Shown: piece after piece, positions 1-64,000 of the stretch
Position numbering within the stretch: the stretch's first letter is position 1
Layout: each line of letters begins with the position of its first letter
Origin: Prochlorococcus marinus
GTDB taxonomy: Bacteria > Cyanobacteriota > Cyanobacteriia > PCC-6307 > Cyanobiaceae
Assembly: GCF_001180265.1 (NCBI RefSeq)
Contig: NZ_CVSW01000063.1
Span: 1-64,000 of the forward strand
Length of the DNA: 64,000 nt
Direction of reading: 5' to 3'
The notes under the pieces: model-generated
Told to the model about the DNA's origin: nothing
The model's input: the letters and a program-made list of their open reading frames with translations, nothing else
Database searches by the model: none
Position numbers and translations under genes: made by a program

Positions 1-67
1 CTACAAGTGCATTAAATAGAGTTGATTTTCCAACATTTGGTAGTCCAATAATACCTGCTTTTAACAT
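1..67 (-). CDS. ychF: YchF family GTPase/ATPase, N-terminal fragment
   Basis: Only the first 22 codons are in the window; the rest lies beyond position 1. The fragment reads MLKAGIIGLPNVGKSTLF, the characteristic N-terminus of YchF (a redox-regulated, ATP-preferring member of the Obg GTPases) with the G1/P-loop GLPNVGKST. The family binds ribosomes and has been linked to oxidative stress responses. It is transcribed away from the HlyD-like gene, so the 140-bp gap between them must hold both promoters. Family assignment is firm for such a short piece because the P-loop context is so typical. Confidence 0.85.
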   Translation of the reverse strand, partial: MLKAGIIGLPNVGKSTLFNALV

Positions 68-208
68 TTGAAAAAACTTATGGGAAAATTATCCAGAAAA
101 CATCTTCTAGTAATATAGTAGTTACTTAGCCAATCTTGGATAAGTTAATTATAATCGTCTTGATTATTTATTTAGTTCTTAAATATTCTCTACTTCTGCT
201 TTAAAAAA

Positions 209-1270
209 ATGTTTGATTTAATAAAAAAAAATATAAACCTAAGAAGTGGAATTATATTGCTTTCTCTAGCTATATTTTTCGTTTTTATAACCAATTCATT
301 CAAGAAAAATAAGTCAAAAGATATTTCTGATTTTGTAGTTCAAGTGGAAAAAGGAATCCTCTCAGATTCAATTAATACTAGTGGTGAAGTAAAAGCAATA
401 AGGACAAGCAATATTGGGCCTCGGAAGCAAGGCGTAATAAAAGAAATCAAAGTAGGGGAGGGCGATCTTGTGAAAAAAGATCAGGTTTTAGCTTCTCTTG
501 ATGATGAAGACTTTATCTATAAAATTGAAGAACTTAAATTAAATGTAGAAAAACAAAAATCTGAATTTTTAAGGAGGGAATATTTATATCAAGAAGGTGC
601 TGTAAGTAAAGAAGACTATGAAAGTTATAAAAATAACTACAACATTAGTAGCGCTAAACTTAATGACGCAAAAGCTGAAAAAAGTTTCTATCTAATTAAA
701 GCTCCTTATGGAGGAAAGATAACTGCAAAATATGCTGAGATAGGATCTTATGTCACACCAAGTACAAACTTAAGTTCAGACCCTAAAACCAAAAACTTTA
801 TTTTTGAACTATCAGAGGGCCTAGAAATTGTCGCTAAAGTTCCTGAGAGTGACATTGGCAGAATAAAAATAGGTCAAGAAGCCTCAGTAAGAATTGAGGC
901 TTATCCCTCAAAAAAATATAATGCCATAGTTAAAAAAATAGCTACAAGAGCTGTAAAAGATAATAATGTAACCTCATTCGAAGTAACTTTAAATTTTAAA
1001 GATATTTCTGAAGAAATTAAAATTGGAATGACTGCCGATCTTGAATTTAGAGTCGAAGGTAATGAAGAAAAAATCTTAGTGCCAACAGTTTCTATTGTCA
1101 CTGAAAAAGGTGAAAAGGGAATTTTGAAAGTTGATAAAAACAATTCTCCCAAATTTGAAAAAATTGAAATTGGTATTAGTAGTGGAAATAAAACTTCAGT
1201 AATTGATGGATTAAAACCTGGAGAGCAAATCTTTATTGATATTCCACCTTGGGCTAAGAAGAGAAAATGA
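209..1270 (+). CDS. HlyD/MFP-family periplasmic adaptor protein (MacA-like)
   Basis: A 353-residue membrane fusion protein, the adaptor that links an inner-membrane exporter (MacB-type ABC or RND pump) to an outer-membrane channel. One N-terminal membrane anchor (about residues 13-31) is followed by a split lipoyl/barrel-sandwich domain (GVIKEIKVGEGDLVKKDQVL around 75-95 and APYGGKITAKYAEIGSYV around 165-185), a short coiled-coil hairpin between the halves (95-155) and a beta-barrel domain. No pump gene lies nearby, so the partner is unknown. Its stop overlaps the polA start (ATGA), so the two are probably co-transcribed and translationally coupled. Substrate cannot be deduced. Confidence 0.85.
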   Translation: MFDLIKKNINLRSGIILLSLAIFFVFITNSFKKNKSKDISDFVVQVEKGILSDSINTSGEVKAIRTSNIGPRKQGVIKEIKVGEGDLVKKDQVLASLDDEDFIYKIEELKLNVEKQKSEFLRREYLYQEGAVSKEDYESYKNNYNISSAKLNDAKAEKSFYLIKAPYGGKITAKYAEIGSYVTPSTNLSSDPKTKNFIFELSEGLEIVAKVPESDIGRIKIGQEASVRIEAYPSKKYNAIVKKIATRAVKDNNVTSFEVTLNFKDISEEIKIGMTADLEFRVEGNEEKILVPTVSIVTEKGEKGILKVDKNNSPKFEKIEIGISSGNKTSVIDGLKPGEQIFIDIPPWAKKRK

Positions 1271-4200
1271 GTTTAAAATCTGAAAACTCTAAAAAACCAA
1301 TTTTACTTTTAGTCGATGGTCATTCACTTGCTTTTAGAAGCTTCTATGCATTTAGCAAAGGGATTGATGGAGGTTTAACTACCAAAGAGGGATTTCCAAC
1401 AAGTGTCACTTATGGATTCCTAAAAAGTCTTCTGGATAATTGCAAAAATATTAGTCCTGAGGGTGTTTGTATTACGTTTGATACCGAAAAACCAACTTTC
1501 AGACATGAATTAGATCCAAATTATAAGGCTAATAGAGATGTGGCACCAGATGTTTTTTTTCAGGATATTGAACAACTTGAAATCATCTTAGAAGAAAGCC
1601 TTAATTTACCAATTTTTAAATCTCCAGGATACGAAGCAGATGATCTCCTAGGCACAATTGCAAATGATGCTTCTTCTAAAGGATGGTGCGTGAATATTCT
1701 TTCTGGAGATAGGGACTTATTTCAATTAGTAGATGATCAAAAAGATATTTATGTACTTTATATGGGTGGTGGTCCATATGCGAAAAGTGGAAATCCAACT
1801 CTTATGAATGAAAATGGAGTAAAAGAAAAATTAGGTGTTGCGCCAGAAAGAGTAGTTGATCTTAAAGCTCTAACTGGTGATAGTTCTGATAATATTCCAG
1901 GTATTAAAGGGGTAGGTCCAAAAACTGCAATTAATCTACTAAAAGAGAACGACACGCTTGATGGAATCTATCAGGCTTTGGACAAAATTCAGCAGAATAA
2001 CGATAAGAAATATAAAGGATTCATCAAAGGTTCAGTTATAGAAAAGCTAAGAAACGATAAACATAATGCTTTTCTTTCCAGGGATTTAGCAAAAATAAAT
2101 ACTGAGGTGCCTTTAATTTTAAGTAACGGTTATGAATTAAAAAATATAAATCAAGAACTACTTTCAGACTCACTGAAAAAATTAGAACTATCAACACTAC
2201 TTAGACAAATTGATATTTTCAATTCAACTTTCAGCAAAGGTGGTTTTTACAAAAATAATGTAGCTAAAGAGGAGGAGAAGAAGACACCAATAGTCGCGGG
2301 CAATAATGAATTAGAAAATAGTGAAAATAAAATCCCTAAAATCAAAGTAACTGTTGTAAATGATTTTGAATTACTTGATAAATTAATTCAAAGATTAGAA
2401 AAGACCAATGAGATAGTTTCTTTAGATACGGAGACTAATAGTTTAAATCCAATCGATGCGGAACTTGTAGGGATAGGGCTATGTCTTGGAGAAGAAACTG
2501 ATGATTTATTTTATATACCTCTTGGTCATCAAACAAAAAAAGAGGACCCAAATCAATTATCGATTGAAGATGTTTTCTCAAAACTAAGATCTTGGATAGA
2601 AGATCCAAAAAAAGAAAAGGCACTCCAAAATTCTAAATTTGACAGGCAAATATTTTTTAATCATGGACTTGATCTTAAAGGCGTAACCTTCGACACCTTG
2701 TTAGCAGACTATCTTCTAAATAATCAGGAGAAGCATGGGTTAAGTGAAATTAGTTTTAGATTATTTGGATTTAAACCTCCTTCATTTAAGGAAACAGTTG
2801 GAAAAAATAAAGACTTTTCATTTGTTGATATTGATGAAGCTAGTATTTACTGCGGTTATGATGTATTTCTAACTTTTAAGATTGTCAAAATTTTTAAAGA
2901 AAGATTTTCAACAGAAAAAAATGAATTAATCAAATTGTTCGAAGAAATCGAGCTACCTTTAGAGCCGGTATTGTCCCAAATGGAAATGAATGGCATAACC
3001 ATCGACATCCCTTATTTGGATAAACTCTCAAAAGAATTAAAAAGTACCTTAGAAGATATTGAAAGTAAAGTTTATGAGTTAGCAGAGGAGAGTTTCAATC
3101 TATCTTCACCAAAACAACTTGGTGAGATCTTGTTTGAAAAATTAAATTTGGATAAGAAAAAATCACGTAAAACAAAAACAGGATGGAGTACAGATGCAGT
3201 AGTTCTGGAAAGATTAGTCGACGAACATGAGATAATCCAACATTTAATAAAATATAGAACTCTTAGCAAATTACTTAGCACCTATATTGATGCTCTTCCA
3301 AATCTTATTAACGAAAAGACAGGAAGAGTTCATACAAACTTTAATCAAGCTGCTACGGCGACAGGGAGACTAAGTAGTAGCAATCCTAATCTTCAAAATA
3401 TCCCGGTTAGGACTGAATTTAGTAGAAGAATCAGAAAAGCATTCTTGCCTGAAAAAAATTGGAAACTTTTATCAGCTGATTATTCTCAGATCGAATTAAG
3501 AATACTCGCTCACTTAGCGGATGAAGAAATACTAATAAATGCATTTCATAAAAATGATGACATTCATTCTTTGACTGCAAGATTAATTTTTGAGAAAGAA
3601 GAAATTTCTTCTGATGAGAGGAGAGTTGGGAAAACAATAAATTTCGGAGTTATCTATGGTATGGGGATAAAAAAGTTTGCCCGTTCAACAGGAGTAAGTA
3701 CTCCAGAAGCAAAAGAATTCCTAATAAAATACAAAGAAAGATATTCAAAAATTTTCAAATTTCTTGAACTTCAAGAAAGGCTTGCCTTATCAAAAGGTTA
3801 TGTAAAAACAATTTTTGGTCGAAAAAGAGAATTTAAGTTTGATAAAAATGGACTTGGAAGACTAAAAGGAAAAGATCCTTACGAAATTGACTTGCAATCC
3901 GCAAGAAGAGCTGGCATGGAAGCACAGTCACTAAGAGCCGCAGCCAATGCCCCAATTCAGGGTTCAAGTGCAGATATTATTAAAATTGCAATGGTTCAAC
4001 TAAATAAAAAATTCATAGAAATGAATATTCCAGCAAAAATGCTTTTACAAGTACATGATGAATTATTGTTTGAAGTTGAACCAGATTCATTAGAAATTAC
4101 GATGAAATTAGTAAAGAAGACTATGGAAGATTGTGTAAAATTAAATGTGCCTCTTTTAGTTGATATTGGAATTGGAGACAATTGGATGGAGACAAAATAA
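1267..4200 (+). CDS. polA: DNA polymerase I
   Basis: A 977-residue family A polymerase for Okazaki fragment maturation and repair. Three domains are visible in order: the 5'-3' flap exonuclease (residues about 10-320, with LLLVDGHSLAFRS and the helix-hairpin-helix region GIKGVGPKTAINLL), a DnaQ-like 3'-5' exonuclease (about 370-560) and the polymerase domain with motif A (SADYSQIELRILAHL), motif B (RRVGKTINFGVIYGM) and motif C (QVHDELLFEV). The proofreading site looks intact: DTET carries the D-x-E pair, NSKFD the Exo II aspartate and YCGYD the Exo III tyrosine and aspartate. It starts inside the stop of the adaptor gene. Confidence 0.97.
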   Translation: MSLKSENSKKPILLLVDGHSLAFRSFYAFSKGIDGGLTTKEGFPTSVTYGFLKSLLDNCKNISPEGVCITFDTEKPTFRHELDPNYKANRDVAPDVFFQDIEQLEIILEESLNLPIFKSPGYEADDLLGTIANDASSKGWCVNILSGDRDLFQLVDDQKDIYVLYMGGGPYAKSGNPTLMNENGVKEKLGVAPERVVDLKALTGDSSDNIPGIKGVGPKTAINLLKENDTLDGIYQALDKIQQNNDKKYKGFIKGSVIEKLRNDKHNAFLSRDLAKINTEVPLILSNGYELKNINQELLSDSLKKLELSTLLRQIDIFNSTFSKGGFYKNNVAKEEEKKTPIVAGNNELENSENKIPKIKVTVVNDFELLDKLIQRLEKTNEIVSLDTETNSLNPIDAELVGIGLCLGEETDDLFYIPLGHQTKKEDPNQLSIEDVFSKLRSWIEDPKKEKALQNSKFDRQIFFNHGLDLKGVTFDTLLADYLLNNQEKHGLSEISFRLFGFKPPSFKETVGKNKDFSFVDIDEASIYCGYDVFLTFKIVKIFKERFSTEKNELIKLFEEIELPLEPVLSQMEMNGITIDIPYLDKLSKELKSTLEDIESKVYELAEESFNLSSPKQLGEILFEKLNLDKKKSRKTKTGWSTDAVVLERLVDEHEIIQHLIKYRTLSKLLSTYIDALPNLINEKTGRVHTNFNQAATATGRLSSSNPNLQNIPVRTEFSRRIRKAFLPEKNWKLLSADYSQIELRILAHLADEEILINAFHKNDDIHSLTARLIFEKEEISSDERRVGKTINFGVIYGMGIKKFARSTGVSTPEAKEFLIKYKERYSKIFKFLELQERLALSKGYVKTIFGRKREFKFDKNGLGRLKGKDPYEIDLQSARRAGMEAQSLRAAANAPIQGSSADIIKIAMVQLNKKFIEMNIPAKMLLQVHDELLFEVEPDSLEITMKLVKKTMEDCVKLNVPLLVDIGIGDNWMETK

Positions 4201-4224
4201 ACCTTATGAAATACTTATTTTAAG

Positions 4225-5694
4225 ATGATCAAACTTTTTAATACTTTAAGCAAAAAAGTTGAGGTTTTTAAGCCTATTGATGATGTAGTAAAAATTTATT
4301 GTTGTGGGGTAACTGTTTATGATTTATGTCATCTTGGCCATGCCAGAAGTTATATCGCTTGGGATGTATTGAGAAGATTTTTAATTTACAGTGATTTTAA
4401 AGTGAAATATGTTCAAAATTTTACAGATATTGATGACAAGATCTTAAAAAGAGCGAAAGAAGAAAACAGTTCAATGAAGGAAGTATCTGAAAAAAATATT
4501 ATTGAATTTCATAAAGATATGGATTCTTTAGGAATAATGCGTCCGGATAGCATGCCAAGAGCCACGAATCATATATGCAATATCTGCTCCTTCATAACAA
4601 TCCTTGAGGACAAAGGTTATGCATACTCAAGGGATGGAGATGTTTATTATTCTGTTTTCAAAAATAAAAATTATGGAAAGCTAAGTAATCAAAATATACA
4701 AGAACAAAATATCAATCAGCAAGGAAGAATGGCTAATGAGGAAAATAGTAAAAAACTTAATCCGCAGGATTTTGCACTATGGAAAAAAGCCAAAGATGAT
4801 GAACCATTTTTTGATTCGCCATGGGGTAAAGGTAGGCCAGGATGGCATATTGAATGTTCGGCGATGGTTAAAGATGAATTAGGAGATACTATTGATATTC
4901 ATTTAGGTGGTTCTGATTTGATTTTTCCACATCATGAGAATGAAATTGCCCAATCAGAAGCAGCCAATGGTAAAAAGTTAGCGAACTATTGGTTACACAA
5001 TGGGATGGTCAATGTAAATGGACAAAAGATGAGTAAATCTCTTAAAAATTTTAAAACTATCAGAGAGCTAATTAAGTCAGGTATAAGCCCTATGACTTTA
5101 CGATATTTTGTTATGACTGTGAATTATAGAAAACCACTTGATTTTACTGAAGAAGCTTTAAGGAGTGCTTCAGAAGCTTGGAAAAATATTAATGTAGCCC
5201 TTTCTTTTTTGGAGCTTACAAAAGATGCTTTTAAATCTATTGATAAGAATGAATCTATCGAAAACGAATATAAAGAGAAAATATGCTTTGAATTATCTCA
5301 AAAAAAGCTTAAATTTTCTGAGGCTCTTGGAAATGACCTTAATACAGCAGGTGCCATTGCAATTATTTACGATTTAGCAAAACCATTAAAAAACTTTTCA
5401 AACCAATTTCAAAGGGTCGAAGGTTTTAAAATAGACATAAATGAAAAATTCTTTCTACTTGAGAATTTTAAAACTCTCGAAGAATTGACTGAAGTACTTG
5501 GTCTTAAAAAAGAGGTTTTAGTAAAAGAAAGTAAAATAAAAGAAGAAGAAATATCAATTCTTATTAATGAAAGATTGAAAGCAAAAAAAGAAAAGAATTA
5601 TACGAAGGCCGATGAAATTAGGAATTTGTTAAAAGAAAAAGGTATTGAACTTATTGATCAATCAAAGGAAATAACAACATGGATAAGGGTCTAA
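4225..5694 (+). CDS. cysS: Cysteinyl-tRNA synthetase
   Basis: A 489-residue class I synthetase that charges tRNA-Cys. The N-terminal Rossmann fold carries the HIGH signature as HLGH (in LCHLGHARSY), preceded by the zinc-ligand cysteine region YCCGVTVYD; the WHIECSAM segment supplies another Cys ligand, and HHENE the His and Glu. KMSKSLKNF is the KMSKS loop. The C-terminal third is the helical DALR anticodon-binding region ending in the typical ADEIRNLLKEKGIEL segment. It lies 24 bp after polA on the same strand, so read-through from polA is likely. Length is normal for the family. Confidence 0.97.
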   Translation: MIKLFNTLSKKVEVFKPIDDVVKIYCCGVTVYDLCHLGHARSYIAWDVLRRFLIYSDFKVKYVQNFTDIDDKILKRAKEENSSMKEVSEKNIIEFHKDMDSLGIMRPDSMPRATNHICNICSFITILEDKGYAYSRDGDVYYSVFKNKNYGKLSNQNIQEQNINQQGRMANEENSKKLNPQDFALWKKAKDDEPFFDSPWGKGRPGWHIECSAMVKDELGDTIDIHLGGSDLIFPHHENEIAQSEAANGKKLANYWLHNGMVNVNGQKMSKSLKNFKTIRELIKSGISPMTLRYFVMTVNYRKPLDFTEEALRSASEAWKNINVALSFLELTKDAFKSIDKNESIENEYKEKICFELSQKKLKFSEALGNDLNTAGAIAIIYDLAKPLKNFSNQFQRVEGFKIDINEKFFLLENFKTLEELTEVLGLKKEVLVKESKIKEEEISILINERLKAKKEKNYTKADEIRNLLKEKGIELIDQSKEITTWIRV

Positions 5695-5776
5695 ATTTTA
5701 AGAAAAAAACCAATTTGAAATTTTTATTTTTTAAATACACCTTTAAATGGGAAGATATTAGAAATATCAGAGAAAA

Positions 5777-7006
5777 TTGAAATACATTACTGTTCTAGGT
5801 TCAACTGGTTCAATTGGGACTCAAACTCTCGAAATAGCAAGTGAGCAGCCTGATAAGTTTAAAGCCGTAGCTCTTTCGGCAGGAAGAAATATTAATTTAT
5901 TAACAGAACAAGTTAAAACACATAAACCAGAAGTAGTTGCTATTGAGGATGAAAATCTTATAGAAGATTTAAAAGATAATATTAATAACTTAGATTTGGA
6001 TAGTGCTCCCTTGGTCTTGAGTGGAAAGGAGGGGATTAACGCTGTTGCAGCATGGGATAAGGCAGATACTGTGGTTACAGGGATTGTAGGATGTGCAGGC
6101 TTAATTCCAACAATGTCAGCAATTAATGCGGGGAAAAATATTGCACTTGCTAACAAAGAAACTTTAATTGCGGCAGGACCAATTGTTATTCCAGCATTAA
6201 AGAAAAACAATAGCAGGCTTTTACCTGCTGATTCAGAACATTCTGCTATCTTTCAATGTTTACAAGGATTACCCAATTATGAAAATGCAGATTTTTCAAC
6301 AGGAGAGATACCAAAAGGTTTAAAAGCCATACATTTAACAGCTTCTGGTGGTGCCTTCAGAGATTGGGCCGTTGAGGATTTAAAACATGTCACTGTGGAA
6401 GATGCAACTTCACATCCTAATTGGGATATGGGAAAAAAAATAACTGTAGATTCTGCAACTCTGATGAATAAAGGATTAGAAGTTATAGAAGCTCATTATT
6501 TATTTGGGACCTCTTACGAAAATATCGAAATAGTTATCCACCCTCAAAGTATTATTCATTCAATGATTGAGATGGAAGATTCCTCAGTATTAGCTCAATT
6601 AGGTTGGCCAGATATGAAACTACCCATTTTATATGCGATGAGTTGGCCTGAAAGATTTAAAACAAATTGGAAAAGATTAAACCTAAGTGAAATTGGAAAA
6701 TTAACTTTTAAAGAGCCAGACGAGTTGAAATATCCATGCATGGGACTTGCCTATGCGGCAGGGAAATCCTCTGGGACTATGCCTGCAGTCTTAAATGCTG
6801 CTAATGAAATGGCTGTTGAACAATTCCTCAAAGAAAAAATTTCTTTTCAAGAAATTCCAACATTTATAAGTAAAGCTTGTGAATCACATATGGAGAATTT
6901 GAATTTGAGTCCCGAATTGGAGGATATTATTGAAGTAGACAATTGGGCAAGACTTTTTGTTGAGCAAGAAATTAAAAAAGGGAAAAAATACGTAAGTATT
7001 GGATAA
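5777..7006 (+). CDS. dxr: 1-deoxy-D-xylulose-5-phosphate reductoisomerase
   Basis: Second enzyme of the MEP isoprenoid pathway, converting DXP to MEP with NADPH; in a cyanobacterium it supplies carotenoids, phytol and quinone side chains. 409 residues. The N-terminal [11 protein letters not shown] is the NADPH-binding glycine motif; [11 protein letters not shown] and [13 protein letters not shown] hold the metal-binding Asp and Glu; SGGAFRDW and [23 protein letters not shown], cut here into two halves, are the flexible-loop and substrate regions. Translation begins at a TTG (5777), which exactly matches the family N-terminus [12 protein letters not shown]. The next gene starts 2 bp downstream. 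Confidence 0.96.
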
Positions 7007-7008
7007 AA

Positions 7009-7353
7009 GTGAATATAAAAAAACATCTTCTTCTATGCGCAACACCCACAAAACAGAAATGCTTTAAAGGCAATGAAGGTCAAAAAACATGGGAATGTCT
7101 GAAAAAGACTTTAAAAAAATTTGAGAATGATCCCTCTACAAAAAACGTTCATATATTAAGATCAAAAGCTGACTGTTTAAGGGTATGTAAGAACGGCCCA
7201 ATTCTTCTTATTTGGCCTGATGGTATTTGGTATGAGAAAGTTTCTCCAGAAAAAATTTCTGAAATTTTTACCTCACATATTATTAACGGTAAGCCAATAG
7301 AAAAATGGATTTTCAAAAAAACACCATTTTTAAATAGTCCTAGATACTCATAA
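7009..7353 (+). CDS. Thioredoxin-like [2Fe-2S] ferredoxin
   Basis: A 114-residue protein of the thioredoxin-fold 2Fe-2S ferredoxin family. The four cluster-type cysteines are present as C-x7-C near the N-terminus (CATPTKQKC) and C-x3-C later (ADCLRVCKNGP), and the VWPDG-like strand IWPDGIWYEKVSPE is typical. It starts with GTG only 2 bp after the dxr stop, so it is very likely in the dxr mRNA. A role as an electron carrier for an MEP enzyme (IspG/IspH use ferredoxins in cyanobacteria) is an attractive inference from position, not shown by the sequence. Its 3' end overlaps the convergent hydrolase gene by 14 bp. Confidence 0.85.
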   Translation: MNIKKHLLLCATPTKQKCFKGNEGQKTWECLKKTLKKFENDPSTKNVHILRSKADCLRVCKNGPILLIWPDGIWYEKVSPEKISEIFTSHIINGKPIEKWIFKKTPFLNSPRYS

Positions 7354-8428
7354 ACCAGTTCTTTACGACTTCGTCTGACCAGCAGCCATTAATCGAATGA
7401 AAACCATTATGACCTCCTTTTTCAGTTATAAAAATAGTGAATTTATCAATAGATTCTTTTCTTAGATTCAAAGTATCCTTATATGGAACCCAGGGATCAT
7501 CCTTGGCATGAATAAAAAGCATTGGAGGTAATTTTTTTATTGAGTTTTGGATTCTAAATATTGGAGAAGCTTTAATATAATAATCTTCTAAAGAATTAAA
7601 TCCCCAACTAGGAGCTGTAAATTTCTGGTCAAATTCTCTTATACTTTTTAAATTTCTAATTTTTATTCTTAATTTCTCGTTATCAAGGAGTTTGCCTTCA
7701 TCATTAAATCCCTCCCATAATTGATTTTTTAAGCGGTGAAGTAACCATTTTTGATATATAGAATTTCTAGGTTTTTCAATACAGAGACTGCATGAAGATA
7801 AATCTAAAGGTGTACTCACGCAGGCAAGGCCATCTAAAAGCTTTTCTCCTTTGTTTTCATCGTAATCTAGGCAGGCATTTAAAAGAATTGTACCGCCTAA
7901 GGATAATCCAACTCCGTAAATTGGAAGATTATTTTTCCTTTTCATAAGATCTTTGAACTCTAAATTAATCAATTTTTTAAAATAATTAATTGCTGAAATA
8001 ACATCACTGGAGCATCTAGCACAATAATTTCCTTTAGCTAAATATCTCGCAGATCCAGATCCTCTTAGATTTAATTTAAGAACTCCAAAACCATTATTTG
8101 CTAATTTCCTAGAAATTCTTCTTAAACCAAACCGTTTAGTTGAACCCCCTAAACCATGAGTAACGATTACAAAACCCCTAAGTGAGTTTAAGTTTTCAGG
8201 TAATTCTAAAAAACCTAAAAGATAATCACATTCAAATTTTTTAGAAAGAATTTTATTAATCGGAAAGAATATTTTTTTATTATTTTTTGATTTACCAAAA
8301 TCAATAACAAAAGTATCTCTCAAAGTTTGTAAGTCGCCACCTATCCAAGGTAAAACTTCTCGAAATGGCTTATTTTTTAAGTAATCTGAAAAACTAAAAG
8401 ATATACTATTATTTCTCCCCAACTCCAA
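7340..8428 (-). CDS. Alpha/beta-hydrolase of the YheT/EMB8 type
   Basis: A 362-residue alpha/beta-hydrolase. The nucleophile elbow GVGLSLGGT (Ser in G-x-S-x-G context), the acid in HAKDDPWVP and the histidine in KGGHNGFHS give a complete catalytic triad; VTHGLGGSTKRFG supplies the oxyanion region. The domain layout resembles the YheT/EMB8 group of predicted esterases whose substrates are unknown. It overlaps the end of pntB by 20 bp on the same strand, so it is the last gene of the transhydrogenase operon, which is unexpected company. No signal peptide is visible. Confidence 0.85.
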   Translation of the reverse strand: MELGRNNSISFSFSDYLKNKPFREVLPWIGGDLQTLRDTFVIDFGKSKNNKKIFFPINKILSKKFECDYLLGFLELPENLNSLRGFVIVTHGLGGSTKRFGLRRISRKLANNGFGVLKLNLRGSGSARYLAKGNYCARCSSDVISAINYFKKLINLEFKDLMKRKNNLPIYGVGLSLGGTILLNACLDYDENKGEKLLDGLACVSTPLDLSSCSLCIEKPRNSIYQKWLLHRLKNQLWEGFNDEGKLLDNEKLRIKIRNLKSIREFDQKFTAPSWGFNSLEDYYIKASPIFRIQNSIKKLPPMLFIHAKDDPWVPYKDTLNLRKESIDKFTIFITEKGGHNGFHSINGCWSDEVVKNWFMSI

Positions 8429-9848
8429 GATCCTTTAATTCTCCAATCAAATCATTCAGTACCTTTTTTGCATCACCAAAGACCATTGAGGTATTTGGTA
8501 GATCAAATAAATCATTTTTTATTCCGGAGTAACCTGCACTCATACCACGTTTAATTACAAATACCGTTCTTGCTTCCTGCACATCAAGAACTGGCATGCC
8601 GTATAAAGGAGAAGAGCTATCATTTTTAGCTTGAGGATTAACCACATCATTTGCTCCTAAAACTAAAACAACATCCGTTGCTGGAAAATCAGGATTTACA
8701 ACATCCATCTCTTTAAGTTGTTCGTAAGGAACATCTGCTTCTGCTAAAAGTACATTCATATGTCCAGGCATCCTCCCTGCTACAGGATGAATTGCGTAAA
8801 CAACTTCAATACCATTTTGTTCTAGTTTTTTTGTCACTTCCCTTAAAGTATGTTGAGCTTGAGCTACTGCTAGACCATAACCAGGAACTATAATTACCTT
8901 GTTGGCTGCCTCTAAAGTCAATGCACATTCTTCAACACTGCAAGAAGTTATATTTGTATATTCTCCTGAACCAGAAGAGGCTGTACTTTGTGCAGATAAA
9001 GACCCCCCAAAGAGAACTGAGACCAATGATCTATTCATACCCTTGCACATTACTTGAGTAAGTATTAGACCTGCCGCTCCAACCATCGCGCCGGCTACTA
9101 TTAAAAGCTGACTATCTACAACAAAACCTGCCGCTGCTGCTGCAATCCCTGAATAACTATTTAATAAAGATATAACGACTGGCATATCAGCTCCACCAAT
9201 TGGCAAAGTAACTCCAATACCTAATAAAGAAGAAACTATAACTAAAAGCCAAATAGAACTTGTATTGCCGTTTATCAAATCAAAAAAGGCTATCAATGAG
9301 GCAACTGCAAAAACAATATTTACAAAATGTCTAACTTTGCTCTGAGTCCATCCTGGAGTTGATAACCAACCCTGTAACTTTGCCATCGCCACAATTGAAC
9401 CTGTAAAAGTTATGGCACCAACAAATATAGAAACAGATATTGAAACTTCGTTAATAAGTGACTTAAAAAAATCAAAATTTTCTTGGCCACCAGATATAGG
9501 AAAAATAGCTACTCCTAAGGCCACTAAAAGTGATGACATTCCTCCACAACCATTGAACAATGCCACTGTCTCAGGCATGGAGGTCATAGGTACTTTTTTT
9601 GCGAGTATTGCTCCGAATAAACTACCTATGATTGATCCAATTATTATCCAAATCCAAGACTGAATAGCAATTCCAGATGTACCCAAATAATAAGAAAGTA
9701 ATCCTACTACTGATAGCGACATTGCAAATGCAGCTAATCTATTGGCATCCCTTGCTGATTTTACTTTTGACAATCCTTTTATTCCCAAAGCCAGCAAAAG
9801 TACAGCTAAAAGGTCAATAACGAATTTAATGATTACAGGTAGATTCAT
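8409..9848 (-). CDS. pntB: NAD(P) transhydrogenase subunit beta
   Basis: Proton-translocating transhydrogenase, NADP(H)-binding and membrane subunit (479 residues). About eight to nine hydrophobic helices fill residues 5-270, including GADMPVVISLLNSYSG, and the soluble dIII domain (from about 300) has the NADP fingerprint VPGYGLAVAQAQ followed by VYAIHPVAGRMPGHMN and VVLVLGANDVVNP. With PntA1 and PntA2 it reduces NADP+ with NADH using the proton gradient. Start ATG at 9848 is 8 bp after pntA2. Length and all signature blocks are normal. Confidence 0.97.
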   Translation of the reverse strand: MNLPVIIKFVIDLLAVLLLALGIKGLSKVKSARDANRLAAFAMSLSVVGLLSYYLGTSGIAIQSWIWIIIGSIIGSLFGAILAKKVPMTSMPETVALFNGCGGMSSLLVALGVAIFPISGGQENFDFFKSLINEVSISVSIFVGAITFTGSIVAMAKLQGWLSTPGWTQSKVRHFVNIVFAVASLIAFFDLINGNTSSIWLLVIVSSLLGIGVTLPIGGADMPVVISLLNSYSGIAAAAAGFVVDSQLLIVAGAMVGAAGLILTQVMCKGMNRSLVSVLFGGSLSAQSTASSGSGEYTNITSCSVEECALTLEAANKVIIVPGYGLAVAQAQHTLREVTKKLEQNGIEVVYAIHPVAGRMPGHMNVLLAEADVPYEQLKEMDVVNPDFPATDVVLVLGANDVVNPQAKNDSSSPLYGMPVLDVQEARTVFVIKRGMSAGYSGIKNDLFDLPNTSMVFGDAKKVLNDLIGELKDLGVGEK

Positions 9849-9856
9849 GTTAAAAA

Positions 9857-10150
9857 TTACTTTTTATTTGATGGTTTACGACTAAACATTGCAAGCATTC
9901 GATCAGTTACAAAGAAACCTCCTACAACATTGAAAAGAGCAAATCCAAGAGAAACTGAACCAATGATTAAAAGTGGTACGTTACCTTCTGCTTTTACAAT
10001 TAATGTCAAAGCTGCAAGCATTGTTATTCCTGAAATTGCATTTGCTCCACTCATTAGAGGTGTGTGAAGAGTAGGAGGAACTTTTCCAATTAACTCGAGG
10101 CCTAATAAACTACCAAGTAAAAGAACCCAAAGCAGACTTATAAAAGACAT
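9857..10150 (-). CDS. pntA2: NAD(P) transhydrogenase subunit alpha part 2
   Basis: A 97-residue membrane protein with three predicted helices, corresponding to the C-terminal membrane part of the one-piece E. coli PntA. The block IGKVPPTLHTPLMSGANAIS is the highly conserved start of this domain, and VGGFFVTDRML closes it. As in many bacteria, the alpha subunit is split into soluble (PntA1, upstream) and membrane (PntA2) polypeptides. It sits between pntA1 and pntB with 12 and 8 bp gaps, consistent with one operon and equimolar assembly. Confidence 0.96.
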   Translation of the reverse strand: MSFISLLWVLLLGSLLGLELIGKVPPTLHTPLMSGANAISGITMLAALTLIVKAEGNVPLLIIGSVSLGFALFNVVGGFFVTDRMLAMFSRKPSNKK

Positions 10151-10162
10151 AATTTTAAAACC

Positions 10163-11293
10163 TCAATTTTCAAAAACTTTATTTTGAAGAACAACTCCTT
10201 CATCGCTTAATAAACATCCAGAAATGAGTTCATCCTCTTTATCTAATTTAATTACACCATCTTTTATAAATGGTGTAATCAAAGATGTTAAGTTCTTAGC
10301 ATAAAGTGAACTTGCATCATAAGGAACTGAAGAGGGTAATTCGCCCGCTCCTATAAGTTTTACCCCATCTTTGATAATAGTTTCATTTGATTTTGTTCCT
10401 TCGCAGTTCCCGCCCTGAGAAACTGCTAAGTCAATAACTACTGCACCAGGCCTCATTTTTTCAATCATGGGAGAGTCAATTAAAACAGGAGCTTTTTTAC
10501 CAAGAACTTGTGCAGTACATATAGCAACATCAGCTTCAGATAAATATTTAGTTAAAGTAGCCTTCTGTTTTGAGAGAAATTCGGGTGTTACAGCTTTTGC
10601 ATAACCTCCAGCTTCTCCTGGCTTTTCCTCAATTTCAGGAAGTTCTATAAACCTTGCTCCGAGGGACTCTACTTGTTCTTTAACAGCAGGTCTAATATCG
10701 GATACAAATACTATTGCTCCAAGTCTTTTTGCTGTCGCAACTGCCTGTAATCCTGCAACGCCTCCACCAAGAACCACTACTTTTGCAGGTTGGACTGTCC
10801 CTGCCGCAGTCATAAGCATTGGGAAATATCTATCTAACTCACTTGCAGCTAAAAGAACTGCTTTATATCCTGCGATATTGGCCTGTGAAGAGAGAACATC
10901 AGAAGATTGAGCTCTACTAATCCTAGGAAGCAACTCTAGTGATAACGCTGAAATCTTATTACTATTTATAATTTTGAGAAGTGCTTTATTACCATATGGG
11001 TTAAGAAGGCCAAGAAGAACAGCGCCTTTCTTTAATTTAGTTAAATTGTCCACTGATGGAGTTTGAACACAAAATACTAAGTCCGCTTCACCCCAAATTT
11101 TTTGATCTGAGCTGTTTATTATTGTTCCGCCCGATTCTTCATATGATAAGTCACTAAATCCTGATAAATTTCCTGCTGAACTTTCAATATAAACATCACA
11201 TCCGAGGCTTTTTAATTTCTTTACCGCTTCTGGTGTAGCTGAAACTCTCCTTTCACCAGAGCTTGTTTCGGAAGGAATAAGTATCTTTGTCAA
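10163..11293 (-). CDS. pntA1: NAD(P) transhydrogenase subunit alpha part 1
   Basis: The 376-residue soluble NAD(H)-binding dI component, related to alanine dehydrogenase. The N-terminus KILIPSETSSGERRVSATP matches the alanine dehydrogenase/PNT N-terminal domain; VVVLGGGVAGLQAVATAKRL near residue 170 is the Rossmann NAD motif, and ARFIELPEIEEKPGEAGGYA is the mobile-loop region. First gene of the minus-strand pntA1-pntA2-pntB-hydrolase run; its promoter should lie in the 127-bp AT-rich gap before the divergent gene at 11421. Confidence 0.96.
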   Translation of the reverse strand: MTKILIPSETSSGERRVSATPEAVKKLKSLGCDVYIESSAGNLSGFSDLSYEESGGTIINSSDQKIWGEADLVFCVQTPSVDNLTKLKKGAVLLGLLNPYGNKALLKIINSNKISALSLELLPRISRAQSSDVLSSQANIAGYKAVLLAASELDRYFPMLMTAAGTVQPAKVVVLGGGVAGLQAVATAKRLGAIVFVSDIRPAVKEQVESLGARFIELPEIEEKPGEAGGYAKAVTPEFLSKQKATLTKYLSEADVAICTAQVLGKKAPVLIDSPMIEKMRPGAVVIDLAVSQGGNCEGTKSNETIIKDGVKLIGAGELPSSVPYDASSLYAKNLTSLITPFIKDGVIKLDKEDELISGCLLSDEGVVLQNKVFEN

Positions 11294-11420
11294 TTTATTT
11301 ATTTTTTTAACATACTAAATATAAATTGAAGAAAGTCAAAAGTCTTGGATTTTTGTTAAAAATATATTTTCTTTTCTATAAAAAATAGCTATCTAGAATA
11401 TATAAGTACTAAATAAGCCA

Positions 11421-11999
11421 ATGAGTATAAAAGCAATCGAATGTCCTGATGGAGTATGTCATAGTCATCATGGTGGTCATGCTGTTCCAAGACAAGCTAT
11501 GCAGAAAAATCTAGAAAAGCATGGTAAGGACTGGTGCGAGAAATTAGCAGAGAGAATTTATGAAATGTCTGTTGATACTTATTCACAGACAGTCATGCCA
11601 AGTCTCCACTCAGCAGGTTGGCAAAGAAGGCATTTAGATTGGGAATTTAAGCTGGCAGAAAATGATTCTGAACCTGATGAAGCCCTTGTTGAAGGAATTA
11701 TTAACGCTACAGAAAGCTTTTTAAGGAGTAGTGAGGTGCATCGATTATTTATTCAGGAATTAGTTCAGGGCACATTTGAGGAGGCAAATGATAAAAAAAT
11801 AATTTCTAAAGCAATAAAATCTATTATCGAAGAAGAAATTGTTACTTCACTAAGAGAAAAGAAAGAAACTCTTTTAAAGAAAATATCCGCAAAATTAATA
11901 TCAGAAGAAAAAGTTAGCGAGGAACTTGCAATAAATTCGGCTAAAGAGGGTTTTGAGGAAGTTGAAAGACTACTTGCAAATCACAGCGAGGCAGTTTAA
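11421..11999 (+). CDS. Conserved picocyanobacterial protein of unknown function, Cys/His-rich N-terminus
   Basis: A 192-residue soluble, acidic and mostly helical protein with no domain I recognise. The first 25 residues are striking: CPDGVCHSHHGGHAVPR contains two Cys and four His and could bind a metal. The rest is predicted helix, with ERIYEMSVDTYSQTVMPSLHSAGW and a charged Lys/Glu-rich coiled-coil-like tail from about 125 to 190. No signal peptide and no membrane segment. It is divergent from pntA1 and monocistronic. Coding status is well supported by length and composition; function is open. Confidence 0.75.
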   Translation: MSIKAIECPDGVCHSHHGGHAVPRQAMQKNLEKHGKDWCEKLAERIYEMSVDTYSQTVMPSLHSAGWQRRHLDWEFKLAENDSEPDEALVEGIINATESFLRSSEVHRLFIQELVQGTFEEANDKKIISKAIKSIIEEEIVTSLREKKETLLKKISAKLISEEKVSEELAINSAKEGFEEVERLLANHSEAV

Positions 12000-12153
12000 A
12001 CCTATTTCTTTATATTTTCTTTATAATTCTTTCAAAAATTGGGTCAATTATAAATTAAAGATTAAATTATTGTTTGGAAGTACAAAGTTGTAACTTATTA
12101 GACAATACTTATAACTTGTTTTGTGTTTATCTATATACAACTTTTAAGTTCCG

Positions 12154-12378
12154 ATGGACAATTTCATAAGAAAAAGGATCGACATTGCTACTTGTTGGGC
12201 TACCAACAGAATTTCCGCAATGGATACTCTAGAAAGATACGAAGACAGTTATGCAATCGCAGAAGAATTTAGAGAGTGGATACTACATATTGGAGAAAAC
12301 AACGAAAATTTAAAAGATTCTGTTTTAAACTTCCCAAAGGAATTAAAAAATTTATTAGACCAAAAAGTCAACGATTAA
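12154..12378 (+). CDS. Small conserved hypothetical protein (74 aa)
   Basis: A small helical, acidic protein with aromatic residues (ATCWATNRISAMDTLERYED, FREWILHIGEN). Not recognised. It has no signal peptide or membrane segment. An ATG start follows a 154-bp AT-rich leader, and the thioredoxin reductase gene starts 79 bp downstream on the same strand, so the two could share a transcript. The alternating hydrophobic pattern and absence of rare junk composition favour a real gene. Confidence 0.65.
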   Translation: MDNFIRKRIDIATCWATNRISAMDTLERYEDSYAIAEEFREWILHIGENNENLKDSVLNFPKELKNLLDQKVND

Positions 12379-12457
12379 ATAATAATTCGATCGAGTGAAA
12401 TCCGCCCTACATTAATTGGGTTTGTTTATTATTATTAGTAGTGATATTAGTTAATAA

Positions 12458-13834
12458 ATGGAAAATAAAGAGAATACTTCAAACGTAGAAAATGTTGTAA
12501 TTATTGGCTCTGGCCCTGCAGGTTATACAGCCGCAATATATGCAGCAAGAGCAAATCTTCAACCTTTGCTAGTAACAGGATTTAGTTCTGGTGGAATTCC
12601 TGGTGGGCAATTAATGACTACAACATTTGTTGAAAATTATCCAGGCTTCCCTGATGGAGTACTAGGTCCTGAGTTAATGGATCTAATGAAGGCTCAAGCA
12701 GAGAGATGGGGTACTAATTTATACGAAAGTGATGTTGTCTCAATAAATACTGATTCACATCCCTTTGAATTAAAAACTTTAGAAGGAACTATAAAATCTA
12801 ACTCAATTATTATTGCAACTGGAGCAAGTGCAAATAGATTAGGCGTTAAAAATGAAGCTCAATTCTGGAGTAAGGGAATAAGTGCTTGTGCAATATGTGA
12901 TGGAGCAACCCCACAATTTAGAGATGAAGAATTAGCTGTTATTGGAGGGGGCGACTCTGCATGTGAAGAAGCAGCATATCTCACAAAGTATGGAAGCAAA
13001 GTGCATTTGATTGTTAGATCAGAAAAATTAAGGGCTAGCGCAGCAATGGTAGATAGAGTAAAAGCTAATCCAAAGATAGAAATTCATTGGAACACAATAG
13101 TTGATAAAGCGGATGGTTCTGAATGGCTTGAGAGAATAGAAACTATCCACTCTCGGGAAGGTAAAGGGGAAATCAATATAAAAGGTCTTTTTTACGCAAT
13201 AGGGCACACACCAAATACGAAGTTCTTAGGCAACAAAATTGATTTAGATAGTAAAGGTTATATTGCTTGCAAATCAGGAAGACCAGAAACATCTATTGAA
13301 GGCATCTTCGCAGCAGGAGATGTTGTAGATTCTGAGTGGAGACAAGGAGTTACTGCTGCAGGGACTGGATGCATGGCAGCATTAGCTACCGAAAGGTGGT
13401 TAGCCGAGAAAAACTTAGCAAAAACTATAGTAAGAAAAATACCAGAACCAGAAAAAAAACTCAATTCATCAAATTTTAATGAAGAAGAAGTTAATGAAGA
13501 TACTTTCAATGCTAACTCTGAATGGCAAAAAGGCAGTTATGCATTAAGGAAACTTTATCATGAGAGTAAAAAACCTATATTGGTAATTTTTAGTTCTCCA
13601 AGCTGCGGCCCATGTCATGTTTTGAAACCTCAGTTAAAAAGAGTAATTAAAGAACTTGATGGTGCAGTGGTGGGCGTTGAAATAGATATTGATAAAGATC
13701 AAGATATTGCGAAACAAGCTGGTATTAACGGCACACCAACAGTTCAACTTTTTAAAGAAAAATTATTAAAAAAACAATGGCAAGGAGTTAAACAAAGAAG
13801 TGAGTTTAAAGAAGCGATAAAAAATATTATCTAA
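12458..13834 (+). CDS. trxB: NADPH-thioredoxin reductase with fused C-terminal thioredoxin (NTRC-type)
   Basis: A 458-residue bifunctional redox protein. Residues 1-320 are a low-molecular-weight thioredoxin reductase: FAD motif IIGSGPAGYTAA, redox-active CAIC (C144 and C147, in SACAICDGA), NADPH motif IGGGDSACEEA and the terminal FAD block IFAAGDVVDS. A linker rich in Glu/Asn (about 320-350) leads to a thioredoxin domain with CGPC at C383/C386 and the cis-Pro segment NGTPTVQLF. This architecture is that of NTRC of plants and cyanobacteria, which reduces 2-Cys peroxiredoxins from NADPH, including in the dark. Both active sites are intact. Confidence 0.94.
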   Translation: MENKENTSNVENVVIIGSGPAGYTAAIYAARANLQPLLVTGFSSGGIPGGQLMTTTFVENYPGFPDGVLGPELMDLMKAQAERWGTNLYESDVVSINTDSHPFELKTLEGTIKSNSIIIATGASANRLGVKNEAQFWSKGISACAICDGATPQFRDEELAVIGGGDSACEEAAYLTKYGSKVHLIVRSEKLRASAAMVDRVKANPKIEIHWNTIVDKADGSEWLERIETIHSREGKGEINIKGLFYAIGHTPNTKFLGNKIDLDSKGYIACKSGRPETSIEGIFAAGDVVDSEWRQGVTAAGTGCMAALATERWLAEKNLAKTIVRKIPEPEKKLNSSNFNEEEVNEDTFNANSEWQKGSYALRKLYHESKKPILVIFSSPSCGPCHVLKPQLKRVIKELDGAVVGVEIDIDKDQDIAKQAGINGTPTVQLFKEKLLKKQWQGVKQRSEFKEAIKNII

Positions 13835-13843
13835 ATTAACTTT

Positions 13844-14113
13844 TTACTTATTATTCCTCTTGGGATTATTTTTATTAGTAGTAGGCCTTGCGCCTCCTCC
13901 AGCATTTCTCTCTCGATAAGTTATTCTCCCTCGAGAAAGATCATAAGGACTTATCTCAACTAACACTTTGTCTCCAGCCAATAATTTAATTCTAAATTTA
14001 GTTAATTTACCTGCAGCTCTGCATAAACATTGATGACCTTCAGGCTGCTCCAAGGTAACCAAATAAAATCCATTTCCCTGCTCTTTTTCAATTACACCTG
14101 AAGTTTCAATCAT
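13844..14113 (-). CDS. infA: Translation initiation factor IF-1
   Basis: An 89-residue S1-fold protein. Residues 1-70 align with bacterial IF-1: SGVIEKEQGNGFYLVTLEQP, then the KFRIKLLAGDKVLVEISPYD block and the signature SRGRITYRERN. The usual IF-1 is about 72 residues; here a basic, Asn/Lys-rich tail (GGGARPTTNKNNPKRNNK) is added. It is not in a ribosomal protein cluster. It ends 10 bp from the convergent thioredoxin reductase gene. The assignment is secure; the role of the tail is unknown. Confidence 0.9.
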   Translation of the reverse strand: MIETSGVIEKEQGNGFYLVTLEQPEGHQCLCRAAGKLTKFRIKLLAGDKVLVEISPYDLSRGRITYRERNAGGGARPTTNKNNPKRNNK

Positions 14114-14205
14114 TAATTAATTTTTTACTAAATTAATATTATCAGAAAAAGATTAGCCAAATTTGATTTAAGAAAAATTACATTAGTAAAAATATGGAAT
14201 TCAAT

Positions 14206-14418
14206 TTAAATTGTAAACTTAATTTCATTTATTATTTGAAGTTGGCCATAGTAAAAATTAGCTTTTGCAATTTTTTGAGAATCTTCTAACTGATCAAAAA
14301 ATACAAAGCCGAGACTTTGCCATAATGAAGATCCGCAAACGTTATTCAATTCATTTTTTGCTTCCTTTGCAAAATTATCTAGTTTTCGTTCAAGATTTTT
14401 AGACTTAGAAACAGACAT
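14206..14418 (-). CDS. Small hypothetical protein (70 aa)
   Basis: A 70-residue protein with a basic, helical N-terminal half (SKSKNLERKLDNFAKEAKNE) and a more hydrophobic C-terminal half (LWQSLGFVFFDQLEDSQK, YYGQLQIINEIKF). I recognise no family. It is flanked on the minus strand by infA (93 bp downstream) and ycf39 (55 bp upstream). An inverted repeat that resembles a cyanobacterial LexA box lies about 20-30 bp upstream of its start, which is the only clue to regulation. Confidence 0.55.
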   Translation of the reverse strand: MSVSKSKNLERKLDNFAKEAKNELNNVCGSSLWQSLGFVFFDQLEDSQKIAKANFYYGQLQIINEIKFTI

Positions 14419-14435
14419 AGATCATTAAATATAGA

Positions 14436-14451
14436 TAGTACAAATATACTA
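14436..14451. promoter_or_regulatory. Inverted repeat resembling a LexA box
   Basis: The 16-bp repeat TAGTACAAATATACTA has 5-bp arms around a 6-bp spacer. Read on the minus strand, AGTATATTTGTACT fits the cyanobacterial LexA consensus as I remember it (RGTACNNNDGTWCB) with one mismatch. It sits just upstream of the 70-aa gene on the minus strand and downstream of ycf39. Matches this degenerate are expected by chance in AT-rich DNA, so this is a candidate only. Confidence 0.3.
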
Positions 14452-14472
14452 TATAAGTCTAAAATTGCAATA

Positions 14473-15435
14473 TTAGAAGGGTAATCTCTTTTTTTCTTCA
14501 ATATTTAGATCAGCTTCCATTTCCCTTAATCTCCTAAGTATTTGTTGATAGTACTCTTTGATATAACTCTCTAGAGAAGTCATGTCTTCTTTTTTTAGAT
14601 CTAATATTTCGTAGGTTTTACTCATGTCAGCATCTAATGATTCTCCACTACTCGTAACTTCTGCGAAGGCCAATCTTTCAGCAACATTTAAGGAGTCCTG
14701 GAAAAAAGAAACTACTTTCTGTGTGACACTTATCAGAAAAGGAGAAACTCTAAAAATTTTAGCCTTCTTTTCGCTAAATTTTTCACATAGAGATATAACT
14801 TCGTTTGAATCCCATGCCTTAGGACCAACCAATGGCAATGATGTTCTATAAGTTTTTGGATTATTAACTGCTGCAACAATAAATTTTGCCATGTCTTGCG
14901 TATTCATGTATGCGATTTTAGTTGGAGTTCCACTCATCCATACTGCTTGACTATCTAAAATTGGGATGGCAAATTGACCTATAACTCCTTGCATAAAAGC
15001 TGCACATTTAAAGATTGTATAATCTAGATCAGATTTCTCCAGAAGTTTTTCTGTACAGTATTTAATATCCATCAATGGAACATCTCTAAATTTTTCTGTT
15101 AAGAGGATTGAAAAGAATATGACTCTCTTTACATTTAAAGATTCACAAGCATTGAACAAGTTAACTTTTCCATCCCAATCTATTTCATAAATACTTTTAG
15201 GATCATCTGGTTTACTTGTAGCAGCATCAATAACAACTTCGATATCTTGCAATGCATATTCAATATCAGAAGAATTCAATAAATTACCTTTAGTTAGCTC
15301 ACAACCCCATTCTTGAAGAAAGGAAGCTTTTCTTGGGTTTCTTACAAAGCATCTAACTTCATGTCCAACTTCTATAGCTTGCTTAGCTATTTGCCTACCT
15401 AGTGTCCCTGTTGCTCCTACTAAAAGAATCTTCAT
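14473..15435 (-). CDS. ycf39: Ycf39-like NmrA/SDR protein, photosystem II assembly factor
   Basis: A 320-residue atypical short-chain dehydrogenase. The N-terminal Rossmann motif MKILLVGATGTLGRQIAKQA and the following VRCFVRNPRKASFLQEWG match Ycf39/HCF244. In cyanobacteria Ycf39 works with high-light-inducible proteins in delivering chlorophyll to newly made D1 during PSII assembly and repair. The catalytic Y-x3-K of true SDRs is not obvious (the YCTEKLLEKSDLDYT region fits NmrA-like proteins instead). petM lies 58 bp upstream on the same strand, and ycf4 and psbDC are within 5 kb, a fitting context. Confidence 0.88.
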   Translation of the reverse strand: MKILLVGATGTLGRQIAKQAIEVGHEVRCFVRNPRKASFLQEWGCELTKGNLLNSSDIEYALQDIEVVIDAATSKPDDPKSIYEIDWDGKVNLFNACESLNVKRVIFFSILLTEKFRDVPLMDIKYCTEKLLEKSDLDYTIFKCAAFMQGVIGQFAIPILDSQAVWMSGTPTKIAYMNTQDMAKFIVAAVNNPKTYRTSLPLVGPKAWDSNEVISLCEKFSEKKAKIFRVSPFLISVTQKVVSFFQDSLNVAERLAFAEVTSSGESLDADMSKTYEILDLKKEDMTSLESYIKEYYQQILRRLREMEADLNIEEKKRLPF

Positions 15436-15493
15436 ATTTTAAGGTTTCCTTAACCTGTAGACCATAACTCAATTTGTGATGTATTCGCGAGAA

Positions 15494-15592
15494 TCAATCT
15501 CCCTGAAACTTCAATAATAATGCACCGCCAACCAATCCTACTGGAATTAGTATCCAAAAAACTGCCGCAATACTAAAAATTTCTTTAGCCAT
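15494..15592 (-). CDS. petM: Cytochrome b6f complex subunit VII (PetM)
   Basis: A 32-residue protein, [18 protein letters not shown] followed by [14 protein letters not shown], is encoded from the ATG at 15592 to a TGA at 15494. It is a single membrane helix with the PetM pattern (short N-terminus, FWxLIPxGLxGGALLLK). PetM is a small structural subunit of cytochrome b6f in the thylakoid membrane. It is too short for most ORF cut-offs. It precedes ycf39 on the same strand, and its promoter must lie in the 75-bp gap shared with the divergent hydrolase gene. Confidence 0.93.
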
Positions 15593-15667
15593 AGTAAATT
15601 TTAATGATTACTTTAATTTACATTCAATATACATTTATTTGTTAAAAAAGTAGATAATGCAAATATC

Positions 15668-16630
15668 TTGAAAATTTTTGATTACATGAAAAATAATTTT
15701 AAAGAAGAAAATATTAATTTTCCTAATTACTGGAATTGGAATGGTTTTAAAATTTGTTGGAGTGTTTCAGGCGAAGAAAATAAAATTCCAATTATCTTTC
15801 TTCATGGATTTGGCGCAAGTCGAAAACATTGGAGAAATAATTTAGAATATTTCTCAAAAAGAAATTGTGCCTCTTATTCAATAGATTTATTAGGTTTTGG
15901 AGAGTCAGATCAACCCGGGATTAGACAAATTAGGAAACTAGATAATGAAATTTGGTCTGATCAAGTGAAAGACTTTATTGCACAGGTGATAAGACCAAAG
16001 AATTCTGGTAAAGTCATCCTTATTGGCAATTCCCTTGGATCACTAGTTGCTTTAACATGTGCTGTTAGATTAGAAGACCAGATTTCAACAGTTATTGCTT
16101 CGCCTTTACCGGATCAAATTCAAGAGAACAAAAAGTCAATAACAAAAAAATCATTATTAAATAAATTTCAAGATAGATTTATAAGAATATTTTTTATGTT
16201 TTTTCCTTTGGAGATTATTTTATTTTTAATAACCAAATTAGGGATTATAAAACTGGGACTAAATTCTGCCTATTTCAAAAAAGATAATATTGATCGAGAA
16301 CTAATAGATTTGGTAACTAAGCCAGTTTTAAGAAGAACTTCAGCTAGATCATTAAGAGCAATGTGTATTGGAATGTCTTCAAGAGATAAAAAATTTCAAG
16401 CTTCTTACCTTTTGAGAAAACTTAGTGTCTCAAAAAAAGTTCCTTTTTTATTGATTTGGGGAGAAAAAGATAATTTCATACCTTTGTTTGTTGGTAAAAA
16501 GATTGCAAATTTCCATAGATGGGTAAAATTAAAAATAGTATCCAATTCAGGGCATTGTATCCATGATGAAGACCCTTCAGTGTTCAATAGAATTTCTTAT
16601 GAATGGATTCGAGATTTAAAAACCTTTTAA
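15668..16630 (+). CDS. Alpha/beta-fold hydrolase
   Basis: A 320-residue protein with a clear alpha/beta-hydrolase core: oxyanion segment IFLHGFGASRKHW, nucleophile elbow LIGNSLGSLVAL (G-N-S-L-G), acid in WGEKDNFIPLF and histidine in NSGHCIHDEDP. A hydrophobic lid segment (about 175-200, FMFFPLEIILFLITKLGII) may interact with membranes or lipid substrates. Picocyanobacteria carry several such proteins of unknown specificity. The longest frame begins at TTG 15668; an in-frame ATG at 15683 is an equally good start. ilvH follows after 3 bp, so the pair is probably co-transcribed. Confidence 0.85.
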   Translation: MKIFDYMKNNFKEENINFPNYWNWNGFKICWSVSGEENKIPIIFLHGFGASRKHWRNNLEYFSKRNCASYSIDLLGFGESDQPGIRQIRKLDNEIWSDQVKDFIAQVIRPKNSGKVILIGNSLGSLVALTCAVRLEDQISTVIASPLPDQIQENKKSITKKSLLNKFQDRFIRIFFMFFPLEIILFLITKLGIIKLGLNSAYFKKDNIDRELIDLVTKPVLRRTSARSLRAMCIGMSSRDKKFQASYLLRKLSVSKKVPFLLIWGEKDNFIPLFVGKKIANFHRWVKLKIVSNSGHCIHDEDPSVFNRISYEWIRDLKTF

Positions 16631-16633
16631 AAT

Positions 16634-17158
16634 ATGAAACATACATTATCGGTTCTTGTAGAAGACGAATCTGGAGCCTTGAGTAGAATCTCAGGTCTCT
16701 TTGCCAGAAGGGGATTCAACATAGATAGCCTTGCAGTAGGACCTGCAGAATCTAAAGGGATTTCAAGGCTAACAATGGTAGTTGAAGGTGATGATGAAAC
16801 TCTTCAACAAATGACTAAGCAACTTAATAAATTATTTAATGTTTTGGGAGTCGTTGATTTTACTAATCTAGCAGCTGTCGAAAGAGAATTGATGTTACTA
16901 AAAGTTTCATCGAAAGAAGATACGAGGAGTAATATCCTCGATATAGTTCAGATTTTCCGTGCAAAAGTTGTTGATGTTTCAGATATGGCCTTAACTCTTG
17001 AGGTAGTTGGAGATCCTGGTAAGTTAGTTGCTTTAGAAAAATTACTCGAGCCATACGGCATCCTTGAAATAGCGAGGACTGGCAAAGTAGCTCTTAAACG
17101 CTCTTCGGGAGTTAATACAGAAATGTTGAAAATAAACAAATATTCTCTAGAAATTTAA
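16634..17158 (+). CDS. ilvH: Acetolactate synthase small (regulatory) subunit
   Basis: A 174-residue regulatory subunit of acetohydroxyacid synthase, the first common step of branched-chain amino acid synthesis. The N-terminal ACT domain shows [19 protein letters not shown] and [15 protein letters not shown], where the effector (valine) binds at the ACT dimer interface in homologues; the C-terminal domain begins near residue 85 ([10 protein letters not shown]) and ends in [12 protein letters not shown]. The catalytic subunit gene is not in this window. Its stop overlaps the convergent cyclophilin gene by 4 bp. Confidence 0.96.
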
Positions 17159-17808
17159 TTAATTATCTCGACTACCTTGATGAAGTCTTCTTTATTAATT
17201 TTTTTGAGTACATCTAATCCTTTATTAATCTTTCCAAAAATCGAATATCTTCCATCTAGTTCTGGGATCTTACTAGTTACAAAAAAAAATTCAGTAGATG
17301 AAGACATATTCTTACCGCTCTTAACCATAGCGATTGAACCACTCTCAAAAGTATGCACTAAATTTTTAGTTTCATTAGGATTTTTTATCTGATAGTTATA
17401 TCTTGGTTTAATTTCTTCTTTGAATTTTATTTCTAGAGGTATTGATGGACTTATTTTATTAAGTATAAGTTTCTGTTCAATAGAAAATTTATTTTCTGGA
17501 TTGACACCACTATGAACAAATTTGAGTTGAGAAAAATTTATTATTTTATAAAATTTTTGGTTTTCATAAATATTGTTGTCTATGTTTTCTATAAAATTTG
17601 ATACTGTTACTGGATTATCTTTACCAAATAATTTAACCTCAAAATTACCTTTTGAAGTTTTAAAAAGTATGACTCTATTATTCTGAATACAATTAAATTT
17701 AAGTTGTTTGCAGTAATAATTTGAATCAATCTGTTTTTTATAACCACAAGCTTGCAAAAAAAACAAAAACTGTATAAGAGATAATGTTCTTAAAAAATTT
17801 TTTTTTAT
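17155..17808 (-). CDS. Cyclophilin-type peptidyl-prolyl isomerase lipoprotein, apparent ATA start
   Basis: A cyclophilin-fold protein exported as a lipoprotein. With standard starts the frame begins at a TTG (17766), which leaves only five residues before the lipobox cysteine. Extending to ATA at 17808 adds (M)[13 protein letters not shown], giving a textbook lipoprotein signal (KK, hydrophobic core, L-Q-A-C with Cys21). The ATA overlaps the ycf4 stop as ATAA, with GGAGG seven bases upstream. The cyclophilin core shows [17 protein letters not shown] and [10 protein letters not shown], but the catalytic Arg (FHR in active enzymes) is replaced in NQKFYKII, and the Q of the SQFF motif is Glu (SSTEFFF), so isomerase activity is doubtful. 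217 residues on this model. Confidence 0.75.
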
Positions 17809-18362
17809 TTTAAACCCTCCAAATTAACATCCAAAAATTTAGCAAGACGGGCACCTTCTTCTTCAACTTGAAGCAGTGGTTTAAGTTCACCTGCTCCGCT
17901 TAAAGGGAGAGGTTTTTTTCTCCCTTTTAGTACTAAAGCAATTCTTCTCCTGGGGTTAAATCCCTCACTTATATCCAACTTAACTGATTTAATTTCATCA
18001 AAATTTAATTTAACTTCAATATCTTTGAATAATCCTTTTCTTTTTATTTCAACAGATTTTGATGATTTATCAAAATAATTACTTCCTGAACCAAAGTTTA
18101 TGTAAACCAAATACCACAAGTAAAAATTTAATAAATTGGCTATTACTCCATATGCTCCCATTATTATTCCTTGTGGGATAAACAATAAAGCTGAAGGATT
18201 TCCTAAAGGTAATAAATCCTTTCCTGTGTAGCTAGATATGGAAGCCAAAAGAAAGCCAATACCTCCTATGGTTAGCATTCCACCAATAATATAATTTGAA
18301 ATTTTTCTTGATCCACCAATTTTTTGTTCGATTTTATCGAAAGACGTGAGGTCTGAATTCAT
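17805..18362 (-). CDS. ycf4: Photosystem I assembly protein Ycf4
   Basis: A 185-residue thylakoid membrane protein that helps assemble photosystem I. Two membrane helices are visible (IIGGMLTIGGIGFLLASIS, about 24-42, and a second around 60-95 ending in NFYLWYLVYINFG), followed by the conserved soluble domain with GFNPRRRIALVLKGRKKPLP and GAGELKPLLQVEEEGARLA. These blocks are diagnostic for Ycf4. It begins at ATG 18362, transcribed away from psbD, sharing the 181-bp region between them. The cyclophilin lipoprotein overlaps its stop codon. Confidence 0.94.
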   Translation of the reverse strand: MNSDLTSFDKIEQKIGGSRKISNYIIGGMLTIGGIGFLLASISSYTGKDLLPLGNPSALLFIPQGIIMGAYGVIANLLNFYLWYLVYINFGSGSNYFDKSSKSVEIKRKGLFKDIEVKLNFDEIKSVKLDISEGFNPRRRIALVLKGRKKPLPLSGAGELKPLLQVEEEGARLAKFLDVNLEGLK

Positions 18363-18543
18363 TTTTATCTTTTTTAGAGCCTAATTCAGATAATTTAACA
18401 AACTAAGGGAGTATTCTTACCTAATTTTTAATAAAAAAGTCAGGAAAGCTTTACAAGGCATTTCAGATATACAAATATTTCCCCACATTACTCTCAATCT
18501 TTGTTACAGTCACTGCGTATCCCGAAGCTAAAAACGATTTCTC

Positions 18544-19620
18544 ATGACGATCGCAGTTGGGAGCGCCCCACAAAGAGGATGGTTTGATGTCCTTGATGAT
18601 TGGTTGAAGCGCGACCGCTTTGTATTTATTGGTTGGTCCGGACTACTTCTACTTCCTTGTGCATATCTTGCTATAGGTGGTTGGTTTGTCGGAACAACAT
18701 TTGTTACCTCATGGTACACACACGGAGTTGCAAGCTCATACCTTGAAGGTTGTAACTTCTTAACAGCAGCTGTTAGCACCCCTGGCGATGCCATGGGACA
18801 CAGTCTTCTATTTTTATGGGGTCCTGAAGCCCAAGGTAGTTTCGTAAGATGGCTACAACTTGGTGGTCTTTGGAACTTCATCGCATTACACGGAGTATTT
18901 GGCCTAATAGGTTTTATGCTTCGTCAGTTCGAAATTGCTGGCCTTGTTGGAATTAGACCATACAATGCACTAGCTTTCTCAGCAGTAATTGCAGTATTCA
19001 CAAGTATTTTCCTCATTTATCCTTTAGGACAGCATAGTTGGTTCTTCGCGCCCTCATTCGGTGTTGCAGCAATCTTCCGTTATATCCTGTTCATCCAAGG
19101 TTTTCACAATATCACTCTTAACCCATTTCACATGATGGGAGTTGCTGGAATTCTTGGCGGCGCTCTACTTTGCGCTATTCATGGAGCTACAGTACAAAAT
19201 ACTTTGTATGAAGATACAAGTATCTATACAGATGGTAAGGTTCAAAGTTCAACATTTAGAGCTTTCGATCCAACTCAAGAAGAAGAAACTTATTCAATGA
19301 TTACAGCGAATAGATTCTGGAGTCAAATCTTCGGTATTGCTTTCTCAAACAAGCGTTTCTTACATTTCTTGATGCTTTTTGTACCTGTTATGGGTATGTG
19401 GACATCTTCAATCGGTATTGTCGGATTAGCACTAAACTTAAGAGCTTATGATTTCGTAAGCCAAGAAATACGTGCAGCAGAAGATCCAGAATTTGAAACT
19501 TTCTATACAAAAAATATACTTTTGAACGAAGGTATGCGAGCATGGATGTCTTCTGTGGATCAACCACACGAAAACTTTGTATTCCCTGAGGAGGTTCTTC
19601 CACGTGGAAACGCCCTTTAA
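18544..19620 (+). CDS. psbD: Photosystem II D2 reaction-centre protein
   Basis: A 358-residue D2 protein, which with D1 binds P680, pheophytin, QA and the non-haem iron. Sequence landmarks include the N-terminal [20 protein letters not shown], the [13 protein letters not shown] and [12 protein letters not shown] segments and the C-terminal [15 protein letters not shown] content is higher than the surroundings and codon use is of the highly expressed type. There is a 181-bp leader region upstream shared with ycf4, in which I find no convincing promoter or Shine-Dalgarno sequence. psbC starts inside its 3' end. Confidence 0.99.
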
Positions 19621-20986
19621 TAATTTATTAAGAGCTCCAAACCAAAGTATTGAGGAAACTGGTTATGCCTGGTACGTAGGCAACGCTAGATTAATCAATT
19701 TATCTGGACGTTTATTAGGAGCTCACATTGCTCACTCTGGACTAATAGTCTTTTGGGCGGGAGCAATGATGCTCTTTGAGGTTAATCATTTTACTTTTGA
19801 TAAACCAATGTGGGAGCAAGGTTTAATCTGTATGCCACACGTTGCAATGTTTGGTTATGGAATAGGCCCTGGTGGAGAAGTTACTGATATCATGCCTTTC
19901 TTCCAGGCAGGTGTGGTTCACTTGATAGCTTCTGCTGTACTTGGTTTTGGTGGCATTTACCATTCATTAGCAGGTCCAGAAAAACTTGAAGAAGATTTTC
20001 CATTTTTCTCCACCGATTGGAGAGATAAAAATCAAATGACAAATATCCTTGGATATCATTTGATTGTTTTAGGTGTAGGTGCATTAGCGTGGTCTGTAAA
20101 CTGGTGTTTTATTGGCGGTGCATATGACACTTGGGCACCTGGTGGAGGTGAAGTAAGACTTGTCAACCCAACATTAGATCCAAGAGTTATCCTTGGTTAT
20201 CTATTTAGATCTCCATGGGGAGGAGCTGGTTCAATAATCGGTGTTAACTCCATTGAAGATATTGTTGGTGGACATGTTTATGTGGGTATTACTGCAATCA
20301 TTGGAGGAATATTCCACATCTTTACCAAACCTTTTGGATGGGCAAGAAGAGCATTCATCTGGAATGGTGAAGGTTTACTAAGTTACGCTCTTGGTGGAAT
20401 TTGTGTAGCAAGTTTTATTGCTTCAACATTCATCTGGTTTAACAACACTGCTTACCCTTCAGAGTTTTATGGCCCAACAAATGCTGAAGCTTCACAGGCT
20501 CAAAGCTTTACTTTCCTTGTGAGAGATCAAAGAATTGGAGCTAATGTAGGTTCAACTATGGGACCAACAGGTCTAGGTAAGTATCTCATGAGATCTCCTA
20601 CTGGTGAAATTATATTTGGTGGTGAAACAATGAGATTTTGGGATTTCAGAGGTCCATGGTTAGAGCCTTTAAGAGGACCTAACGGATTGAGCCTTGAGAA
20701 AATTCAAAATGATATTCAGCCTTGGCAGGTAAGAAGAGCTGCTGAATATATGACTCATGCTCCTAACGCTTCTATCAACTCTGTTGGTGGAATCATTACA
20801 GAGCCTAATGCTGTTAACTTTGTTAATTTAAGACAATGGTTAGCTGCAGCTCAATTCTTCCTAGGATGGTTTACATTTATCGGTCACCTTTGGCATGCTG
20901 GACGTGCTAGAGCAGCCGCTGCAGGATTCGAAAAAGGAATCGACAGAAAGAGTGAACCAGCTCTAGAAATGCCTGATTTAGATTAA
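19604..20986 (+). CDS. psbC: Photosystem II CP43 core antenna protein
   Basis: A 460-residue chlorophyll a-binding inner antenna of PSII with six membrane helices and a large lumenal loop. The longest frame would start at TTG 19577, but the homologous start is GTG 19604 ([12 protein letters not shown]), preceded by a strong GAGGAGG at 19588-19594 and overlapping the psbD stop by 17 bp, as in chloroplasts and other cyanobacteria. [17 protein letters not shown] and [12 protein letters not shown] carry the lumenal loop region whose Glu and Arg contact the Mn cluster in PSII structures; the C-terminus contains [19 protein letters not shown]. Confidence 0.98.
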
Positions 20987-21007
20987 TTTCTATCTCATCA
21001 AAAAAGG

Positions 21008-21035
21008 CCCTATCTTTAGATAGGGTTTTTTTTTT
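21008..21035 (+). terminator. Rho-independent terminator of psbDC
   Basis: A perfect 7-bp stem (CCCTATC / GATAGGG) with a TTTA loop is followed by ten T residues, 21 bp after the psbC stop. This is a textbook intrinsic terminator for the psbD-psbC transcript. The A-rich run upstream makes it weakly usable from the opposite direction for maf as well. Confidence 0.9.
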
Positions 21036-21043
21036 GCGCAAAT

Positions 21044-21658
21044 TTATTTTCTATGTAAATTTTCTCTGAGCCATGGCAAACTTAAACCCATTACATTACT
21101 GAAACAACCCTCTATTTTTTCTATATATTTGCCACCTATACCTTCCAAGGCAAATCCTCCGGCGCAATATAAAGGTTCATTTGTATCTACATAACTCTTG
21201 ATTTCCCAATCTTCCAAATTAGAAAAATAAACTCTTGAACTTACTGTTTTTTTTATTACTTCAGTGATTTTAAAGATCTTGGATGTTGAATCAAAATTTC
21301 CAATTATTAGAGTATGGCCAGTATGTAAAAATCCAAATTCTCCAGACATTTTTTTCCATCTAATTAATGCCTCCTCTTTATTGGATGGTTTTCCATAAGC
21401 TTCTCCTTTAAATTCAAAAATTGAATCACAACCAAGTATTTTCAATGGACCATAATTATATTCTTCGGGCAATGATATGTTTTGAATATTTTTAGATAAA
21501 CTATTAGCCTTTTGAAAAGATAATTCCAAAGCTAAATTAAATATATTCTTTTCTTTAATAGTAGTTTCATCAAAGTCACTTGAAATTTGAATAAATTCAA
21601 TTTGACAATTTTCAAGTAATTTCTTTCTAGAATGAGAAGCAGAGGCTAGAATTAACAC
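21044..21658 (-). CDS. Maf-family nucleoside triphosphate pyrophosphatase
   Basis: A 204-residue Maf/HAM1-fold enzyme that hydrolyses non-canonical or excess nucleotides to monophosphates. The N-terminal [15 protein letters not shown] is the Maf signature (S-x2-R-x2-LL); [12 protein letters not shown] and [20 protein letters not shown] carry the acidic metal-binding residues, and [19 protein letters not shown] is the conserved C-terminal block. The catalytic aspartate in CDSIF appears to be in place. It converges on psbC across the terminator and is divergent from cobQ. Nucleotide preference cannot be told from the sequence. Confidence 0.92.
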
Positions 21659-21724
21659 AAATTTTTTACCAAATTATAATTCAATTCTCTAATTAATAAA
21701 TTTTTTAATTGATATAAATAACTA

Positions 21725-23254
21725 ATGGAGTTAGAAGAAAAATTACATGAAATAAAGAAACCAATAATGGTACTGGGCACTTCCAGTGGAGCAGGAAAAT
21801 CCTTAACGGTTACTGCTATTTGCAGGATTCTTAAAAATTCAGGAGAAGAACCAATCCCTTTTAAAGGGCAAAACATGAGTAACAACGCTTGGGTTGACTG
21901 CGAGGGTGGAGAGATGGCATATTCACAAGCACTTCAAGCTTTTGCTTGTGGTATTAACCCCTGTACAGAAATGAATCCCATTTTATTAAAACCACAAGGC
22001 AATTCAATAAGTGAAGTGATTCACCTTGGCCAAAGTATAGGAATAACAAGCGCCAAAAATTACTACAAAGATTGGTTTATTCCAGGTTGGGAGGTAATTA
22101 AAAAAAGTCTAAGTTCTATTTACAAAAAAAACCCAAATTGTCGTTTGATTATCGAAGGAGCTGGAAGTCCAGTCGAAATGAATTTAATACATAGAGATCT
22201 CACAAATTTAAGAGTTGCTAAGTATTTAAATGCAAATTGCATTTTGGTGTCTGATATTGAAAGAGGAGGAGTATTTGCACAAATAATCGGAACTCTTGAA
22301 TTATTGAAACCCGAAGAAAGAAAACTTATTAAGGGGATTATTATAAATAGATTTAGAGGAGACCTCTCATTATTTGAAGAAGGGAAAAAATGGATAGAAA
22401 ATAAAACTAAAGTCCCTGTTATTGGAATTATTCCATGGTTAAATGATTCGTTCCCTCCAGAAGATTCTTTAGATTTAATAGAAAAAAAATCACGCTTCTC
22501 TAATCCTATGATCAAAGTTGGAATTATAAATTTGCCATCTATAAGTAATTTTTCAGATTTTGATCCATTAGAAAATGAAGAATCATTATCAATTGAATGG
22601 ATTAGAGAATCGCAAAACTTGAATAAGTATGATTTTATTATTATTCCTGGGAGTAAACAAACTATTAAAGATCAAATATTTCTTGAAAATTCAGGTTTAT
22701 CTCAGGATATAAGAGACTATTCAAATAGTAATGGGAATATAGTTGGGATCTGTGGAGGTTTACAAATGTTAGGAACAACTCTTGAAGATCCTTATTCTAA
22801 AGAGGGTGCCAAGATTTATTCTGAACAAACAACAAAAGGGATTGGATTACTGCCATTAAAAACAACTTTTTTTGAGAAAAAATTAACCCGTCAAATTAAT
22901 TCCGAATCTTTATGGCCATGCCAATCCAAAATTAGTGGTTTTGAAATTCACAATGGGCAGACAGAATTAGATAATACTCAAAACTCATTAAATATCAGTC
23001 CTATTTTTAAAGACTTAAATCTAGGTTGGTATAAAGAGAATAAAGAAGGTGGAACTATTGCAGGAACATACATACATGGGATCTTTGAAAATGATATTTG
23101 GAGAGATCAATATATAAATTTGATAAGAAAGAGAAAAAAATTACCAGCATTAGAGAAAAGAACAAGTTCCTATAAAATTAAGCGAGAATCAATAATTGAA
23201 AATCTCGCAAATGAATTTAACAAGAATTTAAATCTCTCATCATTATTAAATTGA
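21725..23254 (+). CDS. cobQ: Cobyric acid synthase
   Basis: A 509-residue glutamine-dependent amidotransferase of the late cobalamin pathway that amidates the b, d, e and g side chains of adenosylcobyrinate diamide. The N-terminal P-loop ATPase domain begins LGTSSGAGKSLTVTAICR with the following KGQNMSNNAW segment; the C-terminal class I GATase-like domain has the nucleophile in VGICGGLQMLG and the histidine in GTYIHGIFEND. Prochlorococcus makes pseudocobalamin, so presence of this gene is expected. Its TGA overlaps the TTG of the next ferredoxin gene. Confidence 0.95.
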   Translation: MELEEKLHEIKKPIMVLGTSSGAGKSLTVTAICRILKNSGEEPIPFKGQNMSNNAWVDCEGGEMAYSQALQAFACGINPCTEMNPILLKPQGNSISEVIHLGQSIGITSAKNYYKDWFIPGWEVIKKSLSSIYKKNPNCRLIIEGAGSPVEMNLIHRDLTNLRVAKYLNANCILVSDIERGGVFAQIIGTLELLKPEERKLIKGIIINRFRGDLSLFEEGKKWIENKTKVPVIGIIPWLNDSFPPEDSLDLIEKKSRFSNPMIKVGIINLPSISNFSDFDPLENEESLSIEWIRESQNLNKYDFIIIPGSKQTIKDQIFLENSGLSQDIRDYSNSNGNIVGICGGLQMLGTTLEDPYSKEGAKIYSEQTTKGIGLLPLKTTFFEKKLTRQINSESLWPCQSKISGFEIHNGQTELDNTQNSLNISPIFKDLNLGWYKENKEGGTIAGTYIHGIFENDIWRDQYINLIRKRKKLPALEKRTSSYKIKRESIIENLANEFNKNLNLSSLLN

Positions 23255-23502
23255 AGAACTCAAAAATTAAAATTATTTGGCCAAACAACATTGAAACTTT
23301 TGTTTCGGAGGGAGATGATTGGTTCTCATCTGCAGAAAAAGTAGGTTTAGAAATCCCAACTGGCTGTCTTACAGGAAGTTGCGGTGCCTGTGAAATAGAT
23401 GTAAATGGTAAAACGGTAAGGGCTTGTGTAAGTGATATTAAAAGTAATAAAAATTCTCTCTTAAAGGTTTCCTTGACTACAGATCCATTTTGGGAAAACT
23501 AA
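23251..23502 (+). CDS. Plant-type [2Fe-2S] ferredoxin, short divergent form
   Basis: An 83-residue beta-grasp ferredoxin. The cluster ligands follow the plant-type pattern C-x4-C-x2-C (CLTGSCGAC) with the fourth cysteine unusually close (VRAC, about 11 residues on rather than the roughly 29 of photosynthetic ferredoxin), which is closer to the xanthine dehydrogenase/adrenodoxin-like spacing. It starts with TTG overlapping the cobQ stop (TTGA), indicating translational coupling. A role in supplying electrons to corrinoid synthesis is inference from position only. Confidence 0.88.
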   Translation: MKNSKIKIIWPNNIETFVSEGDDWFSSAEKVGLEIPTGCLTGSCGACEIDVNGKTVRACVSDIKSNKNSLLKVSLTTDPFWEN

Positions 23503-23517
23503 ATTTCTTATTGTTTA

Positions 23518-25341
23518 TTAATATAAAAAATTAAACTTAATTCCTAATCTATATTCTTCTTCTTTAAGAAGTTGCCCAATATCTTGAATTCCTGCGGCAT
23601 TAGAAAAATACAAATCCAATGACCTTTCCGGAGAAAACGAATACCTAATTGCAAGTGTAGAATTCAAATCAGAATCGTTTTTAATTGAAGTATTTACCTC
23701 AGGGATAAGCATTAAATTATCCGATAAATTTATATAACTTGAGAAGCCGATCCCACCAAAACTGTCTAATCCACTATAAAAATATTTTGGACTAATATTA
23801 AAGGCCAACCAATTGTTTAATCTAAATGTATTCATTAATTCTGCGAATAAATAACCTTGATTAGTATCATCATTTCTACCAACAGAGGATCTTAATGCGA
23901 CCCAATAGAGGTCATATTTTTGAGGACTAAAAATTAAAAGCTTTCCGCCTAACCTAAAATTAAGATTATCTTCATTAAGAAAGGTTGAATATAAATGTGA
24001 ATTTTTACTTCCGCTTAAGTCTAAATCATTAAAATAACCAATATTAAGCAGTTCTAGTTGGAATATATTTGATAAAGAATAACTATAAGAACCAAACAAA
24101 TTTCCTCCACTATCGTAGTTAATAAAAATTTGTGAAGTATTAGCTCTTGGAATTAAGGCATTATTTACTGTGATTCCACCACTACTAATCAATTTATCTC
24201 TTTTATTTAAAGGAGTAAGGTATGTATCCTCTGCGTCGGGTCTATAAGTTAAATTAGCGGAATAAAGAGGAAGATTGTCAGAAGGTATTGTGAGCAATCC
24301 AGTAGATGGAGAAGCCCCATATGAATTAGTAATTTTGCCTTCAACTCCTATCTTAGGATTAACATCCCATCCTAAACCAAAACTGTATATAGACTTTCTT
24401 GAGTAATTTAAATCACTATCAAAGTAGTTATTACCTGGGCCTAAAGGGATCGTATATGATGCAAGAAAATTAAGATCTTTAGCTACATCAAAGACAACAC
24501 CACTTCCAATGTAGAAATTATTACCATAAGCATTTTTACCAATTCCTTTAGAACCTAATTTCTCTGGCAAAAATGTGATACCTGGAACAACTAAAGCAGT
24601 AAATTTTTCATTTAAATTTTTTGATATAGGAAAAGATATAGCCCCAACCAAGTTTTCAAACTTTTCTTTACCGAATGCACTATCTTTTTGATTGTATATA
24701 CTTTTTGCAGTTTTAGATCCACTAGCATGCCTCCAATATTCAAGACTTGATGCTAATGACAATCCAAAATCAAAATCTTTATCATCTATTAATTTTTTCT
24801 TGAATGAAAGTCCATAACTCTGCCAATAATAGTTAACTTTCTGACCGCTTACTAAGTTATAAAGGTCATCATCTGCACCTGTTATGTAAATAGAAAGAAG
24901 GGAAGAATCAGAAATTCCGTAATCAAAAACAAATGAAGGATTTTGCTGCCCAGTACCAGCAGACACACCTGAATCAAAAGATGATTTCCACCTCACAGAG
25001 CTTTGAAAATTGCCATACTCAAGAAAATTATTGAGTGGTAAAAAAGGTTCAAGTTCAGTAATAGAAGTAGTTGATTTATTCGAAGATCCATATTTTCTTG
25101 TTTCATCTGATAATTTTTTACTGTTTGTTATTGAATCTCGTTTATTCTTATTTTCAAAATAAAATTGATCATTCTTGTAGGATTTCCAGATAATTTTTTC
25201 CGCTGATTTCGTTTTATTTTCCTTTACCTTTTCCCAAATAACCTTATTTGATTCAGAAAAATCTTTTTTTATCTTTTCAGCAAAAACTTCTAGAAAATTA
25301 AATAATTGACTAAATAAAAATATAAAAAAAATCAATCTCAT
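23518..25341 (-). CDS. Predicted outer-membrane beta-barrel protein, unknown function
   Basis: A 607-residue exported protein. The frame is open to a TTG at 25386, but the ATG at 25341 gives a clean signal peptide (RLIFFIFLFSQLFNFLEVFA). A Lys/Ser-rich spacer (about 20-95) leads to a C-terminal region of alternating aromatic/polar strands (SIYSFGLGWDVNPKIGVEGK, NIFQLELLNIGYF) rich in Gly, Asn and Tyr, ending in an aromatic (GIKFNFLY), all features of an outer-membrane barrel of about 20 strands. It has no porin family signature I recognise. A 52-aa ORF lies 98 bp upstream on the same strand. Confidence 0.75.
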   Translation of the reverse strand: MRLIFFIFLFSQLFNFLEVFAEKIKKDFSESNKVIWEKVKENKTKSAEKIIWKSYKNDQFYFENKNKRDSITNSKKLSDETRKYGSSNKSTTSITELEPFLPLNNFLEYGNFQSSVRWKSSFDSGVSAGTGQQNPSFVFDYGISDSSLLSIYITGADDDLYNLVSGQKVNYYWQSYGLSFKKKLIDDKDFDFGLSLASSLEYWRHASGSKTAKSIYNQKDSAFGKEKFENLVGAISFPISKNLNEKFTALVVPGITFLPEKLGSKGIGKNAYGNNFYIGSGVVFDVAKDLNFLASYTIPLGPGNNYFDSDLNYSRKSIYSFGLGWDVNPKIGVEGKITNSYGASPSTGLLTIPSDNLPLYSANLTYRPDAEDTYLTPLNKRDKLISSGGITVNNALIPRANTSQIFINYDSGGNLFGSYSYSLSNIFQLELLNIGYFNDLDLSGSKNSHLYSTFLNEDNLNFRLGGKLLIFSPQKYDLYWVALRSSVGRNDDTNQGYLFAELMNTFRLNNWLAFNISPKYFYSGLDSFGGIGFSSYINLSDNLMLIPEVNTSIKNDSDLNSTLAIRYSFSPERSLDLYFSNAAGIQDIGQLLKEEEYRLGIKFNFLY

Positions 25342-25438
25342 ATCAAAATTATTAGACCGACTGAGTAATTTCCTAATTATATGCAAAATAGTCCCCTATT
25401 TTTAAGGATCTCTTCAATATTTTAAATTTATATTTTCC

Positions 25439-25597
25439 TTAGTAAATTTTGCAATGAGAACTAGTTGGATGGTCTATGCATTCTTTTTCCCAATAATCTT
25501 TTCTTTGATCTTTAGGTAGTTGATAGTTAAAATCATGCCTTTCCCAAATATCTGAAGTTGCATTTCTAAGAGCAGTGAATGGAGTAGTGAGTCTCAT
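25439..25597 (-). CDS. Small hypothetical protein (52 aa)
   Basis: A short ORF from ATG 25597 to TAA 25439 with a very good GGAGG Shine-Dalgarno five bases upstream. The product (MRLTTPFTALRNATSDIWER, then a charged middle with YQLPKDQRKDYWEK and a C-terminal pair of cysteines in ECIDHPTSSHCKIY) is hydrophilic and not recognised. The strong ribosome binding site, the aromatic-rich composition and the two cysteines argue for a real gene despite its size. It is upstream of the beta-barrel gene and may share its transcript. Confidence 0.6.
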   Translation of the reverse strand: MRLTTPFTALRNATSDIWERHDFNYQLPKDQRKDYWEKECIDHPTSSHCKIY

Positions 25598-25651
25598 AGA
25601 ACCTCCAATATCTCAACTCCTTAATTATCCACCTTTTGAATTGAAATTAAT

Positions 25652-25690
25652 AGAGTATTAATACCAGAGTATTAATACCAGAGTATTAAT
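25652..25690. repeat. Tandem 14-bp direct repeat, nearly three copies
   Basis: The unit AGAGTATTAATACC is repeated at 25652-25665 and 25666-25679 and a third time to base 11 at 25680-25690, where it diverges. Each unit contains the palindrome GTATTAATAC. It lies in the 136-bp gap between two divergent small ORFs. It could be a slippage product or tandem operators. Confidence 0.9.
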
Positions 25691-25733
25691 GCTTTGTGGA
25701 TGCCACTATAGTTAAAAGAGAAAAAGTAGAAGT

Positions 25734-25904
25734 ATGACTCAATGGAATGACAAATCTTGGCAGAAAGAGTTCTTGAATATGAAATCTCATTCGCCTTCAG
25801 ATGCAAAACTCTTAATGGGTGGTATAAGAGGATTGAAAGATGCTTGGCGTTTAGGTGTTCTGCAAGTTGAATACGAAAAATTGAAGAAAGCAAAAGAGCA
25901 GTAA
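25734..25904 (+). CDS. Small hypothetical protein (56 aa)
   Basis: An ORF of 56 codons (MTQWNDKSWQKEFLNMKSHS at the start; KLKKAKEQ at the end). It is polar, helical and basic, with RGLKDAWRLGVLQVEYEKL forming a probable amphipathic helix. Not recognised. A second ORF starts 5 bp after its stop and has similar composition, suggesting a two-gene transcript. Both are below the usual length cut-off; coding potential is supported by the tight spacing and by lack of in-frame low-complexity AT runs. Confidence 0.5.
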   Translation: MTQWNDKSWQKEFLNMKSHSPSDAKLLMGGIRGLKDAWRLGVLQVEYEKLKKAKEQ

Positions 25905-25909
25905 CAGCA

Positions 25910-26077
25910 ATGAAAGAAGAAATAGATTGGAAAAAAGAACTCCTTGAAAGTAAGAAGTTCAATAATAAATTTTCAAAGAACATATTAGAAAATGGTGCAA
26001 AGAATTATATGCAAGGAATCTATATGGGATATATGTACCATAGATGGAAAAAGATTAGAGAGAAATCTATACCATAA
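25910..26077 (+). CDS. Small hypothetical protein (55 aa)
   Basis: A 55-codon ORF starting 5 bp after the previous one. The product is Lys-rich at the N-terminus (KEEIDWKKELLESKKFNNKF) and has an aromatic/Met segment (NYMQGIYMGYMYHRWKK) near the C-terminus that may form a short amphipathic helix. Function unknown. Its spacing to the 56-aa ORF and shared strand suggest co-translation. It borders the repeat-rich non-coding stretch next to tRNA-Ser. Confidence 0.5.
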   Translation: MKEEIDWKKELLESKKFNNKFSKNILENGAKNYMQGIYMGYMYHRWKKIREKSIP

Positions 26078-26383
26078 GCATTACCAAAAGTATCTACCAC
26101 ATCCCAAAAAGCACTCCACCATGGGTTTCTTTTCCACTACAGGTTAATAGGAAATCATAAGAATTGAACCCCAAGTCGTTATGGCATTTCTTTCCACCAC
26201 ATGGGGGATTATCTACCACATTCATTTAAAAAAAAACTACATTTATCCACCACATTTTGATGGCAATTATAACGTTAAATTCAAAATAACAATTTAAATC
26301 TAAATTTAATCAACTATCGCTTATTTGAGTGCATTTAGGAAGAATAATTACCACACTCAAAAGTGAAAGGATTTAATTTTATG
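26078..26383. repeat. 306-bp non-coding stretch with dispersed 12-bp TWTCYACCACAT repeats
   Basis: No gene is evident here on either strand. The stretch holds four near-identical copies of a 12-bp motif: TATCTACCACAT at 26091-26102 and 26210-26221, TTTCCACCACAT at 26191-26202 and TATCCACCACAT at 26244-26255, plus degenerate relatives near 26112 (CACTCCACCAT), 26131 (TTTCCACTACAG) and 26349 (TACCACACT). The last 125 bp is plain AT-rich DNA before tRNA-Ser. All four good copies have the same orientation. Function unknown; binding sites, recombination sites or remnants of a mobile element are all possible. Confidence 0.8.
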
Positions 26384-26468
26384 CGGAGAGGGTGGGATTC
26401 GAACCCACGAATAGTCACCTATTAAACGATTTCGAATCGTTCGCTTTCGACCACTCAGCCACCTCTCC
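26384..26468 (-). tRNA. tRNA-Ser(CGA)
   Basis: An 85-nt class II tRNA on the minus strand. Acceptor arms GGAGAGG and CCTCTCC pair over 7 bp with discriminator G; the D-arm is GGCTGAGTGGTCGAAAGC, the anticodon stem-loop AACGA-TTCGAAA-TCGTT shows anticodon CGA (codon UCG), a long variable arm typical of tRNA-Ser follows, and the T-arm GTGGGTTCGAATCCCAC is perfect. CCA is not encoded. tRNA-Ser genes are common integration sites, and a repeat-rich stretch abuts this one. Confidence 0.96.
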
Positions 26469-26531
26469 AGCTTTTATTGATTATCTATAAATCAGATAAA
26501 AAAATTATGATCTTTTTATTTATCTTAATTT

Positions 26532-27554
26532 TTAATCCCAACCAGCATCTTTCATCAAGTTTATTGCAAGAGAGTTATTTACCCCTAGTTCATCTACAGT
26601 AACCTTATCAGGAGTAAATTCCCCAAAGTTCTTGACTATAGGGTTTTGATTAACCTCTTTTAATGGATGTTCAAAGGTAGGAGCTGCTAATCCTTTGCTG
26701 CCGCTTGGAGAAGCTAAATATTCAAGGAGCTTAATAGCTTCAGCTTTATTAGTTGCGTATTTTGCAACCCCTCCAGCACTTATATTTACATGGGCAGGGC
26801 TTGGGGTAATAACTGCTGTTCTTTGCGCATAAAGAGTATCTCTCCTGCCATTAACCCCAGCCAACATCCTTGCAACATAATAATGATTAACAATTCCTAC
26901 TCCACATTTTTTCTTAGAAACTGCTCTAATTATTGAAATATCTCCAGGGAAGAAAGGTTGAGAAACATTAGAAATCATTCCGTTTAACCAAGCCTTAGTT
27001 TCCAATTCCCCTTTATTAACTATTTGATTAGCTACTAAAGATTGATTATATGGGCTTTTTCTATTTCTTAAACATACTTTACCTTTTAAGGAGGGATCAG
27101 CTAAGTCTGTATAGTCATTTATCTTACTAATATCAACAACTTTTGGATTAGCAACCATAACTCTAACTCTTCTAGTGAGTGCATACCATTCCTTATCTTT
27201 ATCCTTGAGTCCAGTTGGAACATCATTTTCCAATGATTTTGATTCTACACTTTGGAGAAGTCCAGCTTTAGCAGCATTTGTAATTCTTGCTGCATCAACT
27301 AGCAATATTAAATCCGCCTGAGAATTCTTTCCCTCTCTTTTCAATCTTTCAATTAAAGATATTCCTGCCGCTTCTATTAGCCTAACTTTTATTCCTGTTT
27401 CTTCTGCAAATTTTTTGTATACACTTCTATCAGTATTGTAATGTCTACCCGAATAAACTCTGACTTCTTTTTCTGTTGAATTGGCTGGTAAATTTACATT
27501 AAATAAAAATGTTAATGTTAGTGCTGAGTAAAAAAGTTTTTTTAAGTTTTGCAC
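26532..27554 (-). CDS. futA: Ferric iron ABC transporter substrate-binding protein (FutA/IdiA)
   Basis: A 340-residue periplasmic iron(III)-binding protein. The GTG-initiated N-terminus has a Sec signal peptide (about 1-27, FYSALTLTFLFNVNLPANS), followed by the family start EVRVYSGRHYNTDRSVYKKF; SQADLILLVDAARITNA and CGVGIVNHYYVARML are typical, the latter carrying the tandem tyrosines that bind Fe3+ in this family. In cyanobacteria it delivers iron to FutBC and is strongly induced by iron limitation. The membrane and ATPase components are not adjacent. It is divergent from a PiuC-like dioxygenase. Confidence 0.94.
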   Translation of the reverse strand: MQNLKKLFYSALTLTFLFNVNLPANSTEKEVRVYSGRHYNTDRSVYKKFAEETGIKVRLIEAAGISLIERLKREGKNSQADLILLVDAARITNAAKAGLLQSVESKSLENDVPTGLKDKDKEWYALTRRVRVMVANPKVVDISKINDYTDLADPSLKGKVCLRNRKSPYNQSLVANQIVNKGELETKAWLNGMISNVSQPFFPGDISIIRAVSKKKCGVGIVNHYYVARMLAGVNGRRDTLYAQRTAVITPSPAHVNISAGGVAKYATNKAEAIKLLEYLASPSGSKGLAAPTFEHPLKEVNQNPIVKNFGEFTPDKVTVDELGVNNSLAINLMKDAGWD

Positions 27555-27656
27555 TTTTTAAAATAAGTATCTATCGTTACTTTATACCCATCAAAACTGC
27601 TAAGGCTTTAAAAGCGATCATCTATACATAGAGATGTATCATTTTATATATTGCAA

Positions 27657-28322
27657 ATGAATTATTTAACTCATCAGTTACTAAATGCTGAAGAAATAAA
27701 TCTAATAAAACAAGAACTAAGTGAAGAAATTTTAGGTTGGGAAGATGGTAAATATACTGCAGGAAGCCATGCTTCTGAGGTAAAAAATAATTTGCAACTA
27801 AATAGAAAATCAGATATCTCTGAAAAATTATCTCTGCTAATTAAAAAAAAGATTTTAAATGATGATTTAATAAAAAGTTTTTCTTTACCAAAACATATTC
27901 ACGGAATCATGTTCACAAAATCCCTAAAAGGGATGAGCTACGGAAGACATATCGATAATGCATACATGTCAACAGGCAGAGCTGATTTATCATTCACAAT
28001 TTTTCTTTCAGAAAAAAGTCAATATGAAGGGGGTGAACTATTGATTGAGAATATGACTTCTGAGAGTAAATTCAAACTCAATAAAGGAGAAATTATAATT
28101 TATCCAAGTACTTATTTACATTCCGTTGAAGAAGTTCTTAAAGGAGAAAGAATAGTATGTGTTGGATGGATTGAAAGCTATGTAAAAAGTATTGAGGAGA
28201 GAGAATATTTATTTGATTTAGATGCCGCTGCAAGGAGTCTACTTGCAAAGCATGGCAGATCTGACGAAATTGATCTCATTTTCAAATCCTATTCAAATCT
28301 ATTAAGAGTAATTAGTGATTAG
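27657..28322 (+). CDS. PKHD-type Fe(II)/2-oxoglutarate dioxygenase, PiuC/YbiX-like
   Basis: A 221-residue dioxygenase. The double-stranded beta-helix core has the metal triad H-x-D in YGRHIDNAYM and the distal His in PSTYLHSVEEV, with the 2-oxoglutarate Arg in GERIVCVGW. This matches the YbiX/PiuC group, which in many bacteria is iron-regulated and next to siderophore receptor genes. Here its neighbour is the divergent iron-binding protein gene futA, only about 100 bp away, in keeping with shared iron control. The frame is open from TTG 27651, but ATG 27657 gives the better start. The substrate of the family is not established. Confidence 0.9.
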   Translation: MNYLTHQLLNAEEINLIKQELSEEILGWEDGKYTAGSHASEVKNNLQLNRKSDISEKLSLLIKKKILNDDLIKSFSLPKHIHGIMFTKSLKGMSYGRHIDNAYMSTGRADLSFTIFLSEKSQYEGGELLIENMTSESKFKLNKGEIIIYPSTYLHSVEEVLKGERIVCVGWIESYVKSIEEREYLFDLDAAARSLLAKHGRSDEIDLIFKSYSNLLRVISD

Positions 28323-28396
28323 ATAAGAATCATTTTATACAAAGAAAAGAATATTAAATTAGAAATGTATAGAATAGTTTTAAACAAATTACTTTA

Positions 28397-28636
28397 ATGC
28401 CAAAAAAAAGTTCAATTGCTATTTTTATCGCAGCGACTAGCGCACTAGCTATATCAACAGCGGATTCTAACTCAGTTAAATCTGGTGAAAACGATTTAGG
28501 AGGATTAAAAGAATGGAATACCGATATGCCTTTAGATGCAGATTTTAAACTAGATTCTGATGCTCAAAAAATAGCTGACGAAGCAGCAAACTCAAGTACT
28601 TGTATTCCTATTGGAGAAGGAGAAAATTGTTGGTAA
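28397..28636 (+). CDS. Small secreted protein with C-terminal Cys pair (79 aa)
   Basis: A 79-residue acidic protein with a likely Sec signal peptide (KKSSIAIFIAATSALAIST) and a mature part of about 57 residues that is hydrophilic until the terminal motif SSTCIPIGEGENCW. The two cysteines could form a disulfide loop at the extreme C-terminus. I recognise no family. It follows the dioxygenase gene by 74 bp on the same strand and ends at a strong shared terminator, so it may be the last gene of an iron-related transcript. It resembles no leader-peptide family I know of. Confidence 0.65.
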   Translation: MPKKSSIAIFIAATSALAISTADSNSVKSGENDLGGLKEWNTDMPLDADFKLDSDAQKIADEAANSSTCIPIGEGENCW

Positions 28637-28690
28637 TTTTTTTCAATTAAAGACTTACTAGTTAAATTAACCAACTTAAAAAAAAAAAAA

Positions 28691-28713
28691 CGCCCTAGAT
28701 AGGGCGTTTTTTT
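28691..28713. terminator. Bidirectional intrinsic terminator
   Basis: A perfect 7-bp stem CGCCCTA / TAGGGCG with a 2-base loop is flanked by a run of A on the left and T7 on the right. It lies between the convergent 79-aa gene and the porin gene and can serve both strands. Confidence 0.9.
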
Positions 28714-28725
28714 ATGAGCGATAAT

Positions 28726-30021
28726 TTAGAACTTGAAAGTTGTATTCACAACATAACCAGTCATATCAGTCTCAACATCACTTGCATTCTCATGAGTACC
28801 TCCAAAAATAGCTGGAGTGACACTAATTGAATCGTTTACTTTGTATTCATAGTAAATTTCGTATAAGAATGGATCAACCTCATCATTCTCTTGTTTTTGT
28901 GGTTGACCAAAAGCGATACCAATTCTGTCATCAGGAGAGAACATATCCTGCCAGTTAAGACCTACAAAATAAGCAGTTGTATTTGAATTTGTAGCATTAT
29001 CAGTTTCAGAAGTATCATAACCTAATGAAATAGATGGAACAGCAGTTCCTGTCTCCTCTGGTCTCCACCAAGCTCTCAAACCGATATTGGTACTACTTCC
29101 ATCACCACCTCTTAATGCTCCATCATCAGAAGTGAAATAAGATGTATCAGCCCAACCGTTGTACTTATTATTTACAATGGCTGAAACAGAATATCTTGGT
29201 TGTGTATAACCAACTTGAGTTGCCCAACTAGTTTTTGTTTCGTCAGTTAAAAGACCAGTATTGATATAACTTGATCCAGATTTTGTAGTTGAATTAGATT
29301 TAGTACCGACGTTTGTACTGAATGCGAAACCATTGTCAGCTTTGTAAGCATAGCCAGCACCAGTATCTGTACTTGCACCATATGCAGCTGCGTTACCTCC
29401 AAGAGTAAACGCTTTTAAGACAGGCTTATAAATAGATGGAGTTGTGCCATGCATATAATAGTTTTCAATTTTTGGGCCTATCCAAACAGTGTGATGATCA
29501 CCAATTGGAGTTGTGTACCAAATTTTGTCAACCTTTAAATTGTCAGCATTACCATTACCAGCCTTAAGGTATGAATTTACTTCACCTTTCTGGACTGAGT
29601 ATCCTTGGTGGTTACCACTCTTAATTCTTACATAAAGATTATCATCACCAGTAAAACTTGTATTCAAGTTCATTTGGTAAGTGTAATATCCCTGAATTTT
29701 TCCGGTATAGGCATCATCGTCAGTATCGGCTTGTCCAACGGAAAAAATAGCTTTACCGTCAAGAGTAGTGGTATCTGAGAAGCTGCCTGCTTCAAATTCA
29801 TTTTGCTTAACTTCTAAGCCATCAACACGGCCTTTAAGTGTCGCAATTTCGTTACTCACTTCTTTAGTGAATGTTGTGCTATCAAATCTTTGAGCTTTAG
29901 AACTAGCACGTTCGTAGCTATTCATAGCTTCAAGATTAAAAGCTTCGGATGCCTGAGCAGCCATAGGTGATAAAACACCCAGAGCAGTACCTGCAACCAA
30001 AAGTTTTTGGAAGAGTTTCAT
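28726..30021 (-). CDS. som: Outer-membrane porin of the cyanobacterial Som type
   Basis: A 431-residue porin. Signal peptide (KLFQKLLVAGTALGVLSP, cleaved near AQA-SE), a short helical/coiled segment (about 45-75, EVSNEIATLKGRVDGLEVKQ) that in this family links to the cell wall, then a beta-barrel of alternating strands rich in Gly/Tyr/Thr ending in VVNTTFKF with the terminal Phe needed for Bam assembly. Som-type porins are the main nutrient-permeation channels of cyanobacteria, and Prochlorococcus carries several. The RBS is GAGG in GTGTGAGG, complementary to the Yfr1 sRNA motif. Terminated by the hairpin at 28691. Confidence 0.9.
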   Translation of the reverse strand: MKLFQKLLVAGTALGVLSPMAAQASEAFNLEAMNSYERASSKAQRFDSTTFTKEVSNEIATLKGRVDGLEVKQNEFEAGSFSDTTTLDGKAIFSVGQADTDDDAYTGKIQGYYTYQMNLNTSFTGDDNLYVRIKSGNHQGYSVQKGEVNSYLKAGNGNADNLKVDKIWYTTPIGDHHTVWIGPKIENYYMHGTTPSIYKPVLKAFTLGGNAAAYGASTDTGAGYAYKADNGFAFSTNVGTKSNSTTKSGSSYINTGLLTDETKTSWATQVGYTQPRYSVSAIVNNKYNGWADTSYFTSDDGALRGGDGSSTNIGLRAWWRPEETGTAVPSISLGYDTSETDNATNSNTTAYFVGLNWQDMFSPDDRIGIAFGQPQKQENDEVDPFLYEIYYEYKVNDSISVTPAIFGGTHENASDVETDMTGYVVNTTFKF

Positions 30022-30025
30022 TTTA

Positions 30026-30033
30026 CCTCACAC
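30026..30033 (-). promoter_or_regulatory. Ribosome-binding site complementary to the Yfr1 sRNA motif
   Basis: On the minus strand GTGTGAGG (30033 to 30026) is followed by TAAA and the porin ATG. It is the reverse complement of CCTCACAC, the core of the conserved single-stranded ACTCCTCACAC motif of the cyanobacterial sRNA Yfr1, which is known to repress porin (som) mRNAs in Prochlorococcus MED4 by pairing at the RBS. The match is eight consecutive bases and covers the whole Shine-Dalgarno. Confidence 0.7.
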
Positions 30034-30038
30034 GAAAA

Positions 30039-30056
30039 TACCCATAATTATGGGTA
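30039..30056. promoter_or_regulatory. 18-bp perfect palindrome in the porin leader
   Basis: TACCCATAATTATGGGTA is perfectly self-complementary and ends 6 bases upstream of the Yfr1-complementary RBS (18 bases before the start codon). It could be an operator for a dimeric repressor or activator, or form a hairpin or kissing structure in the 5' UTR. No consensus I know of is matched. Confidence 0.6.
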
Positions 30057-30148
30057 ATAAAATTGTATCGGAGGTAACTTTTTTGGGTAGAATAATTAGA
30101 TGCAGTTGAGTGTATAAAATTTTACATTAATCTATTTGGAGTTTTTTA

Positions 30149-31018
30149 TTAATTTTTAACTAATGGAAACCCCATCAATTCTCTTTCCTCAATCCAAGAT
30201 GATGCAACTTCTCTAGCTAAATTTCTAATCTTCTCAATATATTGAGCACGATCTGTAACAGAAATTACTCCTCTTGCATCAAGCAAATTAAAAGCATGAC
30301 TACATTTCAAAACAAAATCAAGCGCAGGATAAGTCAGTTTCTTTTCAGCTAAACTATTTGCCTCATCTTGGTAAATTTCAAATAATTTCCTAAGATTCTG
30401 TGGATTAGATTCAGTGAAGTTATATGTGCATTGGCTTTTTTCAAACTGAAGCCAAATATCACTATATTTCATATTTCTATTCCAATTCAGGTCCCAAATA
30501 CTTTCCTTGTCCTGTAAAAACATTGCAATACGCTCCAACCCATAAGTTATTTCAATAGGGATTGGATTACAATCTAATCCTCCACATTGCTGGAAATAGG
30601 TGAATTGAGTAACTTCCATGCCATCCAACCAGACTTCCCAACCTACTCCCCAAGCCCCGAGTGTTGGTGACTCCCAATTATCTTCTACAAATCTTATATC
30701 ATGATTTCTAGGATTAATGCCTAAAGATTCTAAAGATGTTAAATATTTTTCTTGTATTCCATCGGGTGAAGGCTTAATAATTACTTGATATTGGAAGTAA
30801 TGTTGGGCTCTATTGGGATTATCACCAAACCTTCCATCTGTAGGTCTTCTACACGGTTCTGCATATGCAACACTCCAAGGTTCTGGTCCAATAGCTCTTA
30901 AAAAAGTATGCGGATTCATAGTCCCAGCACCTTTTTCTGTATCATAAGGCTGCATTATCAGGCATCCTTCTTCGGACCAAAAATTATTTAATCTTTGAAT
31001 TATCTCCTGAAAAAGCAT
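30149..31018 (-). CDS. glyQ: Glycyl-tRNA synthetase alpha subunit
   Basis: A 289-residue alpha subunit of the heterotetrameric (alpha2-beta2) bacterial GlyRS, class [61 protein letters not shown] and [18 protein letters not shown] are characteristic blocks containing motif 2 and the ATP and glycine pockets; [11 protein letters not shown] is motif 3. The beta subunit gene is not in the window, a common separation. It is transcribed toward the porin gene with a 127-bp gap that holds the porin leader. Length normal. Confidence 0.97.
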
Positions 31019-31142
31019 GAAATTAAAAAGTTTGAAAATTCAATTAAATTATTCCAAATATAATAACAAAGCTTCTTTAGGAGCAAATGTGAAAAATTTT
31101 AAAACTATTTTTATTCCTTCGCAAAAATTTTAACCGCTCAAA

Positions 31143-31532
31143 TTATTGATTAAAAAAATCTAATGGCAAAGGTCCGTAAGTATTAGATTCGCGAGAATCT
31201 TCGTCAAATTGGCATGTTAATAAAATACCCTCACCAAGACCATTCTCAGATCGAATAAAAACATTTCCAGTTTTTTGATTTGCTTTTAAAAAAACACTTC
31301 CATTGGCATGAAGAGAATCTAAATCTAGAAATTCAATTGAGGAATATTTTTTAGAAATTGATTTTAGTGCCTTAATTGCTTGATAATCAGAAGATGCCAT
31401 TATTCCAATTGTTATCCAATCAGAATTTAAGAAATATTCTTCAAGTTCCTCTAATAACTTTTTCATTTGAATTTTACTTATTTGAGGCGCAGATCTAAAG
31501 CTGTTTAAATCAATTAAGTTATTTATTTCCAT
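31143..31532 (-). CDS. DUF1824 family protein
   Basis: A 129-residue cyanobacterial protein. The segments LEEYFLNSDWITIGIMASS, SYQAIKALKSIS-like region, GSVFLKANQKTGNVFIRSE and GLGEGILLTCQ match DUF1824 as I remember it, a family limited to cyanobacteria and plastid-bearing lineages and of unknown function. It is soluble, with no signal peptide. It precedes glyQ on the same strand with a 124-bp gap and follows the MIF-like gene by 30 bp, so a transcript with the latter is likely. Confidence 0.8.
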   Translation of the reverse strand: MEINNLIDLNSFRSAPQISKIQMKKLLEELEEYFLNSDWITIGIMASSDYQAIKALKSISKKYSSIEFLDLDSLHANGSVFLKANQKTGNVFIRSENGLGEGILLTCQFDEDSRESNTYGPLPLDFFNQ

Positions 31533-31562
31533 TTTTATTACTAGCCAAACAAAATAAAAGTT

Positions 31563-31895
31563 TTATCCAAATGTTCTACCATTCCATGCCCACATAGTCG
31601 CAGATACATCCTCGAAAGAAATATAAATTTTATCTATTGGAATTCCTATCTTCTCATATACAAATTCGGAAATCGGCATTGCCATATCTGAAGGCTTTAA
31701 AGAACCAATTGACTTAATTTCTAAAAAGCAACAGGGACCCTGATCATCAAAAAACATTTCACTATTATCATCTAATTTTGCCATGACAAATCTTTGAGAT
31801 TTATTAGTTAAAGACGAAATTAAAATTGAGATTTCTTCAAGTAATTTTTTTTTATCCTCTACTTTTACTGAAGTCGAGACATTAATATATGGCAT
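31563..31895 (-). CDS. MIF/phenylpyruvate tautomerase-like protein
   Basis: A 110-residue member of the macrophage migration inhibitory factor family. Pro follows the initiator Met (MPYINVSTS), providing the catalytic N-terminal proline once Met is removed; SQRFVMAKLDDNSEM and CCFLEIKSIGSLKPSD follow MIF closely, and VSATMWAWNGRTFG is the typical C-terminus. Family members tautomerise phenylpyruvate in vitro; the physiological role in cyanobacteria is unknown. A 56-aa basic ORF ends 2 bp upstream on the same strand, and DUF1824 follows after 30 bp. Confidence 0.92.
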   Translation of the reverse strand: MPYINVSTSVKVEDKKKLLEEISILISSLTNKSQRFVMAKLDDNSEMFFDDQGPCCFLEIKSIGSLKPSDMAMPISEFVYEKIGIPIDKIYISFEDVSATMWAWNGRTFG

Positions 31896-31897
31896 TC

Positions 31898-32068
31898 TTA
31901 TGCAGCCAAATAATCTTTTTGAGAATCAGTCTCTAGATAATGAGGTTTACTGGTTAATACTTTTTTTGATGATAGATATGCCATATCGTATTTACTTATT
32001 CCATTTTTATAGGGATTGAAAAGAGCTTTATTAGACCTACCTTTTTTGCTCCTTTTTGATACATTCAT
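31898..32068 (-). CDS. Small basic hypothetical protein (56 aa)
   Basis: An ORF from ATG 32068 to TAA 31898 with the strongly basic N-terminus MNVSKRSKKGRSNKALFNPY and a Tyr/Ser/Lys-rich remainder (KYDMAYLSSKKVLTSKPHYL). It ends 2 bp before the MIF-like gene, an operon-like spacing that supports translation. The composition suggests nucleic-acid or ribosome binding, but I recognise no family. There is no good Shine-Dalgarno. Upstream is a 149-bp very AT-rich gap divergent from the methyltransferase gene. Confidence 0.5.
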   Translation of the reverse strand: MNVSKRSKKGRSNKALFNPYKNGISKYDMAYLSSKKVLTSKPHYLETDSQKDYLAA

Positions 32069-32217
32069 TTCTAATTAAATTGTTAATCCATAATTTAACT
32101 TTTTTTAAGTAGATGTCTAGTTTTTTTAAATATTTTTAATTAATTAAATAAAAATAATTTTTAAAACACACATAGAATTTCTATTTATTAGATTTATACA
32201 AATTACTGATAAATGTT

Positions 32218-32856
32218 TTGGAAGTATTGAATAGTTATCAAAGAAAAAAAATTGATGAAAGTAATGATGAAGTATTTTATTCTAGTCCAAAATTTGTATA
32301 CCATCTTGATGCAAACTTCAGACAATATCTTTCACGTGTTTATGAAAATGAGATAGCTGATTATTCAATAGTCCTTGATCTAATGTCCAGTTGGGATAGT
32401 TATTTACCAAAAGGGAAAAAATACAAAAAGGTTATTGGACATGGCTTAAACAAACAAGAACTTGAAAAAAACAAAATTTTTGATTCTTATTGGATACAAA
32501 ATTTCAATCTAAATCAAGAAATCCCACTAGATGATGGAACTATTGATTGTTGCTTAATGGTCGCAGCCTGGCAATACTTACAATATCCAGAAAATTTAAC
32601 TAGGGAAATCTTAAGGATCTTAAGTAATAAGGGTAAATTTATAATAGCTTTTTCAAATAGAGCATTTTGGCATAAGGCTCCCAACATATGGACTACATCT
32701 TCTGAAGAGGAGAGAGTCAAATATGTAAGAAAAGTTTTAATTTCAAACGGATTTAATGAACCAAAAATTATTAAAAAGTTTAATGAATCAACCCTTAATT
32801 TCTTCAATTTTTTAAATAAAGATCCATTTTATTGTTTAATCGCAACTAAAGAGTAA
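32218..32856 (+). CDS. SAM-dependent methyltransferase (type 11-like)
   Basis: A 212-residue class I methyltransferase-like protein. VLDLMSSWDSYLP is motif I, although the usual G-x-G is degenerate (here S-S-W), a variant seen in a cyanobacterial subgroup; VIGHGLNKQELEKN is motif II, IPLDDGTIDCCLMVAAWQYL motif III/IV and EILRILSNKGKFIIAFSNR the post-motif. The C-terminal LISNGFNEPKIIKK is typical. The substrate is unknown. It begins at TTG 32218 (no ATG in frame nearby) after a 149-bp AT-rich gap. No signal peptide. Confidence 0.8.
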   Translation: MEVLNSYQRKKIDESNDEVFYSSPKFVYHLDANFRQYLSRVYENEIADYSIVLDLMSSWDSYLPKGKKYKKVIGHGLNKQELEKNKIFDSYWIQNFNLNQEIPLDDGTIDCCLMVAAWQYLQYPENLTREILRILSNKGKFIIAFSNRAFWHKAPNIWTTSSEEERVKYVRKVLISNGFNEPKIIKKFNESTLNFFNFLNKDPFYCLIATKE

Positions 32857-32965
32857 GTTAATCCTGTATTATCGCTTCACGATAAGGTTAGTAAAAAGAT
32901 TCCAATTTTGATCCATAGCCATACTTTTAAATTTTTACTACTATTGGATAGTTAAAATAAACAAT

Positions 32966-33211
32966 ATGGGCTCTAAAAGAGAAAAATATCCTGAAAAATG
33001 CCCTTGGGATCTTGGACCTAATCAGCATTTAGCTAAAGAAGAAAACTGGACTTTAAGATTAGGTGAGGCAAATGTATGTTTCAGCAAGAATAAGCTAGAC
33101 AATAATTATTTTCATGTAATTAGTAATGAAAATGAAGAACAAATTTTAGCCTTCAGAGCAAGACTTCTATATCAAAAACTACTTGATAAAGGATTTAGAT
33201 TGGTTGAATAA
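32966..33211 (+). CDS. Conserved hypothetical protein (81 aa)
   Basis: An 81-residue charged soluble protein (KREKYPEKCPWDLGPNQHLA, then FRARLLYQKLLDKGFRLVE at the C-terminus). Not recognised. It is intact, starts with ATG and is separated from the methyltransferase gene by a 109-bp gap containing nothing I can identify. It is convergent with the DUF3386 gene with only 4 bp between stops. The Trp/Pro-rich N-terminus suggests a compact fold rather than a random ORF. Confidence 0.6.
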   Translation: MGSKREKYPEKCPWDLGPNQHLAKEENWTLRLGEANVCFSKNKLDNNYFHVISNENEEQILAFRARLLYQKLLDKGFRLVE

Positions 33212-33215
33212 AAAC

Positions 33216-33869
33216 TTATTTCAAGATACTTAAATCCTCGAAGACAAACTTTTGTATTTCTTCTTCTTGATTTTGGTTTAAATATTTTATTGTTCTGGAA
33301 TTCAAGATCCAATGATCCTCTTCATCTATATTTGTGAATTCATCCTCATATTCTAATTTTTGTGATTTCGCCTTAAGTGAAACTGGATCAATTGATTGAC
33401 TACTATATTTTTTACTAAGAGAACCTATTCCTGTATCAAAGAATTCTTCAACAAAAATTTCAATTATTGTTCCATGAATTTTTCTATAGACCATATTGAT
33501 ACAGTCATTTTTAACTCTATATTTATCTCCTTGATTCTTTCCTGAAACACTCATTTCAATACCGCTTTCAGAATTTTTGAGTAAATTAAAATAATTTTCT
33601 GCATGAATAGATTTAAATTCTCTCTTAACCCTGTGTATACATACTTCAAATAACTGTGAGGAAATACTTTTAACAATTTTTTCATCTTCTATATTTTGAA
33701 TTTTCGGTTTAAAATCTTTACTTAATAAGAATTCACCTGTATGAACTTGATTATTAATTAAAAAGATACATTTACCTTTGTAACCATTAAAATCATTCTT
33801 CCAGGTATACCTATTTTCATAAGCCTTTCTAAAAATCTCCTTACAATTAATTTCTTTTAGATTCTCCAT
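33216..33869 (-). CDS. DUF3386 family protein
   Basis: A 217-residue soluble protein. The N-terminus CKEIFRKAYENRYTWKNDFN and GYKGKCIFLINNQVHTGEF agree with what I recall of DUF3386, a cyanobacterial and plant-plastid family of unknown function. There is no signal peptide, no membrane segment and no obvious catalytic motif. It is followed by nothing on its strand and is preceded by the Pcb gene terminator. The family call is from memory of the conserved N-terminal block and is moderately sure. Confidence 0.7.
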   Translation of the reverse strand: MENLKEINCKEIFRKAYENRYTWKNDFNGYKGKCIFLINNQVHTGEFLLSKDFKPKIQNIEDEKIVKSISSQLFEVCIHRVKREFKSIHAENYFNLLKNSESGIEMSVSGKNQGDKYRVKNDCINMVYRKIHGTIIEIFVEEFFDTGIGSLSKKYSSQSIDPVSLKAKSQKLEYEDEFTNIDEEDHWILNSRTIKYLNQNQEEEIQKFVFEDLSILK

Positions 33870-33904
33870 TAATTTCTTAAAAATATTTATTAATTCTACA
33901 AAAA

Positions 33905-33932
33905 AACCTCCCTGTTAGAAGAGAGGTTTTTT
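33905..33932 (-). terminator. Intrinsic terminator of the Pcb gene
   Basis: AACCTC and GAGGTT form a 6-bp stem with a 12-base loop, extended by weak inner pairs; the minus-strand transcript reads AACCTC...GAGGTTTTTTTG, ending in a T run just beyond the stop of the Pcb gene. The loop is large, so strength is uncertain. Confidence 0.65.
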
Positions 33933-33943
33933 ATTAGATTGAA

Positions 33944-35002
33944 CTAGTTTTGAGTAATTTTTGTATTTTCAATATTGTCAAAAGCTTGACCAATTTTCTT
34001 AAAGTCAAATCCCATTGCTCTTAGTGCGTGCCAAAGATGACCTTGTAAGAAAAAGAAACCCAAATAAAAATGAGTATTGGCAAGCCAAGCTCTTGAGCTA
34101 TAGGCTCCTGAACCTAAATCTACTGTATCAGTAAAATAAGGAGCGAATTCAAATTGTAGCTTTAAGGGTTCTCCATATAGATCAACTGGATATATGGTTG
34201 TATTTGAAGCACACCAAAAAGCAGCAACAAAAGCCATATAAGAAACACCAACAACTGAGTATGACAAAATTGCCTCAGCGCCAAGTAATCCTTTTCCTTT
34301 AAATTCTGTATATTCTCCAAATTGTTTAGTATAAATATGGAAAACACCTCCAATTATTTCTAGGAAAGCGAGGAAAGCATGTCCTCCCATAACGTCTTCA
34401 AGACTATCTATTTTTAAAAAATCAAATTGATGATTCCAGATAGCGGCAATATCCAAATTGTAAATAACTTGTCTTGTAGATCCTATTGCTGGATCGTAAA
34501 TACCATGAATACGAGCCCATTCAACGAACATAATTGCTCCAAGCCCAAGAAAGATTAGATGATGGCCAAGAATAAAAGTTAATTTATCTGGGTCATCCCA
34601 TTCGAAATCAAATTTTTGTGGCTTACTATTTTCTGGGTAGTCTCCAAGATCACCTGCAAATTTATTGGAATGTAATAATCCCCCGGCACCCAATACTGCT
34701 GAGAAGATTAGATGTAATGTGCAAATTACAACAATCCCATATGGTTCTGTAATAACACCATTTTCAATACCACCAATTCCTATACCCGCTAGGTGAGGCA
34801 AAACAATTGCTTTCTGTGCACCCATTGGGATACTGGCGTCGTAACGCGCCAATTCAAATAATCCAAAAGCTCCTGCCCAGAACATCATTAGGCCTGCATG
34901 AGCAGCATGAGCAGCTATGAATTTACCTGAACGGCCAACAACACCAGAATTCCCTGCGTACCAGTCATAGGTGACATCAGATTTTCCGTAAGTTTGTAAC
35001 AC
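33944..35002 (-). CDS. pcb: Pcb/IsiA-family chlorophyll-binding antenna protein
   Basis: A 352-residue six-helix antenna of the CP43 superfamily lacking the large lumenal loop, as in Pcb and IsiA. MLQTYGKSDVTYDWYAGNSG is the Pcb N-terminus; SGKFIAAHAAHAGLMMFW, GHHLIFLGLGAIMFVEWARI and the C-terminal GHLWHALRAMGFDFKKI carry chlorophyll-ligand histidines. Pcb proteins bind divinyl chlorophylls a and b in Prochlorococcus. It lies 143 bp downstream of flavodoxin on the same strand, an isiAB-like pairing suggesting iron regulation rather than the constitutive PcbA. A 24-base divergent tail (FDNIENTKITQN) closes it. Confidence 0.93.
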   Translation of the reverse strand: MLQTYGKSDVTYDWYAGNSGVVGRSGKFIAAHAAHAGLMMFWAGAFGLFELARYDASIPMGAQKAIVLPHLAGIGIGGIENGVITEPYGIVVICTLHLIFSAVLGAGGLLHSNKFAGDLGDYPENSKPQKFDFEWDDPDKLTFILGHHLIFLGLGAIMFVEWARIHGIYDPAIGSTRQVIYNLDIAAIWNHQFDFLKIDSLEDVMGGHAFLAFLEIIGGVFHIYTKQFGEYTEFKGKGLLGAEAILSYSVVGVSYMAFVAAFWCASNTTIYPVDLYGEPLKLQFEFAPYFTDTVDLGSGAYSSRAWLANTHFYLGFFFLQGHLWHALRAMGFDFKKIGQAFDNIENTKITQN

Positions 35003-35145
35003 TTGATTTAAGTAAACAGCAAATTGAGCATATTGCTTATCAGTATTGTTTTTACATGTTCTTTACAGATTTAATTACTTATGTAAAAAAAACATATTGT
35101 GAAAGAACAAATGTTACAAACTAGGGATGTAATTTCTGGAAAAGC

Positions 35146-35670
35146 TTACGCCAATGAAGGGATTTCACCCTTAAGCTGAGAAGCCCATGTTTCTAGACGC
35201 GAATCGGTCAAATCAGATTCACTATCCTCATCAAGGGGTAATCCACAAAAGCTTTCTCCAATAACACTTTTTGATTCATCAAATGTATAAGAAGATTTAT
35301 CTACATAACCGACCATCTCGGCGCCTGCTTTTGTGAAGTAGCTATGCAGTTCTTCCATTGCATCACAATAGTTTTCTGTATAGGTAGAAGAATCTCCTAA
35401 TCCAAAAATTGCTACTTTTTTTCCTGATAAACTTAGTTCACCAATATCCTCTAAGATTGAATCCCATGCAGTTCCTGATCTTTCTTCATCGGCACCGGTA
35501 TTCCAAGTAGGTATCCCGCAGATAATTCCATCAAGTCCTTCGAATTCTGAAAGATCATCCACATCAGATACATCTTTAGGTGCTTCTGCTGAAGAGATAA
35601 AGTTGTGAAGACGATCAGCTACGTCTTCAGTCTTTCCAGTTGTAGTTGCGTAATAAATTCCTACAGTCAT
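35146..35670 (-). CDS. isiB: Flavodoxin
   Basis: A 174-residue long-chain flavodoxin that replaces ferredoxin as photosystem I electron acceptor when iron is short. The FMN phosphate loop YYATTTGKTEDVADRL (T-x-T-G-K/N-T) is at the N-terminus, the isoalloxazine loops are GIPTWNTGADEERSG and GLGDSSTYTENYCDAM, both with the expected Trp/Tyr. Long-chain type is shown by the inserted beta5 loop. It is the first gene upstream of the Pcb gene on the same strand. I see no convincing Fur box in the 108 bp before it. Confidence 0.97.
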   Translation of the reverse strand: MTVGIYYATTTGKTEDVADRLHNFISSAEAPKDVSDVDDLSEFEGLDGIICGIPTWNTGADEERSGTAWDSILEDIGELSLSGKKVAIFGLGDSSTYTENYCDAMEELHSYFTKAGAEMVGYVDKSSYTFDESKSVIGESFCGLPLDEDSESDLTDSRLETWASQLKGEIPSLA

Positions 35671-35778
35671 AACTTTAAAATGTTTACATTAAGATAATAA
35701 AATCTAAAAACGTTAAATTAATTTCTTTAAAAACTTTTTCGTGTAAAATTTCATACTAACTAAGGTAAGAAAAATTTT

Positions 35779-36546
35779 TTGAGAATAATTTATAAAAACA
35801 TTCAAAAATTCGTGACTGACAAATTTCAAAACAATATCAAAAATCTCGTTGAAGAATTTAACTTTTATGGGCCAAAGAAGTTCAAATTAATTGTATTATT
35901 TGGATTATTAGGAGATTTTGATAGCTTTGAATATGCAATAAATTTAAAAAATTTTATCGATAATCAGCAAGATAAAAATTTAGATATTTTTGCTATTGGT
36001 ATTGGTAACCAAAATGGGAAACAAAAATTCTGTAAATTTACTGGCTTTCAAGAAAAAAATTTAATAGTTGTTTCTGATAATCAAATCCACAATAATCTAA
36101 AAATCTCAAGAGGATTAGATATTGGTTTAGGAGGTTGGATCAATATGCTTTTGATGCTATCAGGGATAAATTCTTTTAAAACAATTAAAGAAGTTATTAG
36201 AGGTTATACTGGCGACCAAAAAGCAAAGCAAATCTATTCAGAATCAGACAAAATTGATGTTTTACAATTTCTAAAATTTTCAGGTAATTCTTTTAAACAG
36301 GTTTTCGGAGATGGTTATTTAAGACCATTTGAATTAGCAACATTTAGATTAAATAATATGAAGGAAATAATTCAAAATTGGAGTGATTATATTCTTAATG
36401 AAGAATACCTTCCTCAAAGAGGGGCTTCTTTTCTATTGAATAATAAAAATCAAATTATTTATAAATTTTTTTCAAATGATGTACTTGGCTATTCATCAAA
36501 TATGAGGGATCCCTTAGGATTTTTGACTGATTTTATTAAAGAATAG
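35779..36546 (+). CDS. AhpC/TSA-related peroxiredoxin-like protein
   Basis: A 255-residue protein of the peroxiredoxin-like (PRXL2/AhpC-TSA) group, common in cyanobacteria. The thioredoxin-fold core has KLIVLFGLLGDFDSFEYAIN and DIFAIGIGNQNGKQKFCKFT with one cysteine; the usual resolving/peroxidatic C-x2-C is absent, as in this subgroup. GDGYLRPFELATFRLNNMKE and RGASFLLNNKNQIIY are conserved further on. It starts at TTG and is divergent from flavodoxin. Function is uncertain; the group is not a classical peroxidase. The SemiSWEET gene follows after 16 bp. Confidence 0.65.
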   Translation: MRIIYKNIQKFVTDKFQNNIKNLVEEFNFYGPKKFKLIVLFGLLGDFDSFEYAINLKNFIDNQQDKNLDIFAIGIGNQNGKQKFCKFTGFQEKNLIVVSDNQIHNNLKISRGLDIGLGGWINMLLMLSGINSFKTIKEVIRGYTGDQKAKQIYSESDKIDVLQFLKFSGNSFKQVFGDGYLRPFELATFRLNNMKEIIQNWSDYILNEEYLPQRGASFLLNNKNQIIYKFFSNDVLGYSSNMRDPLGFLTDFIKE

Positions 36547-36562
36547 TTTTTAAAATATTTTT

Positions 36563-36820
36563 ATGAATGTAGATATATTTGGATATTTTGCAGCGATTTT
36601 AACAACAGCAGCATTTCTACCTCAATTGATAAAAACTTTAAAAACAAAAAAGGCAGATGATGTTTCTTTGACAACATTAATAATGTTTATTATCGGTGTT
36701 TTATCCTGGATTATTTACGGTTATAAAATTTCTTCTACACCAATATTGATAGCAAATTTAATTACGCTGATCTTAAATTTATTGATATTGATCTCTAAAA
36801 TATATTTTTCAAAAAACTAA
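36563..36820 (+). CDS. SemiSWEET sugar transporter
   Basis: An 85-residue three-helix membrane protein of the SemiSWEET (MtN3/PQ-loop) family, the dimeric bacterial relatives of SWEET sugar facilitators. FGYFAAILTTAAFLPQLIKT contains the PQ motif in helix 1, KADDVSLTTLIMFIIGVLSW is the second helix region with the conserved Ser-Leu, and NLITLILNLLILISKIYF is the third. Bacterial members transport mono- or disaccharides along their gradient. It follows the peroxiredoxin-like gene closely. Substrate not predictable. Confidence 0.92.
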   Translation: MNVDIFGYFAAILTTAAFLPQLIKTLKTKKADDVSLTTLIMFIIGVLSWIIYGYKISSTPILIANLITLILNLLILISKIYFSKN

Positions 36821-36887
36821 AATATAAATTCTTTTTAACTTAAGAAATTTAGATTTATTGAAATCTTGATTAAAATAGGATTAAAAT

Positions 36888-37121
36888 TTGCTTATCTTGA
36901 AAACTTCAAAATGCTGGGTTTGGTTTAAAGGTAGCCTTAACAAGGGTGGATATTGGAAAGAAGGTTTTATCTGTACTTTTGATGAGAAACCAGGAGTTTT
37001 AATAGAAAGTCCTGCTTACGTAACTTGTCGTGTTCCTACATGGAGAGTTTTGACTAAAGAACCCGAAAATTTATATGAATCTCCTTTAATACCTGACAAT
37101 GCAATCTGGAAGATAATTTAA
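36888..37121 (+). CDS. Conserved hypothetical protein (77 aa)
   Basis: A 77-residue soluble protein with several aromatics and Cys (KCWVWFKGSLNKGGYWKEGF, ESPAYVTCRVPTWRVLT). Starts at TTG, the only reasonable start. It has no signal peptide. The compact beta-rich pattern and conserved Trp/Pro suggest a real small domain, but I recognise no family. It lies 67 bp after the SemiSWEET gene on the same strand and before the AEC transporter. Confidence 0.6.
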   Translation: MLILKTSKCWVWFKGSLNKGGYWKEGFICTFDEKPGVLIESPAYVTCRVPTWRVLTKEPENLYESPLIPDNAIWKII

Positions 37122-37251
37122 ATTCTAAATGAATAATAAAAAACTCTTTTACTGCACTTCGGCAAGTTAATATTGCTTTAATAAATATTTAATTAATACC
37201 ATCTACTCTCTTTTTATAAATATTATCCCTTTTTTATTCTTTGGTTTTCTG

Positions 37252-38112
37252 ATGGGGAAAAAGAATCCAAAGATTTCAAAATACATAGCAAGACCTCTAA
37301 TAAGATTTGGTATTCCATTAAGTGTAATGGGTCTCCTTTTAAAAGAAGGTATAGATATAAATCTAATTAAAAGTGCTTTTTTAGCATTCTCTGTAATTGG
37401 ATTTTTGATAACTTTAATAAATATAATCCCAATATTTAAGAAGAGGCTTCCAAATTACACATTGCAGCTGGCAGGCCTAATAGGTAATACATCATTTCTT
37501 GGAATACCCATTGCGCTAGCTCTTCTACCTTCAACAACAATCAATTTTACTATTGGATTTGATTTAGGAACAACACTTTTCGCTTGGATATTTGGACCTT
37601 TTTTGCTTCAAGGTAAATCCAATAGCGATAACATCCCAAACATCAAAGGGCTACTAAATGCATTGATAAATAGCCCTGCATCAAAAGGGATTATCGGGGT
37701 ACTGCTTGCATATCTTTTTCAAATAGATGAAATTTTAGGCAATTATCTTTGGATTCCTGCAAGAATAGTTATTGCTTTGGCAATAATAATTGTGGGAACA
37801 AGACTTGGAATAATCACAAATCAAAATGAGAGTATTTTTGATCTAAATGAAAAAATTAAATTTTCAATTTCTTTAAAGTTATTTATTCTTCCCTTTATTA
37901 TTTTTTTAATATCCAAATTCTTAAATTTCAACTTCTATCAATCATCTGCAGTAATTCTTCAGGCAGCAACCCCAACGGCAATATCCACAATATTAATGGC
38001 AGAAGCTTATGGCGTGAAACAAAAAATAGCTTCAAAAATTCTTTTTACCACAACTTTAATTTCAATATTTACAATTCCTCTATTAAAAATCTTATTAAAT
38101 ATAGCCAACTAA
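37252..38112 (+). CDS. AEC-family (auxin efflux carrier-like) membrane transporter
   Basis: A 286-residue (from ATG) membrane protein with about nine helices, of the Mem_trans/AEC family that includes bacterial malonate and other anion carriers. The conserved N-block (about 70-100, LQLAGLIGNTSFLGIPIALA) and C-block (SAVILQAATPTAISTILMAEAYG) are intact. The frame is open for another 28 codons upstream and encodes TIYSLFINIIPFLFFGFL, an apparent first helix, without any ATG, GTG or TTG. An ATT at 37192 is the best candidate for an unusual start; the ATG at 37252 may otherwise be an internal methionine. Confidence 0.85.
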   Translation: MGKKNPKISKYIARPLIRFGIPLSVMGLLLKEGIDINLIKSAFLAFSVIGFLITLINIIPIFKKRLPNYTLQLAGLIGNTSFLGIPIALALLPSTTINFTIGFDLGTTLFAWIFGPFLLQGKSNSDNIPNIKGLLNALINSPASKGIIGVLLAYLFQIDEILGNYLWIPARIVIALAIIIVGTRLGIITNQNESIFDLNEKIKFSISLKLFILPFIIFLISKFLNFNFYQSSAVILQAATPTAISTILMAEAYGVKQKIASKILFTTTLISIFTIPLLKILLNIAN

Positions 38113-38190
38113 AACCACCTTAACAGCATGATTAATGAATATTGTAAAGAAAATATACTGAAAACTACATAATGTCTTAAGATTTACATT

Positions 38191-38442
38191 ATGAAGTCAG
38201 CAAACCCTGAAAATGAATATATCCCTCTAGATCTAAGGATTTCTGTGAGAAGGGATACTTTAAGGCTAATCACAGAGATGGCTCAAGATATGGGAATAAG
38301 CATTAATGAAGTTTTTAGTTTTTTGGCCGAAGATTCCGTAATAGATCTTGAATTACTCGAAGATCTAAATGAGATTGAGATACCCAGTCAGTGCAGTCTT
38401 GATGATCTTAAAAACGCTCTTCTTAAAAAGAAGCTTTTTTAA
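38191..38442 (+). CDS. Small protein with ribbon-helix-helix-like region (83 aa)
   Basis: An 83-residue acidic protein. The central PLDLRISVRRDTLRLITEMA followed by QDMGISINEVFSFLAEDS has the strand-helix-helix pattern of CopG/MetJ-type DNA-binding proteins, but the acidic C-terminus (LELLEDLNEIEIPSQCSLDD) is unlike most. No partner toxin is visible. It may be a picocyanobacterial regulator; confidence in that is modest. Its last 4 bases overlap the convergent GT39 gene, and a hairpin with T6 lies at the end of the coding sequence. Confidence 0.6.
   Translation: MKSANPENEYIPLDLRISVRRDTLRLITEMAQDMGISINEVFSFLAEDSVIDLELLEDLNEIEIPSQCSLDDLKNALLKKKLF
38419..38440 (+). terminator. Possible intrinsic terminator overlapping the 83-aa gene 3' end
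   Basis: CTTCTT and AAGAAG form a 6-bp stem with an AAA loop at 38419-38433, followed by C and six T. It lies within the last codons of the 83-aa gene and ends at the convergent GT39 stop. The stem is AT-rich and could be fortuitous from the Lys codons. Confidence 0.35.
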
Positions 38443-40244
38443 AATTTTTCAACTTTTCTATTTTTCCAATCAGATTTGTAACCGCTATTAACTAAAAATT
38501 CAGAATACTTGTTCAAATCACTTTTCTTAATTCTCCATAAATTATAAATCCCATATTCTCCCAATTTTTGATGATTAATATTTGACCAGTGCTTTACGCG
38601 CGAGGAATATTCATCTATCACGACCAATAAAGACTTGAATTCATAATCAGGTTGGTCTTTATAATTTTCTCTCCTATCAGTATTTAGCCTGTCTGAAAGA
38701 TTAATTAATCCTTCTCTAGTATTTGGTTCATAAAAAACTATTTGTCTCGAATAATAATGTAAAGAGGGTTTTCTTATCCCTATCATTGCTAAAGTTTCCT
38801 TTCCTTCACGAATATCCGATATAAGTTTTGAGATATTTCTCAAAGGTAATTGCCTAGAAGTATCTGCTAATTTTCTTATTGGTGACATTAAAAAAGATTG
38901 TCCAAATAAAAGAAAAATTTGAAGATAAAGAAAAATATTTTTAAACTGTAAAGAAAATAAAATTAATGCAAGAAGTGTAAATAAAGAGAAGAACAATTTG
39001 GCTTTAAAAATTATGCCAGAGTTTATTAGGTCAGAAGCCAAATTAGGCATTTCAGGATCATTTATTGAACTTAGCCAAATATTTGAGAAAAAGAATGCTA
39101 TTGAGAGACCGAAAAAAATTAAAATATTAAAAATCCATAAATATAAAAAACTTTTATTCGAATTTTTTAAGTTTACAAAGCTATTACTAATTAAAATTGC
39201 CGCTGCTGGAATTGCAGGCAACCAATAGCTTGGTAATTTCGTAGCAGAAATGCTAAAGAAGATTAAAACTGATGTTAACCAACATAGGGAATATGTATAA
39301 AGAGTTTCAGTGACATTGCAACTTTCTTTTAAACTTTTCAAAAAATCTTTAAAGGCTTTAAATATCCCGTAATACAAAAAAGGAGTAAATGGTAATGAGG
39401 CCAATATCATTATGTAAAGAAAAAACCAGAATGGTTCTGCATGATTATTTACAACTGAGGTATATCTTTGAAAATTATGATAACCAAAAAAATTGTCCCA
39501 AAAAGGCTTTCCCTCTTTTATTAGTTCCAAGATGTACCATGGAACACTTATCAGTATTGTTATTAATAAACCTTTCTTAGGGTTTATCTTGCAGAGCAAC
39601 GTTTTCCAATCCTTCTGACTAATTAAGAAAGATGTAATAGTCAATGTTGCCAAGACGAATGCAACAGGTCCTTTAGTTAAGATTGCAAGCCCTAAAAATA
39701 CCCACGCTGAAATGCATTGATCATTATTATTACTTGCCATCCTTCTCCAAAACAAAAGCAAGCTGATCCCTAAAGTTCCAGTTAAAAGAGCATCACTCAC
39801 TGCAGTCCTACTCCAAATAATTATTAATGGAGACAGAGCAAAACCTAATGCTGCAACTATTGGAGTAAGGAATTGCTTATCACCCTTCTGTGGCCAACAA
39901 AACAAAGTATCTCCAATCATCAACATTAAAAATAATGACGCCAAAGCTGAAGGTAGTCTTGCTGAGATTGTCCCTAAACTATCCCAAGTCTCGTTTTTCG
40001 GTAATGAGTAAAAAAAGCCCATTAGCCAATATATTAGTGGAGGCTTATCAAAACGGAATATTCCGTTGACTTTTGGAGTTAACCAATCACCAGATTCACT
40101 CATTGCCCGTGAAGCTGCTGCGAATAAAGGGGGAGTTTCATCCACCAGTCCTGTGTTGCCTAAACCTAAGATGAATATTAAGACCCCACAAACTAACACT
40201 ATCAGAAAGGTTATGAGCCTTTTTTTGAATTTAAAATAATTCAT
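38439..40244 (-). CDS. Glycosyltransferase family 39-like (ArnT/PMT-type) membrane protein
   Basis: A 601-residue polytopic protein with about 12 membrane helices. The N-terminal GNTGLVDETPPLFAAASRAM holds the D-E pair essential in ArnT/PMT transferases, and IFRFDKPPLIYWLMG is the typical first periplasmic block. The C-terminal 120 residues form a periplasmic domain. Such enzymes move sugar from polyprenyl phosphate onto lipid A or other acceptors outside the membrane. A GT4 glycosyltransferase gene lies 15 bp upstream on the same strand, consistent with a glycan transcript. Acceptor unknown. Confidence 0.9.
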   Translation of the reverse strand: MNYFKFKKRLITFLIVLVCGVLIFILGLGNTGLVDETPPLFAAASRAMSESGDWLTPKVNGIFRFDKPPLIYWLMGFFYSLPKNETWDSLGTISARLPSALASLFLMLMIGDTLFCWPQKGDKQFLTPIVAALGFALSPLIIIWSRTAVSDALLTGTLGISLLLFWRRMASNNNDQCISAWVFLGLAILTKGPVAFVLATLTITSFLISQKDWKTLLCKINPKKGLLITILISVPWYILELIKEGKPFWDNFFGYHNFQRYTSVVNNHAEPFWFFLYIMILASLPFTPFLYYGIFKAFKDFLKSLKESCNVTETLYTYSLCWLTSVLIFFSISATKLPSYWLPAIPAAAILISNSFVNLKNSNKSFLYLWIFNILIFFGLSIAFFFSNIWLSSINDPEMPNLASDLINSGIIFKAKLFFSLFTLLALILFSLQFKNIFLYLQIFLLFGQSFLMSPIRKLADTSRQLPLRNISKLISDIREGKETLAMIGIRKPSLHYYSRQIVFYEPNTREGLINLSDRLNTDRRENYKDQPDYEFKSLLVVIDEYSSRVKHWSNINHQKLGEYGIYNLWRIKKSDLNKYSEFLVNSGYKSDWKNRKVEKF

Positions 40245-40259
40245 TTACTATTATTTATT

Positions 40260-41336
40260 TTATTTAGATTCGTGAATTGCCTTATTAAGCCAGTTCTCAA
40301 CCTTTTTTGCAAATATATCTGTGGAGGCATTTTTTTCCACCCATTCTCTGCATTTTTTACGCTCAATTTTTTCAATAATTTTTACATAGAAAAGCATATT
40401 TTTTTTATCATCAGGGTCAGCAAGATAACCTGTTTGCCCATGCTGAATAATTTCACTAGGCCCTCCCCTTTTATAAGCTATGACTGGAACACCACAGGCT
40501 AAAGCTTCAACAACTACGTTACCAAATGCCTCATTCCATTTTGGAGTATTTAGCAATACCCTACATTTACCAAGCTCTTCTTGCAATTCATTAGTTGATA
40601 AAAAACCCATCCAATCTATAGTTCCTTTTGGGAAGGATTTTTCTATCTTTGAGGCATAGATCTCATCTTCTTTAAATCCCCAAACTTTTAGTGTTTCGCC
40701 AAGTTCATTCGCAACATAAACAGCATCCTCTAAACCTTTCTCAGGTGCTACTCTGCCAACCCATGCCAAAGGTCCCCCTATTGAATTTTGAAAAGTATAG
40801 TTGTGTAACTTAAAGCCATTACCAATAATTATTGGTTTTTTTATAAATGGATAATCATCAGCTTGTATTTTTGAATGAAAAGCAAAATTATATGGATGTT
40901 TAGCATATACCTTTGAGATTAAATTACTTATTACTGAACTCTCAGAACCCATACTAATAATATGTGCCATGGGTATATCTACATTAAGAGTCATCCAAAT
41001 AGGTAACCAATCATAAGACATGTTTAATAATACATCTGCCTTTTTAGCAATATCTAATCCCTTTTCAAGCATTCCTACTAAAAGTGAATTATCTGGAATA
41101 CTTACGGGGGAGTTGTAATTTCGATGCTGCCAACTAATTTGATCTTTACCATCCACAAAATATACTTTTGCTTTTTCATTCCCCTTAGATAATTTAGAAT
41201 TTTTTGGAGCTATCACCTCCACCGAGTGTCCTAAAGAAAGCAAGCCTGAAACTAAGGAGTTTATAGTTAATTCAACACCTCCGCCTTTGCCGCTGCCAAG
41301 GAAACCTATAGGAGTACTGATCAAAACTATGCGCAT
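40260..41336 (-). CDS. Glycosyltransferase family 4 protein
   Basis: A 358-residue GT-B transferase. N-terminal RIVLISTPIGFLGSGKGGGV with HSVEVIAPKNSKL forms the acceptor domain; the C-terminal domain has VGRVAPEKGLEDAVYVANEL and the donor site NEAFGNVVVEALACGVPVIA followed by GGPSEII, the E-x7-E motif of GT4 (group 1) enzymes. The usual donors are UDP- or GDP-sugars. It sits between the EamA exporter (27 bp upstream) and the ArnT-like gene (15 bp downstream) in one minus-strand run. Product unknown. Confidence 0.92.
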   Translation of the reverse strand: MRIVLISTPIGFLGSGKGGGVELTINSLVSGLLSLGHSVEVIAPKNSKLSKGNEKAKVYFVDGKDQISWQHRNYNSPVSIPDNSLLVGMLEKGLDIAKKADVLLNMSYDWLPIWMTLNVDIPMAHIISMGSESSVISNLISKVYAKHPYNFAFHSKIQADDYPFIKKPIIIGNGFKLHNYTFQNSIGGPLAWVGRVAPEKGLEDAVYVANELGETLKVWGFKEDEIYASKIEKSFPKGTIDWMGFLSTNELQEELGKCRVLLNTPKWNEAFGNVVVEALACGVPVIAYKRGGPSEIIQHGQTGYLADPDDKKNMLFYVKIIEKIERKKCREWVEKNASTDIFAKKVENWLNKAIHESK

Positions 41337-41363
41337 TATTTATATTTTTACATCAAGACTCTT

Positions 41364-42305
41364 TTAAGTAGTATTGTCTGTAAATTTATTTTCCCATAAA
41401 GACTTTCTTTGACTAACAAAAAATACCGAAATAAGAACAAAAATTACCCCTATCCATTGAACTATAGAAAGCCTTTCATCTAACCAAACACCTCCACTGA
41501 GAAGAGCGAATACTGGAGTTAGAAAAGCAAGAGTACTAAATCCAGTTATCTCTTTATTATTAGCAAAGTAGAAAAACAAACCGTAAGCAATTGCTCCTCC
41601 GAAAATACTTGCAAATGACATTAGTCCCCAATCAAATATTGACCAATTTGGGATTATCTGAAAATTTGATTGTAAGCAATGCTTAATTATTAATGGCACA
41701 CTTCCTAAAACCATGTGCCATCCCGTAACTGCAACTGGATCACTTTTAGTACAGGTGAACCTAATTAAAATTGTTCCAAGTGCCATAGCGAGAGAAGCTG
41801 CAAGCATCCATAGTTCACCAAAATTAAAACTTACTTCACTGATAGACGTATCAGACATCAACCACCAATTTCCCAAAAATTCTTGTGGAACTCCTAAAAA
41901 TATTATTCCGCCCAAGCCAAAAAGTAATCCTAACCATCCTATAGGATTAATTAAATTTCCAAAAATTGCCCTAGCTAGAATTGCCACCAAAAGAGGTTGA
42001 GAATCAATCAATACAGACCCTAAACCAGCTCCTGTTTTTTCAATCCCATAAGTTAAAAACAACTGAAAAAAAGTTGCGTCGACAATCGTAAATACAAAAA
42101 ACCATTTCAAATCACATCTATAAATTTTCAAATCTCTTTTAAATAAATATGTTGTAATTAGAACAAGAATTCCTGCAGGAAGTAATCTTAAAGAAGCCAC
42201 AAACTCAGGTCCAGCACTAGATACTAATGGAGTCATAGCTGCCATTGAAGTACCCCAAAGTGCAAAAGGGAGTATCATTAAAAACCAATTTAAGATTGAA
42301 TTCAT
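41364..42305 (-). CDS. EamA/DMT-family permease
   Basis: A 313-residue protein with ten predicted membrane helices in two EamA repeats, the drug/metabolite transporter superfamily. FALWGTSMAAMTPLVSSAGP at helix 1 and FFYFANNKEITGFSTLAFLT near helix 9 are recognisable; VWLDERLSIVQWIGVIFVLI ends the second repeat with the conserved E. These carriers export or exchange small metabolites; which one cannot be told. It is first in the minus-strand run before the two glycosyltransferases and divergent from sppA. Confidence 0.92.
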   Translation of the reverse strand: MNSILNWFLMILPFALWGTSMAAMTPLVSSAGPEFVASLRLLPAGILVLITTYLFKRDLKIYRCDLKWFFVFTIVDATFFQLFLTYGIEKTGAGLGSVLIDSQPLLVAILARAIFGNLINPIGWLGLLFGLGGIIFLGVPQEFLGNWWLMSDTSISEVSFNFGELWMLAASLAMALGTILIRFTCTKSDPVAVTGWHMVLGSVPLIIKHCLQSNFQIIPNWSIFDWGLMSFASIFGGAIAYGLFFYFANNKEITGFSTLAFLTPVFALLSGGVWLDERLSIVQWIGVIFVLISVFFVSQRKSLWENKFTDNTT

Positions 42306-42357
42306 TAGGTCTGCTGATAATCTTTTTAAAGTAGATTTATGTATTTACCTTAAAAAA

Positions 42358-43167
42358 ATGATTTGGCCTTTTAGACGAAAGTCAAAAAAAAGAATGGCTC
42401 GTATAGTAATTGATGAGCCTATTACAAGTTCAACAAGAATTTCTGTCCTAAAAGCTCTTAAACAAATTGAGGATAGAGAATTTCCAGCTTTAATCGTGAG
42501 AATTGATTCGCCAGGGGGTACTGTTGGGGATAGCCAAGAAATATATTCTGCTATTAAAAGACTAAAAGATAAAGGATGTAAAGTAATTGCGAGTTTTGGA
42601 AACATATCAGCATCTGGAGGTGTTTACATTGGTGTTGCATCTGACAAAATAGTTGCTAATCCAGGCACAATTACAGGATCGATTGGTGTGATTATAAGGG
42701 GAAATAATTTATCCGAATTATTAGATAAGGTTGGCATAAAATTCGAGACTGTTAAAAGCGGCGTATTTAAAGATATTCTTTCTCCAGATAAACCCTTGAC
42801 TAAGGAAGGGAGGGAACTACTTCAAGGGCTAATAGATGAAAGCTACAAACAATTTACCGAAGCTGTTGCTAAAGGAAGAAATTTACCTGTTGAAGAGGTA
42901 AGAAAATTCGCCGATGGAAGAATTTTTACTGGAACGCAAGCAAAAGAATTAGGTCTTGTTGATGAAGTTGGAGATGAATTTGTCGCTAGGGAACTTGCTG
43001 CAAAAATGGTTAATATTGACCCTAAAATTCAGCCCTTAACATTTGGGAAGAAAAAAAAGAAAATACTAGGACTAATTCCAGGTAGTAAGATAATTGAAAA
43101 AGTTTTCAATAATATCTTCTTTGAGATTGATTCATCTAATAAAATACTCTGGTTGTACAAGCCTTAA
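42358..43167 (+). CDS. sppA: Signal peptide peptidase SppA (S49 family, short form)
   Basis: A 269-residue SppA of the short 36K type, a serine protease with a Ser/Lys dyad that degrades cleaved signal peptides or membrane-bound fragments. LIVRIDSPGGTVGDSQEIY and FGNISASGGVYIGVASDKIV provide the oxyanion loop and the Ser nucleophile in SASGG; KFETVKSGVFKDILSPDKPL carries the general-base Lys. An N-terminal membrane anchor is not strong here. The chorismate mutase gene follows after 6 bp on the same strand. Length normal for the short family. Confidence 0.93.
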   Translation: MIWPFRRKSKKRMARIVIDEPITSSTRISVLKALKQIEDREFPALIVRIDSPGGTVGDSQEIYSAIKRLKDKGCKVIASFGNISASGGVYIGVASDKIVANPGTITGSIGVIIRGNNLSELLDKVGIKFETVKSGVFKDILSPDKPLTKEGRELLQGLIDESYKQFTEAVAKGRNLPVEEVRKFADGRIFTGTQAKELGLVDEVGDEFVARELAAKMVNIDPKIQPLTFGKKKKKILGLIPGSKIIEKVFNNIFFEIDSSNKILWLYKP

Positions 43168-43173
43168 CTTAAT

Positions 43174-43557
43174 ATGGATGAAAAAATGAAAGATAATTAT
43201 AAAATTACTGTTATTAGAGGAGCCACAACAGCATCTGGTAATTCTGTTAATGAAATAGAGGATGCCGTAGTTGAATTAATAGATGAATTAATTTCACGCA
43301 ACAATCTCATAAAAACGAACTTATTATCCATTACATTTACCGCAACAAAAGATTTGGATGCATGTTTTCCTGCTTCAATAGCTAGGAAATGTAATGGACT
43401 TGATTCAGTAGCTTTTTTAGATTGTCAACAAATGTATGTCTCTAACGACGTAGATTTTTGTATAAGAATAATGGCACAAGTTTTATTACCTACAAATTTT
43501 CCTGTAAAGCATCCTTATTTAAGAGGGGCTTCAAAATTAAGGACAGATAGATGTTAA
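43174..43557 (+). CDS. aroH: Chorismate mutase, AroH type
   Basis: A 127-residue trimeric AroH-type chorismate mutase, forming prephenate for Phe/Tyr synthesis. The N-terminal VIRGATTASGNSVNEI carries the substrate-binding Arg; FCIRIM at about 95-100 matches the CIRV region with Arg90 of the B. subtilis enzyme and HPYLRGASKLRTD the C-terminal Tyr/Arg. The position of the B. subtilis catalytic Glu78 (QEMDV) appears as Gln here (QQMYV, residue about 86), which deserves a check. It starts 6 bp after sppA. Confidence 0.9.
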   Translation: MDEKMKDNYKITVIRGATTASGNSVNEIEDAVVELIDELISRNNLIKTNLLSITFTATKDLDACFPASIARKCNGLDSVAFLDCQQMYVSNDVDFCIRIMAQVLLPTNFPVKHPYLRGASKLRTDRC

Positions 43558-43628
43558 TCTTAGTAAAACAATTTTTCCACCTAAAAGTTGTATAGGCCTA
43601 ATTAATCCTTTAAAAATTTATTTGATCA

Positions 43629-44204
43629 ATGTTAAAAAAAACAAATAAACTAGCTTTAAATCATAAAGTTTTAAGGTTTTTTCTTTTACCTATAGTTCTA
43701 TTTACAACTCCTTTTTATATAGGACAAAATGCTAAAGCAGGGTTGGAATTTCAATGGGACCAAGACTCTGGGTATAGGCGATTAAAGTGGTTTCAAAAAG
43801 AAAATCAGCGAAGGTTTAGGAATAAGATTTATTTTTTCTTGAGGCCATCTGATAGAAAAACTGATCTTTTAAAAATCAATTTAGCTATCCCCAAATCTTT
43901 TAAAGTCAGTCTAAAAACAGAAAAAATTAGTTTATGCAAGGTAAGGATAGGTGGTTTTGAAAATCGGACAAAATGTTTAGAAGATATACCAGCTGATATT
44001 GAAATTAATACCGATGAGTCATCCCTAAGATCCTTAAACATTTATCCCTACAAAGCAATTCCCTCTAATAAAGATAGTTATGCAGTTGTCTTAAAAGTCA
44101 ATAATCCAAACAAATCAGGACTTCATCAATTCCATTCATATGGGCAACCTAAAGGGAAATCAATTTTAAGTTATTTAGGAAGCTGGACTATAGTGATCGA
44201 TTAA
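43629..44204 (+). CDS. DUF2808 family secreted protein
   Basis: A 191-residue exported cyanobacterial protein. The signal peptide has a long basic N-region and a hydrophobic core (FFLLPIVLFTTPFYIGQ) cut near AKA-GL; the mature part contains the DUF2808 blocks IYFFLRPSDRKTDLLKINLA, KVRIGGFENRTKC and SYAVVLKVNNPNKSGLHQFH, with a Cys pair. The function of the family is unknown. It lies 71 bp after aroH and precedes rpmH on the same strand. Confidence 0.85.
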   Translation: MLKKTNKLALNHKVLRFFLLPIVLFTTPFYIGQNAKAGLEFQWDQDSGYRRLKWFQKENQRRFRNKIYFFLRPSDRKTDLLKINLAIPKSFKVSLKTEKISLCKVRIGGFENRTKCLEDIPADIEINTDESSLRSLNIYPYKAIPSNKDSYAVVLKVNNPNKSGLHQFHSYGQPKGKSILSYLGSWTIVID

Positions 44205-44234
44205 ATGATAAATTAAATATGGATAAATAAAAAA

Positions 44235-44372
44235 ATGACTAAAAGAACTTTTGGCGGGACCTCAAGAAAAAGAAAACGTGTATCTGGATTTAGAGTAAGA
44301 ATGCGTTCTCATACAGGAAGAAGAGTAATTAAAAGTAGAAGACAAAAAGGTAGAGAAAGGATAGCTGTTTAA
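44235..44372 (+). CDS. rpmH: 50S ribosomal protein L34
   Basis: A 45-residue, extremely basic protein from ATG 44235 to TAA 44372: [20 protein letters not shown] followed by [20 protein letters not shown] and ERIAV. This is bL34, with the signature [18 protein letters not shown]. Its order before rnpA, then a small membrane protein and yidC, is the classical rpmH-rnpA-yidD-yidC arrangement; here a PH-domain protein takes the place of yidD. Confidence 0.98.
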
Positions 44373-44382
44373 CTCTAAAGAA

Positions 44383-44769
44383 ATGGCCTTACCCAAACAC
44401 ATGCGTCTAAAGGGACATAGGACTTTTAATTACATCCACAAAAATTCCAGAAAGTACTATGGAGAATTAATGACATTTAAAGTGGTAAGGTCAAATCCAA
44501 AAATACTCTTATCCCATAAAATCATAAGTACATCTAACAAATTTAGGTTTGCAATTGCCATTAGCAAAAAAATTTCAAAAAAAGCTGTTGAAAGAAATAA
44601 AATAAGAAGAATTTTTCAAGAATGGATACTAACGAACATTAAAAAAATTAATAACCACAAACCTTATTGGTTACTTGTTAACCTTAAATGTGAAGATTTC
44701 TGCAATGATAAAAATAGACTTTTGGAGGAATTTCAAAGCTTAATGTTCAAATCCCGTCTAATCAAATGA
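44383..44769 (+). CDS. rnpA: Ribonuclease P protein component
   Basis: A 128-residue RNase P protein (C5) that helps the RNA subunit bind pre-tRNA. The RNR motif is present as ISKKISKKAVERNKIRRIFQ, preceded by the RFAIAISKKI strand. The gene starts 10 bp after rpmH and overlaps the next gene as ATGA. Basic composition and length are normal for the family. Confidence 0.95.
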   Translation: MALPKHMRLKGHRTFNYIHKNSRKYYGELMTFKVVRSNPKILLSHKIISTSNKFRFAIAISKKISKKAVERNKIRRIFQEWILTNIKKINNHKPYWLLVNLKCEDFCNDKNRLLEEFQSLMFKSRLIK

Positions 44770-45179
44770 TTAACATGAATGAAGAAACCTTTTACGAAGG
44801 TGGTCCTGCAAAAAGTGATTTAATAATAAATCTTATTGCAGGTATCACTATCCTTGGTTTACCATTTACCTTTGCCGCAATAGTTAGAGCATTGTGGTTG
44901 AGATATAAGATCACAAATAAAAGAATTACAATAGATGGTGGATGGTTTGGTAAAAACAAAACACAAGTTTCTTTAAGTAATATTGATGAAATCAGATCTA
45001 TCCCAAGGGGATTCGGATCATATGGAGATATGGTTCTTATTCTTAATGATGGATCGAAAGTTGAGATGAAATCATTACCACTATTTAGAGAAAAGCAAAA
45101 ATTCATTGAAGAAAATATAAGTAAAAGATCACAAATCCCAAATCTCAGCCAGGTAGAAGGATTTGCTACTAAATCCTAA
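44766..45179 (+). CDS. PH-domain (bPH) membrane protein
   Basis: A 137-residue protein with one N-terminal hydrophobic segment (about 20-45, DLIINLIAGITILGLPFTF) and a bacterial pleckstrin-like domain: RYKITNKRITIDGGWFGKNK, TQVSLSNIDEIRSIPRG and GDMVLILNDGSKVEMKSLP are typical bPH strands. Cyanobacteria carry such a gene between rnpA and yidC. It overlaps the rnpA stop by 4 bp (start ATG 44766; a second ATG at 44775 is also possible). Function uncertain; a role with the insertase is inference from position. Confidence 0.85.
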   Translation: MINMNEETFYEGGPAKSDLIINLIAGITILGLPFTFAAIVRALWLRYKITNKRITIDGGWFGKNKTQVSLSNIDEIRSIPRGFGSYGDMVLILNDGSKVEMKSLPLFREKQKFIEENISKRSQIPNLSQVEGFATKS

Positions 45180-45251
45180 ATAAATTAATTACAAAAACCT
45201 TTTTTTCCTGTAAAATAAGATGTCTATTAAAATTTCACTCTTTTTAATATC

Positions 45252-46394
45252 GTGATAGGGTTCATTTCTGAAAAACTACTTATCCCGATTCTAGATTTTT
45301 TCTATGGTTTAGTACCTAGTTATGGTTTAGCAATTGTTGCATTAACAGTCGTAATTAGAATTGCACTTTTCCCTTTAAGCGCTGGTTCCATTAGAAGTGC
45401 AAGAAGGATGAAAATTGCCCAACCAGTAATGCAAAAAAGGCAAGCAGAAATAAAATCTAAGTTTTCTGGCGATCCAAAGAAACAGCAAGAAGAATTAGGA
45501 AAACTTATGAATGAATTTGGAAGTCCTCTTGCAGGATGCCTTCCGTTGATTGTACAAATGCCCGTGCTATTTGCATTGTTTGCAACCCTAAGGGGATCTC
45601 CTTTTGCTGATGTCCCATACAACATAAACCTTAAGGTAGTTCCACAGGACCAAATTGCAGCTATTGACCCAAAACCTTATAAATCCCCCAGACACTCTAT
45701 TTTCATTACAGAAAAATCACATTTTCCTGTAATTGCTACTATCCCTAACGGAACGAAATTAGGAACAGAAGAATCAATAAAAATAAATTTACAAACCACA
45801 AACGGCACTAGCTATTCAGAAGTTTTATCTAAATTCGATAATGGATCAAAATTCCTTCCTACCTGGAAGATTTCAAAAGGGTCCGAAAACCTAAAAATTT
45901 CACAAGACGGTACAGTAACTGCTATTAAACCGGGAGATGCGACTATTGAAGCTAAAATCCCTGGTCTAGCTGCAAAAAGCGGTTTTCTTTTTATTAAAGC
46001 TCTAGGTCAGGTAGGTTTTTATGTTGATGGCTCAATCAATTGGGATATTGCTGCACTTGTTGGTGCTTTTGGATTAACTTTACTACTCTCTCAAGTTTTA
46101 TCTAGTCAGGGCATGCCTGCAAATCCACAGCAATCAACAGCCAATAAGATTACACCAGTAATGATTACTGGTATGTTTCTTTTTTTCCCCCTTCCAGCAG
46201 GAGTTTTACTTTACATGGTTGTTGCCAATATATTCCAAGCATTCCAGACTTTTCTTCTTAATAAAGAAGCTTTACCAGAGAATCTACAGAAAATTTTAGA
46301 TCAACAATTATTGTCAAAAAATGAAGTAATAACTACCTCTGCCACAAATATTTCAGATAAAAGATTACCTTTCGAACCCAACAGTAAAAAATAG
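45252..46394 (+). CDS. yidC: Membrane protein insertase YidC/Oxa1 with Ig-like insertion
   Basis: A 380-residue insertase that inserts and folds membrane proteins, in cyanobacteria including thylakoid photosystem subunits. GTG start at 45252. Helices at about 18-45, 92-113, 262-282 and 300-340 form the YidC core; the conserved Arg in [13 protein letters not shown] and the cytoplasmic hairpin (50-88) are present. Between the second and third helices is a 140-residue extracytoplasmic insert (about 120-260) whose second half ([20 protein letters not shown]) matches Big_2 Ig-like domains. Most YidC proteins have only a short loop there. Confidence 0.93.
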
Positions 46395-46406
46395 TCTTGA
46401 TCTTAA

Positions 46407-47876
46407 ATGATGGATTCATGGTGTAGAAATTTTGAATTACTTATAAAATCAAGAACCTCTTTAATTTGGATCAGGACCAAAGAAGAGGAAAGATTAGAAA
46501 AATTAATTAATTATTCTTGTGAAAGAATAAATATAAAAAGATTCATTAGCTGGGATTGTGTTAGCGGTATAAAAGGATTAATAAATGAAGAAGGTAAATT
46601 TTCTAACAATCCTTTAGGAATTCTTAATTGGCTTAAAGAACAAAACTCTGAAATTCCAACGGTTTTGTTAGTAAAAGATTTTCATAAATTTTATGATGAT
46701 CCATCTATCAATAGAACTATTAAAGAACTATTTTCAAACCTTAAGAAAACTAGTCACAATTTAATTATTAGTTCACATTTATTTCCATCATCTGAAGATC
46801 TCGATGAATTAATGGCAATTGTAAATTTACCTTTACCTGATCAAAAAGAATTGAAAAATCTAATAAAAAAAATTGCTATTAATACCAATTCCAATCTTGA
46901 GGAACAAGACTTAAACGAACTTTCTATAGCTTCAAGTGGACTTACCGAAATAAAAGTAAAGCAAGTCACGGCAAAGGCCCTTGCTCAAAGAGGGAAAATA
47001 AGTAAAGAAGATATTAAAGATATTCTTGATGAAAAAAAACAAGTGATCGCCAGAAGTGAAATTTTAGAATTTTTCGAAGCTAAATCAAGTCAAGAAGATA
47101 TTGGTGGTTTAAATGTTTTAAAAGTTTGGCTTAATCAGAGATACAGAGCCTTTTCTAAAGAAGCTAGAGACTATGGACTACCAATTCCAAAAGGCGTATT
47201 ACTAGTAGGGGCGCAAGGTACCGGAAAATCACTTACTGCCAAATCAATTTCCAATAGTTGGTCAATGCCACTTCTTAGGTTAGATGTTGGAAGACTATTC
47301 TCTAGCCTTGTTGGTTCGAGCGAGGCAAGAACAAGAGAAACAATATTAAGAGCTGAGGCTATGTCACCTTGTATCCTTTGGATTGATGAAATTGATAAGG
47401 GCTTTGGCGGCGATGCTAGAAGTGACGGAGGCACTAGTCAAAGGGTTTTGGCAAGTTTATTAACTTGGATGGCTGAAAAAGAATCCGCTGTATTTGTAAT
47501 TGCCACTGCGAATGCTATAGATAAGCTTCCTGCTGAATTATTGAGGAAAGGTAGATTCGATGAAATATTTTTTCTTGATTTGCCAAATTCCGAAGAAAGA
47601 TTAAGTATTCTGGATTTGCACTTAAAAAAAAGAAGACCAAGTTATAGTTTTCCTCTTTCTACTATTATCGATAGAACAGATGGATTCTCAGGGGCAGAAC
47701 TTGAACAAGCAGTAATAGAGGGGATGCATATTTCATTCTCTGAAAATAGAGAGCTTATGGAGAAAGATTTAATAAAGGCAGTTTCTGAATTAGTGCCTTT
47801 ATCAAGAACCGCTAAAGAGCAAATTGATTTCCTAAAAGAATGGTCATCCACAGGACGAGCCCGATCTGCATCGTGA
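46407..47876 (+). CDS. ycf46: AAA+ ATPase, Ycf46 family
   Basis: A 489-residue Ycf46-type AAA+ protein. An N-terminal domain (about 1-225) with FELLIKSRTSLIWIRTKEEE precedes the AAA core: Walker A GAQGTGKSLTAK, Walker B ILWIDEIDKGF, sensor 1 FVIATANAIDKLP and arginine-finger/box VII LRKGRFDEIFFLDLP. All ATPase residues are intact. Work in Synechocystis links Ycf46 to photosynthesis regulation, notably CO2 use. It begins 12 bp after yidC, so it may be transcribed with it. Confidence 0.92.
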   Translation: MMDSWCRNFELLIKSRTSLIWIRTKEEERLEKLINYSCERINIKRFISWDCVSGIKGLINEEGKFSNNPLGILNWLKEQNSEIPTVLLVKDFHKFYDDPSINRTIKELFSNLKKTSHNLIISSHLFPSSEDLDELMAIVNLPLPDQKELKNLIKKIAINTNSNLEEQDLNELSIASSGLTEIKVKQVTAKALAQRGKISKEDIKDILDEKKQVIARSEILEFFEAKSSQEDIGGLNVLKVWLNQRYRAFSKEARDYGLPIPKGVLLVGAQGTGKSLTAKSISNSWSMPLLRLDVGRLFSSLVGSSEARTRETILRAEAMSPCILWIDEIDKGFGGDARSDGGTSQRVLASLLTWMAEKESAVFVIATANAIDKLPAELLRKGRFDEIFFLDLPNSEERLSILDLHLKKRRPSYSFPLSTIIDRTDGFSGAELEQAVIEGMHISFSENRELMEKDLIKAVSELVPLSRTAKEQIDFLKEWSSTGRARSAS

Positions 47877-47997
47877 GTAAAATTTAATTTTTAAATATTT
47901 CATAAGTCAGGAATCATTAATTTAGTTAATTTTTAATCAAAAAACCCTAATAATTCATTGAGATTAACTATCTTAATTAATGTATAAAAAAAAAAGA

Positions 47998-49275
47998 GTG
48001 TTAGATCAAAAATTAATAAGAGAAAATCCAACATCTGTTGAAGAGAATTTATCCTTGAGAGGAAAAATTTATAATGTATCCCACATACACGAATTAACTG
48101 TTAAGAAAAAAGATATTGATATAGAAATATCCAGTCTTCAATCTGAGAGCAAAAAGTTAAGCAAATTAATTGGTCAAGAAATCAGCAAATCTAAAAATAA
48201 TGATTCTCCTGAACTAATCTCTTTAAAAAAGAAGGGAAATGAATACAGAGTTAAAATTTCTGAACTCGAAGAGAAACAAAGAATATTAGATAAAGAAGTA
48301 GATAATGAGATTTATAATTTGCCAAATTTTCCTAGCAAAGAAGCGCCTATTGGAAAAGATGAAAGTGATAATTTACAAATAAAAACTTGGGGGGATCCTC
48401 TAATAAAAGAGAATATAAAATCACACTGGGAAATAGGAGAAAGTCTTAATATTTTCGACTCTGTAAAATCAACAAAAATATCAAAAAGTCGTTTTATCAC
48501 TCTCATAGGCAATGGTGCCAGATTAGAGAGGGCATTAATTAATTTTATGCTCGATATGCATACTAAAAATGGTTACTTGGAATTAATGCCGCCAGCTTTA
48601 GTAAATTCAGAAAGTCTTACCGGATCTGGTCAATTACCTAAATTTTCAAATGAAAGTTTTAAGTGTTCTAATGACGATTTATGGCTTTCTCCAACAGCTG
48701 AAGTTCCACTAACTGCTTTTCATAGAAACGAGCTTATTGATCCCAAGCAGTTACCTATTAAGTATGTTGCATATAGTCCATGTTTTCGGCGAGAAGCTGG
48801 AAGTTATGGAAGGGATACTAAAGGTTTAATAAGACTTCATCAATTTAATAAAGTTGAACTCTATTGGTTTTGTGATCCAAGTAAATCTTTAGAAGCTCAT
48901 AAAAAGATTACTTCTGATGCAGAAAGCATTTTAAAAAAGCTCAACTTACCCTACAGATTAGTGGATATTTGTACCGGAGACTTAGGCTTTTCTTCTAGTA
49001 GAACTTTTGATCTTGAAGTTTGGCTTCCCAGTAGTAAATGTTATAGAGAAATTTCAAGTTGCAGTAATTGCCTAGACTTTCAAGCACGTAGATCATCAAT
49101 AAGATCAAAAATTGATAAAAAAAATACATACATACATACCTTAAATGGCAGTGGACTCGCTATTGGAAGAACTATGGCTGCAATTCTCGAGAATGGCCAA
49201 CAAGCAGATGGTAGCGTTAAGATTCCAGATGCTCTGGTTCCATATTTTGGATCAAATTTTTTAAAAACTGCTTAA
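47998..49275 (+). CDS. serS: Seryl-tRNA synthetase
   Basis: A 425-residue class II synthetase. The frame is open to ATG 47980, but GTG 47998 gives [20 protein letters not shown], the homologous start. The N-terminal coiled-coil arm (about 30-100) contacts the tRNA variable arm; motif 2 is [20 protein letters not shown] and motif 3 [31 protein letters not shown] is the serine-binding motif region. Complete and of normal length. rseP follows after 9 bp. Confidence 0.96.
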
Positions 49276-49284
49276 TATAAAAAA

Positions 49285-50364
49285 ATGAATGTTTTAACCT
49301 CAATAACAGTACTTGGATTTCTAATTTTTTTTCATGAGATGGGACATTTTCTTGCAGCAATTTTGCAAGGTATCTATGTTGATGGATTTTCCATTGGTTT
49401 TGGACCATCAATAATTCAGAAAAGATATAAAAATATAACCTATTCACTTAGAGCCTTTCCTTTAGGGGGGTTTGTTTCTTTTCCTGATGAAGAAATAAAT
49501 AATATTGATCCTAAAGATCCAAATCTTTTAAAAAATAGGCCAGTTATACAAAGAGTAATTGTTATATCCGCTGGGGTATTTGCTAACTTAATTCTTGCCT
49601 ATACCATCTTAATTGTAAATGTAACAACTATTGGAATTCCGTTTGATCCCGAGCCAGGTATTTTAGTTTTGGCTACTCAGCCGGACAAAGCTGCTTCGAT
49701 TGCTGGATTACAAGCAGGGGATAAAATCTTAAAAATTGAAGGCAATACTTTAGGAGCTGGCGATCAAGCAGTTTCTGCTTTAGTAAAAGAGATTCAAAAT
49801 TCATCAGAGAACCCAATTTTGATAACAATTAATCGAGATGGAGTACAAAAAGATTTAACTTTGGTACCAAAAAAAATAGATGGGAAGGGTACGATAGGAG
49901 CTCAATTACAACCTAATATAAAAAAAGAAACTAAAAAGACAAAAAACATATTTGAACTTTTTAAATACACCAATAATGAGTTTTTATCACTTTTGGTAAA
50001 AACAATACAAGGTTATAAAGGATTAATTACAAATTTCTCCTCAACTGCTCAACAATTAAGTGGACCGGTAAAAATCGTTGAAATCGGTGCACAATTATCT
50101 CAACAAGGTGGTACAGGTATATTATTATTTGCGGCTTTAATTTCTATTAATTTAGCAGTACTTAATTCATTACCTTTACCATTGTTAGATGGAGGACAAC
50201 TTGTTTTCACTTTAATTGAAGGTTTTAGAGGAAAGCCCGTACCAGTCAAGGTACAAATGGTTGTTACTCAATCCAGTTTTTTTCTTTTAGTTGGACTAAG
50301 CGTTCTGCTTATTATTAGAGATACTAGTCAACTATTAATAGTACAAAGATTATTAAACCAATAA
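49285..50364 (+). CDS. rseP: Site-2 protease, RseP/M50 family
   Basis: A 359-residue intramembrane zinc metalloprotease. The zinc motif HEMGH is in the first helix (FLIFFHEMGHFLAAILQG), the second zinc-ligand motif is LPLPLLDGGQL near residue 295, and one PDZ domain lies between them (about 120-205, GLQAGDKILKIEGNTLGAGD). Members cleave membrane-anchored anti-sigma factors or clear signal peptides. It starts 9 bp after serS. Topology and length are typical of cyanobacterial S2P. Confidence 0.94.
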   Translation: MNVLTSITVLGFLIFFHEMGHFLAAILQGIYVDGFSIGFGPSIIQKRYKNITYSLRAFPLGGFVSFPDEEINNIDPKDPNLLKNRPVIQRVIVISAGVFANLILAYTILIVNVTTIGIPFDPEPGILVLATQPDKAASIAGLQAGDKILKIEGNTLGAGDQAVSALVKEIQNSSENPILITINRDGVQKDLTLVPKKIDGKGTIGAQLQPNIKKETKKTKNIFELFKYTNNEFLSLLVKTIQGYKGLITNFSSTAQQLSGPVKIVEIGAQLSQQGGTGILLFAALISINLAVLNSLPLPLLDGGQLVFTLIEGFRGKPVPVKVQMVVTQSSFFLLVGLSVLLIIRDTSQLLIVQRLLNQ

Positions 50365-50428
50365 AAAAATTTTTAAAACTGTTCTTCAAGCTGTTAATAT
50401 AGTGGATAGTTTTAAATATTCTAACTAA

Positions 50429-50731
50429 ATGGCGAAAAAGTCCATGATTGCGAGAGAAGTTAAACGCAAAAAACTTGTGAATAAATATGCTGCAAAAAGG
50501 AAAGCATTATTAGATGAATTTAATGCCGCAAAAGACCCAATGGCAAGATTAGAAATTCATAGAAAGATTCAAGGCCTGCCAAGGAACTCTGCACCAAATA
50601 GAGTAAGAAATAGGTGTTGGGCAACTGGTAAACCGAGAGGAGTATATAGAGATTTTGGTCTTTGCAGAAATCAGTTAAGACAAAGAGCACACAATGGTGA
50701 ACTTCCCGGTGTAGTTAAATCAAGTTGGTAA
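50429..50731 (+). CDS. rpsN: 30S ribosomal protein S14
   Basis: A 100-residue uS14 of the zinc-free (C-minus) type: [20 protein letters not shown] at the start and [41 protein letters not shown] at the end. The C-x2-C pairs of the zinc form are absent. It is outside the main ribosomal protein cluster, as in other cyanobacteria, 64 bp after rseP. Confidence 0.97.
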
Positions 50732-50842
50732 AGTAAGCTTCTAATTATATTTTTTTTCTGCAGAAATTAAAATTAATAACCATTTAAAGACATTTTTAAA
50801 AAATTTTATAGCTTATTTAAATATTTACTCAATATGTCCCTA

Positions 50843-50848
50843 TATAAT
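50843..50848 (+). promoter_or_regulatory. Candidate -10 element for pnp
   Basis: TATAAT in CTATATAATG lies 38 bp upstream of the pnp GTG. No -35 element at the usual spacing is recognisable, which is normal for Prochlorococcus promoters. AT-rich context makes a chance match possible. Confidence 0.35.
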
Positions 50849-50885
50849 GTAAGAATGAATTATGTATAGATTTATAATTTAAAAA

Positions 50886-53051
50886 GTGGAAGGACAAAAT
50901 AAGTCGATCACGTTTGACGGACGAGAGATACGACTAACTACAGGACTATATGCTCCTCAAGCAAGCGGATCAGTAATGATTGAGTGTGGAGACACCTCTT
51001 TATTAGTTACAGCAACAAAAACTGCAAAAAAAGAAGTTTCTGACTTTCTACCTCTAATTTGTGATTACGAGGAAAAACTATATGCTGCAGGAAGAATTCC
51101 CGGCGGTTTCATGAGAAGAGAAGGTCGTCCTCCGGAAAGAGCGACCTTGATTTCAAGATTGATTGATAGACCAATGAGACCTCTTTTCCCTGTCTGGATG
51201 AGAGATGAAATACAAATTGTTGCATCATGCCTTTCTCTTGACGAAAGAGTTCCAGCTGACGTTTTAGCTGTAACTGGAGCATCTATTGCAACATTATTGG
51301 GAGAGATACCTTTTTATGGACCCATGGCAGCGGTTCGCGTAGGTTTAATAGGTGATGATTTTATTCTCAATCCTAGTTATAGAGAAATTGAAAAAGGGGA
51401 TTTAGATATTGTTGTAGCTGGATCTCCAGATGGAATTGTAATGATTGAAGCTGGTGCCAATCAGCTTTCTGAACAAGATACTGTAGAAGCAATCGATTTT
51501 GGATATGAAGCAGTAACTGAACTAATCAAATCTCAAGAAGACCTTCTTAAAGATCTAGGTATAAAACAAAATAAGCCCTCGGATCCTAAAGAAGATACAA
51601 CCTTACCAGAATATTTAGAGAAAAACTGTACAAAGTCTATTGATTTGATTTTGAAAAAGTTTGATCAAACAAAAGAAGAAAGAGATGATGAACTTGAAAA
51701 AATTAAACTAGGAATACAAGAAAAAATTGAAGGTTTGAAAGATGATAACCAATTAAAAGTTTTAACTTCAGAAAATGATAAATTAATACATTCTGACTTT
51801 AAGAAACTAACCAAAAAATTAATGAGAGCCCAGATTATTAAAGAGGGGAAAAGAGTTGATGGGAGAGACCTCGACGAGGTCAGAAAAATATCAGCTAACG
51901 CAGGAATTTTACCAAAAAGAGTTCACGGCTCTGCACTATTCCAAAGAGGCCTAACACAAGTGTTATCTACAACAACCTTAGGTACCCCTAGTGATGCTCA
52001 AGAGATGGATGATCTAAATCCTAGTACTGAAAAGACTTATCTTCATCATTACAATTTCCCTCCTTATTCAGTCGGAGAAACTAGACCAATGAGAACTCCT
52101 GGAAGGAGAGAAATTGGTCATGGAGCTCTTGCAGAAAGAGCAATTATACCTGTCCTTCCAGGTAAAGAAACATTTCCTTATGTTCTAAGAGTCGTTAGTG
52201 AAGTATTAAGTTCAAATGGCTCTACCTCAATGGGTTCTGTTTGTGGTAGTACCCTCTCATTATTAGATGCAGGAGTGCCTCTAAAAGCTCCAGTTAGCGG
52301 AACTGCTATGGGTTTAATTAAAGAAGGTAATGAGATAAGAATTCTTACAGATATCCAGGGGATTGAGGATTTCCTCGGAGATATGGATTTCAAAGTTGCG
52401 GGGACTGAAAAAGGCATTACAGCATTACAAATGGATATGAAAATAACTGGATTACCAGTATCAGTTATTTCAGATGCTATTAAAAAAGCAAGACCAGCAA
52501 GGATTCATATATTAGAGAAAATGCAAGAGGCGATTGATAAGCCCCAAGAAGCTTTATCTCCTCATGCTCCAAGACTTTTAAGTTTTAGAATTGATCCTGA
52601 ACTAATTGGAACAGTGATTGGCCCTGGAGGAAGAACTATTAAAGGTATTACAGAAAGAACTAATACAAAAATAGATATAGAGGATGGAGGCATAGTAACA
52701 ATAGCCTCCCATGATGGTGCTGCAGCTGAAGAAGCACAAAAGATAATAGAAGGATTAACAAGAAAAGTTCATGAAGGTGAAATTTTCTCTGGTGTCGTTA
52801 CAAGAATTATTCCAATTGGAGCTTTCGTAGAAATTCTGCCTGGTAAGGAAGGGATGGTTCATATTTCTCAACTATCTGAAGCGAGAGTTGAAAGGGTTGA
52901 GGATGTTGTAAGGCAGGGTGATGAAGTAACAGTGAGGGTTAGAGAAATAGATAGTAGAGGAAGAATAAACCTTACCCTAAGAGGAGTTTCACAAAATAAC
53001 GGAATGAATTATCCAGAGCCTACCCCAACGCCCGTAGCACCTCTAAATTAG
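50886..53051 (+). CDS. pnp: Polynucleotide phosphorylase
   Basis: A 721-residue 3'-5' exoribonuclease/polymerase. Two RNase PH domains (about 10-230 and 310-540; [20 protein letters not shown] and [20 protein letters not shown] carry the RNA/phosphate sites), a helical linker and the C-terminal KH ([19 protein letters not shown]) and S1 ([20 protein letters not shown]) RNA-binding domains. GTG start at 50886 is preceded by no strong Shine-Dalgarno. In cyanobacteria PNPase both degrades and tails RNA. The stop overlaps the convergent cysQ by 4 bp, with a strong hairpin just after. Confidence 0.97.
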
Positions 53052-53953
53052 TTTAAATCAAACAAATCATTTTCTTTTATGATTTGTTTGATTTGAATAC
53101 AGATATCTTTATGAGTAGATTTATTATTAGTAGCAACAATAATACCACTTTGATTAAAGTTAATTTTGTTGTATTCTAATTCCTCGTTTTCAAGATTTGT
53201 TATTCTACCTCCAGCAGCTTTTAGGATAGCTTCTGGCGCTGCAAAATCCCAATCTTTGGGAAAGCTTTCCCCACCAAGGCATACAGAAATATATATATCA
53301 CTTTCGCCTCTTATAATTGAAGCGATTTTACATCCAATGCTACCCATTACAATTTTTTTCTTAAATTGAATTTTATCTATGAGTATATTTAATAATTGAT
53401 TACGGTGATTTTTACTGGTAACCAAAGTCATTTCATTTAAACTTTTTTTTTCTATTAGTGTTTTTTCTTCTTTAAATCCATTTCTTTTCTCACACCAAAC
53501 CTTTTCTCCATCGGAAAACCATAATTCGTTTTTATAAGGTATTAAAACCACTCCTAAGAAAGGTCTATTTCTATAGTTCAAAGCTAGGTGCATAGCATAA
53601 TTCCCAGTCCCTTGAATAAAATCCTTTGTTCCATCAAGAGGATCTAAAACCCAAAGCCAGTCTGAATACTTATTGAAGTGATTAGAATCTAAATTCAAAT
53701 TTTCTTCACTCAAAATTTCCCAACCAAAACGGGAATAATTCTGATTAATTCGTTGTATTATTTTTTCATTAACTCTTAAATCTGCCAAAGTGACGGGATT
53801 ATTTTTATCCTTATATTGAATAATATTTTCTTGATTTTTGTTTGTTTTTATTAAATTTGAATAATGAATCAAAATATCTGAGGCTTCCCAGCTGAAACTC
53901 CTCAAATCATCGATAATATTATTAATATCTGCCCCAATTGGTAATTGAATCAC
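53048..53953 (-). CDS. cysQ: 3'(2'),5'-bisphosphate nucleotidase (inositol monophosphatase family)
   Basis: A 301-residue CysQ-like phosphatase that removes PAP formed in sulfate assimilation. The Li+-sensitive family motif is [18 protein letters not shown], with the metal-binding Glu in LSEENL upstream and [17 protein letters not shown] as the second signature. Starts with GTG 53953, 3 bp from the divergent rsmI ATG. The 3' end (codons for [11 protein letters not shown]) contains one arm of a perfect 16-bp hairpin shared with pnp termination. Confidence 0.9.
53055..53094. terminator. Perfect 16-bp hairpin behind pnp, inside the cysQ coding end
   Basis: AAATCAAACAAATCAT (53055-53070) and ATGATTTGTTTGATTT (53079-53094) are exact reverse complements with an 8-base TTTCTTTT loop. 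It begins 4 bases after the pnp stop and lies in the last cysQ codons. There is no T tract after it on the plus strand, so it may act as an mRNA 3' stabiliser rather than a classic terminator. Confidence 0.7.
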
Positions 53954-53956
53954 AAC

Positions 53957-54838
53957 ATGAATAATAATTCTTCATTATCTCATAGAGGGCAAGAACCAGA
54001 AAAAGGTATTTTATATTTAGTCGGCACGCCGATTGGAAACTTATCTGATATTTCTTTAAGGGCATTAAATATACTTAAAAATGTTTCTTTAGTAGCATGC
54101 GAAGACACTCGACAAACGAAAAAAATAATGACCAAGTACGGAATTTCAAATACCTTAATGAGTTTCAATCAATCTAATGCGATAAAAAAAATACCTCAAG
54201 TAATAAAACTTCTAAAAGAATCAAATGCTGTCGCACTTGTCAGTGATGCCGGCATGCCATCTATTTGCGATCCTGGCGAAGAATTAGCCAGAGAGGCAAA
54301 ATTAAATGAAATAGAAATTATATGTATTCCAGGGGCGTCAGCCTTATTAACAGCTCTGGTTTCAAGTGGTTACCCATCTTCAAAATTCATCTTTGAAGGT
54401 TTTCTTCCAAAAAAAGGATTATTAAGAAAGAAATTGCTTTTAGAAATTAGTCAAAATAAAAAAACTACAATTTTTTTTGAAGCACCGCATCGTTTAAAAA
54501 AAACTTTAGATGAATTAAAAGAATTTTGCGGAGGCACAAGAGAGATTACTGTAACAAAAGAATTGACAAAAAAGTTTGAAAAACATATTGGCTCAAATAT
54601 TGATGAAGTAATAACTTATTTTGAAAAAGAAGAAGTTTTAGGAGAATTCACTATTGTTTTAAAAGGAATAAATTCCGATTCAAAAGATGAAATGAATAAG
54701 ACAATTTTGAAAGAAGAATTATATGAACTAACTAATGCAGGCCTAAGTTTATCTGCCGCATCAAAATATTTAGCCAAAAAAAATAATATCTCTAAAAGTA
54801 TCATTTATAATTTATCTAAATCCAATAAAATTATTTAA
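53957..54838 (+). CDS. rsmI: 16S rRNA (cytidine(1402)-2'-O)-methyltransferase
   Basis: A 293-residue tetrapyrrole methylase-fold enzyme that 2'-O-methylates C1402 in the decoding centre. LYLVGTPIGNLSDISLRALN and VSLVACEDTRQTKKIMTKYG are the SAM-binding blocks; VALVSDAGMPSICDPGEELA and FEGFLPKKGLLRKKLL are diagnostic of RsmI. The frame is open from TTG 53945, but ATG 53957 is the likelier start. It is 3 bp from the divergent cysQ start. The C-terminal 25 residues are a helix-turn-helix-like tail. Confidence 0.95.
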   Translation: MNNNSSLSHRGQEPEKGILYLVGTPIGNLSDISLRALNILKNVSLVACEDTRQTKKIMTKYGISNTLMSFNQSNAIKKIPQVIKLLKESNAVALVSDAGMPSICDPGEELAREAKLNEIEIICIPGASALLTALVSSGYPSSKFIFEGFLPKKGLLRKKLLLEISQNKKTTIFFEAPHRLKKTLDELKEFCGGTREITVTKELTKKFEKHIGSNIDEVITYFEKEEVLGEFTIVLKGINSDSKDEMNKTILKEELYELTNAGLSLSAASKYLAKKNNISKSIIYNLSKSNKII

Positions 54839-55063
54839 ATGAGGATTTACTTTAATAAGATTATCTTTAATACAGTATTCAACTTATTATTATTTTTGTT
54901 TTTATTTATAGGACTTCAGAATAGTACAAATAAAACAAAAATAAATCTATTTATTAATGAAACTATTAATTTACCAGTAGGTTTTAGTTTAGGAACAAGT
55001 TTTATACTAGGGTCTATTGCAGGAAGTTTTTTAAATTTTAATATTCTTAAGAAAAAGAACTAA
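54839..55063 (+). CDS. LapA-domain small membrane protein
   Basis: A 74-residue protein with two membrane helices: FNTVFNLLLFLFLFIGLQNS and VGFSLGTSFILGSIAGSFL, separated by a polar INLFINETINLPV stretch. This is the LapA (DUF1049) arrangement of small inner-membrane proteins, some of which act in lipopolysaccharide assembly. It starts directly after the rsmI stop with no gap, so translation is likely coupled. The C-terminal tail is Lys-rich. Confidence 0.8.
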   Translation: MRIYFNKIIFNTVFNLLLFLFLFIGLQNSTNKTKINLFINETINLPVGFSLGTSFILGSIAGSFLNFNILKKKN

Positions 55064-55067
55064 AAAA

Positions 55068-55670
55068 TTAAATTGTTATTAATTGTTCTTCGCTTACAAT
55101 TCTAGAAATTCCTCGAGCGAGTAAAAGTGGGGCTACTATCTTAAAAACATTTGTATTAGGTACCTTAATTACTTTTTTATCCTTATTACAATTTCTTTTA
55201 GCAACTTTAATGTCAAAATAAATTTGTATAGTTTTTCTATTCAAATCTTCTTCAGGTAGAAATTGCCAAGAAGGGAATTCTCGTAAAAACTTAGTTTCCA
55301 ATTCAATATTTTTATCTACAATCATGTATACAACTTGTGGAAAAACAATACTATCTAAAGGAACAGAAGACAAATCTTTTTGTTTCTCTTCATCAATTTG
55401 AAAATAAATTGGTTCTAATTCATAAAAATCATTCTGAAAATTATTTGATTCTTGATTTTTGATTACTGAATTATCACTCACAAATTTATTATCATTAAGC
55501 TCACCCTTAGCTAGTAATTTATATTCATTTTCATTGATATTTTTCCTAAGATACTTATTTATAGTTGCTTTTGTATAACCGTAAGATTTAACTAAATTAT
55601 TTATTTGAATTCCCGATTTAAAATCATTCACTAAGGATATTATTTCATTTTGAGTAATCTTTTTTGGCAC
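55068..55670 (-). CDS. Hypothetical protein with N-terminal helix-turn-helix-like region
   Basis: A 200-residue soluble protein. The first 45 residues (ITQNEIISLVNDFKSGIQIN, then LVKSYGYTKATINKYLRKN) look like a helix-turn-helix with the turn at SYGYTKATI. The rest is acidic in the middle and ends in a conserved-looking PNTNVFKIVAPLLLARGISR. I recognise no family; similar proteins occur in picocyanobacteria. It is convergent with the LapA-like gene and divergent from the GT39 gene after a 139-bp AT-rich gap. Confidence 0.6.
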   Translation of the reverse strand: MPKKITQNEIISLVNDFKSGIQINNLVKSYGYTKATINKYLRKNINENEYKLLAKGELNDNKFVSDNSVIKNQESNNFQNDFYELEPIYFQIDEEKQKDLSSVPLDSIVFPQVVYMIVDKNIELETKFLREFPSWQFLPEEDLNRKTIQIYFDIKVAKRNCNKDKKVIKVPNTNVFKIVAPLLLARGISRIVSEEQLITI

Positions 55671-55809
55671 TTCTTTAATCTTAAAGTAATTAGTATTTGA
55701 TTTACTATTTAAGAAATATTTTAATTTATAAATAATTTGAAGTAAAGTAAAAATAGGTTAAAAATATGTTTGAAATCAAATTATTTTCGACTTTTTGATA
55801 CTAAATATA

Positions 55810-57399
55810 ATGAAAAAATTTAAAGAAAATTTTCTAAAAACTATTAAAAGATTGATTTTTCCAAATCATTTTTTATATATAGTTTTAATTTGTTTTCCGC
55901 TATTAATTTATTTTGGAGAGAAAAGTTTCATAGCTTTTGATGAAGGATACTACGCATTGCAAGGGAAATGGGTTTTAGACTATAACAATTGGATTACACC
56001 TCAATGGTTTGAGCATGTTCAATTTGATAGAACTCCATTATTACCAGTTTTAATAGCTATCTCATATAAATTATTCGGAATTAGTTATTTTTCGGCGCAT
56101 TTACCAGTATTTATTTCCACATTAGTAGTTTTATATTTTACTTATAAAATACATGAATTTCTTATTGGGTATAAGTTACGATGGCTATCACCATTAATCC
56201 TAATAACAACTAGTTTATGGATAAATTACACTCATTTAGCGACTCAAGATATTTTATTAGTAGCGATAGAAATTTTTGGAATATATTTTTTAATTGAATC
56301 TTCAGAGGATGCCAACAGATTTAAAGTCATCTTAAGTTCAATTTGGATAGGTTTATCCTTTTTCTTAAAGACTTATATGGTAGTAATACCATTTATAGCT
56401 ATTTGTCCATATATTCTTATACACAAAAGAAATTTATTAACTAAAAAATATTTTTATTTAGGACTAATTTTAGGTTTTATTCCTGTAATTGTTTGGAGTA
56501 TATTATCTTTCAAAATATATGGTTTAGATTTCTTTTATGGAATAAACAACAAGGTTTTAAGCTTGTCAAAAAACAATACATTTAGCCAACCTTTTTATTA
56601 TTATTTGTGGAATTTACCAGTTTCATTTTTACCCTGGACACCATTTTGTTTTAATGGTTTGAGGTTAATAATGAAAAATTATAGTTCAAAAAAATTCTAT
56701 TTTTTATTTATTTATCCTTTGTTATTAGTTTTTTTATTAAGTCTATTTAGTACTAAAATTCCCTATTACTCATTACAAGCATTCCCATTTCTGGCTATTT
56801 CAACAAGTTATGGTCTTTTAGAATTTTCTTCTAATTTAAATTTGAAGAAAAAAAGAATTTTAAATAAAGTTTTATTTACAATTTTATTCATAATTATCGG
56901 AGGTTTTGTTTATTTTTTAATCAAAAAAAATAATATTCAAGAAGAAACAAATTTTTATATATTTATAAGTTTGCTTTCAATTATCGTTCTTATCTCCCCT
57001 CCATTGCTAATAAATATTTTTTCCCCGAGAAAATTGAGTTTATTTTCATTTTTGATAGGTCCTTACCTTACTACTCTTTTAGTAGTACAAACTGGCTTAC
57101 TAAGTAATAGGAGTCCCGCAATAAAAGTTGCTATCAATAATTTATATGATGCTGAATTAATTAGTGATAATGAAATATATGTCATTACACCAAAAGATAT
57201 TAGTGGGAAAGAATTATCAGAAATAATTAAAATAAATCTTTATTCAAAAAGTAAAATTAAAAGAGTTAATAACCCTAATGAAATCAAATCAAATCAACTT
57301 ATATGGGTAACCAATAATGATGTTAAAAAATTTGAAAATTTAACAACTAAATTTAAAAGCAAAAAAATCTCTGAGTGGGTTCTTACAGAAAAATTTTAA
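55810..57399 (+). CDS. Glycosyltransferase family 39-like membrane protein
   Basis: A 529-residue protein (from ATG 55810; TTG 55795 is also open) with about 11 membrane helices. SFIAFDEGYYALQGKWVLDY has the catalytic D-E pair of the ArnT/PMT group and FEHVQFDRTPLLPVLIAISY is the following block. The C-terminal domain (from about 430) is periplasmic. It is a second, paralogous ArnT-like enzyme (the other is at 38439-40244) and starts the surface-glycan region. Extremely Phe/Ile/Lys-rich with AT-rich codons. Confidence 0.85.
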   Translation: MKKFKENFLKTIKRLIFPNHFLYIVLICFPLLIYFGEKSFIAFDEGYYALQGKWVLDYNNWITPQWFEHVQFDRTPLLPVLIAISYKLFGISYFSAHLPVFISTLVVLYFTYKIHEFLIGYKLRWLSPLILITTSLWINYTHLATQDILLVAIEIFGIYFLIESSEDANRFKVILSSIWIGLSFFLKTYMVVIPFIAICPYILIHKRNLLTKKYFYLGLILGFIPVIVWSILSFKIYGLDFFYGINNKVLSLSKNNTFSQPFYYYLWNLPVSFLPWTPFCFNGLRLIMKNYSSKKFYFLFIYPLLLVFLLSLFSTKIPYYSLQAFPFLAISTSYGLLEFSSNLNLKKKRILNKVLFTILFIIIGGFVYFLIKKNNIQEETNFYIFISLLSIIVLISPPLLINIFSPRKLSLFSFLIGPYLTTLLVVQTGLLSNRSPAIKVAINNLYDAELISDNEIYVITPKDISGKELSEIIKINLYSKSKIKRVNNPNEIKSNQLIWVTNNDVKKFENLTTKFKSKKISEWVLTEKF

Positions 57400-57504
57400 T
57401 TTTCAAATTTCTTTATTAAACAATTTCTTTATTGTGTAAGTATTTCTAAAGGTAATTTAAGAGTTGAACAGATTTCTCCTTTAGATTAAAATTGAATCTA
57501 TTGA

Positions 57505-57578
<74 letters not shown>

Positions 57579-57705
57579 TTTAAAAAATTAAATTGAATTC
57601 AACTAAATTTGATAGAAAAGTGTGAATATTGATTATTTCCATTTATTAAATATATTTAGTTAATTTTTTAAGCCAAATAATTAATTAAAATTTTTTTAAT
57701 TATAA

Positions 57706-58551
57706 TTAAGTAATTTTAGCAACTATTCTCTCGAAGTCAGTTACTCTGAGTTCCTTCTCACCAAAAATTAAATTGCCTTTACCCTGAAATTTTTCCCACC
57801 ATTCTCTAGCAAAATCTTTTAGCTTAGTACCCTTGCCATTCCCAATATTCTCGACGAAAAAATTATCAGAATTATTTATTAACTTCTCATAAGCATGTAA
57901 AAGTTTTTTTGCAACATCTTTTACTTCTATGAAGTCTCTAATTTGATTTCCATGAGACATATGAAAATCTTTTCCACTTAATGCAGCTTTTCTTAAAGAG
58001 GGCCAAAATCTGTTCTCATTCTCTCCATCACCATATACTTGAAAAATTCTTTGATAAGAAACATTTATATTATTTAATCGGCAAAATTCCTTAATCATAT
58101 AAAAACTCATTACTTTTGATGATGGATAGGCACCTACAGGAATTAATGGAGCTGTTGGAGGAATAAATTTAAAAGCATTAGAACTTTCCCCATACTCAAA
58201 TGCAGTTCCAGCAATTAAAAATTTATCTATACCTAATAATGCACATTTTTGAAAAAATTTTAATGTATCAAGACAATTAATTTTGATATACGTTTCCAAC
58301 TTATCGTAGGGCGCATTAGGACAATGAGATGCTAAGTGGATAACACTTTCACAGTTTTCAAGAAATTCAGTTTTGATTTGACATAAAGAACAATTATTTA
58401 ACCAAATAAGATTTCTATGTAAGAATTTGTTCTGATTTCCAGTCGTTCTTGTGGGGGCAATCACAATATATCCTTTTTCTAACAATAATTTTGCTAATTG
58501 GGAGCCTATAAATCCTGATGCACCAGTCATAAATATTTTTTTATTTACCAT
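57706..58551 (-). CDS. NAD-dependent sugar epimerase/dehydratase
   Basis: A 281-residue extended SDR. GASGFIGSQLAKLLLEKG is the NAD-binding G-x2-G-x2-G motif and YPSSKVMSFYMI provides the catalytic Tyr and Lys (Y-x3-K); ESVIHLASHCPN and DFIEVKDVAKKLLHAYEK are typical of UDP/dTDP-sugar enzymes. Its C-terminus is somewhat short for the family. It sits in the glycan region between tRNA-Arg and the O-antigen ligase-like gene. The sugar is not predictable. Confidence 0.88.
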   Translation of the reverse strand: MVNKKIFMTGASGFIGSQLAKLLLEKGYIVIAPTRTTGNQNKFLHRNLIWLNNCSLCQIKTEFLENCESVIHLASHCPNAPYDKLETYIKINCLDTLKFFQKCALLGIDKFLIAGTAFEYGESSNAFKFIPPTAPLIPVGAYPSSKVMSFYMIKEFCRLNNINVSYQRIFQVYGDGENENRFWPSLRKAALSGKDFHMSHGNQIRDFIEVKDVAKKLLHAYEKLINNSDNFFVENIGNGKGTKLKDFAREWWEKFQGKGNLIFGEKELRVTDFERIVAKIT

Positions 58552-58738
58552 GGCAAATTTTAAATCTACAAATTTAAATAATATAAATAATTAAAAATAA
58601 AATGACAACACATAAATTTTTATTTATTCTCTCTAATCAATAGAAATCTATAATTTTGTAGTTAAAGTTAAGCAAAGTTAAAAAACTTATATGCTAAATT
58701 TAACTTAAGAATTTTATATTGCGTATTTATATTTATGT

Positions 58739-60016
58739 ATGTATATGAATTCTAAAAATTTATCTTCTTTTAAAAAAATTAATTATATTTCATTATCTTT
58801 TAAAATAGGTATATTCTTTTTAGTTTCAGCTCCTGCTATATCTACCATATTTTTAATATTCTCTTCAATAGGAGGTTTCATTCTTCAAAAGGGAAAAATC
58901 TTAAATGATAAGTTTAATATTTTTTTATTTTTTATTTCTTTATTAATTTTATTAGTTACTATCTATCAAACTTTTTTTGGGGAAATACCCTATGTAAGTT
59001 GGACCCATTCTTTGAGTTGGATTGGACTTTTTAATTGGATACCTTTATTTTTTTGTTACATTGGATTCCAACCATTTCTCAACTCAAAAGATTCTCGAAG
59101 AATTATTTCTTTAATATTCTTATTAGGTACAGTTCCTTTACTCATTAGTGGGTTACTCCAATATTTTTTTAAGATTTATGGACCTTTTGATGCACTCAAT
59201 GGTCTTGTTATTTGGTATTCAAGGCCTTTAGAACCTGATGAAGGGTTGACAGGATTATTTAATAATAGAAATTATGCTGGTGCCTGGTTAAGTATAATTA
59301 CCCCATTTTCAATAGCTTATTTATTAGAAAAAAGGGATATAAAAAAAAGAATAATATCTCTAATACCTTTATTAATTATATTATTAACGACTTTTCTCAC
59401 CTTCTCAAGGAGTGCCTGGCTAAATGCAGGTATAAGTTTATTATTATTAATTGGCAAGTCTTCCATTATATTTTTGATCTCGGTATGTTTTTTATTTTTT
59501 TTATTAAGTTTAAGTTGTTTTGGAAATTTAAATATTTTAAATATAAGTTCTTTATTTGATAGTTCTATATATTACAGATTTTGCTCCAAATTTTCTGAAT
59601 TCGGTTTTTCAAATTCCCACAGACTCATAATATTTGAAAATGCTCTAAAACTAATAAAAAGCAAACCTTTAATTGGTTATGGGGCATCATCATTTGCGAC
59701 TTTATATTTTATAAATACTGGAAGGAGTACAACGCACACTCATAACATACTGATGGATTTAGCCATAAATTATGGTTTGCCAGTCTCAATTTTAATTGGC
59801 TCTTTTGTAATCAAACTTATAATTGAAAGCTTTAGAGAAATTTATTTAAATAAACAAAAATTATTTTCTTTTTTTGATAAAGCTTGGTGGGCTTCCTGCT
59901 TCATTATGATGATTTCACATTTATATGATAATACTTACTATGACTTAAGAATAAGTATTTCTTGCTGGGTATTACTAGCTGGGCTAAGAAATATCATAAG
60001 AACTAAAAAAAAATAA
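58739..60016 (+). CDS. O-antigen ligase/polymerase-like membrane protein
   Basis: A 425-residue polytopic protein with about 11 helices. The Wzy_C/O-antigen ligase region is marked by FNNRNYAGAWLSIITPF and LTFSRSAWLNAGISLLLL in the first half and by GYGASSFATLYFINTGRSTT followed by HTHNILMDLAINYGLPV after the main periplasmic loop, the H and R positions typical of WaaL/Wzy. It could ligate O-chain to lipid A-core or polymerise repeat units; its neighbours kdsD-kdsC support a lipopolysaccharide role. Ligase versus polymerase cannot be decided. Confidence 0.85.
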   Translation: MYMNSKNLSSFKKINYISLSFKIGIFFLVSAPAISTIFLIFSSIGGFILQKGKILNDKFNIFLFFISLLILLVTIYQTFFGEIPYVSWTHSLSWIGLFNWIPLFFCYIGFQPFLNSKDSRRIISLIFLLGTVPLLISGLLQYFFKIYGPFDALNGLVIWYSRPLEPDEGLTGLFNNRNYAGAWLSIITPFSIAYLLEKRDIKKRIISLIPLLIILLTTFLTFSRSAWLNAGISLLLLIGKSSIIFLISVCFLFFLLSLSCFGNLNILNISSLFDSSIYYRFCSKFSEFGFSNSHRLIIFENALKLIKSKPLIGYGASSFATLYFINTGRSTTHTHNILMDLAINYGLPVSILIGSFVIKLIIESFREIYLNKQKLFSFFDKAWWASCFIMMISHLYDNTYYDLRISISCWVLLAGLRNIIRTKKK

Positions 60017-60096
60017 TTTATTAATTTTTTATAAATAGACTTTAGAAATACTCATTTAGTTATTATTTTAAATGTATGTGAAAATCAACTATAACT

Positions 60097-61089
60097 TTGT
60101 CTGCACTAACTAATTATTTACTGATTGAAGCTGAAGCCATAGCAAATACAGCAAAAAAGCTTGATGAAAGTGAAGTAGAGACTGCCTTCAAGATATTAAA
60201 AAGCTGTTTTAAAAATAAAGGCAAATTAATCACTTCTGGAGTTGGGAAAAGTGGTATAGTTGCTCGAAAAATAGCAGCAACATTCTCATCATTAGGTATA
60301 ACTGCAATATATTTAAATCCTCTTGACGCTCTCCATGGCGACTTAGGAATAGCAGCCCAAAATGACGTCGCAATACTCCTATCAAATAGTGGAGAAACAA
60401 AAGAAATAATTGAAATAATTCCTCATTTGAAGGCCAGAGAAATTAAATGTATAGGTATTATTGGAAGAAAAAATTCAAATATTTTTAAAGCATGCGATGT
60501 ATTTCTTGATAGCTCTGTTGACAGGGAGTCGTGCCCTTTAAATCTAGCCCCTACGACAAGTACATCAGTAGCTTTAGCTATCGGTGATGCTTTGGCAACT
60601 GTCTGGATAGAGAGAGAAAAAGTTTCTAGAAAAGACTTTGCCAATAATCATCCTGCAGGTAATTTAGGAAAACAATTAACACTGCAAGCCCAAGATCTAA
60701 TGATACCATCAACCTCAATAAAATTCTTAAACCCAGAAGAAGGTTTAATGCAGATAATAGAGTATTTGACTAAAGATGGAATGGGAGCATGTTGTGTCAG
60801 TAAAGATAATGAAACAAAAAAAATAATTGGTTTAATTACTGATGGTGATCTTAGGAGGGGACTTAAAAAACATCCCTCAAACGAATGGTCTAAACTTAGA
60901 GCAAAAGACTTGATGACGTGCGATCCAATAACCATCTCAAAAAAGACTTTAGCCATTGAGGCATTAAAACTTATGGAAAACAATCGGAAAAAAAGTATTG
61001 GGATTCTTCCTATTGTCAACAAAGATATGATTTGCCTTGGGTTATTAAGGTTGCATGATTTAATTCAGTCCGGATTAAGTAACTCTTAA
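60097..61089 (+). CDS. kdsD: Arabinose-5-phosphate isomerase
   Basis: A 330-residue KpsF/GutQ/KdsD enzyme converting ribulose-5-phosphate to arabinose-5-phosphate, the first step to Kdo. The SIS domain (about 20-190) has TSGVGKSGIVARKIAATFSS, LLSNSGETKEI and the catalytic-type FANNHPAGNLGK; two CBS domains follow (about 200-330). Starts at TTG 60097. kdsC begins directly after its stop, so the two are coupled. Both halves intact. Confidence 0.95.
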   Translation: MSALTNYLLIEAEAIANTAKKLDESEVETAFKILKSCFKNKGKLITSGVGKSGIVARKIAATFSSLGITAIYLNPLDALHGDLGIAAQNDVAILLSNSGETKEIIEIIPHLKAREIKCIGIIGRKNSNIFKACDVFLDSSVDRESCPLNLAPTTSTSVALAIGDALATVWIEREKVSRKDFANNHPAGNLGKQLTLQAQDLMIPSTSIKFLNPEEGLMQIIEYLTKDGMGACCVSKDNETKKIIGLITDGDLRRGLKKHPSNEWSKLRAKDLMTCDPITISKKTLAIEALKLMENNRKKSIGILPIVNKDMICLGLLRLHDLIQSGLSNS

Positions 61090-61635
61090 ATGTTTTTCAA
61101 ACTCAATTCAATTAAAAAAAAACTAAAGTCAATTAAACTTTTAGTGCTTGATGTAGATGGAGTTTTAACTGATGGAAAAATTTATATTAATTCTAATGGA
61201 GATGAAATCAAGAAGTTCAATGTTAAAGACGGCCTTGGAATAAAATTACTTCAAGAATCAAATATTGAAATTGCACTAGTAAGTGGAGGCAGCCCAAAAA
61301 GTGCGATTCACAGAGCAGATCAATTAAAAATCAAAAATTGTTTTTTTAACGTTAAGGATAAAAAGAATATTGTTTATAAATTAATTAAAATCATGAAATT
61401 AGAAAATCATCAAGTTTTATATGTTGGCGATGATCTAAATGATTTATGTGTCAAAAATATAGTTGGGATTTTTGCAACACCAAAAGACGCCACAAAAATT
61501 GTAAAAAATCAAGCAGACTTAGTACTTTCCAATAATGGAGGTGATGGAGCGATAAGAGAAATTGCTGAAATACTTTTAAAAGATAAGCAAAACTACAAGA
61601 AAATTTTGATTAATGGTTGGATAAATAAAAACTAA
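61090..61635 (+). CDS. kdsC: 3-deoxy-D-manno-octulosonate 8-phosphate phosphatase
   Basis: A 181-residue HAD-superfamily C0-type phosphatase that dephosphorylates Kdo-8-phosphate. KLLVLDVDGVLTDGKIYINS is HAD motif I (DxDG), FNVKDGLGIKLLQ and LVSGGSPKSAIHRADQLKI give motif II, and YVGDDLNDLCVKNIVG the metal-binding motif IV. It starts with ATG right after the kdsD stop (zero gap). Length and motifs are normal for KdsC, with no cap domain. Confidence 0.95.
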   Translation: MFFKLNSIKKKLKSIKLLVLDVDGVLTDGKIYINSNGDEIKKFNVKDGLGIKLLQESNIEIALVSGGSPKSAIHRADQLKIKNCFFNVKDKKNIVYKLIKIMKLENHQVLYVGDDLNDLCVKNIVGIFATPKDATKIVKNQADLVLSNNGGDGAIREIAEILLKDKQNYKKILINGWINKN

Positions 61636-61638
61636 AGG

Positions 61639-62400
61639 TTATTTATCCATAAAAATCTTTCTAGCATGAAACAATTGTTCTTTTGTATCGATAGAAATAA
61701 AATTGCCTTCAACTTCAAATCCATGAAATTTAATACCAGAATCGATCAACCTCAACTGCTCTAATTTTTCAAGTTTTTCTAGGTTTGATTCTGGTAAGGA
61801 CTCCCATCTCATCAAGATATCTCCCCTGTAACCATAAATCCCGACATGCCCCCAATATTGACATTTCCTTGACCAATTTTCCTTTTTTTCATCTCTAATA
61901 AAAGGTAGTGCCGATCTAGAAAAATAGATAATTTCTTTATTATTAGAAATGAGTGTTTTAACTAAATTTGGATTATGTATATCTTGATTATAAATTTTAT
62001 ATATTGGAGTAACTACTTCAGGAAGTCTATCTTTACTAGAAGAAAATTCAATTAATTTATCAATAATTTTGGGGTCAATAAAAGGTTGATCTCCTTGTAC
62101 ATTAATAATTAGAGTTTCTTCTGGAGATTTTTTGCCTAATAATTTTTCTATTATTGATGCGATTCTTGCACTACCAGAGCTACATTTCTTACTAGTAAGA
62201 AAACCATTAAATCCCCATTTTTCTGCTTTTTTCAAAAGACTTTCATCATCACAACAAAGGAAAAGATTATCTGATAATTTCGATAATGAACATTGTTCTA
62301 AGACTCTCTGGATCATTGGCTTGCCGCCAATATCACACAAAACTTTATTAGGTAATCTAGAAGATTCTAGCCTAGCAGGAACTGCAATAATAACGTACAT
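61639..62400 (-). CDS. kdsB: CMP-Kdo synthetase (3-deoxy-manno-octulosonate cytidylyltransferase)
   Basis: A 253-residue cytidylyltransferase that activates Kdo as CMP-Kdo. IIAVPARLESSRLPNKVLCD is the nucleotide-binding signature; LIINVQGDQPFIDPKIIDKL holds the metal Asp, and GIYGYRGDILMRWESLPES with LEKLEQLRLIDSGIKF are diagnostic C-terminal blocks. It is convergent with kdsC (3 bp between stops) and starts just after the glycosyltransferase gene at 62402-63109. Complete. Confidence 0.96.
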   Translation of the reverse strand: MYVIIAVPARLESSRLPNKVLCDIGGKPMIQRVLEQCSLSKLSDNLFLCCDDESLLKKAEKWGFNGFLTSKKCSSGSARIASIIEKLLGKKSPEETLIINVQGDQPFIDPKIIDKLIEFSSSKDRLPEVVTPIYKIYNQDIHNPNLVKTLISNNKEIIYFSRSALPFIRDEKKENWSRKCQYWGHVGIYGYRGDILMRWESLPESNLEKLEKLEQLRLIDSGIKFHGFEVEGNFISIDTKEQLFHARKIFMDK

Positions 62401-62401
62401 A

Positions 62402-63109
62402 TTAAAAATTCATCGCTTGCTCTCTTGCCAAAAACCACTCTTTATCAAGGGTTGAAAATTCTTGACCATTCTTAAACCAAGGACCACCTAAAGTCCAATG
62501 CACTAAAGAAAGTTGATCAACCTTTTCTTTTGATTCTGGGAGTTCTTGCACATCGACAAGGAAGTTCCAGCCAAATGAATCAATTTCTCCAATTTCATCT
62601 TCACTTTCCAACCATTTAAATTGATGCAATTCCAATCCTGAAGCCCTATTAACATAATCTACAGTTAATTTTCTGCATTTTTCACAATTAAATAACATTA
62701 ATGAACTCCAATTTTTTTTTGGGTATTTAGTCTGTATTTCTCCCAAAAACTTAGTTTTTGTTTTTGGAGAATGATCATGTTTAACGCAAAGTAACGATTT
62801 TTCAATATCCCTTAATGCCCATAATTTAGAAATATCAGCTCTACATAGCATGTCGCAGTCCATGAATAATGCCCAACCTTTATAGTCCATTAATCTAGGC
62901 ACAAGGAATCTTGTAAATGAAAAATCAGTACTTTGATTAATATCTCTTTTTCTGTAAAAAAGTTTCTGATTTTCTAGTTGCGATCGTACTAATGGAATTA
63001 TAGAAACTGGCATTGATGAATTTTGATAAATGCTATCAATTAAAGTATTTGTTGCAGCTCTCTCTCTGGAGTCATATCCAATAAAAACAGTAATCAAGTT
63101 ATCTTGCAT
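62402..63109 (-). CDS. Glycosyltransferase (GT8-like, DxD)
   Basis: A 235-residue GT-A-type transferase. ITVFIGYDSRERAATNTLID is the nucleotide-binding strand, GWALFMDCDMLCRADISKLW contains the metal-binding D-x-D, and SWNSSLML-like and DSFGWNFLVDVQ regions follow. ATG 63109 is taken over the open TTG 63115. The gene ends 1 bp before the kdsB start on the same strand. The pairing suggests addition of a sugar to Kdo-containing core or a surface glycan, by inference only. Confidence 0.8.
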   Translation of the reverse strand: MQDNLITVFIGYDSRERAATNTLIDSIYQNSSMPVSIIPLVRSQLENQKLFYRKRDINQSTDFSFTRFLVPRLMDYKGWALFMDCDMLCRADISKLWALRDIEKSLLCVKHDHSPKTKTKFLGEIQTKYPKKNWSSLMLFNCEKCRKLTVDYVNRASGLELHQFKWLESEDEIGEIDSFGWNFLVDVQELPESKEKVDQLSLVHWTLGGPWFKNGQEFSTLDKEWFLAREQAMNF

Positions 63110-63221
63110 ACGCAAATTTTATAAAATCTAAAATATTTTAAATATAAACATAATTATTAACCATAGCAAGAACAGATAATTAATTATAAAATAACAATTA
63201 TGCTTTAAAAAATATTTAATA

Positions 63222-64000
63222 ATGAAAGTCAATAATTCATCAATTAAGTTTGAGATAGGTAATGATCATCCTATCTTTCTAATAGGAGGTCTAAATGTTA
63301 TTGAGAATGAGGAAATTACGTATCAAACAGCCAAACACTTTAAGAAAATATGTAACAAATTAAACATAGAACTTTTGTTCAAAGCATCTTATGACAAAGC
63401 CAACAGATCATCAATAGATTCTTATAGAGGTCCTGGATTAAAGCAAGGATTAAAAATTCTGCAAGATATAAAAAAAGAATTATCTATAAATATCATAACT
63501 GATGTTCATAACGAGAATGAAGTTGAAGAGGCTGCTAATATTTGCGATGCTTTGCAATTGCCAGCTTTTCTAGCGAGGCAAACAAGTTTAATCGAAAGTT
63601 TAGCTAAATCCCACAAACTGATAAATATAAAAAAACCACAATTTATTAGTCCTCATCAAGTTGTGAATATAGTTGAAAAGTTTTTCCATTATGGAAATCA
63701 CAATATTATGGTATGTGAGAGAGGATCCAATTTTGGATATGATAATTTAGTTGTAGATTTCTTAGGTTTTGAAGTTATAAAAAAAACTTGTCATAACATT
63801 CCATTAATATTTGATATTACTCATTCATTACAATTCAGGAATATTAATGACAAACAGTCTGGGGGACGAAGAGAACAGATTCTTGATTTAGCATTAGCAG
63901 GAACAGCATTAAGTATCTCTGGGATTTTCTTAGAAACTCATCCAAATCCCGACGAGGCATTATGTGACGGTCCATCTGCACTTCCTTTAGACAAATTAGA
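63222..64000 (+). CDS. kdsA: 3-deoxy-8-phosphooctulonate synthase, 3' end beyond window
   Basis: The first 259 residues of KdsA, which condenses arabinose-5-phosphate and phosphoenolpyruvate to Kdo-8-phosphate. PIFLIGGLNVIENEEITYQT, LFKASYDKANRSS and YRGPGLKQGLKIL are diagnostic; the Asn in GGLNVIEN marks the metal-independent class (metal-dependent enzymes have Cys there). FLARQTSLIESLAKS and IMVCERGSNFGYDNLVVD continue the barrel. Complete to the window edge, with no frameshift. It completes the Kdo pathway genes within 4 kb. Confidence 0.95.
   Translation, partial: MKVNNSSIKFEIGNDHPIFLIGGLNVIENEEITYQTAKHFKKICNKLNIELLFKASYDKANRSSIDSYRGPGLKQGLKILQDIKKELSINIITDVHNENEVEEAANICDALQLPAFLARQTSLIESLAKSHKLINIKKPQFISPHQVVNIVEKFFHYGNHNIMVCERGSNFGYDNLVVDFLGFEVIKKTCHNIPLIFDITHSLQFRNINDKQSGGRREQILDLALAGTALSISGIFLETHPNPDEALCDGPSALPLDKL

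Follow-up and report, generated by a model that had tools for sequence, protein, structure and literature searches.

The DNA analysed here is a stretch of 64,000 nucleotides from Prochlorococcus marinus (the window). It carries a som-type porin gene whose start codon is preceded by the 8-mer GTGTGAGG, and the locus raises the question whether this porin is controlled by the small RNA Yfr1. Control of the som porins PMM1119 and PMM1121 of strain MED4 by Yfr1 was reportedly described by Richter in 2010. Both genes are named as Yfr1 targets in published work (Lambrecht 2019, PMC6778093; PMC3142192), and Prochlorococcus is described as very abundant and as having few regulatory proteins (PMC2518516). 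The control of som porins by Yfr1 is already established; the new elements are the glyQ-linked porins as a class of proposed targets and, at the 5′ end predicted for their mRNA, a hairpin with covarying pairs. In the open-licence PMC literature, we found no paper on the glyQ-linked class or its leader stem-loop, and none that contains both Yfr1 and GUGUGAGG. The genes around the site and the site itself are arranged as follows.

28726..30021, minus strand: som-type porin of 431 aa, ATG at 30021-30019, NCBIfam NF033921
30026..30033, minus strand: GTGTGAGG, exact 8-base complement of CCTCACAC in Yfr1 and Yfr10, overlapping the SD-like GAGG(T)
30149..31018, minus strand: glyQ, glycyl-tRNA synthetase alpha, same strand as the porin and upstream of it
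26532..27554, minus strand: solute-binding protein, same strand as the porin and downstream of it

The source assembly comprises 1.39 Mb in 120 contigs and is 84.97% complete. The porin was classified as som-type by the NCBIfam model NF033921 (por_somb; 116.6 bits, cut-off 100), and it had no Pfam match. A glyQ-linked ortholog from another genus (L138:1498-3006) matches OprB and, below the cut-off, SLH; the window porin matches neither, and its SLH region has apparently been lost or has degenerated. In all 65 ortholog loci, glyQ precedes the porin and shares its strand. The downstream solute-binding protein is presumably of the FutA/IdiA kind. Read along the minus strand, the order is ...ATGGGTATTTTC-GTGTGAGG-TAAA-ATG-AAACTCTTC, with GTGTGAGG at 30033..30026 and the ATG at 30021..30019, so that the 8-mer occupies positions -12 to -5 of the porin ATG. 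A preliminary description of this DNA had reported an exact 8-base complement of the Yfr1 motif just before the porin ATG, and this observation was confirmed. The same description had located the pairing at the ribosome-binding site, which agrees with the placement of GTGTGAGG in the translation initiation region.

The RNA partner was then sought in the genome from which the window comes. No match to the Yfr1 model RF01116 was found in the window, in line with the earlier statement that yfr1 is not within it. The gene lies at G000:C6:94608-94661 on the minus strand (RF01116, 58 bits, gathering cut-off 38). The motif ACTCCTCACAC is intact in this Yfr1, the strand reading ...CCCCATACTCCTCACACACTAAATCGCCCG..., and CCTCACAC, on whose presence in the strain's Yfr1 the preliminary description had made its claim depend, is contained in it. 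In the minimum-energy fold of a 64-nt form, the motif is unpaired, and its unpaired probability in the ensemble is 0.56-1.0 per base; with longer 5′ ends of Yfr1, three motif bases are paired in the predicted fold. Yfr1 has been defined by two stem-loops, an unpaired stretch of 16-20 nt between them that carries the ultraconserved motif ACUCCUCACAC, and a U-tail (PMC2190773). The Yfr1 of this genome has all of these elements. The genome also encodes Yfr10 (RF02362, 61 bits), which adjoins a Cyano-1 RNA (RF01701, 77.7 bits); we take Cyano-1 to be the Yfr2 family. The pair is found at L194 (G000:C6 near 67047) and is arranged as in the HL strains, for which yfr10 is reported to be adjacent to yfr2 (PMC6778093). 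Carrying the same motif as Yfr1, Yfr10 could bind the same porin site.

Interaction energies were estimated with a home-made procedure, in which the duplex with the unpaired stretch of Yfr1 and the opening energies were computed using ViennaRNA. All 58 ATG-started ORFs of the window with at least 100 aa were ranked, 40 of which gave any candidate. The porin start ranked first of the 58 ORF starts with -12.0 kcal/mol (hybrid -14.7, opening 2.7), followed by a start with -8.9. An mRNA begun at the predicted +1 gave -11.7 kcal/mol. The RNA-RNA interaction prediction that the preliminary description had proposed for the strain's own Yfr1 was, by this estimate, in favour of the porin. For PMM1119 and PMM1121, IntaRNA energies of -13.42 and -10.54 are given in PMC3142192, which were obtained by a different method from our estimate. 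The accessibility of the site in the porin mRNA is predicted to be partial, with unpaired probabilities of 0.31-0.88 per base. At the window site, the T after GAGG prevents a ninth pair with Yfr1. The base at this position is T or C in the glyQ-linked class, and it is A, which would allow a ninth pair, in most family sites among the matches listed (genus rows excluded).

An 8-mer may match a small RNA by chance. GTGTGAGG occurs once in the window (both strands; 0.39 expected), and the bare 8-mer is not significant because at least one copy was found in 32 of 100 shuffles. Its position and its conservation led us to reject a chance match, though the 8-mer alone is unremarkable. In the whole assembly, GTGTGAGG-N(1-12)-ATG was found twice, namely at this porin and on the strand opposite yfr1. 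Within the genus, 231 of 266 genomes contain GTGTGAGG-N(2-8)-ATGAA, including 84 of the 87 more complete ones, and the reversed pattern used as a control is present in 5 of 266 (read off the tabulated counts). For the family, 272 genomes of at least 90% completeness (own genome excepted) were searched. GTGTGAGG-N(2-9)-ATGAA was present in 256 of the 272 and in 31 of 34 genera; the reversed control was present in 24 genomes (also read off the tabulated counts), with at most two matches each. We also used the genus pattern to fetch a single locus per genome from 30 of these 231 genomes, among them that of the window, and all 34 pattern matches in these loci open porin-like frames (E below 1e-3). 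These matches suggest that Yfr1-type pairing sites are a widespread mark of som porins in the examined family, beyond the two porins of MED4.

To compare leaders independently of the 8-mer, porin loci were collected by six porin peptide patterns with the leader sequence disregarded. This protein search gave 66 related contigs, 65 from Prochlorococcus and one from an uncultured Synechococcaceae cyanobacterium. L069 was dropped from the 66 fetched loci because the start is missing from it, and the window was added, which resulted in 66 leaders comprising 63 distinct 90-base stretches. The eight bases of GTGTGAGG are invariant in 66 of 66 leaders (65 protein-fetched loci and the window). This result, and the repeated occurrence of the site ahead of som porins in both genus and family, answer positively the question of conservation in other som leaders that the preliminary description had posed. 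Between -60 and -13, the top base of most leader columns accounts for a fraction of 0.4 to 0.8, and for the two bases immediately 5′ of GTGTGAGG the values are 0.64 and 0.74. Invariance in the leader is not peculiar to the Yfr1 site, as the TAAA that follows and the first codons come close to it: TAAA and most first-codon bases reach 92-100%, and ahead of the site T is conserved to 98% at -4 and to 94% at -3 relative to it. With the right arm of the leader hairpin described below, these elements span 86-100% in the 66 leaders. By its leader, the glyQ-linked porin falls into a different class from the remaining GTGTGAGG porins of the genus. The 8-mer is also found ahead of porins that have other spacers and mostly 24-44% protein identity.

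Such conservation would also be expected if GTGTGAGG were a mere Shine-Dalgarno element (GAGGU) in a conserved start region, with GTGT simply inherited and the Yfr1 motif resembling the 16S anti-Shine-Dalgarno sequence. The latter is CACCTCC, with which GAGGT pairs. The site lies at the normal Shine-Dalgarno distance, the first porin codons are almost as conserved as the site, and some porins keep the site although their genomes gave no RF01116 match. In addition, GAGG-N(2-9)-ATGAA is 1.1- to 1.4-fold above its reversed control in all 13 genus genomes compared, with 125 versus 100 in the own genome. However, GTGT is superfluous for Shine-Dalgarno pairing and yet invariant in all 66 leaders, whereas the two preceding bases vary. 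The enrichment of plain GAGG is also small compared with that of GTGTGAGG, and the identical 8-mer stands ahead of porins with different spacers and low protein identity. We therefore regard an explanation by ribosome binding alone as improbable for the entire 8-mer, part of which may nevertheless be kept for that purpose only. Because GTGTGAGG recurs before porins and plain GAGG is so little enriched, the 8-mer looks more like a porin mark than like the ordinary ribosome-binding site of the genus. The label 'Shine-Dalgarno' used in the preliminary description holds insofar as GAGG(T) is SD-like and normally spaced; the identity of the element as a Shine-Dalgarno sequence is presumptive. In PMC6778093, Shine-Dalgarno sequences are stated not to be commoner than chance in Prochlorococcus MED4 and MIT9313.

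Upstream of the site, the leader contains further conserved elements.

30062..30067, minus strand: predicted -10 element TACAAT, in most orthologs GATACA followed by A/G and T, putative function
30055, minus strand: predicted transcription start (A), placed by its spacing to the -10 element only
30039..30056, minus strand: H1, inverted repeat TACCCAT-AATT-ATGGGTA, with which the porin mRNA is predicted to begin as a 5′ hairpin

A consensus scan found no full sigma-70 site or promoter at the porin. The inverted repeat begins 13 bases past the start of the conserved TACA box. A perfect stem of at least five pairs is present in 58 of 66 leaders (88%) compared with 7.8% of shuffles, with mean stems of 5.7 and 3.2, where the shuffles preserve base composition only and our own nulls ignore shared ancestry. 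For pair-by-pair analysis, the left arm was placed solely by its distance to the box and the right arm by a rule, namely the last G that is followed by T or C; L020 was given a rule of its own. In the 56 distinct leaders, standard pairing reaches 96-100% at pairs 0-3. Covariation is seen at pairs 4 and 5, with 42 of 55 (shuffle mean 26.2) and 23 of 29 (14.5), and the two outermost pairs are unsupported (36 of 56 versus 34.8; 25 of 56 versus 25.3). Sliding the right arm lowers pairing from 262/279 to at most 151/273. Changed arms include CCCAAA/TTTGGG, CCTAT/ATAGG and ACTCAAT/ATTGAGT. An RNA hairpin fits better than a protein-binding DNA site because the arms change in step and the loops vary. 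H1 is also found in orthologs of other genera (L138, L140, L142, L144, L145 and L151, with L144 and L151 near-identical). At least five pairs occur in 7 of 16 other-genus leaders and in 10 of 25 tandem and other HL leaders, where the shuffle fractions are 0.15 and 0.18. With its covariation and its fixed distance to the -10-like box, H1 is a candidate ompA-like 5′ hairpin, and its position suggests that the porin mRNA begins with it.

A hairpin downstream of glyQ might instead be the terminator of that gene. This would fit the constant presence of glyQ upstream on the same strand (65 of 65 loci) and a terminator-like scan of the window, which scores H1 (1 found, 0.2 expected). Against this stand the conserved -10-like box 13 bases ahead of the stem, a T-run that is broken in many orthologs (for example GGGCTACTTTAG), and three g22 genomes in which glyQ is upstream and the best leader stems are nevertheless just 4, 4 and 5 pairs. 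A role as terminator in place of a 5′ hairpin of the porin mRNA thus seems unlikely to us, and H1 could serve as both.

Conservation extends into the reading frame. At 29998-30018, the early porin codons are conserved at the nucleotide level beyond the needs of the protein, including a rare CTC. Codon choice is 95-100% identical at codons 2-5 and 8, and 62% and 52% at codons 9 and 10, compared with a mean codon identity of 68% for 123 conserved codons beyond codon 30. CTC occupies codon 3 in 62 of 65 sequences and makes up 7% of the Leu codons in these porin genes. A second hairpin may be formed in this early stretch with few synonymous changes.

29997..30010, minus strand: H2 (tentative), CCAAA-AACT-TTTGG, codons 4-9

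The arms of H2 are CCAAC/GTTGG, in other genera CCAGC/GCTGG and in the window CCAAA/TTTGG. Compared with a synonymous-codon null, the mean stem is 4.70 versus 3.72, the largest of 200 nulls being 4.01 (71 sequences, ancestry ignored). Covariation within the genus is weak, as 42 of 500 shuffles reach the score, and H2 is absent when the initial 120 nt of the window porin mRNA are folded at minimum energy. We keep H2 as a tentative hairpin candidate.

Genomes without a recognizable Yfr1 offer a view of the site's dependence on this RNA. RF01116 matched 255 of 272 family genomes under strict filters, by which some weak matches were lost. All 17 genomes without a match contain at least one ACTCCTCACAC, and the reversed control occurs in 12 of the 17 (read off the tabulated counts). 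The occurrences in g23 and g24 include places with a hairpin and a U-run after the motif; in six g23/g24 loci scanned, the Rfam Yfr10 model gave no match at E 0.01. Among these genomes without an RF01116 match, the glyQ-linked porin keeps GTGTGAGG in G380 and G381 (g23). In G382 and G383 (g24) it has TTGTGAGG (7 of 8 bases), and another porin has GTGTGAGG. G384 (g24) gave zero pattern matches, and its best porin match, L149, has TTGTGAGG. In genus g30 (G402-G408), none of the seven genomes has an RF01116 match, and the three that were searched gave no match to the window porin at E 1e-8. We had considered a co-loss of the site with Yfr1 as a natural experiment; its outcome is mixed and a co-loss is unsupported, with g23 keeping GTGTGAGG and g24 having TTGTGAGG. 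The porin site is apparently not strictly Yfr1-dependent, because some genomes without an RF01116 match keep it in porins. As judged from these sequences, the pattern of presence and absence neither proves nor excludes dependence on Yfr1.

The same data bear on the possibility that Yfr10, or another small RNA with ACUCCUCACAC, is the main partner in place of Yfr1, which would imply dark- or light-dependent control. Yfr10 is present in the own genome, its detection in SS120 has been published (PMC6778093), and the motif is retained in all 17 genomes without an RF01116 match, in g23 and g24 with copies followed by a hairpin and a U-run. On the other hand, the MED4 porins were validated with Yfr1, the reversed control also occurs in 12 of these 17 genomes, and none of the six g23/g24 loci matched the Yfr10 model. 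A role of Yfr10 would also not be exclusive of Yfr1. We consider a main role for Yfr10 rather doubtful.

Taken from sequence comparison and folding, Yfr1 very probably controls the window porin. The preliminary description had called the gene a likely Yfr1 target, and this is supported by an intact cognate Yfr1, a mostly unpaired motif, the top-ranking energy and an invariant site. The explanation that we favour, and hold to be probably correct, is that Yfr1 pairs with GUGUGAGG and lowers translation, that Yfr10 can act at the same site, and that a Yfr2-type RNA brings relief. The porin mRNA would start close to the gene with a short putative 5′ hairpin, after which come a U-rich stretch, then GUGUGAGG and finally the AUG. 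Over 8 bp, from -12 to -5, GUGUGAGG would pair with the unpaired CCUCACAC of Yfr1, and the duplex would cover the SD-like GAGGU and the landing place of the ribosome, leading to less translation. Yfr10, having the same motif, could probably act there as well. The Yfr2-type RNA (Cyano-1) encoded beside Yfr10 would pair with Yfr1 and Yfr10 and relieve repression, as published for PMM1121. In E. coli, Yfr1 is reported to have lowered expression of a PMM1121-GFP fusion 4.7-fold, and Yfr2 restored it (PMC6778093). For the window porin, we infer repression, its direction and its degree; the mechanism is transferred from MED4.

The window porin resembles PMM1119 and PMM1121 of MED4 in protein family, small RNA motif and translation start region. 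Unlike these, it is linked to glyQ, has the spacer TAAA and pairs over 8 bp. The tandem class of the genus, which from its gene arrangement we infer to be the PMM1119/PMM1121 type, has spacers resembling AAATTT and may form a ninth pair. The next closest porin of the own genome, L003 (G000:C10:184170-185339, minus strand), reads GTGTTAGG-AAATTT-ATG with one mismatch to Yfr1, and related strains have GTGTGAGG-AAATTT at the corresponding porin. In Nostoc PCC 7120, Yfr1 has predicted envelope targets including a homolog of the MED4 porins, and mostly repression was reported in an E. coli reporter (PMC6974561). This case shares with ours the small RNA and outer-membrane protein targets; however, Nostoc PCC 7120 is a distant cyanobacterium with a larger and different target set. 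Among enterobacteria, small RNAs of the MicF/MicC type pair near the ribosome-binding site of porin mRNAs and use Hfq. The likeness lies in pairing near a porin ribosome-binding site, whereas the RNAs and the porins are unrelated and Hfq belongs to MicF/MicC. A 5′ stem-loop slows the decay of the E. coli ompA mRNA, which like the window porin mRNA encodes an outer-membrane protein and has a 5′ hairpin; unlike in ompA, H1 is short and its 5′ placement is predicted.

The som mRNA PMM1121 is listed among the longest-lived transcripts of MED4 (PMC2897979). A more speculative reading, which we think has little chance of being right as a whole, is that the glyQ-linked leader keeps but silences its message. 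H1 would guard the mRNA and, perhaps together with the early-codon hairpin, hold the Yfr1/Yfr10 site exposed; Yfr1 or Yfr10 would mask the start, so that the message is masked and not destroyed, and Yfr2 would free it upon a change in light or nitrogen. If true, a cell that has few protein regulators could adjust its porins fast and in a reversible manner. The conserved leader structure makes porin regulation by a nearly constitutive small RNA directly testable.

Some additional observations concern phages and other RNAs. A search of viral contigs for the window porin gave no match. Cyanophage S-SRM01 (L103, a Synechococcus phage) carries a som-type porin with 30.5% identity, and in this one phage no GTGTGAGG was found on the strand of the porin within a 7.2-kb stretch. 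A phage porin free of Yfr1 control would be of interest, if true. Within the window, two matches to the Rfam family IsrR were found, at 20018-20201 (minus strand, 156 bits) and at 34448-34600 (plus strand, 55 bits). The latter lies opposite ORF 33944-35002, which looks to us like a chlorophyll-binding antenna protein, and the IsrR matches are possible antisense RNAs.
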